Shown: positions 1-64,000 of the stretch, one piece after another
Position numbering within the stretch: the first letter of the stretch is position 1
Layout of the letters: every line of letters starts with the position of its first letter
Assembly (NCBI GenBank): GCA_020050835.1
Contig: JAGVKB010000137.1
Location: forward strand, 1 to 64,000
Direction of reading: 5' to 3'
Origin: Candidatus Obscuribacterales bacterium
Lineage (GTDB): Bacteria > Cyanobacteriota > Vampirovibrionia > Obscuribacterales > Obscuribacteraceae
Length of the DNA: 64,000 nt
Made by a program: the position numbers and the translations under genes
The notes under the pieces: model-generated
What the model saw: the letters and a program-made list of their open reading frames with translations, nothing else
Databases searched by the model: none
What the model was told of the DNA's origin: nothing

Positions 1-59
1 AAATTGACAGGGAGGATAGCGCAGCGGAGGACGGCGAGGAGACGTCCGAAGCGAAGCGG

Positions 60-2189
60 ATGGAGGCGCGGAGTGCGAGCGGCACGAGCACGGAGCGCTT
101 AAATGTAGACCTCGAGCCAAGCGAGCTCTATTTGAAGACGGAGCAATTGCTCTACTTCAGGCTAACCTTTTCCTTAGCCAGTCTTGGTGTCTCTTTGCTT
201 GTTGGCTATTTCGCGCGGGCCGAATTTGACCTAGCTCTAGTTGTCATCCTGATCTTTGTAGTAGCCATTTATTCCCTGCTCGGGCTCGACCTGCTCAAGC
301 GCGAAAGAGTAACCAGCGAGCCTGGCTTGATTAAGCTCAACACAGCATTTGTCGGACTGGACATTCTATCGCTCACCACGCTGGTGCACCTGACGCGGGG
401 CATCGATTCAGATCTTTACCTGCTTTACCTCTTGCCGATTCTTTTGGCGAGTCATACTTTTGGTCGCAAAGGAATCTACATTGCAGCCACCTGCGTGTCT
501 CTCTCTTACGTGGGAATCTTGTTGATAGAGAATTGCGATTACCTCCCTTATCTATTTGTGCGCGCAGAAGGATTGACCGGTCCATACGCTGAGCGCATCT
601 GGGTGCGAATTCTCTCTCGCAGCGCCATTCTTGTAACGGTCTCTTATATCTGGGGCGCATTTTGCGATCACATTTCGCAAGTGAGAGAACATGGAGCCAA
701 CCGCTTGCGAGAGCAGCTCAGTGCCAATCGCAAGCTAGTGACAGAGTCGCGCGCGCAGGCTGCTCGCGAGCACTTGATCAACACCATCAGCTCAGCAATC
801 AGAAGTACGCTCGATCTCAACCAAATTTTGACGACCACTATCACTCAGCTCAGTTCTGCGCTGAATGCATCGCGGTGTGCGATTGTCTGTCCGGCGGATG
901 GTCAAGACGACACGCCGCTAATCTGGGAGACCAGCCATGCCTCCCATCAGGGGCACAGCCATGAGAGATTCAGTCAGGACTTCTGCCAGTTCGTGCTGGA
1001 AAGGAAATCCAGCTATGAAGGCAAGGTTGAAGATGGCAGTATCAAGAAGACGTTCGTTTTCGATGAACCGATTAGAGAATGGGCGTTCCGTGAGGTCCGG
1101 GATGATTTGAGCCGGCTGTCATTTCGCTCCTTGGTTGTGCAGCCGATCATGTACGGGATAGAATCCAAGGGGGTTTTGCTGATCGCCGAATGTGAACGGC
1201 GTAGGCGTTGGACTTCCTCCGAGTTGGAGCTGATCAAGAGTGTGGCCGGACAGGTGGCTATTGCAATTGAGCATGCCCGGCTGATGGATCAGCTTTCTCG
1301 AAAGAACCGGGATCTACTACAGAAGAACTTGCAGCTAGATACCAAGAATCTCGAGCTGCGCAGCACGCAGTCTCAACTCATACATCAAGAGAAAATGGCA
1401 TCGCTGGGGCGGATGGTAGCTGGCATCGCTCACGAGCTGAACAATCCGATCAACTTCGTTCACGGCAACTTACCTTACTTGAAAGAGTATTTTGAAGATC
1501 TGAAGCGAATAGTAGCGGTTGGAGACAGCCTTGCCGTCGAGCATCGCGAGCAGTTGGTCAAGCTAAAGAATGAGTTGAAATACGACTTTCTGGTGACGGA
1601 TCTCGATCACATCATTGCTGATTTAGCCGAGGGTGCTGAGCGAATTCGTCAAATTATCAGGAATTTGCGCAGTTTCAGTCGGCTCGATGAGGCCGAGCTG
1701 AAGGAAGCTTCCATTGCTGAGGGCATTGAGTCGAGTCTCAAAATTTTGAATCAGTATTACGGCCGGGACAAAATTCCGGTCGAGTTGCATTTTGGTGAGA
1801 TGCCACCGGTCACCTGCTATCCCGGCCAACTCAACCAAGTTTGGATGAACTTGCTGTCAAATGCCGCCGAGGCAGTCAACTCGACCGATTCACCCCGGGT
1901 AACTATCAATGCCGAGCTTAAGGACGAATGGGTTCTGGTGACGGTGAGCGACAATGGGCCTGGCATAAAGGACCCGGATCAGAGTAAAATCTTTGAGCCC
2001 TTTTTCACGACTAAACCGGTCGGTCAAGGCACCGGTCTGGGGTTGTCCATCTGCCACTCTATTATTGAACGGCATGGCGGGCAGATCTGGTTCGAGACCG
2101 GCGCGGGTGAAGGGACCGCATTCAAGGTGAGGCTTCCGCTCAGGGCCAGACCGCAGGAGCCGCTGAAGGTGATGGCTGACGAGCAGTGA
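60..2189 (+). CDS. membrane sensor histidine kinase with GAF domain
   Basis: Likely senses a signal at the inner membrane and passes phosphate to a response regulator, most simply the one encoded 43 bases downstream. Seen: about six hydrophobic segments over residues 30-215, a GAF-like region at about 240-410, a short coiled coil, the phospho-acceptor H-box GIAHELNNP (His at about 458), the N-box QVWMNLLSNAAEAV, and the ATP-binding boxes DNGPGI and GTGLGLSI near the C-terminus. The family (HisKA plus HATPase_c) is certain; the signal is unknown. The frame stays open to the left window edge, so the ATG at 60 is only a placeholder and the true start may lie outside. Confidence 0.9.
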   Translation: MEARSASGTSTERLNVDLEPSELYLKTEQLLYFRLTFSLASLGVSLLVGYFARAEFDLALVVILIFVVAIYSLLGLDLLKRERVTSEPGLIKLNTAFVGLDILSLTTLVHLTRGIDSDLYLLYLLPILLASHTFGRKGIYIAATCVSLSYVGILLIENCDYLPYLFVRAEGLTGPYAERIWVRILSRSAILVTVSYIWGAFCDHISQVREHGANRLREQLSANRKLVTESRAQAAREHLINTISSAIRSTLDLNQILTTTITQLSSALNASRCAIVCPADGQDDTPLIWETSHASHQGHSHERFSQDFCQFVLERKSSYEGKVEDGSIKKTFVFDEPIREWAFREVRDDLSRLSFRSLVVQPIMYGIESKGVLLIAECERRRRWTSSELELIKSVAGQVAIAIEHARLMDQLSRKNRDLLQKNLQLDTKNLELRSTQSQLIHQEKMASLGRMVAGIAHELNNPINFVHGNLPYLKEYFEDLKRIVAVGDSLAVEHREQLVKLKNELKYDFLVTDLDHIIADLAEGAERIRQIIRNLRSFSRLDEAELKEASIAEGIESSLKILNQYYGRDKIPVELHFGEMPPVTCYPGQLNQVWMNLLSNAAEAVNSTDSPRVTINAELKDEWVLVTVSDNGPGIKDPDQSKIFEPFFTTKPVGQGTGLGLSICHSIIERHGGQIWFETGAGEGTAFKVRLPLRARPQEPLKVMADEQ

Positions 2190-2232
2190 TGGATGTTTGG
2201 GTTAGGCGGCGGGAAGCAAGGGGCAAGCGAGC

Positions 2233-3393
2233 ATGGAATTCCACCATAAGATCCTGGTCGTAGACGACGAGCCCGCCAATCTCAGGCTTTTACAGCGGGT
2301 GCTCGGACAGGACTATGATGTGCTGTCGGCCGGCGGCGGCGCCGAGGCGCTTGAGCTGCTGAAAGACAATGAAGTAAGTTTGATTATCACGGATCAGCGG
2401 ATGCCGGTAATGAGCGGCGTGCAGCTGCTCGAACACTCTTTGACTATCTGTCCGGAGGCAATCAAGATCTTGCTTACCGGCTATACGGATGTGCAGTCTT
2501 TGATTGACGCGATCAATTCCGGACACGTGTATAAATACATTCCTAAGCCGTGGGACGCCGATGAGCTCAAGCTTACGGTCAAGCGCGCGCTCGAGACGTT
2601 CGAACTCAAGAAGCGAAATGAAGTTCTACTCAATGACCTCAAGCAAGCGCTGGTCCAGCTTGAAGATCTTTCGATGGGAACCATAACGGCTCTGGCCGAC
2701 GCGCTCGATGCAAAGTGCGACTATACGTCCGGACATAGTCTGAGAGTTAGCCGGTATGCTGTTGCAATCGGAAAGGTTTGCGAATTGAACGATGCTGAGT
2801 TGAAGGATCTTGAACTGGCAGGCATCCTTCATGATGTCGGAAAGATCGGTGTGCCGGAATCAATCTTGTGGAAACCGGCACGCCTGACGCCTGAAGAGCA
2901 AGCGATTATGGCGCAGCATCCGGTTCGGAGCGCGCAAATAATCGGTGATATACCGATCTTAAGTCGGGCCAAGCTCTGGGTGATGCACCACCACGAGTAT
3001 ATGGACGGCTCAGGCTATCCGCATCGGCTGATCGGTGAAAAGATCCCGGTAGGCTCCAGGATACTCCTGGTAGCCGATGCTTATGATGCAATGACCAGCG
3101 ACCGGCCGTATCGCAAGGCGATCGGGCATGAAAAGGCGGTGGTAGAACTGCGCAAGAATGCTGGCACACAGTTCGATGGCAAAATGGTTGAGGCGCTCCT
3201 GTCGACTGTCGGTGAAGGTGGAGATAATCTCAAAGGCGGGATTCCGGAGAGTTTTCTCGGGCTGAAGTTGAATGCAATAGATCCATTGCAGATTGGAAGA
3301 CAGTATCAGGCTGAATCAGAACGCCTTTCTCGCCTGGCTGAGCTGGAGAAAAGGCAGGAGATTGCGGCTGCCGAGGAAGGGACAAAGAGCTGA
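2233..3393 (+). CDS. response regulator with HD-GYP phosphodiesterase domain
   Basis: RpfG-type two-domain protein: a receiver domain followed by an HD-GYP domain, a family that hydrolyses cyclic di-GMP. The receiver has VVDDE near the N-terminus and the phospho-acceptor Asp at about residue 54 in ITDQRMP. The HD motif is HDVGKIG (residues 200-206) and the signature DGSGYP follows at about 258-263, so the catalytic set looks intact. It is probably the partner of the upstream kinase and probably in one operon with it. The C-terminal 54 residues are encoded in DNA that also codes, on the other strand, for the end of the glycosyltransferase gene. Phosphorylation-controlled c-di-GMP breakdown is inference from the family. 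Confidence 0.92.
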   Translation: MEFHHKILVVDDEPANLRLLQRVLGQDYDVLSAGGGAEALELLKDNEVSLIITDQRMPVMSGVQLLEHSLTICPEAIKILLTGYTDVQSLIDAINSGHVYKYIPKPWDADELKLTVKRALETFELKKRNEVLLNDLKQALVQLEDLSMGTITALADALDAKCDYTSGHSLRVSRYAVAIGKVCELNDAELKDLELAGILHDVGKIGVPESILWKPARLTPEEQAIMAQHPVRSAQIIGDIPILSRAKLWVMHHHEYMDGSGYPHRLIGEKIPVGSRILLVADAYDAMTSDRPYRKAIGHEKAVVELRKNAGTQFDGKMVEALLSTVGEGGDNLKGGIPESFLGLKLNAIDPLQIGRQYQAESERLSRLAELEKRQEIAAAEEGTKS

Positions 3394-4402
3394 GCGGTTG
3401 TCCGCGCAGAGCGCAAAATCGCTGGTCGGGTGGTAGCAGTTTGTGCTCGTCGGTTGGTCCAAACAACGCGACAATCGGGGTTCTGAGCGCGACGGCCAGA
3501 TGCATCGGCGCTGAATCGACGCAGATCATCAGATCGCAAAGCGAAATTATTCCGCCTAAATCTGAAAGGTTCTTGGTCTTTCCGGCGACCGATACCAGTC
3601 TGGTGCCGGCTGTGCGTTGCTCGAGATCGGTGATGATCTCTCTGTCGTCGGGACCGCCTGCCAGGATAGGCTGAAGGTCGTCTCGCTCGCAAAGACGACT
3701 GATCAGGTCAGCCCAGCTGTCCGTGCTCCAGGTTTTGATAATGCCCTTTTCGATTGCCAGGCGGCTGGTGCCGGGATGAACCAAGATCAGTTTCTTGCGG
3801 GGGCAGCGCTTGGCGCTTGCCGACTGTTGCGACTGCTGGTTTGGGCTGGCACTGTAAGTGGTATCAACTCCGAGGGTCGAAAGTAGCTCGCTCATCGCTG
3901 CTCGTGTCTCAGCTGCGGCGGTAATGGCCGGTGGCTTGGCTCGTTCGTGAATATTCAGTCCCGATACCAGATCGTGATACATATCTGCGGCGTATTGATT
4001 CCGGTTTAACCTTATCGGGTTGGTAAGCAGCGTCCTGGCAAGCCATCCGGAGTCGTATCCGACGCGTATCGGGATGCCGGACAAAAAGAGCAGAAGTGAT
4101 ACCAGCGGCGAACTGCCCGAAGACAATACCAGGTCATAGCCGCCTTCTTTCAGCAAGCCGAGCAGTTCAAGCAGTCCCGCTGCCGATAACGGTCTTTGCT
4201 TGATATCAAAAGTGATGGTGGCATCGAGCAGAGTGGTGACTTGTGCAATTGATTTTGAGCGCGGCTCAAGCAAAAGGGTGATATGCCAGTCGCGATGCCG
4301 GGCGCGGATGGTCTCCAGCGTCGGAAGGAAAAGCACCTCGTCTCCGATTCCGCCGAAGTTTATAGCAAGCAGCTTAGTTCTTCTTGGTTGCAGCCGATTC
4401 AT
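3230..4402 (-). CDS. glycosyltransferase family 9 protein (heptosyltransferase-like)
   Basis: Probable sugar transferase of the ADP-heptose:LPS heptosyltransferase type, acting on lipopolysaccharide or another surface glycan at the cytoplasmic face of the membrane. Seen: N-terminal INFGGIGDEVLFLPTL, a central LVHPGTSR, the donor-binding stretch GGIISLCDLMICVDSAPMH, and VALFGPTDE, all in the order expected for GT9. The C-terminal helix region (QPDTVFQSAMDLL) also fits the family, which argues that the gene really reads 164 bases into the convergent HD-GYP gene. The ATG at 4402 lies at the divergent boundary with the LCP gene. The acceptor sugar cannot be told from sequence. Confidence 0.82.
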   Translation of the reverse strand: MNRLQPRRTKLLAINFGGIGDEVLFLPTLETIRARHRDWHITLLLEPRSKSIAQVTTLLDATITFDIKQRPLSAAGLLELLGLLKEGGYDLVLSSGSSPLVSLLLFLSGIPIRVGYDSGWLARTLLTNPIRLNRNQYAADMYHDLVSGLNIHERAKPPAITAAAETRAAMSELLSTLGVDTTYSASPNQQSQQSASAKRCPRKKLILVHPGTSRLAIEKGIIKTWSTDSWADLISRLCERDDLQPILAGGPDDREIITDLEQRTAGTRLVSVAGKTKNLSDLGGIISLCDLMICVDSAPMHLAVALRTPIVALFGPTDEHKLLPPDQRFCALRGQPLSSLSLPRQPQSPAFSPAQPGEKGVLIQPDTVFQSAMDLLHSTSARENSPESRL

Positions 4403-4463
4403 GTGTGCTCGTCCGGCAGGAATTCCGACCTCGACGTATAATATCCCAGGAGTACACAGAACA

Positions 4464-5687
4464 TTGAAGTCTACTAACTGGTTTTTTCTTTTTATTTTCG
4501 CTGCTGTTCTTGGCGTCGGAGTCGGCTACATCGTAACGCTCCTGGTGCGGCCTACGCTCTTGCCTCCGGCTCTGCGTTGGGGCAGCTTGACGCAGCCTAC
4601 TACTGTGATGTTCCTGGGGGTGGATGTTACATATACGCATGACGGCAGGCGAATCAAGGCTGATCCGGCAGCTTTTAACGGACGATCCGATACCATTTTG
4701 GTCGCTCGCCTGGATCCGATTCGCAATAAAGTGATGATTCTGTCGATTCCGCGCGATACGCAAGTTCATATTGCCGGTCACGGCACTCAAAAAATAAATG
4801 CTGCTAATGCGCTCGGTGGACCGGCGCTTGCCAGAGAGGTAATCGGCGGACTCCTGGGCGTGCCTGTCGACCACTACATAATTCTCAACGTGCACGGGCT
4901 GGTGGAGCTGGTCAACGAATTGGGCGGTATCACGGTCGAAATCCCCAAACGGATGAAGTATATGGATTGGACAGCCAAGCTCAAGATCGATCTTCAGCCG
5001 GGCTTTCATACGCTGACTGGTAATCAATCAATGGGGTTCGTCCGCTTCCGGCACGACGCTCTGGGTGATATCGGCCGGATTCAGCGCCAGGAAATTTTCA
5101 TGCGGGCGGTGATGGATAAGGCGCTAAAACCAGAATCCTGGAGCCATATTCCGCGCCTGATTGAAATAGGCCGGAGTTACGTTTTATCTGATCTTAGCGA
5201 CGCTCAACTGGTAAGTATCGCCACTTTCGTCAAGGCTGTGCCGAAGGCGCAACAGATGCTGGTTATGATGCCCGGCCGTTTCTCCGGAACCGGCGACTGG
5301 CTGGTAGATGCTCAAGACGTCAGGCAGATTGCTGCGCGGATGGTCGGGTCAAGCTGGCCGCAAGCCAATAAGACAGAGGTGCATGTCACCATCGAAAATG
5401 CTAGTAGCCATGCCGATCTCGGCCAGAAGCTTTCGCGTATCTTGCGCGCGCGTGGCTACGACGTGGTGGCAGTCAGGCGCCCGGCGGATTCGGAGACGGC
5501 AAGGCGAGACCAGACCAGGATTATTGCCCAGCGGGCTAATCCGGAAGATGCAGAGATGCTTCAAATCGATCTCGGCAATCGAGGCGAACTGGTTGTTGCC
5601 TCGGTGGGTGATATACAAAGCGCGGTCACAATTGTGGCCGGCGACGATCTTGTGCCGTTGGTCGACCAGTACTCAGCGGCAAAATAG
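4464..5687 (+). CDS. LytR-CpsA-Psr (LCP) family cell-wall glycopolymer transferase
   Basis: LCP proteins attach glycopolymers to peptidoglycan outside the inner membrane. Seen: one N-terminal membrane segment (WFFLFIFAAVLGVGVGY), then the LCP domain with SDTILVARL, SIPRDT, and the hallmark FVRFRHDALGDIGRIQRQ carrying the conserved Arg and Asp residues; the C-terminal 130 residues resemble the LytR_C domain. I chose TTG at 4464 because AGGAG sits 11 bases upstream and the membrane anchor follows at once; an in-frame ATG at 4401 and the open frame further upstream would run into the divergent glycosyltransferase gene. The neighbouring glycosyltransferase may build the glycan it transfers (inference). 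Confidence 0.88.
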   Translation: MKSTNWFFLFIFAAVLGVGVGYIVTLLVRPTLLPPALRWGSLTQPTTVMFLGVDVTYTHDGRRIKADPAAFNGRSDTILVARLDPIRNKVMILSIPRDTQVHIAGHGTQKINAANALGGPALAREVIGGLLGVPVDHYIILNVHGLVELVNELGGITVEIPKRMKYMDWTAKLKIDLQPGFHTLTGNQSMGFVRFRHDALGDIGRIQRQEIFMRAVMDKALKPESWSHIPRLIEIGRSYVLSDLSDAQLVSIATFVKAVPKAQQMLVMMPGRFSGTGDWLVDAQDVRQIAARMVGSSWPQANKTEVHVTIENASSHADLGQKLSRILRARGYDVVAVRRPADSETARRDQTRIIAQRANPEDAEMLQIDLGNRGELVVASVGDIQSAVTIVAGDDLVPLVDQYSAAK

Positions 5688-5783
5688 CTTGCCAGCCTGA
5701 ATGGCACGCAGATTGGGGAAGTTTTCGTTACGAGTGCGGGCGGAAATCTTCAGACAATATTATTTTGTTTGCAATTTATCCCT

Positions 5784-5812
5784 TTGACCACTAGGATGCT
5801 GTAGTGTAGAGT
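5784..5812 (+). promoter_or_regulatory. sigma70-type promoter for the 79-residue small gene
   Basis: TTGACC at 5784-5789 and TAGAGT at 5807-5812 are separated by 17 bases. Predicted transcription start near 5819 gives a leader of about 27 bases before the ATG at 5846. Confidence 0.5.
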
Positions 5813-5845
5813 GTTTCAGTATTTTGGCGTAAAAAGGCAGGCAAC

Positions 5846-6085
5846 ATGATCCATTACGTATATGCAACTCGGGGCGGTTATCTATACCTGGTCGGACGTT
5901 ACAGCAATCGTCCAAAGGTTCAGGAGGCCGGCGAGTTTGTATTATCGGTGCCTGATAAAACGCCCCAAGTGCAGATTGATACGCTCGCGCATCGTCGTTT
6001 CATGGAGCACCTGCGCCGTCCGCGTAAAGTCGCTCACGATCGCCACCGTGCTGGAAGCCCCGAGCGCGAGCTTGTGACCGTCTAG
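5846..6085 (+). CDS. small hypothetical protein, 79 residues
   Basis: Not recognised. The product starts MIHYVYATRGGYLYLVGR and has a basic, His/Arg-rich C-terminal third. Support for a real gene comes from its setting rather than from homology: a promoter-like pair at 5784-5812, AAGGCAGG a few bases before the ATG, and a hairpin terminator 28 bases after the stop, so it looks like a complete one-gene transcript. A second frame (5862-6077) is open over the same stretch but lacks these signals. The segment could alternatively be a non-coding RNA. Confidence 0.5.
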   Translation: MIHYVYATRGGYLYLVGRYSNRPKVQEAGEFVLSVPDKTPQVQIDTLAHRRFMEHLRRPRKVAHDRHRAGSPERELVTV

Positions 6086-6113
6086 TTCGTTTGGCGGCAG
6101 CCAAAAATTTCGC

Positions 6114-6146
6114 AGGACCTCCCGAACGCGGGCGGTCCTGTTTTTC
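6114..6146 (+). terminator. rho-independent terminator
   Basis: AGGACC-T-CCCG, loop AACG, CGGG-C-GGTCCT, followed by GTTTTTC. One T/C mismatch interrupts a 10-pair stem. It closes the small gene at 5846-6085. Confidence 0.75.
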
Positions 6147-6787
6147 GCTAGTCCTCTATTGCTGCTGATAAAGATACCGTATTCATTTGATGGCAATTGA
6201 TTGCAATCAAGTAGCGGGCATTCAATCGCCAGTTTGGAATAAACAGCTTGCTCGCAACGCTGGTAGTCAGTAGCCTATAATTCGCAAAAGATTGAGCAAG
6301 TCTAATGATAGCTTGAAAATAAGTTCAGCAATTGCTCCCCTGACAGGGTGATTTTAAGACCAAGCTAAGCTACATTCGGGACTGCTTTGAGTGAGGTAAA
6401 CACTGATCTGCTGCCGCTTGGAAAGGTTGAAGGTAAAAAATGGGAGAGGGGAATTTGCACTTGGTAAGATTAAGCGGCGTTATTTTCCAAGTGGTGTTGG
6501 GCAAACTCCCTTTGTGTGGATTTCTCGGGAATTGATGGTGGTGTCCAACCACCGGAACTTGCTTTGGCAAGTCTGGAAATAACACGAGCTTGGATTTCAG
6601 CAACTCTTGAATTAGTCGGCGCGAGGGAACTCGAGCCGGTCGGTGTCACTTTAGTAGTGAACTCTCGAGAAATCAGATGCGGCGGTGGCTCTTCGGAAAT
6701 GGAATATGCGCGGTGGTATTCAGACGAGTAATTCGATGTGAGCGGTACATACGAAGCTCGCCATGGAAAATGCAAGGAAGGTAAATC
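6147..6787. other. long non-coding stretch before the pilin gene
   Basis: No recognisable gene. It holds a perfect TATAAT at 6276-6281 without a good -35 box at normal spacing, a 31-codon frame at 6440-6535 (start MGEGNLHLVRLSG) that has AAGGT seven bases before its ATG, and overlapping weak frames on both strands (6516-6731 plus, 6470-6775 minus) that lack ribosome binding sites. If transcription starts near 6288 the pilin mRNA has a leader of about 500 bases. The segment may carry an untranslated leader or a small RNA; this is not resolved. Confidence 0.4.
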
Positions 6788-7345
6788 ATGATAGGAAAAT
6801 TGAGAACGCTCAGAGGTAGCAAGGGTTTCACGCTCATTGAGCTCCTTGTCGTTGTGATCATTATCGGGATTCTAGCTGCGATCGCGCTACCAAACTTTAT
6901 CGGCGTACAAGATAAGGCTCGGGCAGCATCGGTCAAAGCCAACATGCGCACCACGCAGATCTCTGCTGAATCGTTCGCCACTGATAATGGTGGCACATAT
7001 CCTCCAGCTAAGCCTGATGGCAGTAATACATTCTCGAGCTACTTCCCGGGTGGCAGCTCCGGTGGAACGACGGTCGGCAACGCACCGGTCAATCCATTCA
7101 CCAACGCGGCGGCCTGGACGGACTTCGTGTCAATCAGCGTCAGCAACGTACCGACAGAGCGTTTGAAAGCGCCTGGATCGGCTGCGGTTGCCGGCAGCGC
7201 GCAAGGACAGATCGGGTACGGCGGTATTGGTACTGCTGCTAGTGGCACCAACGCGGTATCGTACGCGATTGAAGGGGTGGACTCAGCTAAGAACGCGTTA
7301 TCTGGCAGCGCACCGGGTACCAGCTTGGTGCTCTCCAACCAGTAG
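6788..7345 (+). CDS. type IV pilin / pseudopilin-like protein
   Basis: Short basic leader followed by GFTLIELLVVVIIIGILAAI, the class III prepilin signal: cleavage and N-methylation are expected between Gly and Phe, with Glu at position +5 of the mature protein. The mature part has ALPNFIGVQDKARAASVKAN, the start of the long pilin helix, then a Gly/Ser/Ala-rich globular region typical of major pilins or GspG-like pseudopilins; no cysteine pair is visible. AAGGAAGG stands 6 bases before the ATG. Expected site is the inner membrane and then an assembled fibre. No assembly ATPase or prepilin peptidase lies in the window, so type IV pilus versus type II secretion cannot be decided. Confidence 0.88.
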   Translation: MIGKLRTLRGSKGFTLIELLVVVIIIGILAAIALPNFIGVQDKARAASVKANMRTTQISAESFATDNGGTYPPAKPDGSNTFSSYFPGGSSGGTTVGNAPVNPFTNAAAWTDFVSISVSNVPTERLKAPGSAAVAGSAQGQIGYGGIGTAASGTNAVSYAIEGVDSAKNALSGSAPGTSLVLSNQ

Positions 7346-7803
7346 ATTCGTACACACGGACCAGTTATATGCAAGCGCGGGATGGACAGCGGGAGCAATT
7401 TGTCTGAAAAGACTTGACTCCTTTCCCTCCGGGAAGAGAAATGAGGCGGCGGTGGTTGTGTTGATAACAGCTACTTGCATATTGGGAATGATGGTGGGTT
7501 CCGCAACTCGAAAGAGCTTGCGGAATTCTCCGTTAATCCAAGGAAGGTCCAATCATCCCTGCGTCTTGGATGCTGTCCAATCAATGAATCGGCGCTCGGT
7601 TTGAGCAAATTCTAGAAAGTATCGGGTTGCTAAGCGCTGGCGGTTTCCGTCATGCCGCTGGCAATCCGAAGCTTTTGGAAGGATGGATAGGTTAGCTCTC
7701 CACGCCGTTGGGCGCGTCTAAGCTATCTTTCTGTCTTCAAGGGTAAGCAAAGATTACTCAACTGGTGTAGAGTTTGACACAGAATCCGGGCGATGGGTGA
7801 AGG
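7346..7803. other. intergenic stretch, no confident gene
   Basis: The only notable content is a short plus-strand frame ending at 7604 whose codons from a GTG at 7452 spell a hydrophobic stretch (VVVLITATCILGMMVG) followed by basic residues. It has no clear ribosome binding site. A TTGACA at 7773-7778 precedes the next gene, but no matching -10 box is visible. Confidence 0.35.
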
Positions 7804-7815
7804 TTGAAGAGGTCT

Positions 7816-8598
7816 ATGGGCCGGCTGCTGACTGGGCAAACCATAAAATCAACCGCTGTTTTAATCAGCATTTGGCTCGTTCTGGCCGCTGTCATTCATT
7901 TTAGCCATGTACGAATGCTGGCGCTGCTTGCCAATCGGCAGGCCGGCACTGCCGATAGTGGCGGACTGATTCCGCAAGCTGCGGTGATCAAGCCGTTTAC
8001 GCTTGGCTACGATCAATTGATTGCTGATTGCTGGTGGTTGGCATTTGTCCAGTACTACGGAAATAGCAAGGCGCGCGAAAAGGATCACTGTCGCCTAGCG
8101 TACAACTACCTGGATCTGATCACGCAGCTCGATCCCCGATTTACATTGCCGTATTGGTTTTCGGCCTTTGCGGTCGGATCTGAAGGCAAGCGGCCGGACC
8201 TCGCTGAAAAGATAATAGATCGTGGCGTCCGCTCCAATCAAGACGACTGGTATCTGCCGTTTATAGCCGGGGTCAATCTGTACCTTTTCGCGCATAATGA
8301 CCGCGCTGCCGCCAAGTATTACCGGGCAGCCGCTCGCTATCCCAACGCTCCTAAATGGCTGTCCCGAGAGGCCGATATCTTAGAGGCCCGCATGCCGACC
8401 TTGCTGAAGCAGGTCAATACTTGGGCTAGCATCTACAATTCAAGCGACGATCTGTTAGTCAAGCGCGAAGCCGCTGCAAAATTGCAAGAGCTCTGGTTGA
8501 CCATCTATCGTACGGTTCCAAGCCAGGCTGCTCGGGAGCGAGCAGTCGCCGAGCTCAAGTTGTTGGGCGTCGAAGTAATCCAAGAGGAGAAGAAGTGA
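7816..8598 (+). CDS. hypothetical membrane-anchored protein with TPR-like helices
   Basis: Function unknown. An N-terminal hydrophobic segment (STAVLISIWLVLAAVIHF) suggests an inner-membrane anchor; the rest is helical with paired aromatic/Ala helices such as RAAAKYYRAAARYPNAPKW, which resembles TPR repeats. It overlaps the next gene by four bases (GTGA), so the two are probably translated together and the protein probably works with the aminopropyltransferase-like proteins encoded next. I prefer the ATG at 7816, which has AGAGG just upstream; an in-frame TTG at 7804 would add four residues. Confidence 0.65.
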   Translation: MGRLLTGQTIKSTAVLISIWLVLAAVIHFSHVRMLALLANRQAGTADSGGLIPQAAVIKPFTLGYDQLIADCWWLAFVQYYGNSKAREKDHCRLAYNYLDLITQLDPRFTLPYWFSAFAVGSEGKRPDLAEKIIDRGVRSNQDDWYLPFIAGVNLYLFAHNDRAAAKYYRAAARYPNAPKWLSREADILEARMPTLLKQVNTWASIYNSSDDLLVKREAAAKLQELWLTIYRTVPSQAARERAVAELKLLGVEVIQEEKK

Positions 8599-11500
8599 TA
8601 GCTACCGTGGAGAAAACCCGGACATTTGCCGGGTGGGGATTTGCGCTGACAGCGGTGCTCTTCGTCGCTTCAGGCTTCAGCAGCTTGATTTATCAAGTCG
8701 TTTGGACTCGTATGCTGGTTCTGGTCTTCGGTTCGACGACTTTTGCCACATCGACAGTGCTGGCCGTTTTTATGGGCGGGCTGGCCTTGGGAAGTTTTGT
8801 GGCCGGGCGAGTGAGCGACAAAATCAAGAGACCGTTTTTTTACTATGGAGTGCTCGAGGGCGTGATTGGTTTGTGGGCCTTGCTGGTTCCCTTCCTTTTC
8901 GCTGCGGCCGTACCGCTTTATCAGGTGGTCTGGCAGGGGCTGCATCCGACCGTCCTGCCGTTCAGCTTGCTGCGTTTCATGATGGCCGCTGTGATCTTAA
9001 TCCTGCCCACGGCCTGCATGGGGGCGACGTTGCCTCTGCTGTCGAGATTCGTGACAGCCAGTCTCGACTATGTCGGTGAAAGGGTAGGCACGCTTTACTC
9101 CGTCAATACTTTGGGTGCGGTAGCCGGAGCGATGTTGGCCGGATTTGGGTTGCTGCCTGCTCTAGGTTTGTCCGCCACCACTTTGATTGCGGCGCTGATT
9201 AATTTCTTGATTTGCGGTCTGGTGATCTGGCTTGCCCCGATGCTTGAACACCGAGGACTGGCGGCGTCGGCAGATTCGTCGGCTGCCGGGCAACAGCCGG
9301 AGGATAAGCCGGCGGCTGCGCCGCTTTCAAGGGTGACGCGGCTGGCTATTATCTCCTTTGGAATCTCCGGCGCTGCCGCGATGATCTACGAAGTCGGTTG
9401 GACTCGTACCTTGTTGATGGTGATTGGATCCAGCAATTATGCCTTTACCATCATGCTCTCGACTTTCTTGATCGGCATCTTCCTGGGCAGCTTTGTCTGC
9501 GCTCGCATCGTCGACCGCGCGCGCGATCCGCTTGCGTGGTTCGCTAAGTTGGAGATCGGCGTCTTCTTCTTCGGTTTTATGTCGATGGCGCTCTTCAATT
9601 ATCTGCCCTGGTGGAATCTCCAATTGAATGCCATCCTGCCGGCCGATCCGACGGCCAGTATCTGTGCCCGTTTCGTCCTTGCCTCGTTGATTCTTTCGCC
9701 GTTGACCTTTTGCTTGGGCGCAATCTTTCCGACGATCGTCAAAGCCTCCACCAAGGAGCTCGAGGCGGTTGGTAAGTCGGTCGGCACGCTTTACTCCATC
9801 AATACGTTGGGAGCGATCATCGGCGCCTTTACGGCCGGATTCATTTTGGTGCCTTGGCTCGGGGTGGAGCGAACTCTAATCGTTGCCTCGGTCGTCAATC
9901 TGGTTTTAGGGGTCGGGCTGTGCCTTTGCTTAGAGTCGATTCCAAAGTACGTGCGGATCGCCATGGCAATCGTCTCGCTGCCGGTGCTCTACTGGTGCCT
10001 GGGGATGCCCGATATCTGGAATCGTTCAATCATGCTGATGGCGCAATCGGAGAGAAGACGGATGGTGCGGTCGGCTCTTACTTATCAAACTTTTGATAAG
10101 TGGCGCACTCAAGTTGAGAGCAATATGGATTATCTGTTCTGGAAAGATGGCGCCTCTTCAACCGTCGGCATTATGCGCTGGAAAGATACCGGCAGCCATT
10201 CCCTGGTTACCAACGGGCATGTGGATGCCTCGGACGGGATGGACAAGAATACTCAGATCCTCCTGAGCGCTTATCCCTTGCTCTGGAAGCCTGATGCAAA
10301 GGATGTCGCAGTCATCGGTTGGGGTTCCGGCATGACGCTTGGCACTGCCTCCCTGTTTCCAGTCAAATCTATTACGGCAATTGAATTGGAGCCGGCAGTA
10401 ATCGAGGCCTCCAAGTTCTTTCATCGCCTCAATCATTATCCCGAGAAAAATCCGCTGGTGCATTTGGAGGTTAATGACGGTCGCAACTATATGTTGGCTA
10501 CCGACAAGAAGTTCGACGCCATTTTGTCCGAACCCTCCAATCCCTGGCAGGCCGGCGTATGTAATTTGTTTACCAAGGAGTACTTTCAGGTTTGCCGACA
10601 ACGGCTCAATTCCGGTGGGATTTTTGCATTCTGGTTGCAGACCGTGGAGATTCCGCCAGAAAATCTCCGGGAGATCTTGTCGGCGCTGCGCAGCGTGTTT
10701 CCTTATACATTTGGGCTAAACTCGGACCGCACTAATGTGGTGGTGCTCGCTTCGGATCAACCGTTGAAGCTGGACTTCGATCGGCTGAAGGCGGCATTCA
10801 AGAGTAAAGCGCTGGCCAAAGACTTAGCTGAAGTGGACATCAATTCACCGGAAGCGCTGTTAGCCCGAGTGGCGGCGGCATCAGACGGTATCGAGGAGAT
10901 GACCAGGGGGTTCAGACCGAACGTCGATGATACCAATCGGCTCGAATTCGCGGTCGGACGGACTTATGAAAATCGCTTTTTTATGAATGAGGACAGGCAG
11001 CTCTTCGTCGATTTTTGCGGCAATCCCTGGCAGGACATCTCGTTCGGCGCGATGACTGCCAAACAAAAGGCGGCAAGTCTTGCGGAGATTGGCCGGCAAG
11101 CGCTGTTGATTGGCGCCAACATTCACGGAGCGCTCTGGGCTCAGGCCTCGGTCCGGGTGGAGCCGAGCGCTGAAGCTTACCGGGTGGCGGGAATTGCCGC
11201 TATGCAGGAGGGTGAAGAAGGTGAGGCTCAGAAGCTCTGGGCCAAGGCGCTCGAGATCGATCCCAAAAATATCGACACTCTCCAGACGCGAGGCGTCGCC
11301 TGTCTGGAGAGCGGTCAAATTGGAGCTGCCCGAGCTGATTTCGCTAAGGTTTTGGCGATTGAGCCTGAAAATAAGCCGGCTCAACTTCATATGGCTCAGA
11401 CCTTTTCATCATTGCAGCAAGCCCCAGCTCCCAATCAGAAGAGTTTGCTCTTCTTGCGCTCGGTCGTGAAAGACCAATCGCCCGAGACAGTAGTGAAATA

Positions 11501-11963
11501 TCTCGAGCCGCTGGCAGGCGATCCTAAATTCGTCAACAATCATCCCGAGACGTTGCTTCTATTGGGTCAAGCCGACTATCAGCTCGGGCAGATTGATCGC
11601 TCGGAGGCTTTGCTGAGACGGTTCGTTGTTTTCGATCCCGAATCGGTAGCCGGACAGCGATTGTTGGGTTGTCTGGCTGAACGAAGAGGGTTCACAATTG
11701 AAGCGGCCGGACGCTGGTATCGCTCGATTCACTATGCCAAGCAAGCCCAGTCCAAACTTTGGCGCATGGCAAACGAGGAGCTCAAGGCCGGCCGGCAGAC
11801 CGATGCGGTGCGCTTGCTGATCAATTGCCTCGAGCTCTGTCCAGATGATCAGCAGGTCTATCTCATGCTCGGCTCGTTGTCCAAACAGAGCAAGGAGGCG
11901 GCAGAAAAAGTGACCGAACTAATGAGGTTGGGTTACCACGCCGATGAAACCAACCAGAAATAG
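8595..11963 (+). CDS. fused membrane/aminopropyltransferase-like protein with TPR tail (copy 1)
   Basis: Three-part protein of 1122 residues. Residues 1-470 hold many hydrophobic segments in two similar halves (each opening with an Ile/Val-Tyr-Glu/Gln-Val-xx-TR motif, e.g. SLIYQVVWTRML and MIYEVGWTRTLL), as in fused MFS/spermidine-synthase proteins. Residues 510-770 are a Rossmann-like spermidine-synthase fold with VIGWGSGMTLG and AIELEP. The usual catalytic D-(S/T)-(S/T)-DP motif is replaced by SEPSNPWQAG, so true polyamine synthesis is doubtful. Residues 840-1100 are TPR-like. Start is GTG at 8595 with AGGAG upstream, overlapping the preceding stop. Substrate unknown; a role in modifying or exporting a small molecule or surface protein is speculation. 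Confidence 0.8.
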   Translation: MIATVEKTRTFAGWGFALTAVLFVASGFSSLIYQVVWTRMLVLVFGSTTFATSTVLAVFMGGLALGSFVAGRVSDKIKRPFFYYGVLEGVIGLWALLVPFLFAAAVPLYQVVWQGLHPTVLPFSLLRFMMAAVILILPTACMGATLPLLSRFVTASLDYVGERVGTLYSVNTLGAVAGAMLAGFGLLPALGLSATTLIAALINFLICGLVIWLAPMLEHRGLAASADSSAAGQQPEDKPAAAPLSRVTRLAIISFGISGAAAMIYEVGWTRTLLMVIGSSNYAFTIMLSTFLIGIFLGSFVCARIVDRARDPLAWFAKLEIGVFFFGFMSMALFNYLPWWNLQLNAILPADPTASICARFVLASLILSPLTFCLGAIFPTIVKASTKELEAVGKSVGTLYSINTLGAIIGAFTAGFILVPWLGVERTLIVASVVNLVLGVGLCLCLESIPKYVRIAMAIVSLPVLYWCLGMPDIWNRSIMLMAQSERRRMVRSALTYQTFDKWRTQVESNMDYLFWKDGASSTVGIMRWKDTGSHSLVTNGHVDASDGMDKNTQILLSAYPLLWKPDAKDVAVIGWGSGMTLGTASLFPVKSITAIELEPAVIEASKFFHRLNHYPEKNPLVHLEVNDGRNYMLATDKKFDAILSEPSNPWQAGVCNLFTKEYFQVCRQRLNSGGIFAFWLQTVEIPPENLREILSALRSVFPYTFGLNSDRTNVVVLASDQPLKLDFDRLKAAFKSKALAKDLAEVDINSPEALLARVAAASDGIEEMTRGFRPNVDDTNRLEFAVGRTYENRFFMNEDRQLFVDFCGNPWQDISFGAMTAKQKAASLAEIGRQALLIGANIHGALWAQASVRVEPSAEAYRVAGIAAMQEGEEGEAQKLWAKALEIDPKNIDTLQTRGVACLESGQIGAARADFAKVLAIEPENKPAQLHMAQTFSSLQQAPAPNQKSLLFLRSVVKDQSPETVVKYLEPLAGDPKFVNNHPETLLLLGQADYQLGQIDRSEALLRRFVVFDPESVAGQRLLGCLAERRGFTIEAAGRWYRSIHYAKQAQSKLWRMANEELKAGRQTDAVRLLINCLELCPDDQQVYLMLGSLSKQSKEAAEKVTELMRLGYHADETNQK

Positions 11964-14900
11964 CAGCAGCTTCTATCTAACTGCTGCACTCTTTCTTGCT
12001 TCTGGATTGAGCAGCCTGATCTATCAAGTTGTCTGGACCAGAATGCTGGTGTTGGTTTTCGGGTCGACGACTTTCGCCACGTCGACCGTCTTAGCAATCT
12101 TCATGGGTGGGCTTGCGCTCGGCAGCTATGTGGGCGGGAAGCTGTCTGACAGGGTTAAACGCCCATTCTTGTGTTATGGCTTGCTGGAAGGTGTAATTGG
12201 GCTGTGGGCGCTGCTTGTGCCGTTGCTCTTTCCGGCGGCGGCGCCGTTGTTCCAAATTCTCTGGCGCGAGTTTCATCCTGACTTGCTGGTATTTAGCTTG
12301 CTGCGCGCGCTGATGGTCTTAGTGATCCTGATCTTGCCGACGGCCTGCATGGGGGCGACTTTGCCGGTAATCTCCAAATTCGTCACCAACAGCCTCGACA
12401 TAGTCGGGCGCAGAGTGGGACTGCTTTATTCGCTCAATACTTTGGGCGCGGTAGCTGGTGCAGCCTCGGCTGGATTTTGGCTGATTCCGACTTTCGGGTT
12501 GTCGATGACGACACTGGTGGCAGCTTCTGTCAACATCTTTCTGTGTCTGGCTGTACTGGCGTTGTCTGCTGCAGTCGAACGCGAAAGCGAAGCTTCGCCA
12601 GACCGGCTGACCGTAAGCCGGTCTGGCAGCAAGCAAGCAGACAAAAGGCTTTCCGGTTTAACCGTTTTTGTCGTCCTGTCTTTCGGCGTCTCCGGTGCGG
12701 TGGCGATGGTTTACGAGGTCGGCTGGACCCGGGCGCTCTTGATGGTAATCGGCTCGAGCACTTATGCGTTTACTGTAATGCTCTGTTCATTTTTGGTGGG
12801 AATTTTCGTCGGCAGCTTCGTCTGCTCCAGGCAAATCGACCGCGCGAAGAATCCGGTGGCTTGGTTTGCCGTCCTCGAGATTGGGCTTTGCCTGTTTGGA
12901 ATCCTTTCGTTGGTGAATTTCAACTACCTGCCCTGGTGGAATCTACAGATCAATTCCTTCTGGCCTGAGAGTCCTGTTATGAGTGTTTCGGCTCGGCTGC
13001 TGTTGTCGGCAAGTATCCTCATGCCGCTTACGCTCTGTTTGGGAGCATCCTTTCCGGCGGTTGTGAAGTCGTGCACCGGCGAACTTGAGGCTGTCGGCAA
13101 GTCGGTGGGAATGCTTTACTCGGTCAATACACTGGGAGCAATCGTGGGTGCGTTGGCGGCCGGATTCATTCTCGTACCGCTTCTGGGTGTAGAGCGCATG
13201 CTCACCATTGCGGCGGTGATCAACCTTTTGCTGGGAGTAGCTTTGCTGGTTGCCCTGAAGGAGATCAGCATCCTGTCCAAGGCGTTATTCGTAAGCCTGA
13301 CCCTGCCTGTGCTTTACCTTTCCTGGCAACCGCTTCTTTTGTGGGACAGGAGAGTCATGCTGATGGGGCAGGCCGAAAGGAGAAGATTGATTCGCGAGAT
13401 CCGGCAGTACAATTCATTCGCCGCTTGGAAAGAGGGGCTTGCGAAACGCAATGAGGTTGCTTTCTGGAGTGATGGACCGTGCTCGACGGTAGGAGTATTG
13501 CATTGGACTGCCAGTGGTGGCAGCTCGCTTGTCACCAACGGGCATGTCGATGCCAGCGACGGTGCCGACAAGACGACCCAAGCCTTGATTGCCTGCTTAC
13601 CTTTAATCTGGAAGCCTGAGGCGAAAGATGTTGCAGTGGTCGGCTGGGGCTCGGGGATGAGCGTCGGAGTAGCAACATTGTTTCCGGTCTCCTCTATTAC
13701 CGCAATTGAACTCGAACCGGCGGTGGTCGCCGCCTCGACTTTCTTTCATCACATCAACCATCGTCCGGAGAAGGACCCCCGCGTTCACCTGGAGATCAAT
13801 GATGGCCGCAATTATCTGCTCTTGACCGACAAGAAGTTCGACGTGATCATCTCCGAGCCTTCCAATCCGTGGCAGGCCGGCGTCTGCAATCTGTTTACGC
13901 GAGAGTACTTTCAGAATTGCCAGGAAAGACTCAAGCCCGGTGGGATTCTCTCTTTATGGCTGCAGACGGCGGAGGTGCCGCCGGATAATGTGCGAGGAAT
14001 TCTGGCCAGTCTTAAGAGCGCCTTTCCGTATGTGGCGGCCTTTCGCCTGAATTCAAGCAATTTAGCGCTAATGGCTTCGCAGAGCGCTTTGAGCGCTGAT
14101 TACTCGTCGCTGGTGGCGGCCTTCAAGCCGGGTCCGGTCGCCGATGAGTTGAAGAAGGTTGACATAAGCTCTCCGGAGAAGCTGGCCTCATTGATCGAGA
14201 TTGCTCCCGATGCAGTCAGTGAACTCACTGCTGGAGCGACTTTCAATGTGGACGATACGAACAGGCTGGAGTACGAAGTCGGCTTGACATATGAGAATGT
14301 TCGCTTCTACGGACAGAATAAGGAATTGCGGTCAAGCCACAGCGGGTCTCCCTGGAAGCTTTTGACATTTCGCCATTACAGCGATCTCGAGAGAGCTCTG
14401 CTCTTCTCGGAGATTGGCAGGCAAGCCTATTTGGACAACAGTCCGGAGCTTGGCCTGGCCTGGGTAGGGGAATCACTGGCGGTGGCACCAACTTCCGAAG
14501 GCTTTCGGATAGCCGGAATTGCGCTCTGGCACGAAAGACGACGGGCGGAGGCGCGCGCGATGTGGCAGCAAGCGTTGCAGCTCGAACCGACCTGGCCTTA
14601 CGTTCTGGTCGCCAGAGGTGTGGCGGAATGGCGAGACCAGCAGGTGGATGCCGCCAGAGCAGATCTGCGCAGAGCCGTTGAGTTGGCACCGGCCTATGAA
14701 CCGGCCCGCTTTCACCTGGCCGAAACTTATTCACCTTCGCAAAGCTTTCAACTGCCGGACCATCGGCCGCTGGAGTTCTTTCAGTCGTTTGCCAAGGATC
14801 AAGACCCGCAAGAGGTTGAGCGGCTGCTTGTTCCACTGGCTAAAAACAGCAGTTTCACCAATCAGCATCCGGAGCTGCTTTATCTGCTCGGTCAGGCTGA

Positions 14901-15264
14901 ATATCAGCTGGGACGGAGAGAATCGGCTGCAGCTGACCTGAAGCGATTGCTTGCTATCTGTCCGGATTCGATTATGGCCAGAAGAGTCTTGGGTTGTTTG
15001 ATGCTCGAGGAAGGGCACGGAGAATTCGCCGCATATCTCTGGGACCGCTCATTTGAAATCGCCAATCCAGTCAATGAAGACCTGAATGGCAATGCTCAAG
15101 AGCTGCTTGGATCTGGCAAGGTGAAGTCTGCGGTCGAAGCGCTTACTCATTGTCTGGAGCTCAGTCCCAGGCAAGCCGAGATTACACCGAAATTGCGTGA
15201 ACTTTCCAAGCGTGATGGCGATGCGGCGAAGGCGATTGAGGTGCTTGACAGGCTTTCTCATTAG
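11944..15264 (+). CDS. fused membrane/aminopropyltransferase-like protein with TPR tail (copy 2)
   Basis: Tandem paralogue of the preceding gene with the same order: duplicated membrane halves (SLIYQVVWTRML, MVYEVGWTRALL), an aminopropyltransferase-like domain with VVGWGSGMSVG, AIELEP and SEPSNPWQAG, and a TPR-like C-terminal region. Both copies share NGHVDASDG ahead of the Rossmann domain. Its ATG lies 20 bases inside the end of copy 1, so the pair is one transcription unit. The copies differ throughout at protein level, so the duplication is old and both are probably kept for separate or paired roles. The Ser-Glu-Pro replacement of the catalytic motif is shared, which argues for a conserved non-classical activity. 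Confidence 0.8.
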   Translation: MKPTRNSSSFYLTAALFLASGLSSLIYQVVWTRMLVLVFGSTTFATSTVLAIFMGGLALGSYVGGKLSDRVKRPFLCYGLLEGVIGLWALLVPLLFPAAAPLFQILWREFHPDLLVFSLLRALMVLVILILPTACMGATLPVISKFVTNSLDIVGRRVGLLYSLNTLGAVAGAASAGFWLIPTFGLSMTTLVAASVNIFLCLAVLALSAAVERESEASPDRLTVSRSGSKQADKRLSGLTVFVVLSFGVSGAVAMVYEVGWTRALLMVIGSSTYAFTVMLCSFLVGIFVGSFVCSRQIDRAKNPVAWFAVLEIGLCLFGILSLVNFNYLPWWNLQINSFWPESPVMSVSARLLLSASILMPLTLCLGASFPAVVKSCTGELEAVGKSVGMLYSVNTLGAIVGALAAGFILVPLLGVERMLTIAAVINLLLGVALLVALKEISILSKALFVSLTLPVLYLSWQPLLLWDRRVMLMGQAERRRLIREIRQYNSFAAWKEGLAKRNEVAFWSDGPCSTVGVLHWTASGGSSLVTNGHVDASDGADKTTQALIACLPLIWKPEAKDVAVVGWGSGMSVGVATLFPVSSITAIELEPAVVAASTFFHHINHRPEKDPRVHLEINDGRNYLLLTDKKFDVIISEPSNPWQAGVCNLFTREYFQNCQERLKPGGILSLWLQTAEVPPDNVRGILASLKSAFPYVAAFRLNSSNLALMASQSALSADYSSLVAAFKPGPVADELKKVDISSPEKLASLIEIAPDAVSELTAGATFNVDDTNRLEYEVGLTYENVRFYGQNKELRSSHSGSPWKLLTFRHYSDLERALLFSEIGRQAYLDNSPELGLAWVGESLAVAPTSEGFRIAGIALWHERRRAEARAMWQQALQLEPTWPYVLVARGVAEWRDQQVDAARADLRRAVELAPAYEPARFHLAETYSPSQSFQLPDHRPLEFFQSFAKDQDPQEVERLLVPLAKNSSFTNQHPELLYLLGQAEYQLGRRESAAADLKRLLAICPDSIMARRVLGCLMLEEGHGEFAAYLWDRSFEIANPVNEDLNGNAQELLGSGKVKSAVEALTHCLELSPRQAEITPKLRELSKRDGDAAKAIEVLDRLSH

Positions 15265-15330
15265 TCAGGCTGAGCGCGCGGCAGTTGTACTATGAACTAA
15301 GATCAAAGCAGACGAATGGAGGAAGCTGAA

Positions 15331-16200
15331 TTGAAGTTTGGAGAGTTCGAGCTGTCAATTGTTCGGGAATGCACTTTCAAGTTAGACGGCGGCGCGATGT
15401 TCGGGGTGGTTCCAAAAACACTTTGGAGCCGGCAAAGCGCTGCCGATGAATTGAATCGAGTGTTGCTTGCCTGCAACCTGCTTTTGATCGAGACGCCGAA
15501 CGCCAGGGTGCTGGTTGAGACCGGCATGGGTGATCGCTGGAGTGAAAAGGAGAAGGAGCGCTACGAAGTAAAGACGCTGATTGATCACTCGAATGCTCTC
15601 AAACAGCTCGGATTATCCAATCAGGAGATCGATGCTGTTGTGATCTCGCATCTGCATTTTGATCATGCCGGTGGCGCCACCAGACTGGTCGACGGGCAGT
15701 TGGTGCCGACCTATCCCAAGGCCAAGTATTATGTCCAGCGCGGTGAGTGGGAGCTGGCGCACAACGCCAACTTAAGGGCGAGAGCGAGCTACCGGTCTGA
15801 TGATTTTGAGCCGCTTATGCAGCATGGCTGTTTGGAGTTGATTGATGGTGACACAGAGATTGTTCCCGGTGTCTGGGCGAAGGTGACCGGCGGACATACC
15901 AGCCATCATCAGGTGGTTTGGTTCGAATCGCAAGGTAAATCCGGTGTTTACTTTGCTGATCTCATGCCGACGAAGTGTCACGTTTCGCCGCCCTGGGTGA
16001 TGGGCTATGACCACTTCCCGCTGGAAAGCTGTGACGTCAAATCGCAATGGTTGGCTCGCGCCACTAAGGAGCGCTGGTTGGTGGTGTTCGATCACGAGCC
16101 GGCGGTGCCCTGGGGGATGGTTGAAGTCGACAGCGACGGGAAGTTCAATTTCCTGCCCTTACCGGCGCGTACCTTGTCGGAGCGCTACGCTTGCCTCTAG
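15331..16200 (+). CDS. metallo-beta-lactamase-fold hydrolase
   Basis: Zinc-dependent hydrolase of the MBL superfamily. The metal motif SHLHFDHAGG is intact, preceded by LLIETPNARVLVETGMGD and followed by a later GGHTSHHQ and VFDHEP that supply further ligands. Such proteins include quorum-quenching lactonases and glyoxalase-II-like enzymes; the substrate cannot be read from the sequence, and there is no signal peptide. I prefer the TTG at 15331 because GGAGG lies eight bases upstream; an in-frame ATG at 15316 has no ribosome binding site and overlaps that GGAGG. The gene stands alone between the aminopropyltransferase-like pair and the convergent rlmN. Confidence 0.85.
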   Translation: MKFGEFELSIVRECTFKLDGGAMFGVVPKTLWSRQSAADELNRVLLACNLLLIETPNARVLVETGMGDRWSEKEKERYEVKTLIDHSNALKQLGLSNQEIDAVVISHLHFDHAGGATRLVDGQLVPTYPKAKYYVQRGEWELAHNANLRARASYRSDDFEPLMQHGCLELIDGDTEIVPGVWAKVTGGHTSHHQVVWFESQGKSGVYFADLMPTKCHVSPPWVMGYDHFPLESCDVKSQWLARATKERWLVVFDHEPAVPWGMVEVDSDGKFNFLPLPARTLSERYACL

Positions 16201-16213
16201 TTAAGCCGATTGC

Positions 16214-17275
16214 TCAGTCTTTTCTAGCCTGGTCGAAAACATTGTGAAGCTGTCCGCAGGCGGCATCGATATCGGTGCCGCGTTCGAGCCGGACAGTAAC
16301 GGTTTTGCCGGAGCGGGAGGCGAGCTCCTTAAAACGTTGTTGGGCTGCCAGGGAAGGACGTTCGTAAAGGAGTTGACCCTCAGGGTTGCGGGTTGGATTG
16401 TAAGGAATGAGGTTGATATTGCAGTGGATATCGGCAGTAAGATCAGCCAGCATCTTGGCCTGTTCGGGGCTGTCGGTTTTACCGGCCAGCATGACGTATT
16501 CAATTGTTACGCGCCGTCCTGTCGTTTCGGCATAATCTCTGAGTGAATTCATTAATTCCGGCAATCCCCATTTCTTTGTAATCGGGACTATCTCTTGACG
16601 GGTTTCTATATCTGGGGCATGCAGCGAAAGGGCGAGCGTTATCTGGAGCTTTTCTTGCGCGAGGCGCCTGATCCCAGGCACAATGCCGGAGGTCGACACA
16701 GTGATGTGGCGGGCGCCTATTCCGACTGACTCGCCCATGATTGCCAGCGATTCAATTACCGGCTCGACGTTTAGGAGAGGCTCGCCTTGCCCCATGTAGA
16801 CGATATTGGCCACACGCTTGCCCGATTCGCGTTGAATGCACATCACCTGGTCGACAATTTCGGCGGCGGAAAGATTGCGAATGAAGCCCATATAACCAGT
16901 CGCGCAAAAGGTGCAACCGACGGCGCAGCCGACCTGGCTGGAGACGCAAGCTGAAAGTGTCGGGCGGTCATGAAATGACATTAAGACAGACTCGACCAGC
17001 TTGCCGTCTGGGAGCTCGAAAAGATACTTACGTGTCCCGTCCTTGCTGATTTGCAGATGGGCGATCTTCAGTTTGGAGATGGTCGCTACTTGCTTAAGTT
17101 TGTCTCTGATAGCCTGAGACAGGTCGGTCATCTGATCGGTCGAGCTGACCCACTTCGAGTAAATCCAGCTGTGAATCTGGCGAGCGCGAAAGGCAGGCAG
17201 CCCGAGCTCTCGGCAGAAGTCGGTCAACTCCGCTAGGCTCTTGCCCGAAAGGGCGAATTTATCGTCTTCTTGCAT
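16214..17275 (-). CDS. rlmN: 23S rRNA (adenine2503-C2)-methyltransferase RlmN
   Basis: Radical SAM methyltransferase that methylates C2 of A2503 in 23S rRNA, and in some bacteria A37 of tRNA. Seen: the iron-sulfur motif CAVGCTFC (C-x3-C-x2-C), YMGQGEPLLN, STSGIVPGI, LSLHAPD and the C-terminal RLERGTDIDAACGQL containing the second catalytic cysteine region; N-terminal FRARQIHSWIYSKW matches the family. I chose the ATG at 17275 (353 residues), the usual length; the frame extends to a TTG at 17335 without family similarity. Convergent with the MBL gene, 13 bases apart. Confidence 0.95.
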   Translation of the reverse strand: MQEDDKFALSGKSLAELTDFCRELGLPAFRARQIHSWIYSKWVSSTDQMTDLSQAIRDKLKQVATISKLKIAHLQISKDGTRKYLFELPDGKLVESVLMSFHDRPTLSACVSSQVGCAVGCTFCATGYMGFIRNLSAAEIVDQVMCIQRESGKRVANIVYMGQGEPLLNVEPVIESLAIMGESVGIGARHITVSTSGIVPGIRRLAQEKLQITLALSLHAPDIETRQEIVPITKKWGLPELMNSLRDYAETTGRRVTIEYVMLAGKTDSPEQAKMLADLTADIHCNINLIPYNPTRNPEGQLLYERPSLAAQQRFKELASRSGKTVTVRLERGTDIDAACGQLHNVFDQARKD

Positions 17276-17498
17276 CGTGGAGGTCTGAATCGTCGCCGGC
17301 TCGAGCCTGAAAAAAAGCTCTTTCCATAATATCAAGGAGCAAAACTAGCTTTGTAATCGCAAATCGCTCCGGGCGATTAACTTTTGCCTGGCCGACAAGC
17401 CAAGCTTTGCCCCGGTTAAACTGCTTCAATCGGCGCTGGCAACCGCTTGCTCGACACTTTCTTTCCTCTCAGGATGTCAGCATTGCACATGTTAGAAT

Positions 17499-17564
17499 TG
17501 AGCGCTGGTCGTAAGAATACACACAATTAAAGTGTTCAGAAAACATTATGATTCTGAGCGCTGG
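17499..17564 (+). repeat. 10-base direct repeat upstream of secA
   Basis: TGAGCGCTGG occurs at 17499-17508 and again at 17555-17564, the second copy only 13 bases before the secA start. Each copy contains the palindrome AGCGCT. Possible regulator site; could be chance. Confidence 0.3.
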
Positions 17565-17577
17565 AGAGATATTTTAG

Positions 17578-20500
17578 ATGTCTGATAGCTGGGATGATAA
17601 AGCACGCCAGTGGCTCAAAGGGCTCTTCGGCGACACCAACGAAAAACGTCTGAAGGCGCTGCACACATATGTGGAGCGTACAAACGCGTTCGAGCCAGAG
17701 CTGTCCAAGCTAAGCGACGATGAGCTCCGAGGAAAGACGGCTGAGTTCCGCCAGAAGATTGATAACGTCCTGGCCGGTGTCGAGGACATTCAGCTCATTC
17801 CCCCAGATGCGCCCAAGATGCCTGGCCAGCTGCGCACTCAAAAGGACAAAGTGCTCGGCCAGGTGTTAGAGAAAATGCTGCCGGAGGCTTTTGCAGTTTG
17901 TCGCGAAGCCGGCAAGCGGACGCTTGGAATGCGACACTTCGACGTGCAGTTGTTAGGTGGTGCCGCGCTGCACTTTAACAAGATTGCTGAAATGCGCACC
18001 GGTGAAGGTAAGACGCTGGTGGCCACGCTTCCCGCTTACTTGAATGCTCTATCCGGAAGGGGTGTCCACGTCGTCACAGTCAACGACTATCTGGCCCGGC
18101 GAGATGCTGAGTGGATGGGGCAGATCTATCGTTTCCTTGGGCTTTCAGTCGGGCTGATTTATTCTCATCAACCGGACGCCGAGAAGCATGCCTCTTATCG
18201 AGCTGATATCGCATATGGTACCAACCACGAGTTCGGCTTCGATTACTTGCGAGATAATATGCGAACATCGCTCGACCAACTTGTCCAGCGGCCATATTAC
18301 TTTGCAATCGTCGATGAAGTCGACAACATCTTGATTGACGAAGCGAGAACTCCGCTCATTATCTCCGGATTTCCGACTGAATCTTATGTCGAGCTGTATC
18401 AGCACATGGCGGCTGTCGCTCCGATGCTCGAACGTGGCAAAGACAAGGACGACGAAGATTGCGACTACTGGGTCGACGAGAAATCTCGCAATGTTCTCTT
18501 GACCGAAAGAGGGATTGACAATGCTGAGAAAATCCTGGGGACAAGCGATCTCTATGATGTCAAATGGAATCTCGCGCATCATTTGACTCAGGCGCTCAGA
18601 GCTAAGGAGCTCTATAAAGTCGATACCGATTACGTCATTCGCCCAAATGAAGAAGGCAAGCCGGAGATCGTGATCGTCGACGAGTTTACCGGACGGATGA
18701 TGATCGGGCGCCGTTGGAGCGATGGTCTTCACCAAGCGATTGAGGCCAAGGAGCGTGTTCCGATTCAGGAAGAGACAATGACCTATGCCTCGATTACCTA
18801 TCAAAACCTTTTCCGGCTATATCCCAAACTCTCCGGCATGACCGGCACGGCGATGACCGAAGCTCCGGAGTTTCAGAAGATTTACAACCTCGATGTGATG
18901 GCTATTCCCACAAACCGGGCCAATATCCGGATCGACAATGCCGACGTGATATATAAGACCGAAGCGCAGAAATACTATTCGGTGGTCGAAGAGATAGTCG
19001 AAATGCACAAGCAGGGCCGCCCGGTACTGGTAGGCACGACGAGCATCGAGAAGTCCGAGTTGATTGACGAGCTGCTGAGTAAACCGCATAAGATGGGCGA
19101 GTATTTGAACCGTAAGCTGCTCAAGGCGGTCGACATGATTAAGCGCCAAAAGCTTGAAGGACCGGCTATTGATGGCTTGAAGAAGGTTTTCGAACGACCG
19201 GGCTTGATCGATGCGGACAAATTCCTTGAGTTGTGCCGGCAAGTCGAAAAGGATTTCCCCAAGGCCGATGAGTTTGTCGAGAAGTGTTTCTCGATTCAGC
19301 GTACCGCAGCCGTCATAGCGGCTATCCGCAAGGGAATCAATCACAGCGTTTTGAACGCCAAGTATCACGAGAAAGAAGCGATGATCGTGGCGCAGGCGGG
19401 CAGAAAAGGTGGCGTCACGGTCGCCACCAATATGGCCGGACGCGGTACCGACATCTTGCTTGGCGGTAATCCGGAGTATCTCGCCAAGGAGAAACTCAAG
19501 AAGGATGGTGCTGTTCCCGAGCAGGAAGGTTACGACGAGAAGGTCAAGGAGCTGAGCGTAAAGTTCAAGGTTGAAACCGATAGCGAGCATGATGAAGTAG
19601 TCGCGCTGGGTGGATTGCATATCATCGGCACGGAGCGGCACGAATCGAGGCGAATTGACAATCAGCTGCGCGGTCGAGCCGGGCGTCAAGGAGATCCCGG
19701 CACCACCCGGTTCTTCCTGTCGCTGGAGGATAATCTCATGCGCATCTTCGGTGGCGACAAGATTGCTAAGTTGATGGAGTTCATCAAAGTCGACGAGGAG
19801 ATGCCGATTGAATCGGGGATGGTGACAAAATCGATCGAAGGTGCGCAAAAGAAGGTCGAAGCGCACCACTTCGACATGCGCAAACACGTTCTGCAATATG
19901 ATGATGTGCTCAATACGCAACGCGAAGTGATTTATCGAGAGCGGCGGAGAATACTCGAAAAGGCCGACCTGAAATCCGGCATTCTGGATATGCTCGAAGA
20001 GCATCTGGATATCGTGCTGCACAGTTATATCAATTCGGAAGATCCGCCGGAAACATGGGAAGAAACCGGAGTTCCTGAAGTGCTCGCTACCTTGCGCAGC
20101 GATGTGCCGATGCTTGAGGAGATCAAGGTCGATGAGCTGACCGGGCTTGCGTACGATGAGCTGAGAGAGAAGCTGCTCGATGCGGTCAAGCTCGCTTATG
20201 AAGTGCGAGAGCAGCATATCGGCCCGGAAAACATGCGCGAATTGGAGAGACAGGTTCTGTTAAGGACGATTGACAGCAAATGGGTCGATTACCTGCACAA
20301 TATCGATATCTTGCGCGAAGGCATTCATCTTCGTGGTTACGGACAACGCGATCCGCTGCAGGAGTACAAACGCGAGGCCTTCGAAATGTTCAACTCGCTC
20401 TTGCGTTCGATTCAGGCGGAGTCTCTGCAGCTACTTTTCCGCGCTCAGCCGGTCATGCTCGATCTCGAAGAGCTTGAGGAGCTGATTCATCCGGACGTAC

Positions 20501-20607
20501 TGGATGCCGGTGCCGAGGACGAGTCTTTTGTCGAGCCTGACGGGCAGCGGGATGAGATTGAAACGGCCGGACAGAAGGTCGGCTCGGACGATTCTGTGGT
20601 GACTTAG
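17578..20607 (+). CDS. secA: preprotein translocase ATPase SecA
   Basis: Motor ATPase that drives proteins through SecYEG. Seen: Walker A GEGKT at residues 142-146 in MRTGEGKTLVATLPAY, Walker B DEVDNILIDEARTPL, TGTAMTEAPEF, NMAGRGTDILLGG and QLRGRAGRQGDPG. Two oddities. First, about 80 additional, mostly helical residues (about 500-583, from KPHKMGEYLNRK to KGIN) lie between SIEKSELIDELLSK and HSVLNAKYHE, where most SecA proteins have only a few. Second, the acidic C-terminus lacks the Cys-rich zinc-binding SecB-interaction tail. GGAGAG stands about 10 bases before the ATG. It heads a run of closely spaced plus-strand genes (tsaB, rimI and on). Confidence 0.96.
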   Translation: MSDSWDDKARQWLKGLFGDTNEKRLKALHTYVERTNAFEPELSKLSDDELRGKTAEFRQKIDNVLAGVEDIQLIPPDAPKMPGQLRTQKDKVLGQVLEKMLPEAFAVCREAGKRTLGMRHFDVQLLGGAALHFNKIAEMRTGEGKTLVATLPAYLNALSGRGVHVVTVNDYLARRDAEWMGQIYRFLGLSVGLIYSHQPDAEKHASYRADIAYGTNHEFGFDYLRDNMRTSLDQLVQRPYYFAIVDEVDNILIDEARTPLIISGFPTESYVELYQHMAAVAPMLERGKDKDDEDCDYWVDEKSRNVLLTERGIDNAEKILGTSDLYDVKWNLAHHLTQALRAKELYKVDTDYVIRPNEEGKPEIVIVDEFTGRMMIGRRWSDGLHQAIEAKERVPIQEETMTYASITYQNLFRLYPKLSGMTGTAMTEAPEFQKIYNLDVMAIPTNRANIRIDNADVIYKTEAQKYYSVVEEIVEMHKQGRPVLVGTTSIEKSELIDELLSKPHKMGEYLNRKLLKAVDMIKRQKLEGPAIDGLKKVFERPGLIDADKFLELCRQVEKDFPKADEFVEKCFSIQRTAAVIAAIRKGINHSVLNAKYHEKEAMIVAQAGRKGGVTVATNMAGRGTDILLGGNPEYLAKEKLKKDGAVPEQEGYDEKVKELSVKFKVETDSEHDEVVALGGLHIIGTERHESRRIDNQLRGRAGRQGDPGTTRFFLSLEDNLMRIFGGDKIAKLMEFIKVDEEMPIESGMVTKSIEGAQKKVEAHHFDMRKHVLQYDDVLNTQREVIYRERRRILEKADLKSGILDMLEEHLDIVLHSYINSEDPPETWEETGVPEVLATLRSDVPMLEEIKVDELTGLAYDELREKLLDAVKLAYEVREQHIGPENMRELERQVLLRTIDSKWVDYLHNIDILREGIHLRGYGQRDPLQEYKREAFEMFNSLLRSIQAESLQLLFRAQPVMLDLEELEELIHPDVLDAGAEDESFVEPDGQRDEIETAGQKVGSDDSVVT

Positions 20608-20613
20608 TGCGCT

Positions 20614-21342
20614 GTGCGACTGTTATCCTTTGACACCAGTACCGCTCGTTTGCAGCTTTGCCTTTTTGAGGAAGGGCAGGTCGTGGCTGACGAAGTCGTC
20701 GAGCCGGCTCAAGCCAATCGGCAGCAGGCTGCGGCGATGCTCGTCCCCAGCATCGCCGGCTTGCTGGAGCAAGCTGGCTGGCGGAAAGAAGATTTGACAG
20801 CGCTGGTAGTCGGAGTCGGTCCGGGTAGTTTTACCGGGATCAGAACCGGTCTGGTCACGGCCAGAACGCTGGCGCATGCGCTGGCGCTTCCGCTGATGAG
20901 CGTCTCCGGCTTTGAAGCGCTGGCCAGTCTCGTTGCGCTGCCGGTTGGGATCGCCTTGTCTTGCGGACCGCAATTTTGTTTCGCGGCCGCTTTCGAAAGC
21001 GGTGCAGACGGACAGTTGAGTCCGCTTTTGGAGCCGGCTTACCTGTCGGTCGAAGCGCTGCAGTTAAAGCTCGATTTAAGCGAGCGTTGGCTCGCAGACG
21101 AGGACGCGCTTATTAATTTGCGTTTCGCTGCTGAAGGAAATGGCGCAGCAGCGGCCTTTGACCGGCTGCCTGAGATAAAGAATATCGCCGTTATACAAGC
21201 CCAAATTGCCTGGGATCGGTTATCTTTGAGAGTGCTTGGTGGTCCTGGCAACGCCGACCAACCGGCCCTGACCGAGGAGTATCACTGGAGTCGGATTGAG
21301 CCGCTTTATCTCCGCGGACCTTCCGTAACCGTAAAGAGGTAA
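20614..21342 (+). CDS. tsaB: tRNA threonylcarbamoyladenosine biosynthesis protein TsaB
   Basis: Non-catalytic partner of TsaD in making t6A37 on ANN-decoding tRNAs. Seen: N-terminal [19 protein letters not shown] (ASKHA-type fold) and the family signature [21 protein letters not shown]. Length of 242 residues is normal. Start is GTG at 20614, six bases after the secA stop, followed after two bases by rimI, a pairing common in bacteria. No strong ribosome binding site is visible, so translation may depend on coupling to secA. Confidence 0.92.
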
Positions 21343-21344
21343 GG

Positions 21345-21953
21345 TTGGAGATTCGTATCAGGCCAATGATGTTGAGTGACCTCGACGAGGTTATGGAGAT
21401 AGAGCCGGTGGCTTTCGGCAGCCATCATTGGTCGCGCAATTCCTTTATCAACGAGTTGAGCAATCCGAGCGGACACTATTTCGCGGCGAGGGCCCCTTCG
21501 GGAGGAAGGCTGCTCGGCTACAGCGGTTTTTGGCTGATCGGCGAGGAGGCGCATATTACGACACTGGCTGTCCAACCGGAAGTTCGCCGCCAATATATCG
21601 GCGAGCGGCTGCTCATCCACGATATCGATCAGGCGCAAAAGGTAGGCGCTAATTGGATGACGCTTGAAGTACGAGTATCCAATGAGATGGCGCAGCACCT
21701 CTATTACAAGTTCGGCTTCAAGAGCCTAGGTTTTCGGCCAAAGTACTACCAGGACAATAGTGAGGATGCTCTTGTCCTCTGGACTGAAAATATCCGGTCG
21801 CCCGAGTTCAAGAAGTTGGTCGACCAAAGACGCCTCGATCTCGAGAGCAAATTGCCAGACAAAACCAAGGCACAGCTAGATAGCACTGAGATGGAGCTTG
21901 GCAGAACGGAAGCGGCTCGTGCCGACGGCACAAAGCCGCAGATGGAGGTGTAA
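21345..21953 (+). CDS. rimI: ribosomal-protein-alanine N-acetyltransferase-like protein (RimI)
   Basis: GNAT-fold acetyltransferase, likely for the N-terminus of ribosomal protein S18. Seen: IRPMMLSDLDEVMEIE, ITTLAVQPEVRRQYIGERLL (acetyl-CoA loop, with Gln-Tyr-Ile-Gly in place of the more usual Gln/Arg-x-x-Gly), LEVRVSNEMAQHLYYKFGF and FRPKYYQDNSEDALVLW, all in RimI order. Start is TTG at 21345 with AGAGG upstream. A charged tail of about 45 residues after the GNAT fold is not typical. Sits directly after tsaB and one base before the bioY-like gene. Confidence 0.85.
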   Translation: MEIRIRPMMLSDLDEVMEIEPVAFGSHHWSRNSFINELSNPSGHYFAARAPSGGRLLGYSGFWLIGEEAHITTLAVQPEVRRQYIGERLLIHDIDQAQKVGANWMTLEVRVSNEMAQHLYYKFGFKSLGFRPKYYQDNSEDALVLWTENIRSPEFKKLVDQRRLDLESKLPDKTKAQLDSTEMELGRTEAARADGTKPQMEV

Positions 21954-21954
21954 C

Positions 21955-22770
21955 TTGCGTTTCGCCCTAGTCGAGAAAATCGATGAACTGAAGCGGAGAT
22001 CCGTGGTCGGGCAGATAGTTGTGGTTCTGATCGGCGTGCAGCTGCTTTTTTTCAGCTCCTTCATCGCGCTATCTCTGCCGACGGCAACCGAAAGGAATCT
22101 TGGTGCCTTCATTCACAATCAAGAATTGGCCGTCACTTACATGCTGCCGGCGTCTCTAAAGGAGAGAGCGATCGAGCGCTTCCCGGTGTTGTTGCGCCCA
22201 GCCAACGATGTTCGTTACAGCCTCTATGTACCGATAATTCCGACGGCTGTCTTTCTTGGTTATGTTTTAGGCGATACGCTCGGGTTGTTTGCGGCTGTTC
22301 TTTATCTGGCAATTGGGCTGGCCTTGCCGCTAATAGGCATCTATCCGTTTGCGGCCGGCGGCGGGCTGTCTTACTGGGGGCAGCCCGGATTTGGATATCT
22401 CTTAGGCGTAGTGGTTGCTGCCTGGATGAGCGGTCGAGCAACCTGTAAGCGCCGGACGAGCTTCAGGCAGTTGCTTGCGCTAGTGAGCGGGCTTACGGCT
22501 GCACATCTTATGGGGCTGGCATATCTAATGGGCAGCTGCGTTGTCTCTATCTTCGTTGATGGCACGCCGAGATTTCCCCAGTGGAGACCATGGGTATTTG
22601 AGGAGGCGCGCAATTTAACCTGGTATCCGCTCCCTTATGATCTCTTATTCTCAATCGTCTTGATCGGACTTGGATTTCCATTTCGCTGGCTGGTCGGGAC
22701 CTTGACTGCTCCGGATATGAACCCCAGACCTCGTCACTCTCAGCGGATTGAAGACCTGGACCTTGTCTGA
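21955..22770 (+). CDS. BioY-like biotin transporter substrate-binding protein
   Basis: Probable membrane S-component for biotin (BioY family), which either works alone or with an ECF energy module. Seen: about six hydrophobic segments, and the conserved core GDTLGLFAAVLYLAIG..LPLIGIYPFAAGGGLSYWG..GFGYLLGVVVAAW, the arrangement of the BioY signature. The N-terminal 80 residues before that core are longer than usual and include VPIIPTAVFLGYV. Start is TTG at 21955, with GGAGG six bases upstream, one base after the rimI stop. No ECF ATPase genes lie nearby. Biotin as substrate is inferred from the family only. Confidence 0.7.
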   Translation: MRFALVEKIDELKRRSVVGQIVVVLIGVQLLFFSSFIALSLPTATERNLGAFIHNQELAVTYMLPASLKERAIERFPVLLRPANDVRYSLYVPIIPTAVFLGYVLGDTLGLFAAVLYLAIGLALPLIGIYPFAAGGGLSYWGQPGFGYLLGVVVAAWMSGRATCKRRTSFRQLLALVSGLTAAHLMGLAYLMGSCVVSIFVDGTPRFPQWRPWVFEEARNLTWYPLPYDLLFSIVLIGLGFPFRWLVGTLTAPDMNPRPRHSQRIEDLDLV

Positions 22771-22784
22771 GTGAAGGGGGACCG

Positions 22785-23699
22785 ATGAGTCTGACTGTGA
22801 AGCAGGTTGCACAGCTGGTCGCAGGCTCTGCTTGTTTAACCGGCTTGGGTACTTTGTATTATGCCAATCAAATTGAGGCGCGTCAGTTTCGGCTCGAGAC
22901 CGTGCGTGTAACCACTGGCGGTGGCGATTGCCCGAAATCATTCTGGCGCATCTTGCATCTGTCAGATCTCCATCTATGCCATCCTGAGCGGGAGAAGATC
23001 GACTTTCTAAGGAAGATCACGCAAGCGCAATACGATCTGGTTTTGTTGACCGGCGATGTGTTTGAAAATTTCACCGGGCTGCCTTATGCTCTGGAAATCC
23101 TCTCTCGCCAGCCGAAACTCGGAGCTTATGCGGTTTTGGGCAATCATGACTATTACAATTACACGCTTTTTCACAAAACTTTCGGGAGATTGTACCGGAG
23201 ATTTCGGCATCCGCCTCTAAAGCGTGATGTCGAGCCGTTTGTCAGAGCGCTCGAAAGAGGGGGCTTTACGGTTCTTAGAAACAGCAGTGTTAATCTAAAA
23301 GAGAACGGTATCTTCATGGTTGGCATCGACTATCCCACCATCGAGCATGTGCACTTGCGTGAGCTCATGTCGGAGGCTTCTGACGATCAGTTTAAGCTGG
23401 TGCTCTTTCACGTGCCTGTCTTTCTCGATCGCATTCGAACAGCGGGAGCGCACCTAGCGGTTGGTGGGCATACGCACGGTGGGCAGGTGCGCTTGCCGGG
23501 ATACGGAGCGATTATCACGGACTCCGAGTTGCCCAGGCATGAGGCCTCCGGATTGTTCTTCCGCGGCAAGACGGCTTTCCATATCTCTCGTGGCTTGGGG
23601 GCCGATCCACGCTCCAACATTCGCTTGTTCTGCCCGCCAGCGGCGACGGTGATCGAGGTTGCCCATCATCAACCCGCTGGCGGAGCTGGCGAGCCGTAG
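22785..23699 (+). CDS. membrane-anchored calcineurin-like metallophosphoesterase
   Basis: Phosphoesterase of the YkuE/LpxG-like group, dinuclear-metal dependent. Seen: HLSDLHLCH (D-x-H), LLTGDVFE (GD), VLGNHDYYN (GNHD), LFHVPVF and GGHTHGGQV (GHxH), the full set of metal-binding motifs in order. An N-terminal hydrophobic stretch could anchor it to the membrane. Relatives act on UDP-diacylglucosamine in lipid A synthesis or on unknown phosphodiesters; I cannot choose. AGGGGGA stands a few bases before the ATG, 14 bases after the bioY-like stop, so it is likely cotranscribed. Confidence 0.85.
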   Translation: MSLTVKQVAQLVAGSACLTGLGTLYYANQIEARQFRLETVRVTTGGGDCPKSFWRILHLSDLHLCHPEREKIDFLRKITQAQYDLVLLTGDVFENFTGLPYALEILSRQPKLGAYAVLGNHDYYNYTLFHKTFGRLYRRFRHPPLKRDVEPFVRALERGGFTVLRNSSVNLKENGIFMVGIDYPTIEHVHLRELMSEASDDQFKLVLFHVPVFLDRIRTAGAHLAVGGHTHGGQVRLPGYGAIITDSELPRHEASGLFFRGKTAFHISRGLGADPRSNIRLFCPPAATVIEVAHHQPAGGAGEP

Positions 23700-23706
23700 C
23701 AACAGG

Positions 23707-24330
23707 TTAAGATGCCCCTGGCCAGTGTGATTTCAGCTGTCGAAAGAGGGAGGAGAGCGAGTCTCGGCTGAAGGCAAGCGGATAGCTGATGCCGTTGTAA
23801 GTAAGCACGCCGGCAATTACCTTCTGCTGAACAGAAATTCTCGGCATGGTGACGGCTGTGTTCGCCGGTTTAGCCGGCTCGGTCTGATAGGGGGCCAGCA
23901 CTTGATCGAATGAGATTGAGACTGACCCTTGCTCCTCTTGGTGCGGATCGATCTCTCCTTGAAAGGAGCCGGTGATAAATCGTTGGCTGTCATCCGAATC
24001 GCTTTTAGGTGAGAAAGAAAGTTCTAGATGATTGCCGTTGCTGACGTGCCCATCGATAATATCGAGTACCACGTTGGGCCCGATCGAAATATTGCCGCCG
24101 ACACTGGTGGGGTGGCGGGAAAGCTCTAATGTGACGTGACCTAGTTTGGCATCCTGGGTGACATACTCGCCGCTGTAATCGCTGGTAATCCACCCCATTG
24201 CCAGTATGCCGAGGGCGACGATAATCGAGGCATACACGAGCGACCGGATCAGTGGCAATCCACCCCGAGTTTGGTCTGGCAGGTCCGGTGGCAGTTGATC
24301 TTGATTTAGAGGTCTGATTGAACGGGTCAT
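23707..24330 (-). CDS. hypothetical single-pass membrane protein
   Basis: Not recognised. One hydrophobic segment at about residues 28-48 (IRSLVYASIIVALGILAMGW) follows a Pro-rich cytoplasmic tail, and the remaining 160 residues look like an extracytoplasmic beta-rich domain. It begins 10 bases after the end of the metalloprotease gene and is probably in the same transcript. It may be an accessory to that secreted protease, but this is inferred from gene order alone. Confidence 0.6.
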   Translation of the reverse strand: MTRSIRPLNQDQLPPDLPDQTRGGLPLIRSLVYASIIVALGILAMGWITSDYSGEYVTQDAKLGHVTLELSRHPTSVGGNISIGPNVVLDIIDGHVSNGNHLELSFSPKSDSDDSQRFITGSFQGEIDPHQEEQGSVSISFDQVLAPYQTEPAKPANTAVTMPRISVQQKVIAGVLTYNGISYPLAFSRDSLSSLFRQLKSHWPGAS

Positions 24331-24340
24331 CGGGACAGCC

Positions 24341-25231
24341 TTATGGGATTAAGTCCGGTGGCGAGTGATAAAGATAGCGAATTGTAGAAGCATCGTTGGC
24401 CGAGATAGTACCGTTGCCATAATACAAACTCATCAAATCAATTGGGTTTCGACTGTGCCCATCGATCCCGAGCGCATGACCGAACTCGTGAGCTGCTGCC
24501 GCTCGCATCTTCTGAAACGGCATGGCAACGCCGTTTGTATCCGTGGTGCGCAGCATGATTACGACCGGTTTGAAATCCGCCTTGCCGCCAGCCAGGATTG
24601 CTCGGTAGGGAAATATATCTTTGGAAGTGTAACCTCTGATATCGCCGGCAAACAATGCCATGCCGGTTTTGTCGACGAAATGGTTGACCCAGAATACAAA
24701 GATGTCCGCATCCGGCTCAGTGGTCAGCTGGAAGGTGAACAATCCTTCCTTCTCGAATTGTTTCCACATGCCGATTCCTTGTAAGGCGGCATTATAGTGC
24801 TGTTCGTCAAAACCTTGGGCGATTGGCAGCGCTTCAAATTGCCCGGGAGTGCTCAAGATACTGGCGACCAATTTCGGCCAGCCGGCGACATTGCTGGTAT
24901 TAGCGATTGGCGCGCCGACTTCTTCGTCGATGAAGCCGTCGATTGCGGCGCCATGCGAAATATATACCTTGAGCGGCATCTGCTCTTTGATCCAGCGAAC
25001 ATTGCCCATTCTGCTTCGATACTCCGGATAGACTCCGCCGGCAGCAGCAGCTGGTCGCGCTTGCTTGACTGCCAGCTGGCGACCGGACTGGGCGAGACAA
25101 TCAGGCGGCAGAGTCAACGCAACCAGCAAGCAAGCAGCCAGCGAGCGTGAGAGTAGTCCAGGAAATTGACAAATCAGATTGTCACTCAATGTCTTGCCCG
25201 AGCGTGCTTGCCTGATTTTTTCTTTGGACAT
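24341..25231 (-). CDS. secreted matrixin-like zinc metalloprotease
   Basis: Predicted secreted peptidase of the metzincin clan. The zinc site is AAHEFGHALGIDGHS (His248, Glu249, His252, His258) followed by the Met-turn NPIDLMSLYYG with Met at about 267, the M10 matrixin pattern. A hydrophobic signal-like segment occupies residues 28-47 after a basic N-terminus. The 190-residue region between signal and active site resembles an unremarkable peptidase prodomain plus upper lobe (MPLKVYISHG). Physiological substrate unknown. No inhibitor gene seen nearby; the next gene encodes a membrane-bound protein. Confidence 0.85.
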   Translation of the reverse strand: MSKEKIRQARSGKTLSDNLICQFPGLLSRSLAACLLVALTLPPDCLAQSGRQLAVKQARPAAAAGGVYPEYRSRMGNVRWIKEQMPLKVYISHGAAIDGFIDEEVGAPIANTSNVAGWPKLVASILSTPGQFEALPIAQGFDEQHYNAALQGIGMWKQFEKEGLFTFQLTTEPDADIFVFWVNHFVDKTGMALFAGDIRGYTSKDIFPYRAILAGGKADFKPVVIMLRTTDTNGVAMPFQKMRAAAAHEFGHALGIDGHSRNPIDLMSLYYGNGTISANDASTIRYLYHSPPDLIP

Positions 25232-25369
25232 GGGCCCGGAAACCTTTCGTTTAATGCTAATTGGCTATCCCCTTTCTACCACAACCCTAACAGTTGGTAT
25301 CTCAACTGATGAAAAGACGCTGCTGGACTGTGTCTTGACTATGAGTGAGCCTCTTTGAAAATACTCTTA

Positions 25370-25645
25370 AGCTCAAATGGTAAATCTGCTTTAGCTTCCG
25401 GAATTCGAGCGGAGCACAAACAAAATCAAGAGGGCATAAACAGCCGAATTTCGATACATCTTTATAAACGAATGGTTAAAGGTTCGCTGTTGGCTTGAGT
25501 TTCCGGATACAAATATCATACGCCGTTTCGATGGCGCTTCGCAGTATCTCCAGTAGAGGGGCTTGAGGGATCGAGCCCGTTGGGGCAGCACCAACCCTGC
25601 GGTCAATTCGTAAACGCGGCGGGTAGTCCCGCCGTTTTTGTTTTT
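25370..25645 (+). ncRNA. candidate structured RNA upstream of glmU
   Basis: No gene is present between 25232 and 25729. This part folds well on paper: an outer ATAC/GTAT pair around CGCC/GGCG at about 25518-25546, an 8-pair hairpin with a GGGA tetraloop at 25559-25578, then GTTGG/CCAAC (25579-25583 with 25591-25595) whose loop GCAG matches CTGC at 25597-25600, and finally a strong terminator. Possible promoter TTGACT at 25335-25340 and GAAAAT at 25357-25362. The 5-prime end is a guess. It matches no RNA family I can recognise. It could be a trans-acting RNA or an attenuated leader. Confidence 0.4.
25617..25645 (+). terminator. rho-independent terminator ending the RNA-like segment
   Basis: CGGCGGG, loop TAGT, CCCGCCG, then TTTTTGTTTTT. 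Seven perfect pairs and a long T-rich tail on the plus strand, with no upstream protein gene on that strand. Confidence 0.85.
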
Positions 25646-25662
25646 AGGCACAACCGAGCTGA

Positions 25663-25694
25663 TTGGCGGTGGTGCGCGCTTCGCCTTATATAAT
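25663..25694 (+). promoter_or_regulatory. possible glmU promoter
   Basis: A perfect TATAAT at 25689-25694 lies 36 bases before the glmU ATG and after the terminator. The best -35 candidate TTGGCG (25663-25668) is 20 bases away, longer than ideal. Confidence 0.4.
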
Positions 25695-25729
25695 GATCCT
25701 TTTCCAGTGTGGTAACTAGCGGGTGGCAA

Positions 25730-27160
25730 ATGTCAACAGGGGCGAACCGGTCGCTTAGGGCGATACTCCTTGCCGCCGGGCAAGGAAAGAGAATGAAGTC
25801 GTCTCTTCCGAAGGTGCTTCATCAAGTTTTAGGTCGAGCTATCCTTTCTCGCGTTCTCGATGCCTTGGATCGGCTGGGATTGGAGCACGTATATGTCGTC
25901 GTTGGCCATGGAGCAGAAGACGTCCGCCGCTTTCTCGAGAACAATCCACCGGCAACGCCGTGGTCAGCTCATTTGCAAGAACCACAGCTGGGCACTGGCC
26001 ATGCGGTGCAGCAAGTAGCAAATCAGCTGCTGGAATTCGAAGGTACGCTGCTCGTTTCGGTGGCTGATACCCCGCTTTTGACGGCTGAGACGTTAAGCAA
26101 GTTAATCGAAACGCATCAACATGAGTCTGCTGTCGCGACCTTGCTTTCGACGGTCGTTGCTGATGCGAAAAGTTATGGCCGGATAGTGCGAGATAGTCAC
26201 AACAAAGTTGAGAGGATAGTCGAAGACAAGGATGCCACTGCTGCTCAAAAGGCGATTCTAGAGATTAATACGGCGATTTATTGCCTGGAATGGCCGGCTG
26301 TTCAAGAGGGGCTTATGAGCCTGACAAACGACAATGAACAAAAGGAGTATTACCTGACTGATTTGATCGGTTGGGCGACCGGACTCAAGAGAGATGTCTC
26401 GGCGGTAATTGCAGAGGACTGGCGTGAGGTTTCAGGAGTCAATTCCAGGGTGGATTTAGCCGAGGTCAATCGGCTGCTTCGCGAAAGAACAGTCAAGCGG
26501 CTCTTGCTTTCAGACGGTGTAACCGTGCTTGACCCGGACAACACCTGGATTGCACCGGAGGTGTCGATCGGTGCCGACAGTATTGTTTATCCCGGCTGTT
26601 TGCTGACCGGTGATGTCTCGATCGGTGAAGGCTGCACGATCGGACCCCAGACCACCATGTTTGGGCCGGTCAAAGTGGGAGATCATACGACAGTCATGCA
26701 GTCGCTCGTGGTCGACTCGGAGATTGGCTCCCGGTGTCGAGTCGGGCCGTTTGCGCATTTGCGCGAAGGCACTCGACTTTCTGACTCTGTGCGAGTGGGT
26801 AATTTTGTGGAGGTCAAGAAAAGTGAAGTCGGTGCGGAGACCAATGTCTCTCATTTGAGTTACATTGGTGATGCTGAAATTGGCTCCAGGACAAATGTTG
26901 GGGCTGGTACGATCACGGCAAACTATGATCACGTGACGAAATCTAAAGAGAGAACGGTGATCGCTGATGATGTTTCTACCGGCAGCAATTCCGTGCTGGT
27001 GGCACCGGTGACTATCGGTTCAGGCGCGAGCGTAGCGGCCGGTACGGTTGTCACAAAGGATGTGCCGCCCGGGGCGTTAGCTGTGGGACGGGCTCGCCAG
27101 GAGAACAAGACCGGCTGGGCCGACAATAAAAGACAGCGGGTTGAGAAAGCGTTGAAATAA
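25730..27160 (+). CDS. glmU: bifunctional UDP-GlcNAc pyrophosphorylase / GlcN-1-P N-acetyltransferase GlmU
   Basis: Makes UDP-N-acetylglucosamine for peptidoglycan and lipid A in two steps. Seen: N-terminal uridylyltransferase with ILLAAGQGKRMKSSLPKVLH, LGTGHAVQQ, and TAIYCLE; C-terminal left-handed beta-helix with repeated hexapeptides, FAHLREGT, NFVEVKKSEVG, SYIGDAEIG, GAGTITANYDH and GSNSVLVAPV, all GlmU-specific. The ATG at 25730 has GGGTGG five bases upstream; a GTG at 25709 in the same frame lacks a site. Length of 476 residues is slightly above the usual 455. Confidence 0.96.
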   Translation: MSTGANRSLRAILLAAGQGKRMKSSLPKVLHQVLGRAILSRVLDALDRLGLEHVYVVVGHGAEDVRRFLENNPPATPWSAHLQEPQLGTGHAVQQVANQLLEFEGTLLVSVADTPLLTAETLSKLIETHQHESAVATLLSTVVADAKSYGRIVRDSHNKVERIVEDKDATAAQKAILEINTAIYCLEWPAVQEGLMSLTNDNEQKEYYLTDLIGWATGLKRDVSAVIAEDWREVSGVNSRVDLAEVNRLLRERTVKRLLLSDGVTVLDPDNTWIAPEVSIGADSIVYPGCLLTGDVSIGEGCTIGPQTTMFGPVKVGDHTTVMQSLVVDSEIGSRCRVGPFAHLREGTRLSDSVRVGNFVEVKKSEVGAETNVSHLSYIGDAEIGSRTNVGAGTITANYDHVTKSKERTVIADDVSTGSNSVLVAPVTIGSGASVAAGTVVTKDVPPGALAVGRARQENKTGWADNKRQRVEKALK

Positions 27161-27166
27161 TTGCCA

Positions 27167-27183
27167 GCTTGCCGCCGGCAAGC
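27167..27183. terminator. hairpin between convergent genes
   Basis: GCTTGCC, loop GCC, GGCAAGC: seven perfect pairs seven bases after the glmU stop. A second, weaker hairpin (GAGCG/CGCTC) follows near 27208-27222. No T-run on either side, so terminator function is uncertain. Confidence 0.35.
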
Positions 27184-27235
27184 GAGATCTGCTGCCGCCT
27201 GCCGGCTGAGCGTTAAGCGCTCGGGTTGAGTCCGC

Positions 27236-27544
27236 CTATTTCTCCAGCTCGGGCATCGACTCCTGCCCGGAATCCAGTGCGGAGAGAAACGTCAGGCGGT
27301 TTCTCTCCGCATCGGCAAAGGCGGTCGAGTCGACTGTTATGTACTTGACGAGGTGCAGCGGTACGAGATGCTTGGAGTAGTCTCGGGAGATTGGACGGTC
27401 TGTTTCACCGTAGCACTCTAATTCTATGTAGTCATGACCGACTCGTAAGACTCTGCCTGTAAGAGACGTGCCGTCGGTAAAATGAAGCTTTGCCCAGCAT
27501 TTTTTATCACAGAGCCTCTCCAAACGCATCTTAAGGTTAATCAT
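27236..27544 (-). CDS. small LSm/Sm-like-fold protein (hypothetical)
   Basis: 102 residues, not assigned to a named family. The central part WAKLHFTDGTSLTGRVLRVG, DYIELEC and HLVPLHLVKYITV alternates short beta strands in the manner of an Sm/LSm barrel, with a charged C-terminal helix. Such folds often bind RNA or act as small scaffolds, but the fold call is by eye and the match is weak. GAGG lies seven bases before the ATG, so translation is well supported. Convergent with glmU. Confidence 0.6.
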   Translation of the reverse strand: MINLKMRLERLCDKKCWAKLHFTDGTSLTGRVLRVGHDYIELECYGETDRPISRDYSKHLVPLHLVKYITVDSTAFADAERNRLTFLSALDSGQESMPELEK

Positions 27545-28050
27545 GATGGCCTCGCTAAGTGGCGAATGCTAGCTCTGGTTTCCAAGATGGTTTCAGCTCT
27601 CGACAACGTCTCTACTCGATTTTAGCACTAGCAGTTGAGCGAAAGTCGCCGCTGGTCGACGGTTTGAAAAATAGTCAAGCGGTGGGCGACAAGATGAACC
27701 AGAAGGTGCGACAGTTGCCGATAAAATTTGCGCTGGGGGATCCGCTTGGAGGCTGGTTTCGCAAAGCGGTAGTCGGCTGTCGGAAAACTTTCATAAGTTT
27801 TAGCAAAGAGTCTTTCACGACTGCGTCGATTTGAGCACCACTGAAGAAAAAGTCAATACTTGCTCTTTTGCAATTAAGAATTACACTGACCTTGGTATGC
27901 GATCGCGGGAAGCCCGCTTGCAGAGCCGCAATACGTTAAGTGTCACTGAGAGCTATCGCTTCGATCCGTAACAAATATCTGGTGGCGCTCAACTCTCAAA
28001 TCAGCACTCGATAGACGACAGAAACTCTTACTAGAAACGGATAGTGACGG
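27545..28050. other. intergenic stretch, no confident gene
   Basis: A 91-codon plus-strand frame (27559-27834, GTG start) has no ribosome binding site and no recognisable content. A small inverted repeat AAAACTT-TCAT-AAGTTTT occurs near 27786-27803. Nothing else seen. Confidence 0.35.
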
Positions 28051-28233
28051 ATGCAAGAACATAGCCTGCCTGCCAACTTGGCAAAGCGGATCCAGGATTT
28101 GATCGGACGCGAGCAAAGTTATTGGGAAGACGAGCTGTATTCGCTTGAAGCTCTGACGAATTTGAAGTATCGGGCAGAATTGGAGAGATCTTTCAATCTC
28201 GATCCGCTTGGTCCATTGCCTGCTCGGCAATAA
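28051..28233 (+). CDS. small acidic hypothetical protein, 60 residues
   Basis: Not recognised. The product (start MQEHSLPANLAKRIQDL) is acidic and looks almost wholly helical, with an amphipathic stretch LIGREQSYWEDELYSLE. Its last 41 bases overlap the end of coaX on the opposite strand. No strong ribosome binding site is visible, so the evidence is only the plausible composition. Confidence 0.35.
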   Translation: MQEHSLPANLAKRIQDLIGREQSYWEDELYSLEALTNLKYRAELERSFNLDPLGPLPARQ

Positions 28234-28957
28234 GATAGATCCCTTTAAGCGTCAGATGCGGATCGACGAAATCCAGCACACTCGTATAACTGGCAAGTAA
28301 GGACGACCATCCGCCGGTAGCCACAGCTATGGTCGAGTTGCCCAGCGCCTTTCTGCCGACTTTGACCCAATGTTCAACCAGCCCGATTTGTGCCAGGATT
28401 GTGCCGTTGCTGATCGATGATGGTGTATCGAAAGCAAAGCCTAGCGCCTGTCCATCGGCTTCTGGAAAGTTAACGGCGGGCAGCTGAGCCGCTTGTGCAT
28501 GCAATGATGTGACGATTCGGCCCAGCCCCAGCGTAATCAGCCCGCCCAGGAATTCTCCCGATGCTGAGATAGCGGTCAGCGTGGTGGCTGTGCCTAAGTC
28601 AATCGCTAGCGCCGGTTGACTTTTGCCGTAAAGCTTCCAGACGGCGATGGCATTGGCCAAGCGATCTGTTCCGAGTGTATCGTAGACTCCTTTCACCATG
28701 CTCTGGGCTTCGCTGCGCACGTCAATCAGTGACTTTCCTGCTGCAGTCAGATGAGCGCGGAGTTCTTTGGCGGTCTCCGGTACAACCGACGAGATTGCGA
28801 CAGCTTTACTATCTGATTTTTCAGCGATAGCGGCGGCGGCCGCCGCCGGCGAGTTCGTGGCGTGGTGCCAGGTCTCCAGCAAGATACCCTGCCGAAAGAG
28901 CCCGCAGCTGATGCGGCTGTTGCCAAGGTCGACTGCAATTAGATCAATGGACTTCAT
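28193..28957 (-). CDS. coaX: type III pantothenate kinase CoaX
   Basis: First step of coenzyme A synthesis: ATP-dependent phosphorylation of pantothenate. Seen: N-terminal IAVDLGNSRISCGLF (phosphate loop), GTDRLANAIAVW, and AIDLGTATTLTAIS with GEFLGGLITLGL, the three ASKHA-type motifs of CoaX. Length of 254 residues is typical. AAGGAGG stands seven bases before the ATG, and the start overlaps the stop of the amidase gene by four bases (ATGA), so it is translated as part of that operon. Confidence 0.92.
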   Translation of the reverse strand: MKSIDLIAVDLGNSRISCGLFRQGILLETWHHATNSPAAAAAAIAEKSDSKAVAISSVVPETAKELRAHLTAAGKSLIDVRSEAQSMVKGVYDTLGTDRLANAIAVWKLYGKSQPALAIDLGTATTLTAISASGEFLGGLITLGLGRIVTSLHAQAAQLPAVNFPEADGQALGFAFDTPSSISNGTILAQIGLVEHWVKVGRKALGNSTIAVATGGWSSLLASYTSVLDFVDPHLTLKGIYLIAEQAMDQADRD

Positions 28958-30936
28958 CGAGACACCTCCTTAGTCCTTAATTCAGCCTCTGATCCCGCTT
29001 TGTCCGGGCGGAGATAGTGGCGGATGCCGCCGGCCAGTGATTGCGCCACTTTCTGTTGGAACTCCGCGGTCACTAGTTGCGCGTATTCATCTGGGTTGAT
29101 CATGAAGGCCACCTCTACCAGAACAGCCACCAACCCGCTCGGCCGGCAAAGAGCGAGGTTCTGGTAGTTGGTGCCAAAGTCGGGCAGCCCGATGTCTTTG
29201 ACAAGGCTGGACTTGAGCAGTCTGGCGAGCGCGGTTGCTTGGGGATGATACCAATAGCTCGACGTGCCGTGCTGGTTCCAGGGGTCCTGCCCGTCTGGCA
29301 AAGCGTTGTTGTGAATCGAGATAAGTAGATCGGCATGGCCATCTGTGGCTAGTTTGACCCGGTCTGCCAGGGAGACGAATTGACTGTCGCTCTGCCTGGT
29401 CATTATCACCCGTGCCCCTTCGGCGCCTAAAAGGTCGCGCAGCTTGGTTGCGATTGCCAGGTTGACGGTCGACTCCTTGATACCGGTTGGACCGATCGAA
29501 CCGGTTTCACTGCCACCATGTCCGGGGTCAACGCAGATGACAGCACCGCTCAATGGCCCGTTCTCATTCGTGAGCGCCGGTGGGCCCTTGATGTGCAGGA
29601 GCAGTGTCGTTTCTTTATATTCACACCAGAATCCCCATTGTGTACCGGGTTTCAGCTGCACGTCCAATTCGTAAAGATGATCTGCCGGCTGCTTCCAGCT
29701 GACTTGGTCGATCAGCGCGTTATTCACTACCGGTGGTGCTTGCATAATCCAGTCTGTATCCGATGTCGCACCAAAAATCTTGAGAATGATTCGATTCGGG
29801 TTGAGCTGCTGCTCGAGCTGAAATGGCAGTCTTTGCGTAAGCGGGATGCGCAGTTGAATGCCCGTGCCGTCTCCTTCCAGGTTGACTGCTCTGACGGTGG
29901 TGGCTGGAGGCGGACCAGACTCGTCGCCGAGAGCGAGATCCTCCTTCAAGATCCAGCAATGATGCCCGGCGCTCAGCAGGCAGCGCATCGCGTCTCCTTG
30001 AAATCCGTCGATTAAGAGTCGGACCGATTCGGGCAGAGGAGTAGTTCTAGCTTGCCCTGGTCCGAGCCGGACGGTCGTTTCGTCATGAATGGTGCGGGCT
30101 GGCTTTGGTTGTTCGACAGTGCTCAGGCTGGTCGCCGCCGTCCAGTTGAGGGCGCGACCGTTGGCCCGCAACGTCAGTTTGGGTTTGATCCGCTGCCAAT
30201 GATCGTCGGGTCGCACTCGATAAAATCCGTAGTATAGATCTGGTCTGGAAGCCGACTGCCGTTGAAATACCTTGCCGTAGGCGGTATCCATACCGAGATT
30301 GACCGTTGCTGCTTGCGGATTACGCTTGCGCCCTGGCACGTGCTGCGCCAGCACGATGCGTCGTGCCCCCAACTCTACTTCGACTCGCCCGCCGGGTGTG
30401 GCTCGAACGGCAAGCGGCAGAAGATCTCCGGCGGTCAGCCCGACATCTGTTTTGGGCTCAAATGAATCCTTAGCGAAAGTCAACTGGCTGGCCGAGATCG
30501 CTACCGGTGGCAGCTCGCGATTGATGGTGAGCTGCCGCTTAAGGGCCGGGTCGTTGTTGCGCAGGAGGTTAATCGTATTAGGACCGGGTTTAAGCTCGAT
30601 GACATGAGCGAAGTAGCCTTGCGAGCTCAGTTTGACCGGTTTACCCTGACAGGAGAGTGTACTGCCGGCTGGACAAGAGCCGATTAAGAATGTTGATGGC
30701 GCTGCAATCAGCGCGCCGGTCTTCGGGTAGACCAGCATGATGCCGCCCGGCAGTTCGGCTTCAGGAGGTATCTCCGCCAGCTGTTTGGTTTCCGGGGCCG
30801 CTGCCACTGCTGCCGGTGAGCTTAAGGCGATGGCGGAAAAGGACAATAGCAGCGGTGCCAGTAGCGACCAGCCGGTTTTGCAGGCTCTTTTCGCCAGGCT
30901 TGCTGTCGTTGGATTACAGTTCTTACGGTAGCGCAT
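28954..30936 (-). CDS. N-acetylmuramoyl-L-alanine amidase (Amidase_3) with long N-terminal region
   Basis: Zinc amidase that cuts the bond between muramic acid and the stem peptide, used in cell separation and wall turnover. The catalytic domain is C-terminal (about residues 465-650): VICVDPGHGGSETG, GIKESTVNLAIA, VIMTRQSD, LLISIHNN and LVEVAFMINPDE carry the usual zinc ligands and glutamates. A signal-like hydrophobic segment occupies about residues 20-45. The 400 residues in between are beta-rich, possibly SH3- or AMIN-like targeting domains. It follows the DUF547 gene with a 14-base overlap and precedes coaX. Confidence 0.88.
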   Translation of the reverse strand: MRYRKNCNPTTASLAKRACKTGWSLLAPLLLSFSAIALSSPAAVAAAPETKQLAEIPPEAELPGGIMLVYPKTGALIAAPSTFLIGSCPAGSTLSCQGKPVKLSSQGYFAHVIELKPGPNTINLLRNNDPALKRQLTINRELPPVAISASQLTFAKDSFEPKTDVGLTAGDLLPLAVRATPGGRVEVELGARRIVLAQHVPGRKRNPQAATVNLGMDTAYGKVFQRQSASRPDLYYGFYRVRPDDHWQRIKPKLTLRANGRALNWTAATSLSTVEQPKPARTIHDETTVRLGPGQARTTPLPESVRLLIDGFQGDAMRCLLSAGHHCWILKEDLALGDESGPPPATTVRAVNLEGDGTGIQLRIPLTQRLPFQLEQQLNPNRIILKIFGATSDTDWIMQAPPVVNNALIDQVSWKQPADHLYELDVQLKPGTQWGFWCEYKETTLLLHIKGPPALTNENGPLSGAVICVDPGHGGSETGSIGPTGIKESTVNLAIATKLRDLLGAEGARVIMTRQSDSQFVSLADRVKLATDGHADLLISIHNNALPDGQDPWNQHGTSSYWYHPQATALARLLKSSLVKDIGLPDFGTNYQNLALCRPSGLVAVLVEVAFMINPDEYAQLVTAEFQQKVAQSLAGGIRHYLRPDKAGSEAELRTKEVSR

Positions 30937-31936
30937 TCAGTGCTCCATGCGTATCAATCGAATCTTCACCGGCCGGTCTGCGCGGTACGATTGGACCGAG
31001 CGCGGTATCGTTGAGCCACCAATTGAATTTAGTGAAGTAGGCCTTTTTTATATGGATGCTCTCAAGATTTACAGCCTTGTCCACCGGCAGGTAGTGATTG
31101 GCAAAATCGAATGGTGAATCAAAGTCCTTTTCGAGCAGGCGCTCGTTCCACTTGAATAAGGGCGACAAGAACAAGGTGTCTATATCAGGATCCAGGTAGA
31201 CGTTGTTACTGTCCAACACGAACTGCCGGCAGCAATGGTCGAGGTCAGCGTTAAGGCGAGCGGGCGTGAAGGCGTGATTCTGCAGGAACGGGTCGCCGCG
31301 AGCGCCACCGCAGATGGTGAATAGCACTCGAACGTCGCCGTTGTTTAGTCGAGGGCGAATTTCCTGTTCTTCGATGCGACTGACTGTATACGTCTTTCCA
31401 CCGACCACGAATCCGGACAAACCGAAATGATCTGAAATCTTCTCGACGCTTTTTAGCGGGTAATGATCAACGATTGTCTTTAAGACGAGCAGATTATGCG
31501 CGTTGACCCAGAAGCAGAGCGTGTCTTCCTCGGTGGCAAGCTGGTCTGGGCTGGTGCGGCTGAGCTGCTCGACGGCTTGAGACAGCTGATCGGAGCGCTT
31601 GGCAAGTTCGGCGTAATCAACCAATCCCTCCTTGACATGCGCGAAGAGCAACCGGTCGTAGAGCTCGAAGCTGTATGTTTTGGGATGATTAACGCTTATG
31701 AATAGAGATTTCATGTAGCTTCCGGCGTTGTACAAAAGCTGAATCGAGGCGAAAGCTCCGCCAAGCAAAAGTAAAGTCAGCGGCAGGATGCTCCTTTTCC
31801 AAGACAGCTTTGACTTCGCATCTGGCATTAGGCGCTTTTCTCTTCGATTGGAGCTTTCGGAAAGACGGCTCGGAAGTTCGCGTCGCTTTCCTCTGGTCAT
31901 CATTTTATCTGAGAGACTAATAGTTGCAGGAATCAT
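30923..31936 (-). CDS. DUF547 family membrane-anchored protein
   Basis: DUF547 proteins are widespread but of unknown function. Seen: CFWVNAHNLLVLKTIVDHYP, KTYTVSRIEEQEIRP and VLFTICGGARGDPFL, which match the core of that family, here at about residues 140-280. A basic N-terminus and a hydrophobic segment (SILPLTLLLLGGAFASIQLL) suggest an inner-membrane anchor with an outer domain. It leads the DUF547-amidase-coaX operon. The ATG at 31936 is used; an ATG 36 codons later at 31828 would put the anchor nearer the start and is equally possible. Confidence 0.8.
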   Translation of the reverse strand: MIPATISLSDKMMTRGKRRELPSRLSESSNRREKRLMPDAKSKLSWKRSILPLTLLLLGGAFASIQLLYNAGSYMKSLFISVNHPKTYSFELYDRLLFAHVKEGLVDYAELAKRSDQLSQAVEQLSRTSPDQLATEEDTLCFWVNAHNLLVLKTIVDHYPLKSVEKISDHFGLSGFVVGGKTYTVSRIEEQEIRPRLNNGDVRVLFTICGGARGDPFLQNHAFTPARLNADLDHCCRQFVLDSNNVYLDPDIDTLFLSPLFKWNERLLEKDFDSPFDFANHYLPVDKAVNLESIHIKKAYFTKFNWWLNDTALGPIVPRRPAGEDSIDTHGALNALP

Positions 31937-32090
31937 TTGCCGCCCGATTCAGCTTCCTATACGTTTCGTGCTCGGTACAATCTGATCTGACTTTCAGCTC
32001 GGCCGAGATTGCCGGAGCAGGTATTAGGTAGCGGCTGTTAAAATTACTGTCTTGAGCAACCAAATACCGTGCCGGTGCAGAGCAGACTAG

Positions 32091-32903
32091 ATGGACCTGT
32101 CAATTCCTGCTTCAATCAATGTGCTGCAACTGACCGACACTCATCTGTTCGGGACGGACGAAGGCCGGCTGCTCGGGGTGGATACCTATCAATCACTGGC
32201 CGATGTGATTGACCTGGCATTATTAGAGCGAGGCCGTCCGGACTTCGTGCTTTTAACCGGAGACCTTACGCAAGACGAGACCGCTGATTCGTATGCTCGA
32301 TTGCGAAAGCTTGTCGGCAGGCTCGGGGTGAAGACCTTTTATCTTCCTGGCAATCATGATGTACCGGAATTGATGGCGGAGATATTGCCGGGCAACGGTT
32401 CGATGATCTGCCGTGAAAGCCAATTCGAAGCGGGTAATTGGCAGGTAATCATGCTGAATTCCCATCGTCCGGGCCGGGTCGAAGGGCTGTTGGCCGCTCC
32501 GGAGCTCGAAAGGTTGGAGCGGCTGCTCGGCCAGCGCTCTGAGCTCAACGCGTTGGTCTGTTTGCACCACAATCCGGTTTCGGCAGGCTCGGATTGGCAA
32601 GACAGAATTGCGCTTGAAAACTCCGGCGAGTTTCTAGCTGTTTTGAGTCGATTCAAGCAGGTGCGGGCAGTATTGTGGGGGCATGTCCATCAGGCTTTTG
32701 ACGATGCTCTAAACGGGATGATGTTAATGGCTACTCCGTCTACCTGCGTTCAGTTCAAGCCAAATGAAGAAAAATTCGGTGTCGATGAGATTCCGCCGGG
32801 CTACCGCTGGCTCGAACTTCAAAGCGATGGGCAGATTGTTACGGCGGTAAGCAGACTGCCGGCACTTCCTAACGGTCTGCAAATTGCCGCTAAAGGTTAC
32901 TGA
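32091..32903 (+). CDS. CpdA/Icc-like metallophosphodiesterase
   Basis: Calcineurin-like phosphodiesterase of the CpdA group, whose best-known member cleaves 3',5'-cyclic AMP. Seen: VLQLTDTHLFGTDEGRLLGV, LLTGDLTQDE, YLPGNHD, LHHNP and VLWGHVHQAFD, the complete set of metal-binding motifs, in the CpdA arrangement with ATPSTCVQFKP. There is no signal peptide, so the site is cytoplasmic. It overlaps the next gene by one base (TGATG). Cyclic AMP as the substrate is inferred from the family. Confidence 0.87.
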   Translation: MDLSIPASINVLQLTDTHLFGTDEGRLLGVDTYQSLADVIDLALLERGRPDFVLLTGDLTQDETADSYARLRKLVGRLGVKTFYLPGNHDVPELMAEILPGNGSMICRESQFEAGNWQVIMLNSHRPGRVEGLLAAPELERLERLLGQRSELNALVCLHHNPVSAGSDWQDRIALENSGEFLAVLSRFKQVRAVLWGHVHQAFDDALNGMMLMATPSTCVQFKPNEEKFGVDEIPPGYRWLELQSDGQIVTAVSRLPALPNGLQIAAKGY

Positions 32904-34222
32904 TGTACGAAACTGTTTTTGAAGTTGCAATCATCCTGGTTTTGATCCTTTTAAATGGGGTCTTTGCGATGTCAGAGATTGCGATCGTTTCATCTCGCAA
33001 GGCAAGACTGGAGAAATGGGCGAAGGATGGTAATCCGAAGGCTGAAGCGGCTTTGGCTCTGGCCAATCATCCTGGCAATTTTTTAGCCACCATTCAGATC
33101 GGAATTTCGGCCGGGGCAATCTTAACTGGTGTCTTCGGTGGTGCCACGGTTGCCGATGCCGTACAGTCAGTTATCAGCCGAGTTCAACCGCTTGCACCCT
33201 ATAGCAAGGTGTTGAGCATGGGCAGCGTTGTGATAGCCACCACTTACCTGTCGCTTATTTTGGGTGAATTGGTGCCGAAGCGGGTGGCCCTGGTCAATCC
33301 CGAATCGATCGCTTGCCTGGTGGCCGGTCCGATGACCTGGTTATCGCGTATGGCCTCTCCGGTGGTTCGTTTGTTGAGCATGTCGACCGAATTCGTTTTA
33401 ACGATGGTTGGTGCAAGACGAGAGGAGGAGCAGATGGTAACTAGCGATGAAATCAAGATGATGATCGACCAGGGAGCGCAAGCCGGAGTTTTTGCTGCCT
33501 CCGAGCACGATCTGGTTAAAAGCGTTCTGCGCCTGGGCGAGAAGAGTATCACCGCTTTGATGACGCCGAGAACCGATATCGTCTGGGCCGATATCAATGC
33601 GCCGCAGGAAAAGACGATTGAGCTTTTGGTGAATTGTGTGCCGACTCGGGTCATAATCGCCGACGGCAATCTCGACAACATCGAAGGTTATGTCAATGTC
33701 AAGCAAGTGTTGTCCCATCCGGCCCAATCCAGGCGGATGGATATCTCCGCCTGCCTGGAAAAACCGCTCTATGTGCCGGAGACTAAATCAGCGCTGGAAG
33801 TGTTGGATACGTTCAAGAAAAGCGGCGTTCATTTCGCGGTGATTCTAGATGAGTTTGGCGGAACGATTGGGGTAACGACGATGACCGATCTGTTGAAGGC
33901 GATCGTCGGCGATCTGCCAATCGGTGGCAGCAAAGCCTCTCTGCGCGCGGTCGAGCGCACGGATGGAACGTGGCTTTTAGATGGGCGTCTGCCGATCGAC
34001 CGTTTCAAAGATATCGTCAAGGTTCATAAGCTTCCGGACGAAGAGAGAGCGCATTTTCAGACGCTGGGCGGCTTTGTCATGCATCAATTCGGTAGAGTTC
34101 CGGAAGTCGCTGATGAGCTCGTCTGGAACGGCTTCATCTTCAGGATTGTAAGCATGCACGGAAAAGGTATAGGCAAAGTCGGCGTAGCCAAGCTGAGCGC
34201 CGAAGACCTGGACAATCATTAA
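32903..34222 (+). CDS. CNNM/CorC-type membrane protein with CBS domains (HlyC/CorC family)
   Basis: Predicted ion-transport or magnesium/cobalt-related protein. Seen: an N-terminal DUF21/CNNM domain with about three or four membrane segments (VAIILVLILLNGVFAMSEIA), two CBS domains at about residues 200-330 (VMTPRTD-like ALMTPRTDIVW; VILDEFGGTIGVTT) and a C-terminal CorC_HlyC domain (TLGGFVMHQFGRVPEVADE). Length and order are standard. It follows the phosphodiesterase gene with a one-base overlap, so the pair is likely co-translated. Confidence 0.92.
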   Translation: MYETVFEVAIILVLILLNGVFAMSEIAIVSSRKARLEKWAKDGNPKAEAALALANHPGNFLATIQIGISAGAILTGVFGGATVADAVQSVISRVQPLAPYSKVLSMGSVVIATTYLSLILGELVPKRVALVNPESIACLVAGPMTWLSRMASPVVRLLSMSTEFVLTMVGARREEEQMVTSDEIKMMIDQGAQAGVFAASEHDLVKSVLRLGEKSITALMTPRTDIVWADINAPQEKTIELLVNCVPTRVIIADGNLDNIEGYVNVKQVLSHPAQSRRMDISACLEKPLYVPETKSALEVLDTFKKSGVHFAVILDEFGGTIGVTTMTDLLKAIVGDLPIGGSKASLRAVERTDGTWLLDGRLPIDRFKDIVKVHKLPDEERAHFQTLGGFVMHQFGRVPEVADELVWNGFIFRIVSMHGKGIGKVGVAKLSAEDLDNH

Positions 34223-34259
34223 GCTTCGCTCAAAACCGAAACATGTTAATTTGAAGAAT

Positions 34260-34332
34260 TGGAGCGTACCGGGGTCGAACCGGTGACCTCTTCAATGCCA
34301 TTGAAGCGCGCTACCAACTGCGCTAACGCCCC
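34260..34332 (-). tRNA. tRNA-Ala (anticodon GGC)
   Basis: Minus-strand cloverleaf: acceptor GGGGCGT pairs with ACGCTCC (one G-T), D-arm GCGC..GCGC, anticodon stem CTTCA/TGAAG with loop ATGGCAT giving GGC, and T-arm CCGGTTCGACCCCGG. Discriminator A is at 34260; CCA is not encoded. Decodes GCC and GCT. Confidence 0.95.
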
Positions 34333-34369
34333 ATAATCGTCCTTTTATACCACAATCTGCGTGCTCCGG

Positions 34370-35416
34370 CTACGGCGTCGGCACCCGGCTCTTAATTGCT
34401 GCCGCTTCGCCGGCTGGTGTGCCTGGCTTGATGCTGGAAGAGCGGCTGTGCTGTTTGAATTTCTCAAGGGCCCAGTGCCCTTTGCTCTTCAGATTAAGCC
34501 AGAAGTACTTGTCTGGCGGCCAGAGGAAAGAGGTCTCGAAGTAACACCAGATAGTGCAGCCCTGGCAAAAATCCCAGGTGCCTTCCATTTTGCGCTTTTC
34601 TTGAACATGCATGCTCTTCCAGAGCTCGTCTAAATTGGAACGGCCATTTTCATGAGTAATTTTCAACCGCTCGTCGTGCATGTGGTAGCAAGGCAGAAGC
34701 AGGTGATCGTCCGGCGAGATCACGATAGTTGATGAAATCGCCCGGCAGCGTGGTTCTTTTACATTGTTGCCGCCGTCTTTGAAAAACTCCAGGAAAGCCC
34801 AATTGACACAGACGTTGTCCATCTTGGATAGCCTGTCCAGCTCCTTGAGCCCCTTTTCCTGCAGCAGATCGTTACCGCAGTAATCGAAGACCGGGCCGAG
34901 CAACACAACTACATCCAGCTCCTGGGCGAGCTTGACAACGCCTTCCATCTGCCAGATTGATTGCGGTGTAGCAGTGGCGATGATTGAGGGCTTCTCCCCG
35001 AGCGATTTGGCCAGTTTGATACTTTCGATCACCTTGTGATAGCCGTTTATTCCTCGCTCCAGCCGGTATTCTTCGGCATCGGTTGTGGAAAGCGAAAACT
35101 TGAGGTCATCGACCAAGCCGCGGATGTCATGGGCGAAACGCTCGTAGAGTGTCCCGGTATTTGCCAGGCTGGTAAAGAATCCGAGCTCCTTGGCTGTCTT
35201 GAGAACTGTCGGCAGTTGGCGATAAATCAACGGCTCCCCGCCGGTGAGGTCAAGTACTTTTACGCCCAACCGTTTGAGGGCATGCAGGTTTTCTACAACC
35301 GCATCGAGAGCCGACTCTTTGATTGGGATGTTCTCCGGTTTTACCGGTATGTCGCAGTAAGTGCAGCGCGAGTTGCATTTATATGTGAGGTAGTAATTGC
35401 ACATTAGCGGCGGCAC
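34370..35416 (-). CDS. radical SAM protein with SPASM-like C-terminus
   Basis: Iron-sulfur radical enzyme. Seen: CX3CX2C in YKCNSRCTYC (Cys14, 18, 21), VLDLTGGEPL (SAM-binding GGEP), FSLSTTDAEEY and a cysteine-bearing C-terminal part (LLPCYHMHDE, WDFCQGCTIWCYF) that may hold a second cluster as in SPASM/twitch proteins. The substrate is unknown: relatives modify peptides, cofactors or lipids, and no precursor peptide gene was recognised beside it. Begins 84 bases to the right of the tRNA-Ala gene and points towards it. Confidence 0.8.
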   Translation of the reverse strand: MPPLMCNYYLTYKCNSRCTYCDIPVKPENIPIKESALDAVVENLHALKRLGVKVLDLTGGEPLIYRQLPTVLKTAKELGFFTSLANTGTLYERFAHDIRGLVDDLKFSLSTTDAEEYRLERGINGYHKVIESIKLAKSLGEKPSIIATATPQSIWQMEGVVKLAQELDVVVLLGPVFDYCGNDLLQEKGLKELDRLSKMDNVCVNWAFLEFFKDGGNNVKEPRCRAISSTIVISPDDHLLLPCYHMHDERLKITHENGRSNLDELWKSMHVQEKRKMEGTWDFCQGCTIWCYFETSFLWPPDKYFWLNLKSKGHWALEKFKQHSRSSSIKPGTPAGEAAAIKSRVPTP

Positions 35417-35789
35417 GAGAGTACTTCCTCATTTTGGAGAGACCCATCATACATTAGGCAAAGCCTGTGCTAGCGGTAGGGCAGTCGCTTGAAAAGAAGG
35501 CTAACGCTGTTGCGGGCTAATATTACAACTTTCTATTCTGGGGACGGGAACACGGCGCTGATAGCATTGGTCTTTTGTCCTGGGTAGTGTGGTGGCTTGG
35601 GCGACACACTGGCAACTGTTGGAGGGCAAAGTGTTTGCTTGGGCTGCTTTTCCGATTGCTCTCTGACAACGTCACTCACATCATTCAGTTGAGCCGGGTT
35701 GAAATTAGCTTGCAGTTTGTTTGCGCGAACATTCTTTTAAGTTATGCTGAGTACACTCAGGCGTCTGAAGGAAACATAAGAGGTATTTG
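35417..35789. other. intergenic stretch with a possible promoter
   Basis: No gene recognised; a 71-codon plus-strand frame ending at 35790 is Trp/Leu-rich and has no ribosome binding site. The right end holds the promoter-like pair described separately. Confidence 0.35.
35721..35748 (+). promoter_or_regulatory. possible promoter for the isochorismatase-like gene
   Basis: TTGCGC at 35721-35726 and TATGCT at 35743-35748, 16 bases apart; the ATG follows at 35790. Confidence 0.35.
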
Positions 35790-36344
35790 ATGGTGCATGC
35801 AAGCATTCTTGACAGTCAAAAAGCATCGCTTTTGATCGTCGACGTTCAAGAGAGCTTTCGGAAGGTGCTCCCCGATCTGGCAAATCTTACTCGCAACATC
35901 GCCATTCTGGTGGAAGCAGCCAAGATCCTCAAGTTGCCGGTGATCTTGACCGAACAGTATCCGCAAGGCTTGGGTAAGACAGTTTCTGAAATTACTGCAT
36001 GTCTGGGCGAGCACAGTTACTTCGAAAAAAATTCTTTTAGTTGCCTGGGCGCCGACGGCTTACTTGAAGCGCTATCTGACTCGGGACGCAAGCAGGTGAT
36101 CGTCTGTGGAATAGAAGCGCATGTTTGTGTAAATCAAACGGTACATGATCTTCTCAATGAAGGGTATTGCGTTCATCTGGTGGCTGATTCGGTTTCAAGC
36201 CGAAATCCGAAGAACAAAGAAGTTGGTATTGAAAAAATGCTGCTTTCCGGAGCGCTGCCATCGACGGTCGAAATGGCGCTATTCGAACTGTTGGGCAGAT
36301 CAGGAACGGATAATTTTAAGGCTGTACAAAGGCTAATCAAGTAA
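35790..36344 (+). CDS. isochorismatase-like (cysteine hydrolase) family protein
   Basis: Cysteine hydrolase of about 184 residues. Seen: LLIVDVQESF (Asp), a Lys in FEKNSFSC, and CGIEAHVCVNQT with the nucleophilic Cys, the D-K-C triad of the family, together with VADSVSSRN. Members cleave isochorismate, nicotinamide or related amides; the short form, like YcaC/ISOC1, has no assigned substrate. The ATG at 35790 has AAGAGG six bases upstream. No neighbouring siderophore or pyridine-nucleotide genes were seen, so the role is open. Confidence 0.88.
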   Translation: MVHASILDSQKASLLIVDVQESFRKVLPDLANLTRNIAILVEAAKILKLPVILTEQYPQGLGKTVSEITACLGEHSYFEKNSFSCLGADGLLEALSDSGRKQVIVCGIEAHVCVNQTVHDLLNEGYCVHLVADSVSSRNPKNKEVGIEKMLLSGALPSTVEMALFELLGRSGTDNFKAVQRLIK

Positions 36345-36422
36345 CCTGTTACCTGCGGAATCCCTTCACGGACGAATCAGCTTGTGTCAAAGATCAAGTC
36401 AGCCAGCGAGGATGCGAGTCTA

Positions 36423-38288
36423 ATGGGCAGAAGATTGGCTGCACTCGCTTGCGTTCTGGCTGTCGCCTTCGGCGGTAGTTCGGCGCTGGCCCAGACCGCT
36501 CCGGGGATGACCGGCGGTAATACTGCTGGTGGTGCACCGGACAGCGCTCCGGGTGGACTGGTTGCGCCAGCTCCTGAGCCGGCTGCAGCAGGTTCGGTCG
36601 CTGGTCCTGGCTTTACGCCCTCGGCCGGCGGATATGCCGGTTACGGAGAGCCGAGCCTACCGGGCGGTGGCACGGTTCCACCATTTGCCCGACAAGAGAT
36701 AGACAATCCGTTTCAATTCAACAATCAACGGGCTCCGGTCGGAGATCCGGCGCTGACCGGCACGATGGGTTCGATGGAGAGCATTCCGACCGAGTTGCCC
36801 GGACCCGACCGGCTTCTTCCGTTGGGCGGAAAGTTGCCTCCAATCAGGTTGGAGGCTATTTACAATGAGCCGGTAAACCTGAGAGATTGTCTGGTCTACG
36901 CAATCCTTCACAACCTGCCGATTCGCATTTCGAGCGCCGGCGTGACCTCTTCGAAATGGCTTGCCGTTGGCAAATTTGGCGGCTTTCTACCGAATATGAA
37001 TATGTATGCGCTCGATCAGCTTCTCTCCGGGTCCTCTTTGATTGGCGGTGTCATTCCCACCACGTTTCACACACCCAATGCGCAGGCCCAAGCGCAAGTG
37101 CAATGGAGTCCGTTTCAGGGTGGCAGCGTGCTGTTTGGCTCTCTGCAAGCTTTGCACCAGTTTAGAGCGGCGCGAGCCGGTTATCACGGAACAATCAATG
37201 ACAATCTGTTGGCGGTCGGCTTGGGCTATTACAATCTTTTGCTCAATCAAGCGCTTCTGCAGATTCAGATTCGGGCCGTCGATGTTTCGCGCGCTCAGTT
37301 GGTGCTCAATCGGCAACTCGAGCATGCCGGGACCGGCACTCGTTTCAACGTCTTGCAAGCAGAGACTCAATTGGCCTCGGACGAGCAGAACTTATTGACT
37401 CAGCAGGTGAATTTCCGTAAGTCGGCGATTAACCTGGCTACTCTCATGAACCTGAATCTTGGGGTCAATATCGTGCCGTCAGATATTGAGATCAAGAAGG
37501 TCAGGTTGATCGACCCAGCGCTTGATATTAACGGATTAATCAATATCGCTATTTTCAATCGTCCTGAGTTGCAACAGTTCAAAGAGCTCAAGATAGCTGC
37601 TCGACGCAATATCCAGTTGCAAGCGGCACCACTTTATCCGCAGATGCAGTTTTTCGGAAGTGTGCAGGGCAATGGAGCGACTTTCAGTCGAAGTACGCGA
37701 GTGGTCTCAGGCTCGCCGACGGTAGTGGCCGTTGAGGGTCCGCTCTTGCCGGCGCCGCCGGTGCTTCTTACTTCGGGAGCACCGTTGGCTGGAACCGTAC
37801 CGATTTATCCGGCTGGTGTGACGCTTACTCGAGCTTCAATTCAGTCCCGGCAGATGCGCCTGTCCTATACGATGGGTTGGCAGGTCAACTGGAGTTTCAG
37901 CGGTCTGGGGGTTCCTAATGTCGCCAACATCGAGTCGGCTCGCGCGCTGGCCAAACAGACTACCTTGCAGGCTAATCAGCAGTTGCTCAACGTTCAAAAT
38001 CAGGTGCGGACTTCCTATTTGAACAGCCAGACCGCCGAGCGGTTGATCGATGTGTCGTCCAAAGCGGTGGTATCTTCCTCCGAGCAGCTGCGTCTGGCTC
38101 GGGTCCGGTTAGCCAATGGTGTCGGTACGAACATCGACGTTCTGCAGGCGCAACAAGTTTGGGTGCAGGCGCTGGTGAACAAAGCAAGCGCTATCATTCA
38201 ATACAACAACGCTCAAGTGCAGTTGTTGCGCGACATCGGGCTGATTACTGTCGATACGCTCACATCTGGTAAGCTCGTACGCGGATAG
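36423..38288 (+). CDS. TolC-family outer membrane efflux protein
   Basis: Predicted outer-membrane channel for efflux or type I secretion. A signal peptide (LAALACVLAVAFGGSSALA, cleavage before QT) is followed by about 120 Gly/Pro-rich residues of low complexity and then the two TolC-type helical repeats: LRDCLVYAILHNLPIRISS and long coiled helices at residues 230-400 and 470-620, with GTNIDVLQAQQVW near the end. I chose the ATG at 36423; an upstream GTG at 36384 would place 13 extra residues before the signal. No inner-membrane pump or adaptor gene is adjacent. Confidence 0.82.
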   Translation: MGRRLAALACVLAVAFGGSSALAQTAPGMTGGNTAGGAPDSAPGGLVAPAPEPAAAGSVAGPGFTPSAGGYAGYGEPSLPGGGTVPPFARQEIDNPFQFNNQRAPVGDPALTGTMGSMESIPTELPGPDRLLPLGGKLPPIRLEAIYNEPVNLRDCLVYAILHNLPIRISSAGVTSSKWLAVGKFGGFLPNMNMYALDQLLSGSSLIGGVIPTTFHTPNAQAQAQVQWSPFQGGSVLFGSLQALHQFRAARAGYHGTINDNLLAVGLGYYNLLLNQALLQIQIRAVDVSRAQLVLNRQLEHAGTGTRFNVLQAETQLASDEQNLLTQQVNFRKSAINLATLMNLNLGVNIVPSDIEIKKVRLIDPALDINGLINIAIFNRPELQQFKELKIAARRNIQLQAAPLYPQMQFFGSVQGNGATFSRSTRVVSGSPTVVAVEGPLLPAPPVLLTSGAPLAGTVPIYPAGVTLTRASIQSRQMRLSYTMGWQVNWSFSGLGVPNVANIESARALAKQTTLQANQQLLNVQNQVRTSYLNSQTAERLIDVSSKAVVSSSEQLRLARVRLANGVGTNIDVLQAQQVWVQALVNKASAIIQYNNAQVQLLRDIGLITVDTLTSGKLVRG

Positions 38289-38302
38289 CGCCGACTTGTA
38301 AG

Positions 38303-39178
38303 TTAGGGAATGCCGCTTGGCGTATGAGCTGTCTCCAGCGATTCGCGGACAGCGGTGCGTAAGGCATCGAGCCCTTGAGACACGTACGAGGACATGCGAT
38401 CTACGCTAATGCTAATGACCGTGCCGGCGATCACAACGATGAGGATAAGTAGCACGGCTAGATTGAAGAAGTTTCTGCTGACGGCGTCTTTGTAGCCAAT
38501 TGAGATCTTCTCCAGCACTTTTACGCGTGTGTCCAGCATATTCAAAAAGGCAGTTTGACGCTCTTCGATTTTCAACCCCATATCGACGACATTGCGGTCC
38601 ATGCGCTCCTTGAGGAAGGTGACCTGCTTTTGAAGCTCGTTCATATAGTCCTGCATCGAATGAGTTGCCTCAGCGGCGACACGGTCTGTTTTCGCTTGAG
38701 CGTTTGATTCGGAATTCGATTTATGCACCTCGCGAATCAGCAGCTTCAGCTTGCGCAGCTCTTCGTTGTTTACCTCTGAGATGTCTTTGAGCTTTCCTTC
38801 CAAGTCGTTAAGGCGGACATTCAAGTTGACCAGCGATTCAGTCAAAAGATCGGTCAGGCTGTGGATGGTTTTGATTACCTCTCCTGATTCTTGATAGACG
38901 TCGCGAACCTTTTCATAACCGCCGCTAAAAGTTGGATCGGTGCTATGAAGGGTGGCGAATTCGTAACCTTCAAACGGTTCAAAGTGAGGAATGACTCCGC
39001 TGTCGCCTTTTTCGACTCCAGTTGCCCCGAGCAACAAGTCAGTGGTCGAGATCTCTTCGGAGGATTGCAATTGATTGATGCGCTGCGAGATGTGAGCTTC
39101 CAAATCATCGAGGGCCGGTTGACCTTCTTCAGCGGGTTGATCGACTTCGTTGTCAGGTGAAGCTTTCTTGGACGGCAT
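38303..39178 (-). CDS. coiled-coil protein with a C-terminal membrane segment
   Basis: Function unknown. The first 90 residues are acidic; residues 100-230 form long charged helices (heptads such as LRKLKLLIREVHKS) that look like coiled coil; a single hydrophobic segment (FFNLAVLLILIVVIAGTVIS) lies near residue 255, leaving a short tail. This resembles tail-anchored or bitopic scaffold proteins. The frame extends 19 codons further upstream to 39235; the ATG at 39178 is preferred because the extra residues look unrelated. Convergent with the TolC-like gene, 14 bases apart. Confidence 0.6.
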   Translation of the reverse strand: MPSKKASPDNEVDQPAEEGQPALDDLEAHISQRINQLQSSEEISTTDLLLGATGVEKGDSGVIPHFEPFEGYEFATLHSTDPTFSGGYEKVRDVYQESGEVIKTIHSLTDLLTESLVNLNVRLNDLEGKLKDISEVNNEELRKLKLLIREVHKSNSESNAQAKTDRVAAEATHSMQDYMNELQKQVTFLKERMDRNVVDMGLKIEERQTAFLNMLDTRVKVLEKISIGYKDAVSRNFFNLAVLLILIVVIAGTVISISVDRMSSYVSQGLDALRTAVRESLETAHTPSGIP

Positions 39179-39448
39179 TATAGGACACCACGCCAGTAGG
39201 ACCGCATCATGTACATTCCCAAAACAGCCAGGCATTAAGCGATCGCCTGCGGTGGCAAACGCCGCTGTTTGCGAAGTATTCTTGGTCAGCGGCTCTGGCG
39301 TTTATTAGTAAATTCCCCATCGACAGCAGCTGCGAGCTGATTTACCCTATTGCTGCTTGAGATCGCGATCGGATGCTGGAGCGGCAGCGCTCGCAGCTTG
39401 CGAGCTGACGATCGACAGCCTTTGACCGCTTGCTTGAGAGGACGACAG

Positions 39449-39709
39449 TTGGACTTTGCGCTCAATTTAGCGACTATCTTGCTTGGCGGCGCGACGATCG
39501 TTTTCATCGCCTTTCCTCATCTTTTGATCGGTCGGGGAAAGGCGAAATCCGAAAAGGTCGGAGCGGTCTATTGGGGTGTTTATGACGGACTACCCAATGA
39601 AGAGCCGGAGATCTTGAAGACGATCGAGGTCAAAAAGAAAAACGGCAAGGAGAAAGTCGTTGCTGGCAGCGCGACCTATGCGATGGGCAGACCGACGACG
39701 ATCCGTTAG
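39449..39709 (+). CDS. small membrane protein, 86 residues (hypothetical)
   Basis: Not recognised. One N-terminal hydrophobic segment (LATILLGGATIVFIAFPHLLI) then a charged tail rich in Lys (KKKNGKEKVV). TTG at 39449 is chosen because GAGAGGA lies about seven bases upstream; the frame is open further upstream to 39350 but those residues are not membrane-like. Followed by a strong hairpin at 39733-39762. Confidence 0.55.
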   Translation: MDFALNLATILLGGATIVFIAFPHLLIGRGKAKSEKVGAVYWGVYDGLPNEEPEILKTIEVKKKNGKEKVVAGSATYAMGRPTTIR

Positions 39710-39732
39710 TTCATTTGAGCTGAGTAAAATGA

Positions 39733-39762
39733 TTTAGGCGCCGGTGAATACCGACGCCTAAA
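39733..39762. terminator. strong inverted repeat between convergent genes
   Basis: TTTAGGCG-C-CGGT, loop GAAT, ACCG-A-CGCCTAAA. Twelve pairs with one mismatch. Plus-strand flank lacks a T-run; minus-strand flank reads TCATTTTAC. Likely serves both neighbouring small genes. Confidence 0.55.
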
Positions 39763-39800
39763 CCCGTATTGGTTGTTCTGGAGGAGCTTTAGGTCAGTGC

Positions 39801-39962
39801 TTAATGCCTCATCGCGTCTACGAGGTCTTGGTAGAGACCGGCTAACTGAATAGTGACGCAAGCAGTGGATGGCTCATCTTCGGCGTACTTTGAGAATTCG
39901 GCGGCCTTCCTCTGAAAGAGGATGCGAAGCCTTTCATCGAACGTTTGGATGTAGTTGGTCAT
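39801..39962 (-). CDS. small protein, 53 residues (hypothetical)
   Basis: Reading the minus strand gives a start MTNYIQTFDERLRILFQ and an end DLVDAMRH. It is helical and amphipathic with a mixed charge and no membrane segment. AAAGG stands nine bases before the ATG, and the inverted repeat at 39733-39762 follows the stop by 38 bases. Unlike most short frames here it uses ordinary codons throughout. No family recognised. Confidence 0.5.
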   Translation of the reverse strand: MTNYIQTFDERLRILFQRKAAEFSKYAEDEPSTACVTIQLAGLYQDLVDAMRH

Positions 39963-40133
39963 GAGATTGGCCTTTCTAGCGCAAAGCAGAGCCGAGCGTG
40001 GGAGCTCGAGATCTAGTAATCAAGTTGAAAGAGAAGGTGAATTAATTTTGTCTCAAAGGGTTGCCAAGCTCAATACCTTTGCGCAAAAAAATTGGCAATC
40101 TCGCTGAATTTAATCTGGGGGAGACTTTGCTAA

Positions 40134-40169
40134 AGAAAGAGAGAGTTCTCGGAAGAACCCTCTCTTTCT
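40134..40169 (-). terminator. terminator of the HU gene
   Basis: Sixteen-pair stem with one mismatch around the loop at 40150-40153 (arms start AGAAAGAGAG and end CTCTCTTTCT on the plus strand). Lies 21 bases after the HU stop; the minus-strand flank is T-rich (CTTTAGC). Confidence 0.65.
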
Positions 40170-40190
40170 CAAACGTCCTAACAGTCTCTT

Positions 40191-40550
40191 TTACCGACGC
40201 TTGGCTTTGCCGGCCTTTTGGGTGGTCTTTTTTGCGGCCGGTTTGGTGGCTCCCGACCAGGATTTCTGGCGTGAACGACCGTCTACCACTTCCTTGAGCT
40301 CTTGTCCGGCGCGGAAGGCCGGGACGCGGCTGGCAGGAATACGCAAAGGAGCCAATGTCCTTGGATTGCGGCCAGTTCTTGCCTGCCGGGTGCGGCGTTC
40401 GAAGGTGCCGAATCCGACCAGAGTAATCTTTTCACCGCGTGCAAGCGCCCCGGTGATGGAGTGAAGAATGGCGTTGACCGCCCCGCTGACCACGGTCTTG
40501 GGTTGCCCGGTGATATCGGCGATATCGCTTACAAGCTCAGCTCGGTTCAT
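40191..40550 (-). CDS. HU-family DNA-binding protein with Lys-rich tail
   Basis: Histone-like protein that bends and compacts DNA. Seen: MNRAELVSDIADITGQPK, the core EKITLVGFGTFERRTR, and RNPRT with the intercalating Pro region (RIPASRVPAFRAGQELK), standard for HU. The last 30 residues form a basic tail (AAKKTTQKAGKAKRR) as in HU proteins of Actinobacteria and some others, probably adding non-specific DNA contact. AAGGAGG lies nine bases before the ATG, behind a good promoter. Terminator at 40134-40169. Confidence 0.93.
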   Translation of the reverse strand: MNRAELVSDIADITGQPKTVVSGAVNAILHSITGALARGEKITLVGFGTFERRTRQARTGRNPRTLAPLRIPASRVPAFRAGQELKEVVDGRSRQKSWSGATKPAAKKTTQKAGKAKRR

Positions 40551-40598
40551 TTCGTTTCCTCCTTAATGAAAAACCAGCATGTGGTCTCCAAGTCGGGG

Positions 40599-40627
40599 AT
40601 GTTACCACTGCAAATTCCTTAAGACAA
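40599..40627 (-). promoter_or_regulatory. sigma70-type promoter for the HU gene
   Basis: On the minus strand TTGTCT (40627-40622) and TAACAT (40604-40599) are 17 bases apart, giving a leader of about 40 bases before the HU ATG. The rest of the gap, 40628-40896, holds nothing recognisable. Confidence 0.5.
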
Positions 40628-40896
40628 GACAATCAAGTCCGTCCGTCAAGAATTTATCAGCAGAAGTGAAGCCTGCTGACTCGGTTTCCAAAAACGGAAG
40701 CTTCAAGAGAATCTGACTTGCGTGGTCGGACAGTCACGATCGGCTGGTTGAAGCAAAACCGTTCGAATCAAGGAGGCTGCCAGACAGCGCAGTTTTAGAG
40801 TTGCTTGCGCCACGGCGCGGAGACTAAGCCGGCGTCAAACGACAGTGCCGCTGAAACCGCTTACAATAGATATGAAAGTATTAGCGAAAGCGGTAT

Positions 40897-42546
40897 ATGG
40901 CTCATTCAGGATTCCCGCATCAGCCAACTCTTCGGCGGTTACTGAGCAGCGAGGCTCTTTCGGAGGCGCTGGTAGTGTCCGGAGAGGATCGTTTGGACCG
41001 AACTGTTATGCAGGTGGTTACTTCGCTCTCTCCAGCACCGCGGGCCGGCAGTCTGGTGGTTGCGAAAGCCGGAGCGCTTGGCAATCTGGAAGCTGCGGAG
41101 ATCAGTCAACTGGCTGGGCTGGCGGTCATCAAGCCATATGTGGTGCCGGCAGAATCGGCCGGAATGCCTTCGCAACATGGATTGTTCGGCTCAAGCGCAC
41201 TTGCTTCAGTCGGCCTGGATGTCGAGCTCCAGCGTTTGGCCAAATTGTGCCTCGAAGCTGAAATCCCGTTGATTGTAATTCCTGGATTCGGCGACGCTAG
41301 CCAATCGGCAGATGATGTGCGGTTGGCATTTTTAGGTGAGTTGAAATTGGCTGCAACGCGGATGCATGCTCATTTAATATCGCTTGCAATTTCAGCTGGG
41401 ATGTCCGGACTGATCGAGGAGCTCTTTACCTGGGTCAATCGCCCGCTGGTGATCGAGACTGTTGATTTCAAAGTAATCGCCTCCAAGAATATGGGTCCGA
41501 CGCCGGTAAGCCAACAGCGTGCGTTGACTGAGGAGCTGGCAGAGGAGATCAACCGACTTTTGCGCTCCCAGGAAGAGTACGGACTGCCCGATTTGGCCTT
41601 GCGTCCATTCAAGGTCGGGCGGCGGCTGGTCTTTCCAATCATTCATGCTGATGGAGTAGTCGGTTATCTTTCGGCAACGGTCAGGCCGACTGACGATATC
41701 GACATAATCTCAGAATTTATGATTCCGGCTGCGCTTGCCTGCATGGTCGATTTCAGCCAGCGTAGCAAGGAAGTTTCGACATTTACCGCGACCCAGCAGA
41801 GTTTGTTGAAAGATCTTTTGTCTGGACGAAGCCTTTCAGCCACAGATCAGGAGAGATTGGACAGACATTTCAGTTTTGATCTTTGCGACGGACTGCTGGT
41901 GTTTGCGGTACAGATAGTCACTGAACAGAATCAATTGGCGAAAGGAGTGCAGTGGCCGACCGAGCCCTGCGTGTCGACTGAAATTGAAGGAACGCGCGTT
42001 TTCGTCGTTCCTTACGATCGCAAGTCCGGGCGCACCTGGCAGCAGGAGTCGGAAAACCTGATTGGGCTTTTAAGGAAAACCGTGCCGGAATTGAAAGTAC
42101 AACTGGGTGCCGGACGGATTACCGAAACGACTTTGGACTTGCCGGAATCCTATCGCGAAGCCAGGCAGGCGCTCATTATTGGGTCGATGGTGCACGGTGA
42201 TCAAGAATTCGCAGTCAGCTACGGCGATCTGGGAGTCAAGCGCTTGCTCTATCTAGTCTTCGATCACCCCGAGCTAGATCGGTTCTACGAGGAGAACCTC
42301 GCTCCGCTGGAAAGTTATGACGCAGAATGGGAAAGCGAACTGGTGCCGACGCTGGCTGTCTATCTAAAAGAGGGCGCAAATCTCAATTCGGCGGCGCGGG
42401 CCTTGTTCATTCACCGTCATACGCTCCGATACAGGCTCGAACAGATCGCCGATATCCTGAAAGTCGATATCGACTCGCAAGAAGTTTTGTTGAATTTGCA
42501 GATCGCCTTCATGATCAAAGATATGAAAGGGAAGTCACCGGCTTGA
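40897..42546 (+). CDS. PucR-type transcriptional regulator
   Basis: Purine-catabolism-type regulator architecture: an N-terminal PucR-like domain (PTLRRLLSSEALSEALVVSG), a middle GAF- or GGDEF-like region, and the C-terminal helix-turn-helix ARALFIHRHTLRYRLEQIAD typical of the family. Named members sense purines, carbohydrates or amino acids; the ligand here is unknown. The middle part FDLCDGLLVFAVQ followed by REARQALIIGSMV is the usual PucR linker. The stop overlaps the start of the ATPase gene by four bases, so the two proteins are probably made together. Confidence 0.8.
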   Translation: MAHSGFPHQPTLRRLLSSEALSEALVVSGEDRLDRTVMQVVTSLSPAPRAGSLVVAKAGALGNLEAAEISQLAGLAVIKPYVVPAESAGMPSQHGLFGSSALASVGLDVELQRLAKLCLEAEIPLIVIPGFGDASQSADDVRLAFLGELKLAATRMHAHLISLAISAGMSGLIEELFTWVNRPLVIETVDFKVIASKNMGPTPVSQQRALTEELAEEINRLLRSQEEYGLPDLALRPFKVGRRLVFPIIHADGVVGYLSATVRPTDDIDIISEFMIPAALACMVDFSQRSKEVSTFTATQQSLLKDLLSGRSLSATDQERLDRHFSFDLCDGLLVFAVQIVTEQNQLAKGVQWPTEPCVSTEIEGTRVFVVPYDRKSGRTWQQESENLIGLLRKTVPELKVQLGAGRITETTLDLPESYREARQALIIGSMVHGDQEFAVSYGDLGVKRLLYLVFDHPELDRFYEENLAPLESYDAEWESELVPTLAVYLKEGANLNSAARALFIHRHTLRYRLEQIADILKVDIDSQEVLLNLQIAFMIKDMKGKSPA

Positions 42547-43685
42547 CAAGACTGGCGGTTGAAGTGATAGCGGTGACGAAGCGTTTTGCGAGTTTGTGCG
42601 CGCTGGATCAGATCAATTTGGAGATTCGTCCGGGAGAATTTTTCAGTCTGTTGGGTCCTTCTGGTTGCGGAAAGACCACGCTGCTTAGGATGATCGCCGG
42701 CTTCGAGAACCCCAGTGCCGGGCGGATTTTGATCGATGGGGCCGAAGTGGCCGGCGTGCCACCACACAAGCGCCCAGTGAATATGGTCTTTCAGAGTTAT
42801 GCGCTCTTTCCGCATCTGACAATCTTTGAAAATGTCGCTTTTGGCTTGCGCGCCAGCCGAACGGTTGCACGGCAGCAGATTCCTGAGCGGGTTGAGTGGG
42901 CACTGAATTTGGTGCGCTTGCAGGCGATGGCCAACCGTTTTCCGGCGCAGGTCTCCGGTGGTCAGGCCCAGCGAGCGGCGCTGGCAAGAGCGATCGTTAA
43001 TCAGCCGAGAGTCCTTTTATTGGATGAGCCGCTCTCAGCGCTCGATTTGAGAATTCGTCAGGAGATGCAGGAAGAGCTCAGCCGCTTGCAACGAGAGCTG
43101 GGCATCACCTTCGTTATGGTTACGCATGATCAAGGAGAGGCGCTTGCGCTCTCCGACAGAGTCGCGGTTTTTTGTCAGGGGCGGCTGGAGCAAGTCGGTA
43201 CTCCGGTCGAAATATATGAACGACCAGAGAGCAGCTTCGTTGCTGATTTTATTGGACAGACGAATCTCTTGGACGGCAATGTTGTCGAAGCAGATGGCAG
43301 CGGTGACTATTTGAGGGTGCAAACAGCTGGAAAGTTTCAGCTATGGGTCAGAAGTGGTGGCAAGACAGCCGCTCTTGACCGGGGCAGCGATGTCACGGTC
43401 TGGATGCGAACGGATGCGCTCAAACTAAACAGCGGATCGGCATTCCAGGATGCCGCGGGACCGCCTGGCGGCAATCAAGTAAACTCCTTTCGTGCCATTG
43501 TCTCCAGTTGCAACTATCAAGGAGCGACAACCAGTTATCGGCTGCAAGTTGATGGCTCTTTCTTTCTGACTGCCTCTTGTAACAACTACCCGCAAGTGGC
43601 ATTCAGACTGGGAGAGGAAGTGACAGTGTCGGTAGGGGCAAATCAAGTTTCGATCTTGCCTGCCAGTCCGGTGAAAGCAGGCTGA
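42543..43685 (+). CDS. PotA/CysA-like ABC importer ATPase
   Basis: ATP-binding subunit of an importer. Seen: Walker A GPSGCGKTT, Q-loop MVFQSYALFPHLT, signature VSGGQAQRAALARA, Walker B LLLDEPLSALD, and a C-terminal regulatory region of about 140 residues (TOBE-like) as in PotA, FbpC and CysA. The HKRPVNMVFQSYALFPHLT stretch is closest to PotA-type (polyamine) ATPases. Start is TTG at 42543, inside the PucR gene stop (TTGA). No permease or binding protein is adjacent. Substrate cannot be fixed. Confidence 0.87.
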   Translation: MTRLAVEVIAVTKRFASLCALDQINLEIRPGEFFSLLGPSGCGKTTLLRMIAGFENPSAGRILIDGAEVAGVPPHKRPVNMVFQSYALFPHLTIFENVAFGLRASRTVARQQIPERVEWALNLVRLQAMANRFPAQVSGGQAQRAALARAIVNQPRVLLLDEPLSALDLRIRQEMQEELSRLQRELGITFVMVTHDQGEALALSDRVAVFCQGRLEQVGTPVEIYERPESSFVADFIGQTNLLDGNVVEADGSGDYLRVQTAGKFQLWVRSGGKTAALDRGSDVTVWMRTDALKLNSGSAFQDAAGPPGGNQVNSFRAIVSSCNYQGATTSYRLQVDGSFFLTASCNNYPQVAFRLGEEVTVSVGANQVSILPASPVKAG

Positions 43686-43782
43686 TTTCTCCCGGAGCGA
43701 GTGGCAGTCAATGCTCTCGACAAGGAGATTGCTGCTGAATAGTTGGTAGCAGTTGCGGCCGGGCAGTTGGCAGGCAGATAAG

Positions 43783-44163
43783 CTATTGGGTTTGCAGTGT
43801 TTCGGCAAAGAGGAGCCAACTTACTGTTCCCCAGTAAAACATAAACAGCCACATAAACGCCGGTATCCAAAATTCTCGCACCTGCCTTTCAGGATTTGCT
43901 TCTCCGACCAGGATTGTCAGGCCGAACATGACGATCGCAAGTCCTATAAATGACGCCGGAGCCAGAAGCGGAAGTCCCTCTCGCCGGAATGCTGGCAATG
44001 ACACCAGCGAGACTAAAAACCAGATTGGAAAGACAGTGATGAATATCTCTTTGAAAAGAGCATTGGGAACACCGAAGAGCGATACCAAAAACGGGGTAGC
44101 GATCACTGTCAGCGCCAACAGGACAGAACAGGCTGCATAAGTACGGGCATAAGTAAAAATCAC
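43783..44163 (-). CDS. hypothetical four-helix membrane protein
   Basis: Not recognised. Four hydrophobic segments fill most of the 126 residues (SVLLALTVIATPFLVSLF, IFITVFPIWFLVSLVSLP, FIGLAIVMFGLTILVG, IPAFMWLFMFYWGTVSW). The GTG at 44163 is a weak start with no clear ribosome binding site, so the true start may differ. Convergent with the ATPase gene. Confidence 0.5.
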   Translation of the reverse strand: MIFTYARTYAACSVLLALTVIATPFLVSLFGVPNALFKEIFITVFPIWFLVSLVSLPAFRREGLPLLAPASFIGLAIVMFGLTILVGEANPERQVREFWIPAFMWLFMFYWGTVSWLLFAETLQTQ

Positions 44164-44274
44164 AGTAAAGCAGATGAGCGAAAGCGGGATAACGGTGTGA
44201 TTGGAGGCAGAACTTCACAGGACCAGAGACTCAGTTGATAGCAGGCTATTGAGCTCTTGTCTAGCTATTTTAGA

Positions 44275-44961
44275 TCAGCTCTGGGCCCAAACTATGCGAC
44301 TGCCACTTTCCAGCGTCGTAAGCTCAATCACTTTCCAATCCGAAAACAGCTCGGACAGCTCATCATCATTGTAGTAGCGTAAGAGCATCCCGCGTCTTCC
44401 TTTGTCTGTGTAGACGTGAGTGCCGTCATTGAGGCTGTAGTATTCGCCTGGTCCGGTGCCGACCTTGTCAAAACAACCAAAAAATGTTCCGCCTGGCACG
44501 AGAATCGACTTTAGTCTATGCAGAGTGGTTCGGGTCAAATCGGCGGTAAGATGCTCGAAAATCGAGTTGGCAACAACTGCTTCAAAGGAGCCGTCCGGAT
44601 ACGGTAAATCAGCGATGTCGCCGGTATCCAGTTGAATCTCATGCCCCTCTTGCTCGGCCCATTGCCGGGCCAACTCGATTGCGTGGGCGGCCACATCCAT
44701 TCCGGAGACATAAAATCCTTGTCGGGCCAGGAAGATTGACAACCAGCCGCTGCCGCAACCGAGATCGAGCACTCGTCTGGCGCCGAAGTCGCTCAATTTC
44801 TCGGGTATTGTTGCCAGGTAGGGCAGGTCGGGAAGCTGAGTGTAGGGTACTTTAACCATGTTCCAGGCTCTTTCCCAGAATTCGATATTGGCCCTGTACA
44901 CGTCCGACTTGAGCCAAGCGTCTAGGTCTGAAGCAGTTTGAATGTTATTGTTGCTTGTCAT
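44275..44961 (-). CDS. class I SAM-dependent methyltransferase
   Basis: Small-molecule or quinone-type methyltransferase fold. Seen: motif I RVLDLGCGSGWLSIFLA, GMDVAAHAIELAR, TGDIADLPYPDGSFEAVV and LVPGGTFFGCF in the canonical order of the Methyltransf_11/25 type. The target is unknown. The frame runs to a TTG at 45045, but the ATG at 44961 (228 residues) starts just before helical residues and is preferred. No pathway neighbours point to a substrate. Confidence 0.85.
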   Translation of the reverse strand: MTSNNNIQTASDLDAWLKSDVYRANIEFWERAWNMVKVPYTQLPDLPYLATIPEKLSDFGARRVLDLGCGSGWLSIFLARQGFYVSGMDVAAHAIELARQWAEQEGHEIQLDTGDIADLPYPDGSFEAVVANSIFEHLTADLTRTTLHRLKSILVPGGTFFGCFDKVGTGPGEYYSLNDGTHVYTDKGRRGMLLRYYNDDELSELFSDWKVIELTTLESGSRIVWAQS

Positions 44962-45144
44962 GGGATCGGGTGGACTGCTATTTGTGAATTTTGGCAGGAC
45001 GTCAAGACTATGTCCCTTTCTACCAGGGAGAGGCTCGTTTAACAAGGTCTGAGAGCTTTCAATCCTCGTTTTAGTTACGATCGAGCCGGGTATTCATTCT
45101 GATGGGGGCCCGCCCACGATAGGACAGCTCAGGGAGAGACGAGT

Positions 45145-48100
45145 TTGCAGCAGGGACGAGCACAATTGCAGATGATGCTCTTGCAACAAGCCGGCAACGG
45201 CTCGCTGCCGCTCAGCAACTTGTCTCCCGATACATTTCTCGGATTTCTAAGAGGTGTCGAGCAGCTTATTCTCGATGAGAGAATCAATCCGATCATTGTT
45301 TACTGGTCCAGCCAGCAGGCTAAGCGGTTGTTGCCGAAGGGACAGCGCTATCGAGAATTATTGCGAGACGCGTTTTGTGTCTCCGTATTTTCCGAGGACA
45401 AGCGAGAGCCGCCGGATGAATGGTGCTTTCTGGTGGAGAGCCAGCAACTGTGTTTGATTGTCTACGGTCAGCAAAGTGGAGACATGTCTGCCGGACCGGT
45501 GTTTCAATGCAACGGATCATTCGATGCGCCGGTGGTCCGGCAGGCTTACAGTAAGATGCTGCCGATCTGGCAGTCTACCGATCTGGCGGAAAGCAATCGA
45601 GTAGAAGATGCACTCAAGAACATTGGGCAGTCAGCCACTAATCCTCTGATGGGGCAACGTTGCCGGCAGGAGTGGCCGGTGGTGAAAGTACCGACCAGAG
45701 AGATGCCATTGCTCATGCCGCCTGCCGCTATCCTTTCTGGTTTGGCGGGAGCGGCTGGTCCGGGTGGGCAGCTTGGACAGCAGCCGGCAACTGGTTTGTC
45801 CGAACCGCTGTTGCCTGGTCCAGAGCAAGATGCTCGCTATGGCGGGGCGGACTTCCCCTTTCACCGAGCAGAAGGTGCTGATAAATCAAACCGCCTCAAT
45901 ACTGTTGCCGACACGCAGTTGACTGTGCCCGCAAAGCACCATGCGCCGTCAGAGCAGCAAAGCGTCCAAAGCGTTCAAAGTTCGGAGTCGGCAATCTTCA
46001 TTCCGCAAGCCGCTCAAGTAATCATCAGGGATATCATCGGGCTTTTACGACATTCAGACGACGTCTCATCAATTCTGCAGCTGGCGATCGAAAAGCTAAC
46101 CATCATGGGAAAGGCCCATCGCGGACTGATCTGGCAGGTAGCTGATGGCGAACTGGCGGTGACGCAAGAATATTCGACCTCAGGACAAAACTGCTTCGTA
46201 GGCAACAAGCTTGATTCGCACGATTCGACCGGCATCCTTCTGGAGTTCTTGTCGAGATTTCCCGATGAGTCTTACTCCGGTGTAATTAGCGTCCCGGATA
46301 CTCATCTGGATACGAATCTGCACAAGATGAGCCGAACGCTTGCATCGTTGATTGAACTCGGCGATGTGCGAGCAAGGATGGTCGCGCAGCTGAAATGCCG
46401 CGGCAAATTCTCCGGCTTTCTGGAGCTGCAGCAGTGCGGACAGACCAGGAGCTGGGGCGAGCAGGATGCTCAGGTACTGCAAAATGTCGCTGAAATGCTT
46501 TCCGTCCTGGTGCAGCACGAAATAGATCAAAACATGATCGAATCCGATGCGCAGGAGATGAAGCTGATCAATGAGATTGCCAATCTTTTCCGGGAGTCAA
46601 AGGGGCAACGTAGTCACGATGTGCTTGTCCAGTCAGTCAAGCTTGTGGCTCAGCACCTTGGGTTCGTACACTCGCAGATTTATCTTTACAGCCAGGAAGA
46701 AGAGAAGCTCGTGCCTCAAATCTCCGATGACCGGCATGAGCCGCTCGACTTTTCCGCCAAGACAAATCCGTTTGTTGCTGTTTATGAGGTTGGTCGAGTC
46801 AGAAAGATCAATCTTGAGCCAACCCGCAAGGGAGATCCGTTTTTCAAGCATGACATGGCACTGGTAGTGCCCCTGGTGTCGGAAGGTGAACGCCTGGGAG
46901 TGCTCGGCTTCTGGCAACGCATGCCAAATCAAACCGAGTTGCGCCAGAAGGACGAAGATCTCGTGCTCAATATCGCCGGCCAGTTAGCCGTGTTTATCAG
47001 AGCCGACCAGGCGATCGCTCAAGTGCGCGACGATCAGCTGCGAGGCGCCCTAATCAACAGAGTTTCTACTGAGATCAAGAGCTCACTCAAAGAAGTAGAC
47101 CAGCTGCTCGAAACCCTGGTTGAGGCGCTGCAGGATTACTTCATGCTCGGCCTTTGTGTGGTATCACTCTTCGACAGCCAAGCTCAGGATTTTACCAAGA
47201 CTAAGAGCACCGGGAATCTCGACGAAATCTCGAATCCTTTGGCCCCGAATTTCGGTGAACAGCTGTTTTTGACAATGCTGGACGAATTGAAGGAGGATAA
47301 ACCGGTCTTTTTGACTCCCGAGCAGATCAACACTAAGCTGGCGGACAAGGGAATCGTCATTCCCAAGTCGGTAAAAATGGCTACACTTGTACCTTTAGTG
47401 CATGCGGAGCAGTTTAAGGCCGCACTATGTCTGGTATCAACCGACAGAGTCAGGCCATATCCCGAAAAGGACATGAATATGGTGGCGGATCTCGCCGAGA
47501 GAGTAGCGGTGGTAATCTCTCATGCCCAGCTCTACGCGCAGGTAGAACAACAGGCTGTGACAGACCCGATGACCGGTCTCTTTAACCGGCGACATTTCAA
47601 CGAACAGCTCTCGCGCGAAATAGATCGCTTCCAGCGTCATGGTCACCCATTCTCGTACATTATTATTGACCTGGATTACTTGAAAAAAATCAATGACACG
47701 CTCGGGCACCAGTTCGGCGATGAAGCGATCAAGCATATTGCAGCGGTGCTGAAAAAGCAGGTGCGAGATGTCGATACGGCTGCTCGCTATGGTGGCGAAG
47801 AGTTCGTTATTCTCTTGCCGGTAACCGATACAAAAGCGGCAAGGGCGGCAGCTGAACGGATTTGTGCTGCGATCAGGGAAAAGGAGGTGGCCGGCATCGG
47901 GACTATTACCGCCTCAGTTGGCACTTCCACTTATCCGATCGATGCGCAGGATCGTGATACGCTGACAGAGCTAGCCGACCAAGCGCTTTACTTGGCTAAG
48001 CACCGCGGGCGGAACCAGGTCTGCTCGGTGGCGGAGGATTTGAAACCCAGTTTGGAGAAGAAGGGTCAGGAGGCTCTGGAGGTTCAACAAGAGATGATGG

Positions 48101-48717
48101 CGGCGAAAGCGCAGGATTCGGCCTCGGTCGATCTCAAACTGATAGCCGAGCACGGCATCCTCGGCATCATGGGTGCAATCGTCAAGATCATCGAATCGAA
48201 AGATGCCTATGACCAACATCGCTCGCCGAAAGCGGCAGAGTTTGCCAGCAAACTTGCTCACGCGCTCCATCTATCCAAGGAGCATGTCACTATCATCTCT
48301 TTGGCTGCAGTTTTACATAACATGGGCAAAATAGCGCTGCCGCAAGAGATACTTCAAAAGCCCGGGCCGCTCACTGACGAAGAGCGCAAGATTATCGAAC
48401 AGAGTCCGGCCATCGGCGCCAAGATACTTGAACCGGCAAAGCATTTGCATCGCGTGGCTGCGGTGATCGAGGCGTATCACGAGCATTACGACGGTTCCGG
48501 CTACCCCAAACGTCTCAAAGGGGAGGATATCCCGCTGGAGTCACGCATTATCGCGCTTGTGGATGCTTACATAGCGATGACTTCCAATCGTCCTTATCGC
48601 AAAGCGCTTACGCATGAGCAGGCGGTCGATGAAATCAAGAAAGGGGCAGGCAAAGAATGGGATCCACGCTTGGTTAAGTTGTTTCTGGCGCTGCTGCAAA
48701 AAGAAGCTAGAGTTTAA
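45145..48717 (+). CDS. GAF-GGDEF-HD signalling protein with altered HD motif
   Basis: Large cytoplasmic protein of 1190 residues. Residues 1-290 are of no recognised type, partly low-complexity; about 290-790 contain GAF-like sensor repeats; the GGDEF domain has YGGEEF (residues 883-887) and an intact inhibitory RxxD site five residues before it (RDVD, 874-877), so diguanylate cyclase activity with product inhibition is expected. The C-terminal HD-GYP-like domain keeps HEHYDGSGYPKR but reads HNMGK at 1058-1062 where HD is normal; Asn replaces the metal-binding Asp. Phosphodiesterase activity is therefore doubtful. TTG start with GGGAGAG eight bases upstream. Confidence 0.88.
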   Translation: MQQGRAQLQMMLLQQAGNGSLPLSNLSPDTFLGFLRGVEQLILDERINPIIVYWSSQQAKRLLPKGQRYRELLRDAFCVSVFSEDKREPPDEWCFLVESQQLCLIVYGQQSGDMSAGPVFQCNGSFDAPVVRQAYSKMLPIWQSTDLAESNRVEDALKNIGQSATNPLMGQRCRQEWPVVKVPTREMPLLMPPAAILSGLAGAAGPGGQLGQQPATGLSEPLLPGPEQDARYGGADFPFHRAEGADKSNRLNTVADTQLTVPAKHHAPSEQQSVQSVQSSESAIFIPQAAQVIIRDIIGLLRHSDDVSSILQLAIEKLTIMGKAHRGLIWQVADGELAVTQEYSTSGQNCFVGNKLDSHDSTGILLEFLSRFPDESYSGVISVPDTHLDTNLHKMSRTLASLIELGDVRARMVAQLKCRGKFSGFLELQQCGQTRSWGEQDAQVLQNVAEMLSVLVQHEIDQNMIESDAQEMKLINEIANLFRESKGQRSHDVLVQSVKLVAQHLGFVHSQIYLYSQEEEKLVPQISDDRHEPLDFSAKTNPFVAVYEVGRVRKINLEPTRKGDPFFKHDMALVVPLVSEGERLGVLGFWQRMPNQTELRQKDEDLVLNIAGQLAVFIRADQAIAQVRDDQLRGALINRVSTEIKSSLKEVDQLLETLVEALQDYFMLGLCVVSLFDSQAQDFTKTKSTGNLDEISNPLAPNFGEQLFLTMLDELKEDKPVFLTPEQINTKLADKGIVIPKSVKMATLVPLVHAEQFKAALCLVSTDRVRPYPEKDMNMVADLAERVAVVISHAQLYAQVEQQAVTDPMTGLFNRRHFNEQLSREIDRFQRHGHPFSYIIIDLDYLKKINDTLGHQFGDEAIKHIAAVLKKQVRDVDTAARYGGEEFVILLPVTDTKAARAAAERICAAIREKEVAGIGTITASVGTSTYPIDAQDRDTLTELADQALYLAKHRGRNQVCSVAEDLKPSLEKKGQEALEVQQEMMAAKAQDSASVDLKLIAEHGILGIMGAIVKIIESKDAYDQHRSPKAAEFASKLAHALHLSKEHVTIISLAAVLHNMGKIALPQEILQKPGPLTDEERKIIEQSPAIGAKILEPAKHLHRVAAVIEAYHEHYDGSGYPKRLKGEDIPLESRIIALVDAYIAMTSNRPYRKALTHEQAVDEIKKGAGKEWDPRLVKLFLALLQKEARV

Positions 48718-48910
48718 TCGCGCTGCCGGCGAATTGCTCATTGCTTCAGAGGTTTTCCCGGGAGGATTGGTACTTTCGCGAAGGTTCTTAACAATCTGTT
48801 AACAATTGCCGATTTGATCTTCTCAGCTTAGCTCGCGGCCGATAAAATAAAAGAAGATCGACCGAGTACGACAGCTCATTTTTTCAGCGGGCCACCAGGT
48901 GTTGGACCCC

Positions 48911-48938
48911 GAAAAAGTCTCACAATAACCGAGTGAGT
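48911..48938 (-). terminator. possible terminator of the two small membrane protein genes
   Basis: Minus strand: CTCAC, nine-base loop, GTGAG, then ACTTTTTC. Five-pair stem only, so weak. Confidence 0.3.
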
Positions 48939-48999
48939 CGAGCGGCAACGATCCTTGGACAACGTAATCGGTTTCTCGCGACGGCGAGTACGATAGGAG

Positions 49000-49042
49000 C
49001 AAGCCCCTTTGGGCCCGGTGGGTGAACCGGCAAAGGGGCTTG
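49000..49042. repeat. long GC-rich hairpin, unexplained
   Basis: CAAGCCCCTTTG at 49000-49011 is fully complementary to CAAAGGGGCTTG at 49031-49042 (12 pairs); inside, CCGGT (49015-49019) pairs with ACCGG (49026-49030) after a three-base bulge. No T-run on either strand, so it is not a plain terminator. May be an RNA element or a repeat copy. Confidence 0.5.
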
Positions 49043-49079
49043 ATTGCGTCTATTAACTTTTCGGTTCACTTGACTGAAC

Positions 49080-49262
49080 TTACTCGGATTTCTTATATGC
49101 CATGCAGCTTACAGCTGATGGCCTCTCCGGTTTCAGGCAGAGCGCTGGGTCGTTGAAGCGGCAATCATCGCAAAGATAGCGATCGCCGCGCCAGCATCTG
49201 ACCGCTCGTATCGTCAGCGCAGCCGCCGAGAGTCCAATTGTAAATAATACTGCCCAGTACAT
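49080..49262 (-). CDS. small membrane protein with Cys-rich tail, 60 residues
   Basis: Not recognised. One membrane segment (AVLFTIGLSAAALTIRAV) then a tail with four cysteines in CDDCRF, ALCLKP and VSCMAY. This spacing could bind a metal or form disulfides outside the membrane. AAGG lies six bases before the ATG, and a second tiny membrane gene ends 14 bases upstream, suggesting one transcript. Confidence 0.5.
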   Translation of the reverse strand: MYWAVLFTIGLSAAALTIRAVRCWRGDRYLCDDCRFNDPALCLKPERPSAVSCMAYKKSE

Positions 49263-49276
49263 TTGAAGCCTTAGTC

Positions 49277-49393
49277 TTACTTCTTCGGTCGCTGCTTGTT
49301 CTTTTTCACCTTCACCAACGCCAGATAAAACGCTGATGCTACTACTGCCGCAATACTGGCAAGGAAAATCAGGTCATGCATAGTGTGAGCCAT
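49277..49393 (-). CDS. very small membrane protein, 38 residues
   Basis: Minus-strand reading gives a start MAHTMHDLIFLASIAAVV, a single hydrophobic segment (LIFLASIAAVVASAFYLAL) and a basic end KVKKNKQRPKK. This is the classic shape of small single-pass membrane proteins. CAGG precedes the ATG closely and the next small gene starts 14 bases beyond the stop. No family is recognisable at this length; size makes a chance frame possible. Confidence 0.4.
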   Translation of the reverse strand: MAHTMHDLIFLASIAAVVASAFYLALVKVKKNKQRPKK

Positions 49394-49481
49394 CAAACCT
49401 GATTTGATATTGCCTGCAGCTTTCGGAGATTTCCACTTCCACCACTACTACTTTGAGATTAAGCTCATCTGTTATGTGTAG

Positions 49482-49511
49482 GGGCGGCTCTGGCAGCCGC
49501 CCGTCCTTTTT
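49482..49511 (+). terminator. hairpin with T-run (terminator or REP-like element)
   Basis: GGGCGGCT, loop CTGGC, AGCCGCCC, then GTCCTTTTT on the plus strand. No plus-strand gene precedes it. The sequence TAGGGGCGGCTCTGGC resembles dispersed GC-rich palindromes of many genomes, so it may be a REP-like unit rather than a terminator. Confidence 0.5.
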
Positions 49512-49642
49512 AGTGATCGCTTTCGGGTGGCTGCTGAAGCCGCTCTTACCGGCTTCGATATTTTAACATCCTGCACAAAAGTGCCATTAGCCTTGGACAA
49601 CGGCGCTTAACCAGCTCGCCCGTAAGACAACCGCCCTCGTTC

Positions 49643-58366
<8,724 letters not shown>

Positions 58367-58844
58367 TATTACGTTCCCCCGCGCAGCACTTTGAGGAGTG
58401 ACGACAACCGCGTCTCGGTAGTAATCCCCCCGCCTATCCAGGAAATTTGGCGAAGTGATTCTCTTATTCTTGTTGCCTGGTAACTATCGAGCTTCCCCGG
58501 CCTTCGAGCCCGACCAACCATCTCTTGTTATTCCCATTATTTTGATAAATGAAGCATCTACTTATTAATAGGTAAGTTTAGATCGCTTAAGCAAACACGT
58601 GAGATTAAGTAGCGCGGTCTGGCTTGGTGCGAGCTGTCAATCATGTTCGGCGATGACGATCGTCATCCTCAACTGATGACCATCGGTCGATGACTCACCG
58701 GGAGCAAATCCGTACTATTGCGGCATCGGATCGGACGGCGACGGCGAGACAAGGCGGAGCCCAGCAAAGTTGATGAGTCCAGTCCGGACTTTCAGGCTAC
58801 TAACTTACTAACAACCAACAATCATCAAATTTAGGAGGCTGCTC
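58367..58844. other. divergent intergenic region
   Basis: No gene. It separates the giant surface gene (minus) from the VirB2-like gene (plus) and holds the GATGAC cluster listed next. The minus-strand leader is GC-rich near the gene and AT-rich near 58560-58590, where a promoter would be expected (TAATAA on the minus strand near 58570). Confidence 0.4.
58652..58694. promoter_or_regulatory. candidate regulator-binding cluster
   Basis: Perfect 16-base palindrome GATGACGATCGTCATC (58652-58667), then GATGAC again at 58675-58680 and 58689-58694. Placed between divergent surface genes, as expected for an operator, but no regulator was identified. Confidence 0.35.
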
Positions 58845-59363
58845 ATGCGTACTTCTCTAACTAACATCGTGTCCAAAATTACTGTTGCTTCGGCTGTATT
58901 GGCTGGTCTTACAATGGCCGCGCCGGCGTTTGCTCAAGGCGACGTTTTCTCGGCAGGAGATCCCGGACAGCCGTTTCGATACAGCGCGATCACAGGCAGT
59001 CAAACCGACACCGTAAACCTCAGTCAAGCGCCGATGCTGCCCGGTGCATCGCATGGAACGATCGGTCCGAAAGATGGTGATGCTACTGCCGTTTTCGGAA
59101 TTAACACCGCCGCGACGGTTCGAGTCAATAACCTGGCGAATCTCGAGGCTCTACTCAACATCATCGCCAACGGCATGGAGATTTTAGGAATCGCCTGGGG
59201 CGGACCGACGATGATCATGGGCTTTATGCACATGGCGGCAGGCACTCAAGATGCCATGAAGCGAGTTCTCTTCGGTTGTGCCGGCGTGACAGGTGGTCTG
59301 GCTACTCCCGGTATGATCAACTGGCTGGTAGCTTCCTGCCGCGATGCGAACCTCTTCAGCTAA
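58845..59363 (+). CDS. VirB2/TrbC-like small secreted membrane protein
   Basis: 172 residues. A signal peptide (VASAVLAGLTMAAPAFAQ) is followed by 65 variable residues and two hydrophobic segments near the end (GMEILGIAWGGPTMIMGFMH; VLFGCAGVTGGLATPGMINW) with a charged turn DAMKR between them. This two-helix layout after a signal is that of VirB2/TrbC pilin subunits of type IV secretion systems. No other type IV secretion gene is in the window. The ribosome site GGAGG lies six bases before the ATG and a strong terminator follows, so the gene is monocistronic. Other small two-helix membrane proteins share this shape. Confidence 0.55.
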   Translation: MRTSLTNIVSKITVASAVLAGLTMAAPAFAQGDVFSAGDPGQPFRYSAITGSQTDTVNLSQAPMLPGASHGTIGPKDGDATAVFGINTAATVRVNNLANLEALLNIIANGMEILGIAWGGPTMIMGFMHMAAGTQDAMKRVLFGCAGVTGGLATPGMINWLVASCRDANLFS

Positions 59364-59379
59364 GGTCCCAGCGTTTACC

Positions 59380-59425
59380 AAAAGGGGAGTCCTGCCAGCT
59401 TGCTGCCGGTGGGACTCCCCTTTTT
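59380..59425 (+). terminator. strong rho-independent terminator
   Basis: AAAAGGGGAGTCC pairs with GGACTCCCCTTTT (13 pairs) around a 19-base loop, ending in TTTTT. Closes the VirB2-like gene. Confidence 0.85.
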
Positions 59426-59634
59426 ACTAAGAAGTGAACTTCGAGGCAGTCATCCGATTGCGATTGACTGCCAGCCTCACTGTAGCGCTTGAAACTTTTC
59501 TTGCCCGCTGGCAGACGCTGCCTGTAGGTTCGAAGCGATCCAAGTTGGGATTGTAACATCACAGATTTCGGGTAAGCAGGTGTTCTTGCTGGCAGTGTTT
59601 AGCGGGTGTGCAGTTCAAGACCCACTGTTTTGCA
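59426..59634. other. short intergenic stretch, nothing seen
   Basis: No gene, terminator or promoter-like pair recognised between the terminator and the end of the TadE-like gene. Confidence 0.4.
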
Positions 59635-60090
59635 TTATGGTGCTGGCAGTGGTGGCAAGGCCACAACCGGCTCTACTGCCTGCGTTACAAATGTCGGGGT
59701 ACTGTTTGCAGTTGGTACGAAGGGAATCGGTACCGGCAGCTTTACATCCATCTTGAGCTGGACCACAACCTTCCCCTTCGTCGGATCATTGGGATTGTCT
59801 CGGTCTATCGCTGTGTAATCACATGTTTTCAAGGTTAGATCTTGAACAAATCCGCTTTTCGCAAAAGATTTCAACGCGTTATCGGCCGCAGTTTTTGCAT
59901 CAGTGGCGTTGGTTTGATTAGCGGCGGCTCGGGCCGCCGCCTTGGCATATTTATCGGCAAGTTGATTGCTTAGAACTACAACTGACATGTCCAAGAGAAA
60001 AAGCACGATCGGAATTAAGACGAGCAACCCGCCCATCATTTCAGCGAGTTGTTGGCCTGATTCCCTCCTGCTTCCACTGCGCCAAGACAT
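59635..60090 (-). CDS. TadE-like minor pilin / pilus assembly protein (1)
   Basis: Tad-type pseudopilin: SGQQLAEMMGGLLVLIPIVLFLLDMSVV has the Glu-bearing hydrophobic helix near the N-terminus (short RRESG leader) seen in TadE/TadF proteins, which are anchored in the inner membrane and needed to build Flp pili. Residues after 45 are Ala/Lys-rich helix then a beta-rich end with a Pro-rich tail. It is seven bases downstream of the next gene in transcription order, so both are in one transcript. Confidence 0.75.
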   Translation of the reverse strand: MSWRSGSRRESGQQLAEMMGGLLVLIPIVLFLLDMSVVVLSNQLADKYAKAAARAAANQTNATDAKTAADNALKSFAKSGFVQDLTLKTCDYTAIDRDNPNDPTKGKVVVQLKMDVKLPVPIPFVPTANSTPTFVTQAVEPVVALPPLPAP

Positions 60091-60097
60091 CTCTACA

Positions 60098-60634
60098 TTA
60101 CTCCTTGTTCGGCAGGTTGGCTGCCTTGGTCGGGTCGGTAGTGTCAGTTAGATCATAACTAAGCGGGTCTTCCAGAAGTTGCTGGGTGCTGTACTGAAAT
60201 GGAACAGATTCATTCAAGCCTGGTACCTTGACAAAAAACGGTACCGGCAAGAATGGATCCGCGGTCATCTTCGTCACGACTTCAACACTGATATCGTTGC
60301 CGACGCCGGCGCTAGCATAGTTAACCTTTGTGCTGATCGAAGCTGGGTCTACTTTAGCAAATGCGCCGATGCCTTTGGTTCTCCAGCTGTCAACGATTGT
60401 TTTCTTGATTGGTCCCGTGTTGTTCCTGGCTAGTGTGGCTCTTGTCACTGCTGACTCGCGCAATTGCCAGGCATTGAGCATATTGCCGCAATTGTAGGTA
60501 AGACCGAGCGCGACGAGATCGATCATCGGAAATAGCACTACCACCAAAATAATGAAGAGCACCGGTCCGAATTCGGCGATACTGGAACCATGCGCTCTCC
60601 GTTGATTGGAGGGCTCCCTGAACGAGCTGTTCAT
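60098..60634 (-). CDS. TadE-like minor pilin / pilus assembly protein (2)
   Basis: Second Tad-type protein: HGSSIAEFGPVLFIILVVVLFPMIDLVALG near the N-terminus has the Glu and hydrophobic helix of the family. The C-terminal domain holds SISTKVNYASAGVGNDISVEV, beta-rich. Arranged like the TadE/TadF pair of tad loci, here followed by the first TadE-like gene. Tad motor and Flp pilin genes are not in the window, so function is by analogy. Confidence 0.75.
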   Translation of the reverse strand: MNSSFREPSNQRRAHGSSIAEFGPVLFIILVVVLFPMIDLVALGLTYNCGNMLNAWQLRESAVTRATLARNNTGPIKKTIVDSWRTKGIGAFAKVDPASISTKVNYASAGVGNDISVEVVTKMTADPFLPVPFFVKVPGLNESVPFQYSTQQLLEDPLSYDLTDTTDPTKAANLPNKE

Positions 60635-60754
60635 CTTTGTTTGCTACCCCCGCTAAATGCTAAGCATCTAATTTACATTATTCCCCCTTTTTTGCCGGAT
60701 GCCAAGTTGTCCGCGCTTTAGTGGGTCAAGGTGGTTTTACTCAACAAGAGGAAG

Positions 60755-61282
60755 CTATTGTTTTTCCTTCAAGGAGAGGTAAATTTCCGAACCTTCGTTT
60801 CTATGGCTGACCTGCACACGGCAGTATTTACCCAGTTTGTATCCACTGAGGGTTTGAAACTTAGTGCCTGGTAATGGCGCTGACTCAGTCATTTTCCAGC
60901 CGCCGCCCTTAAGTGCTGCTTTATACCACTGCGTCACATTTACGTAGTTGTCTCCACTTTGAAGCCTGATTGTAGTGTTCTTGCCAAAGGCATCGGTTGA
61001 GGTATTTCCGGAGAGAAACTTTGCAGTTCCGTAAACGGCGATCGGAAATCCTGGTGGTGGAGATGATAGTTGTTGCTGGTTGGTCTGCTTGTGTAGCTCG
61101 GCATATGAGCCTGCTCTCCATTTCCAAGGTTTGTATGCCGGGTCTACTTTGGAGTTCTTCCTTTGACCTTGCGGACCGCGTTTGTCCTGCGTGTTGGACT
61201 GAGCTTCCGAAGACGGGATAGTAAGCAGGAGAGCAGCGCTGCTGATGGTTGAAATGACCAGGAATCTTGAACGAGTTGCCAT
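60755..61282 (-). CDS. secreted hypothetical protein
   Basis: Not recognised. An N-terminal signal-like segment (FLVISTISSAALLLTIPSSEA) is followed by a Gln/Asn/Lys-rich hydrophilic region and a likely beta domain (GDNYVNVTQWYKAALKGGGW). The position between the TadG-like and TadE-like genes suggests an extracytoplasmic role with the pilus region. I prefer the ATG at 61282 to the one seven codons upstream (61303) because the signal sequence then starts at once. Confidence 0.6.
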   Translation of the reverse strand: MATRSRFLVISTISSAALLLTIPSSEAQSNTQDKRGPQGQRKNSKVDPAYKPWKWRAGSYAELHKQTNQQQLSSPPPGFPIAVYGTAKFLSGNTSTDAFGKNTTIRLQSGDNYVNVTQWYKAALKGGGWKMTESAPLPGTKFQTLSGYKLGKYCRVQVSHRNEGSEIYLSLKEKQ

Positions 61283-61444
61283 ATTAAGTATTGAGAGAGA
61301 CACTGCAAATTCCTCCGCTCGACTAACCGCGATAAAAGTATACGTTGAAATTTCTAGTCGTTACCAGTTATTACCGTGAGCGTTCCACTAGTATGTGCCA
61401 CCGATTGAATTGACAGAAACAATTTGTGAAAAAGTCGCCGTAAA

Positions 61445-61475
61445 GAAGAGGGGCAGACTTAGTCTGCCCCTCTTC
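61445..61475 (-). terminator. perfect inverted repeat after the TadG-like gene
   Basis: GAAGAGGGGCAGACT pairs with AGTCTGCCCCTCTTC: 15 perfect pairs with a single central base. Minus-strand flank TTTACGG then CTTTTTC. Likely ends the TadG-like transcript 25 bases after its stop. Confidence 0.7.
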
Positions 61476-61499
61476 AATCAGGTCCTGCAATTATCGGTC

Positions 61500-64000
61500 T
61501 TAGCAGGGTCCGCTGTGACTGCAGTTTGATTTGCAGGTAGCGGCGGTATTCGTGTCCGTGACATTGGTGTGGGGCTGAGCATTGATGCCCGCATGCCTGA
61601 CTGCCCGGTCAATCTTCTTTGTACCTGCTGCAATTGCAGATTGGAATTTGTCTGGAGTCACATAATTGCTGCCCAGTGAGTTAATCAGTGCCATATCCGG
61701 ATAGCACTCACAGGGACAGTCTAACGGTCTGCAACCATGATTGACACCGGCAATCAAATCGCAAGGAGGCGGCAGGCGAGGATCTTGATCGCCGCCTGCG
61801 CCCCGCAAGGTGTCAGGCTGGTTGAAGAACTCTCCCAATACACACTCTGCCAGCATACCACCGGAGCCGCTGCAGGGAGCCATCACATAGAAGTACCAGT
61901 GCCTGACGTCTGTAGCGCCTCCGTCGCCTAGCCCGGAAGCTCCGGTGGCATTATTGGTGAACACGGGGTTGTATCCCCAGTCGCCGCCAACCAGATACAT
62001 TCCATCTTTTGCCGGGTAGCGTGGCCCGACATAGGCGATGGTGTTGCGATCTTTATCAAACGGATTGTTGGCCCGCACTGAGGTAGCGTCGATTTTTTCG
62101 CCGATCGGCCTGCCATCAGTGGCAACCAGTAATCCAACACCGTTCTTGGTGTTGCCGAGCTCGACGATTGAAGCTGCTATGTCGGCATTCTCCGTAGCCA
62201 CTTGACTGGCCGCACGGCAGACCAGTTTTCCTTCTTGGTTGAGGAATATGTACGCGTCCTCGCCCATGGGCAGAGTCGGGTTGTTTACTCCGGTCAGGAA
62301 ATTTCTCAAGTCGGCATCAGTCCAAGTCTTGAACTGGTCGGGGTCCATCTGTTTGATGCGTGTCACCATCCGCTCGCGGATCGCTTTGAGCAGGCCCAGT
62401 TCGCTGTTCGCTTCGGGGTTGCCCAGACTACCGTTTCCGAATAGCTTCTGATTGACTTCCGGGTAACTGTAGGCAGCCATGATGCCGGCTGGGCTATATG
62501 CTACACCAGTGTTTTCCGGGTAGAGCATGACTCTGACAGTTGTGCTCTTGGCAAAGAGTACGGACTTGGAGCTGTTTTCTGGCGGTCTGTTCTGACCGAC
62601 TTCCTCCATGCCGGAAAATAGCTCGATACCTAAGCCGTTCGAGAAAGCATACTTGAACAGTTCGTGGGCGTCGGATTCGTATCCAGATGTGGACTGAATT
62701 CCGTCGAACTGCAGCGCCTTATTATTTTGATAGACCGTACCTGCTTTGATGCCAGGAGCCATTGTCCACAAGTGTGGGTGAGACCGGCTGCCGAATTCCA
62801 TCTGATCGAGGTGCAAGTATCCTTTGCCATAGGTTTCGCCCACCCATTGTTTAACAACCGGGTCGGTCTTACTTGTCTCACTGATCGTATCAGTGTCTAT
62901 CTTCTTGCCGGACAGATTGCCCTGCGCATCCTCGAAGAAGCGTTTGAGCAGGTTGGCAGCCGCTGCTTCAGCAGCAGCTGCTGCTTCTGAGTCACTGCCG
63001 CTAGTTCCGCTGGTGCCGCTGTCACCAGTGGTACCGCTTGTGCCGCTGCTACCAGTGGTACTAGTGTGCGGTTGCGCAGTGATCCCGGCATGACGCTTGG
63101 AGGCGAGGTGCTTCTTGCGAGGCACGCTGCTGGTACTACCGGACCCGCTTGAGCCGGAGTCCGGAAAGGCTGCAGCTATTCTCGTATCATTGTGATTAAG
63201 CCCGACTATCAAGCAGTCGGCCGTGAAATCGCCATTACTATCTTTCAGTCCGCTCGGCATGGCTCCCTTCTGCAGCACCGACTCGTACGTGTCGGTGATA
63301 TCTGAAGTGTTGCCGTAGCTGAAAGCGGTGTCGTTGGAATTCCTCATCGACTTGCCCGGTACATCCGGGTCGTTAATCAAAAACGGTGGGTCCTTCATGG
63401 CTGTAGTGAATGAGTCGCCGTCGTTCAAATTGGCGGGGGGAGCGCCATTAGAGCGAGCTCCCAGGAGCTGTGCGTTAGCCCATTCGATAGCGTGGTAGCC
63501 ATTTGGTGGAACTTGGTCGAGTGCGTAGTTTGCTGGCTTGACAGCTTGCGAAATGTCAGTTCCGGGTGTCCCTTGTCCTGGCCTGTTGGCGATTCTAATA
63601 AAGAAGCTAGATGGAGATGGTTTTAAGACATCCATCGGTCCGGACTGTCCGAAACTGGCGACGTTAGTCATGCGCGCCTCGGCTTCCTTACCGTCTTTTG
63701 CTCCTTCTTTAATCAGCATCTGCGCCATAACCTGGAAAGTGTTTGGCACATATGGTCGTGAGTCTTGTTCCGGAATTCCGGTGCTGGAATTGAAGGTGCT
63801 TTGCGATACCAGGTGTGGTCTCGAGTTGCCAGGTAAAGTAGTGAAGTAATAGCGCAGGTTATTGGTGGGGTCGACTACTATTTCTTGATAGCCGCGAATA
63901 AACCCGTTGCCGTCACGAGCGCCGTTGATAGCGTTAAGAGCTGTCTGTGGTAGCCCTTCCGGTATTTGTGTTGGATCAAACTGGACGTTGCTCGCTCCGC
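61500..64000 (-). CDS. large TadG-like surface/pilus protein, N-terminus beyond the window
   Basis: The frame is open to the right window edge, so at least 833 residues are coded here and the start lies outside; an internal GTG at 63749 is not a credible start because the reading (for example RGYQEIVVDP, LRYYFTTLPGNS) continues upstream. Extracytoplasmic-looking: a Thr/Ser/Gly linker (SSGTSGTTGDSGTSG), an Ala-rich stretch and many Asn/Asp residues; cysteines cluster at the end (CPCECYP, CKSNCSHSGPC). RHAGI-x-AQPHT occurs twice. Assignment to TadG rests on its place beside two TadE-like genes and the general composition; the N-terminal segment that would decide it is missing. Confidence 0.5.
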   Translation of the reverse strand, partial: GASNVQFDPTQIPEGLPQTALNAINGARDGNGFIRGYQEIVVDPTNNLRYYFTTLPGNSRPHLVSQSTFNSSTGIPEQDSRPYVPNTFQVMAQMLIKEGAKDGKEAEARMTNVASFGQSGPMDVLKPSPSSFFIRIANRPGQGTPGTDISQAVKPANYALDQVPPNGYHAIEWANAQLLGARSNGAPPANLNDGDSFTTAMKDPPFLINDPDVPGKSMRNSNDTAFSYGNTSDITDTYESVLQKGAMPSGLKDSNGDFTADCLIVGLNHNDTRIAAAFPDSGSSGSGSTSSVPRKKHLASKRHAGITAQPHTSTTGSSGTSGTTGDSGTSGTSGSDSEAAAAAEAAAANLLKRFFEDAQGNLSGKKIDTDTISETSKTDPVVKQWVGETYGKGYLHLDQMEFGSRSHPHLWTMAPGIKAGTVYQNNKALQFDGIQSTSGYESDAHELFKYAFSNGLGIELFSGMEEVGQNRPPENSSKSVLFAKSTTVRVMLYPENTGVAYSPAGIMAAYSYPEVNQKLFGNGSLGNPEANSELGLLKAIRERMVTRIKQMDPDQFKTWTDADLRNFLTGVNNPTLPMGEDAYIFLNQEGKLVCRAASQVATENADIAASIVELGNTKNGVGLLVATDGRPIGEKIDATSVRANNPFDKDRNTIAYVGPRYPAKDGMYLVGGDWGYNPVFTNNATGASGLGDGGATDVRHWYFYVMAPCSGSGGMLAECVLGEFFNQPDTLRGAGGDQDPRLPPPCDLIAGVNHGCRPLDCPCECYPDMALINSLGSNYVTPDKFQSAIAAGTKKIDRAVRHAGINAQPHTNVTDTNTAATCKSNCSHSGPC

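Follow-up and report, generated by a model that had tools for sequence, protein, structure and literature searches.

A cloverleaf RNA in front of glmU: very probably an uncatalogued, mostly free-standing structured RNA family of the Obscuribacterales

What occupies the long gene-free stretch in front of glmU in a Candidatus Obscuribacterales genome, and is it part of the glmU message or an RNA of its own? Obscuribacterales are non-photosynthetic relatives of cyanobacteria. The window analysed here is the whole stretch of 64,000 nucleotides from contig C13 of a 7.0 Mb genome, and the locus is framed by the following features.

24341..25231, minus strand: matrixin-like peptidase gene (cluster c0), divergent and upstream, the usual upstream neighbour of RNA-A; Peptidase_M10 was found on one family member
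25689..25694, plus strand: TATAAT, probable -10 of glmU's own promoter by its sequence; genus g13 and L021 have the same element behind the terminator
25730..27160, plus strand: glmU, identified by NTP_transferase and hexapeptide domains and by tblastn to relatives downstream of the RNA

The glmU start was taken as the ATG at 25730; the listed open frame begins with the GTG at 25709. The non-coding stretch, counted from 25231 to 25709 or 25730, is about 480-500 nt long, and not 280 bases as given in the initial annotation. The rest of that description of the surroundings was accurate. No plus-strand protein gene precedes the segment, and the TATAAT lies between the terminator and glmU.

Folding of positions 25500-25645 gave a structure that beats dinucleotide shuffles (z = -2.76), none of 200 being equally stable. 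It is made up of these elements.

25521..25536, plus strand: 5' hairpin with a UUCG loop (CGCCGU-UUCG-AUGGCG), taken from the segment fold; its sequence is not conserved
25540..25601, plus strand: conserved cloverleaf core (covariance-model match 25537-25607, R2 85.7 bits, E 4.4e-20)
25540..25544, plus strand: 5' strand of P1, CGCAG, pairing with CTGCG at 25597-25601; 100% of cells paired
25548..25558, plus strand: P2 hairpin CTC-CAGTA-GAG, 25548-25550 pairing with 25556-25558
25559..25578, plus strand: P3 hairpin with GNRA loop GGGA and an invariant A-U closing pair, 25559-25566 pairing with 25571-25578
25579..25595, plus strand: P4 hairpin GTTGG/CCAAC with loop GGCAGCA, 25579-25583 pairing with 25591-25595
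25602..25608, plus strand: conserved single-stranded tail after P1, GTCAATT (consensus NNCAATT), with CA in nearly all copies
25616..25645, plus strand: intrinsic terminator GCGGCGGG-TAGT-CCCGCCGT and T-rich tail, hairpin at 25616-25635

The core is a closed four-helix cloverleaf (P1, P2, P3 and P4). The GGGA-capped hairpin, the hairpin that follows it, the single linking base (C25596) and the CTGC at 25597-25600 had all been described correctly, as had the strong terminator that ends the segment. The succession of hairpins thus stands, and what had been overlooked is P1, which uses the same CTGC and closes the three hairpins into one domain. The complementarity between the P4 loop GCAG and CTGC had been read as a pseudoknot or an alternative pairing. 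That pairing does not covary (226 of 500 shuffles do equally well), and it is disrupted in 14 of the 85 distinct copies. CTGC, by contrast, pairs in all 85 with CGCAG, as P1. In types A and B, whose letters hardly vary here, GCAG/CUGC might still form transiently.

Two covariance models were built, R1 from 31 sequences and R2 from 105 matches. In an alignment of 85 distinct copies fitted to the covariance model, 97.6% of the pair cells are paired versus 83.1% in shuffled controls, and compensatory two-sided changes occur in 12 of the 20 pairs. The two-sided cells number 293 versus 88 after shuffling, the covariation score is 0.466 versus 0.175, and the real alignment exceeds every shuffle; the controls in which the structure was slid all collapse to 33-40% paired. 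The same comparison without structural guidance, a MAFFT alignment of 30 distinct sequences, agrees (98.8% paired versus 90.7%, with nine pairs changed on both sides). The helices P2, P3 and P4 covary across many copies. Two-sided changes are found in six of the seven P3 pairs and three of the five P4 pairs, and the middle pair of P2, which can be U-A, C-G or A-U, shows 16 of them. P1 is nearly invariant, its A-U being replaced by G-C in three copies and by G-U in three others. The P3 loop is GGGA except for GTGA in three copies. This comparative support, strong covariation across 20 pairs in 31 and later in 85 distinct sequences, is decisive and confirms the structured RNA; on this point the initial annotation, which had proposed looking for compensatory changes among relatives, is borne out. 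A small protein was considered and rejected, as at best 45 of the 85 copies are open in any single frame.

The covariance model finds the RNA in 51 of 53 Obscuribacterales genomes, with one to six copies in each and usually two or more. Among about 140 other genomes of the class the search found none, and a search of 292 genomes of the phylum gave just three hits beyond the order, all at chance level (E 0.03-0.06). In one of the two negative genomes (G020) the glmU contig stops 29 bp upstream of glmU, and in the assembly of the other (G019) no glmU was found; a gap in the assembly at the glmU locus explains at least one of these negatives. When 84,980 GTDB species were scanned with a pattern, 74 stretches came back. 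As far as they can be placed, all are from the Obscuribacterales group, and their labels are almost always Melainabacteria, Obscuribacterales, Cyanobacteria or simply "bacterium". Three stretches carry the labels Actinobacteria, Chloroflexi and Proteobacteria (L117, CAJCIF010000283.1; L167, SBAT01000051.1; L168, JAJPJO010000352.1), and these records are probably mislabelled and belong to the Obscuribacterales family. A search of 60 relatives at the DNA level gave strong matches to essentially the core alone (about 100-169 of the query), mostly at 80-90% identity. Between species the core has a median identity of 82%, and each flank about 50%.

Rfam 15 was searched with the window and 15 loci representing all subtypes, at gathering and permissive thresholds, and gave no family match over the RNA. 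The weak hits, far under the cut-off, were to STnc310 (on the other strand), Thr_leader and rnk_pseudo. The window's only gathering match is a tRNA-Ala (GGC) at 34259-34333 on the minus strand. The earlier statement that no known family was recognised therefore holds for every member tested, and a literature search found no account of such an RNA. The general kind, a bacterial structured small RNA, is already known; the family itself is new. That it is a real, previously uncatalogued and mostly free-standing structured RNA family is held with high confidence.

Three subtypes can be distinguished. Type A, the type of the window, has the matrixin gene on one side and glmU on the other in most genomes. 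Type B has a P4 of the form ACCG-N-GGGCAGCAC-CGGU and is often flanked by a MerR-family gene and an HD-domain gene. Type C is marked by the P4 loop CGCAACA. The loop letters differ between subtypes with the fold unchanged, and the P3 loop reads ARGGAU in nearly all copies. Two of the loci keep their gene order across genera. The source genome has three clear copies, the window's included; these are the other two and a marginal match.

C79:55202-55272: copy 2, 89 nt before an unknown ORF
C114:41862-41932, minus strand: copy 3, after a MerR-cluster gene, with a terminator
C62:52158-52232: marginal fourth match

Upstream of the hairpins there are two promoter elements.

25465..25480, plus strand: upstream promoter box TAAACGAATGGTTAAA (consensus TRAACGAAANNTTAAA), a putative activator site
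25508..25514, plus strand: -10-like TACAAAT of the RNA, at a conserved position relative to the box

From this layout, transcription of the RNA would start near 25521. Among the 25 RNA-A promoters that score well for both elements jointly, 21 have the box 27 or 28 nt ahead of the -10, those of the sister family included. A joint box/-10 score of at least 17 is reached by 66% of the real upstream regions and by 0.7% of shuffled ones. In five relatives the near-exact box occurs once per genome, at the RNA locus only; the source genome has one extra site with one mismatch (G000:C109:90096-90110, L186). Each genome has about one near-exact match, almost always at this RNA, so the box marks no wide regulon; the idea that it is a Pho box was dropped on the same count. 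In genus g23 (L044, L046, L054, L059, L106 and L151), RNA-A is followed by a convergent OmpR-type response regulator (cluster c6) and then by a larger gene (c8). Since the upstream box resembles a direct repeat, this OmpR-type regulator is a candidate activator.

At the other end, 52 of 84 distinct copies (62%) have a terminator no more than 60 nt from the core by a strict scan, versus 65 of 420 random sites (15%). The strict scan misses about six clear cases, and overall about 70% of the copies carry an intrinsic terminator. As judged from sequence comparison, the family combines a conserved promoter layout, a covarying cloverleaf, a usual terminator, no consistent ORF and independence from glmU in several genomes.

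The segment is most likely a free RNA in the source genome. The initial annotation had favoured a free RNA over a leader, and this agrees with the source genome and most members; it fails for about nine leader-like copies that lie 28-127 nt before a start codon. Because of these, the sister-family copy next to glmU among them, "free RNA" is not valid for every member, and a cis role is possible. The corresponding alternative is a cis-regulatory glmU leader, a riboswitch or attenuator in which the cloverleaf would sense a signal and glmU transcription would be gated by the terminator. It would agree with the presence of glmU downstream of most type A loci, with the sister family, where about 35 nt separate the core from the glmU ATG and hold a U6 run but no terminator hairpin, and with the Usp and other genes that have a copy 31-89 nt upstream of Shine-Dalgarno-ATG. 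However, glmU has its own TATAAT, the paralogues adjoin unrelated genes, and in some genera glmU is not the next gene: genus g23 has the convergent response regulator there, in G022 glmU is 8.6 kb off and in G011 it is divergent. A riboswitch-style antiterminator was rejected, as the core shows no excess pairing with the 5' arm of the terminator (-9.6 kcal/mol, versus -10.8 for the 3' arm with the core and -17.4 for the terminator with itself). A glmU leader is thus improbable. A trans-acting base-pairing sRNA, with the conserved loop GGCAGCA or CUCCAGU as seed for target mRNAs, would also agree with the free-standing, terminated arrangement and its conserved promoter, and with the high conservation of the loops. 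Against it, pairing with the start region of the adjacent glmU is no better than shuffled (mean z +0.5, 23 copies), and between subtypes the loop letters change while the fold persists. Pfam Hfq was detected in six of 53 genomes, three above the cut-off and none of them the source genome, although a divergent Hfq could escape this search. Base pairing as the mode of action appears rather unlikely.

Two further alternatives have very little probability. The ARGGAU loop resembles a CsrA site, and free and leader copies both exist, as they would if the hairpin loop titrated CsrA. But CsrA is absent from 51 of the 53 order genomes in a search with working controls, which practically rules out such a sponge; moreover there is a single site per RNA, and the three GUGA copies retain the GNRA loop and lose GGA. 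The two genomes that encode CsrA (L196 in G002 and L197 in G024) are both from one genus. A mobile or repetitive DNA element (MITE or REP-like) with no functional RNA would account for the multiple copies and for the arrays in G031 and G028. It is contradicted by the long-term gene order at two loci across genera and by the strong covariation, as well as by the strand-specific terminator; viral contigs, plasmids and phages gave no match. This reading is hardly credible.

On balance we lean towards a free sRNA gene family whose folded core binds a shared trans-acting partner. In this account, the sRNA gene, spanning roughly 25521 to 25640 (about 120 nt), would be one of two or more order-wide paralogues, with a promoter that depends on an activator. 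The binding surface would be formed by the folded core and its fixed loops, GGGA, CAGU and GGCAGCA. A common partner is suggested by the sharing of these loops among paralogues at unrelated loci. The partner would most likely be an RNA-binding protein; a dedicated one is favoured, with low confidence, since the glmU pairing is unsupported, CsrA is absent and Pfam Hfq is mostly undetected. Free copies would act on the partner in trans, by titration or guiding, and the partner would have its cis targets in the few leader copies. This part of the account, the partner or its titration, is tentative. A wider reading, and a doubtful one, is a lineage-specific riboregulation in which one cloverleaf module serves both as free RNAs with an activator-type promoter and as mRNA leaders, and is read, with no part for CsrA, by a small ligand or a dedicated RNA-binding protein. 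The leader elements would then include those of the sister-family glmU, the Usp genes and a gene array in G021 and G031.

Several known systems share features with this family. The enterobacterial GlmY and GlmZ (PMC4908143, PMC7073468) are homologous free structured sRNAs that work via the binding protein RapZ and act on glmS. The Obscuribacterales RNA would likewise be a free structured sRNA with a link to the amino-sugar pathway. Unlike GlmY/GlmZ, it has no Rfam match for any member tested, and its tie to glmU is adjacency only. CsrB, CsrC and RsmZ are protein-titrating sRNAs with many sites per RNA. They resemble it in being structured sRNAs with an ARGGAU-like hairpin loop and leader elements that share the motif, and differ in the number of sites, which is one here, and in the CsrA that most of these genomes lack. 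Terminator-controlled riboswitches offer another parallel, a compact junction of several helices with a terminator behind it, close to an amino-sugar gene; here, however, an antiterminator is not seen, often no gene is directly downstream, and the glmU promoter is separate. Orphan structured RNA motifs from comparative genomics (for example PMC2864571) are similarly lineage-restricted, covarying and without an assigned function, but the cloverleaf RNA is not among the Rfam 15 models.

The near-universal presence in the order and the two anciently separate paralogues argue for a core role. The RNA adds a covariation-backed structured family to a group, sister to the photosynthetic cyanobacteria, that has been little studied and is mostly uncultured. 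Its alignment, covariance model and promoter layout open it to direct tests in enrichment cultures or public metatranscriptomes and give a handle for a partner search.

Tandem RNA copies, which speak for free RNAs, occur in G028 and G015, mostly with their own terminators. An array of divergent copies lies among small genes of unknown function in G031:C150 (L190 4126-8298) and G021:C7 (L191 4825-5431). Most copies of the array are shortly upstream of a start codon, and some have altered P4 loops with AGGGAU kept. The array region is possibly a mobile element.
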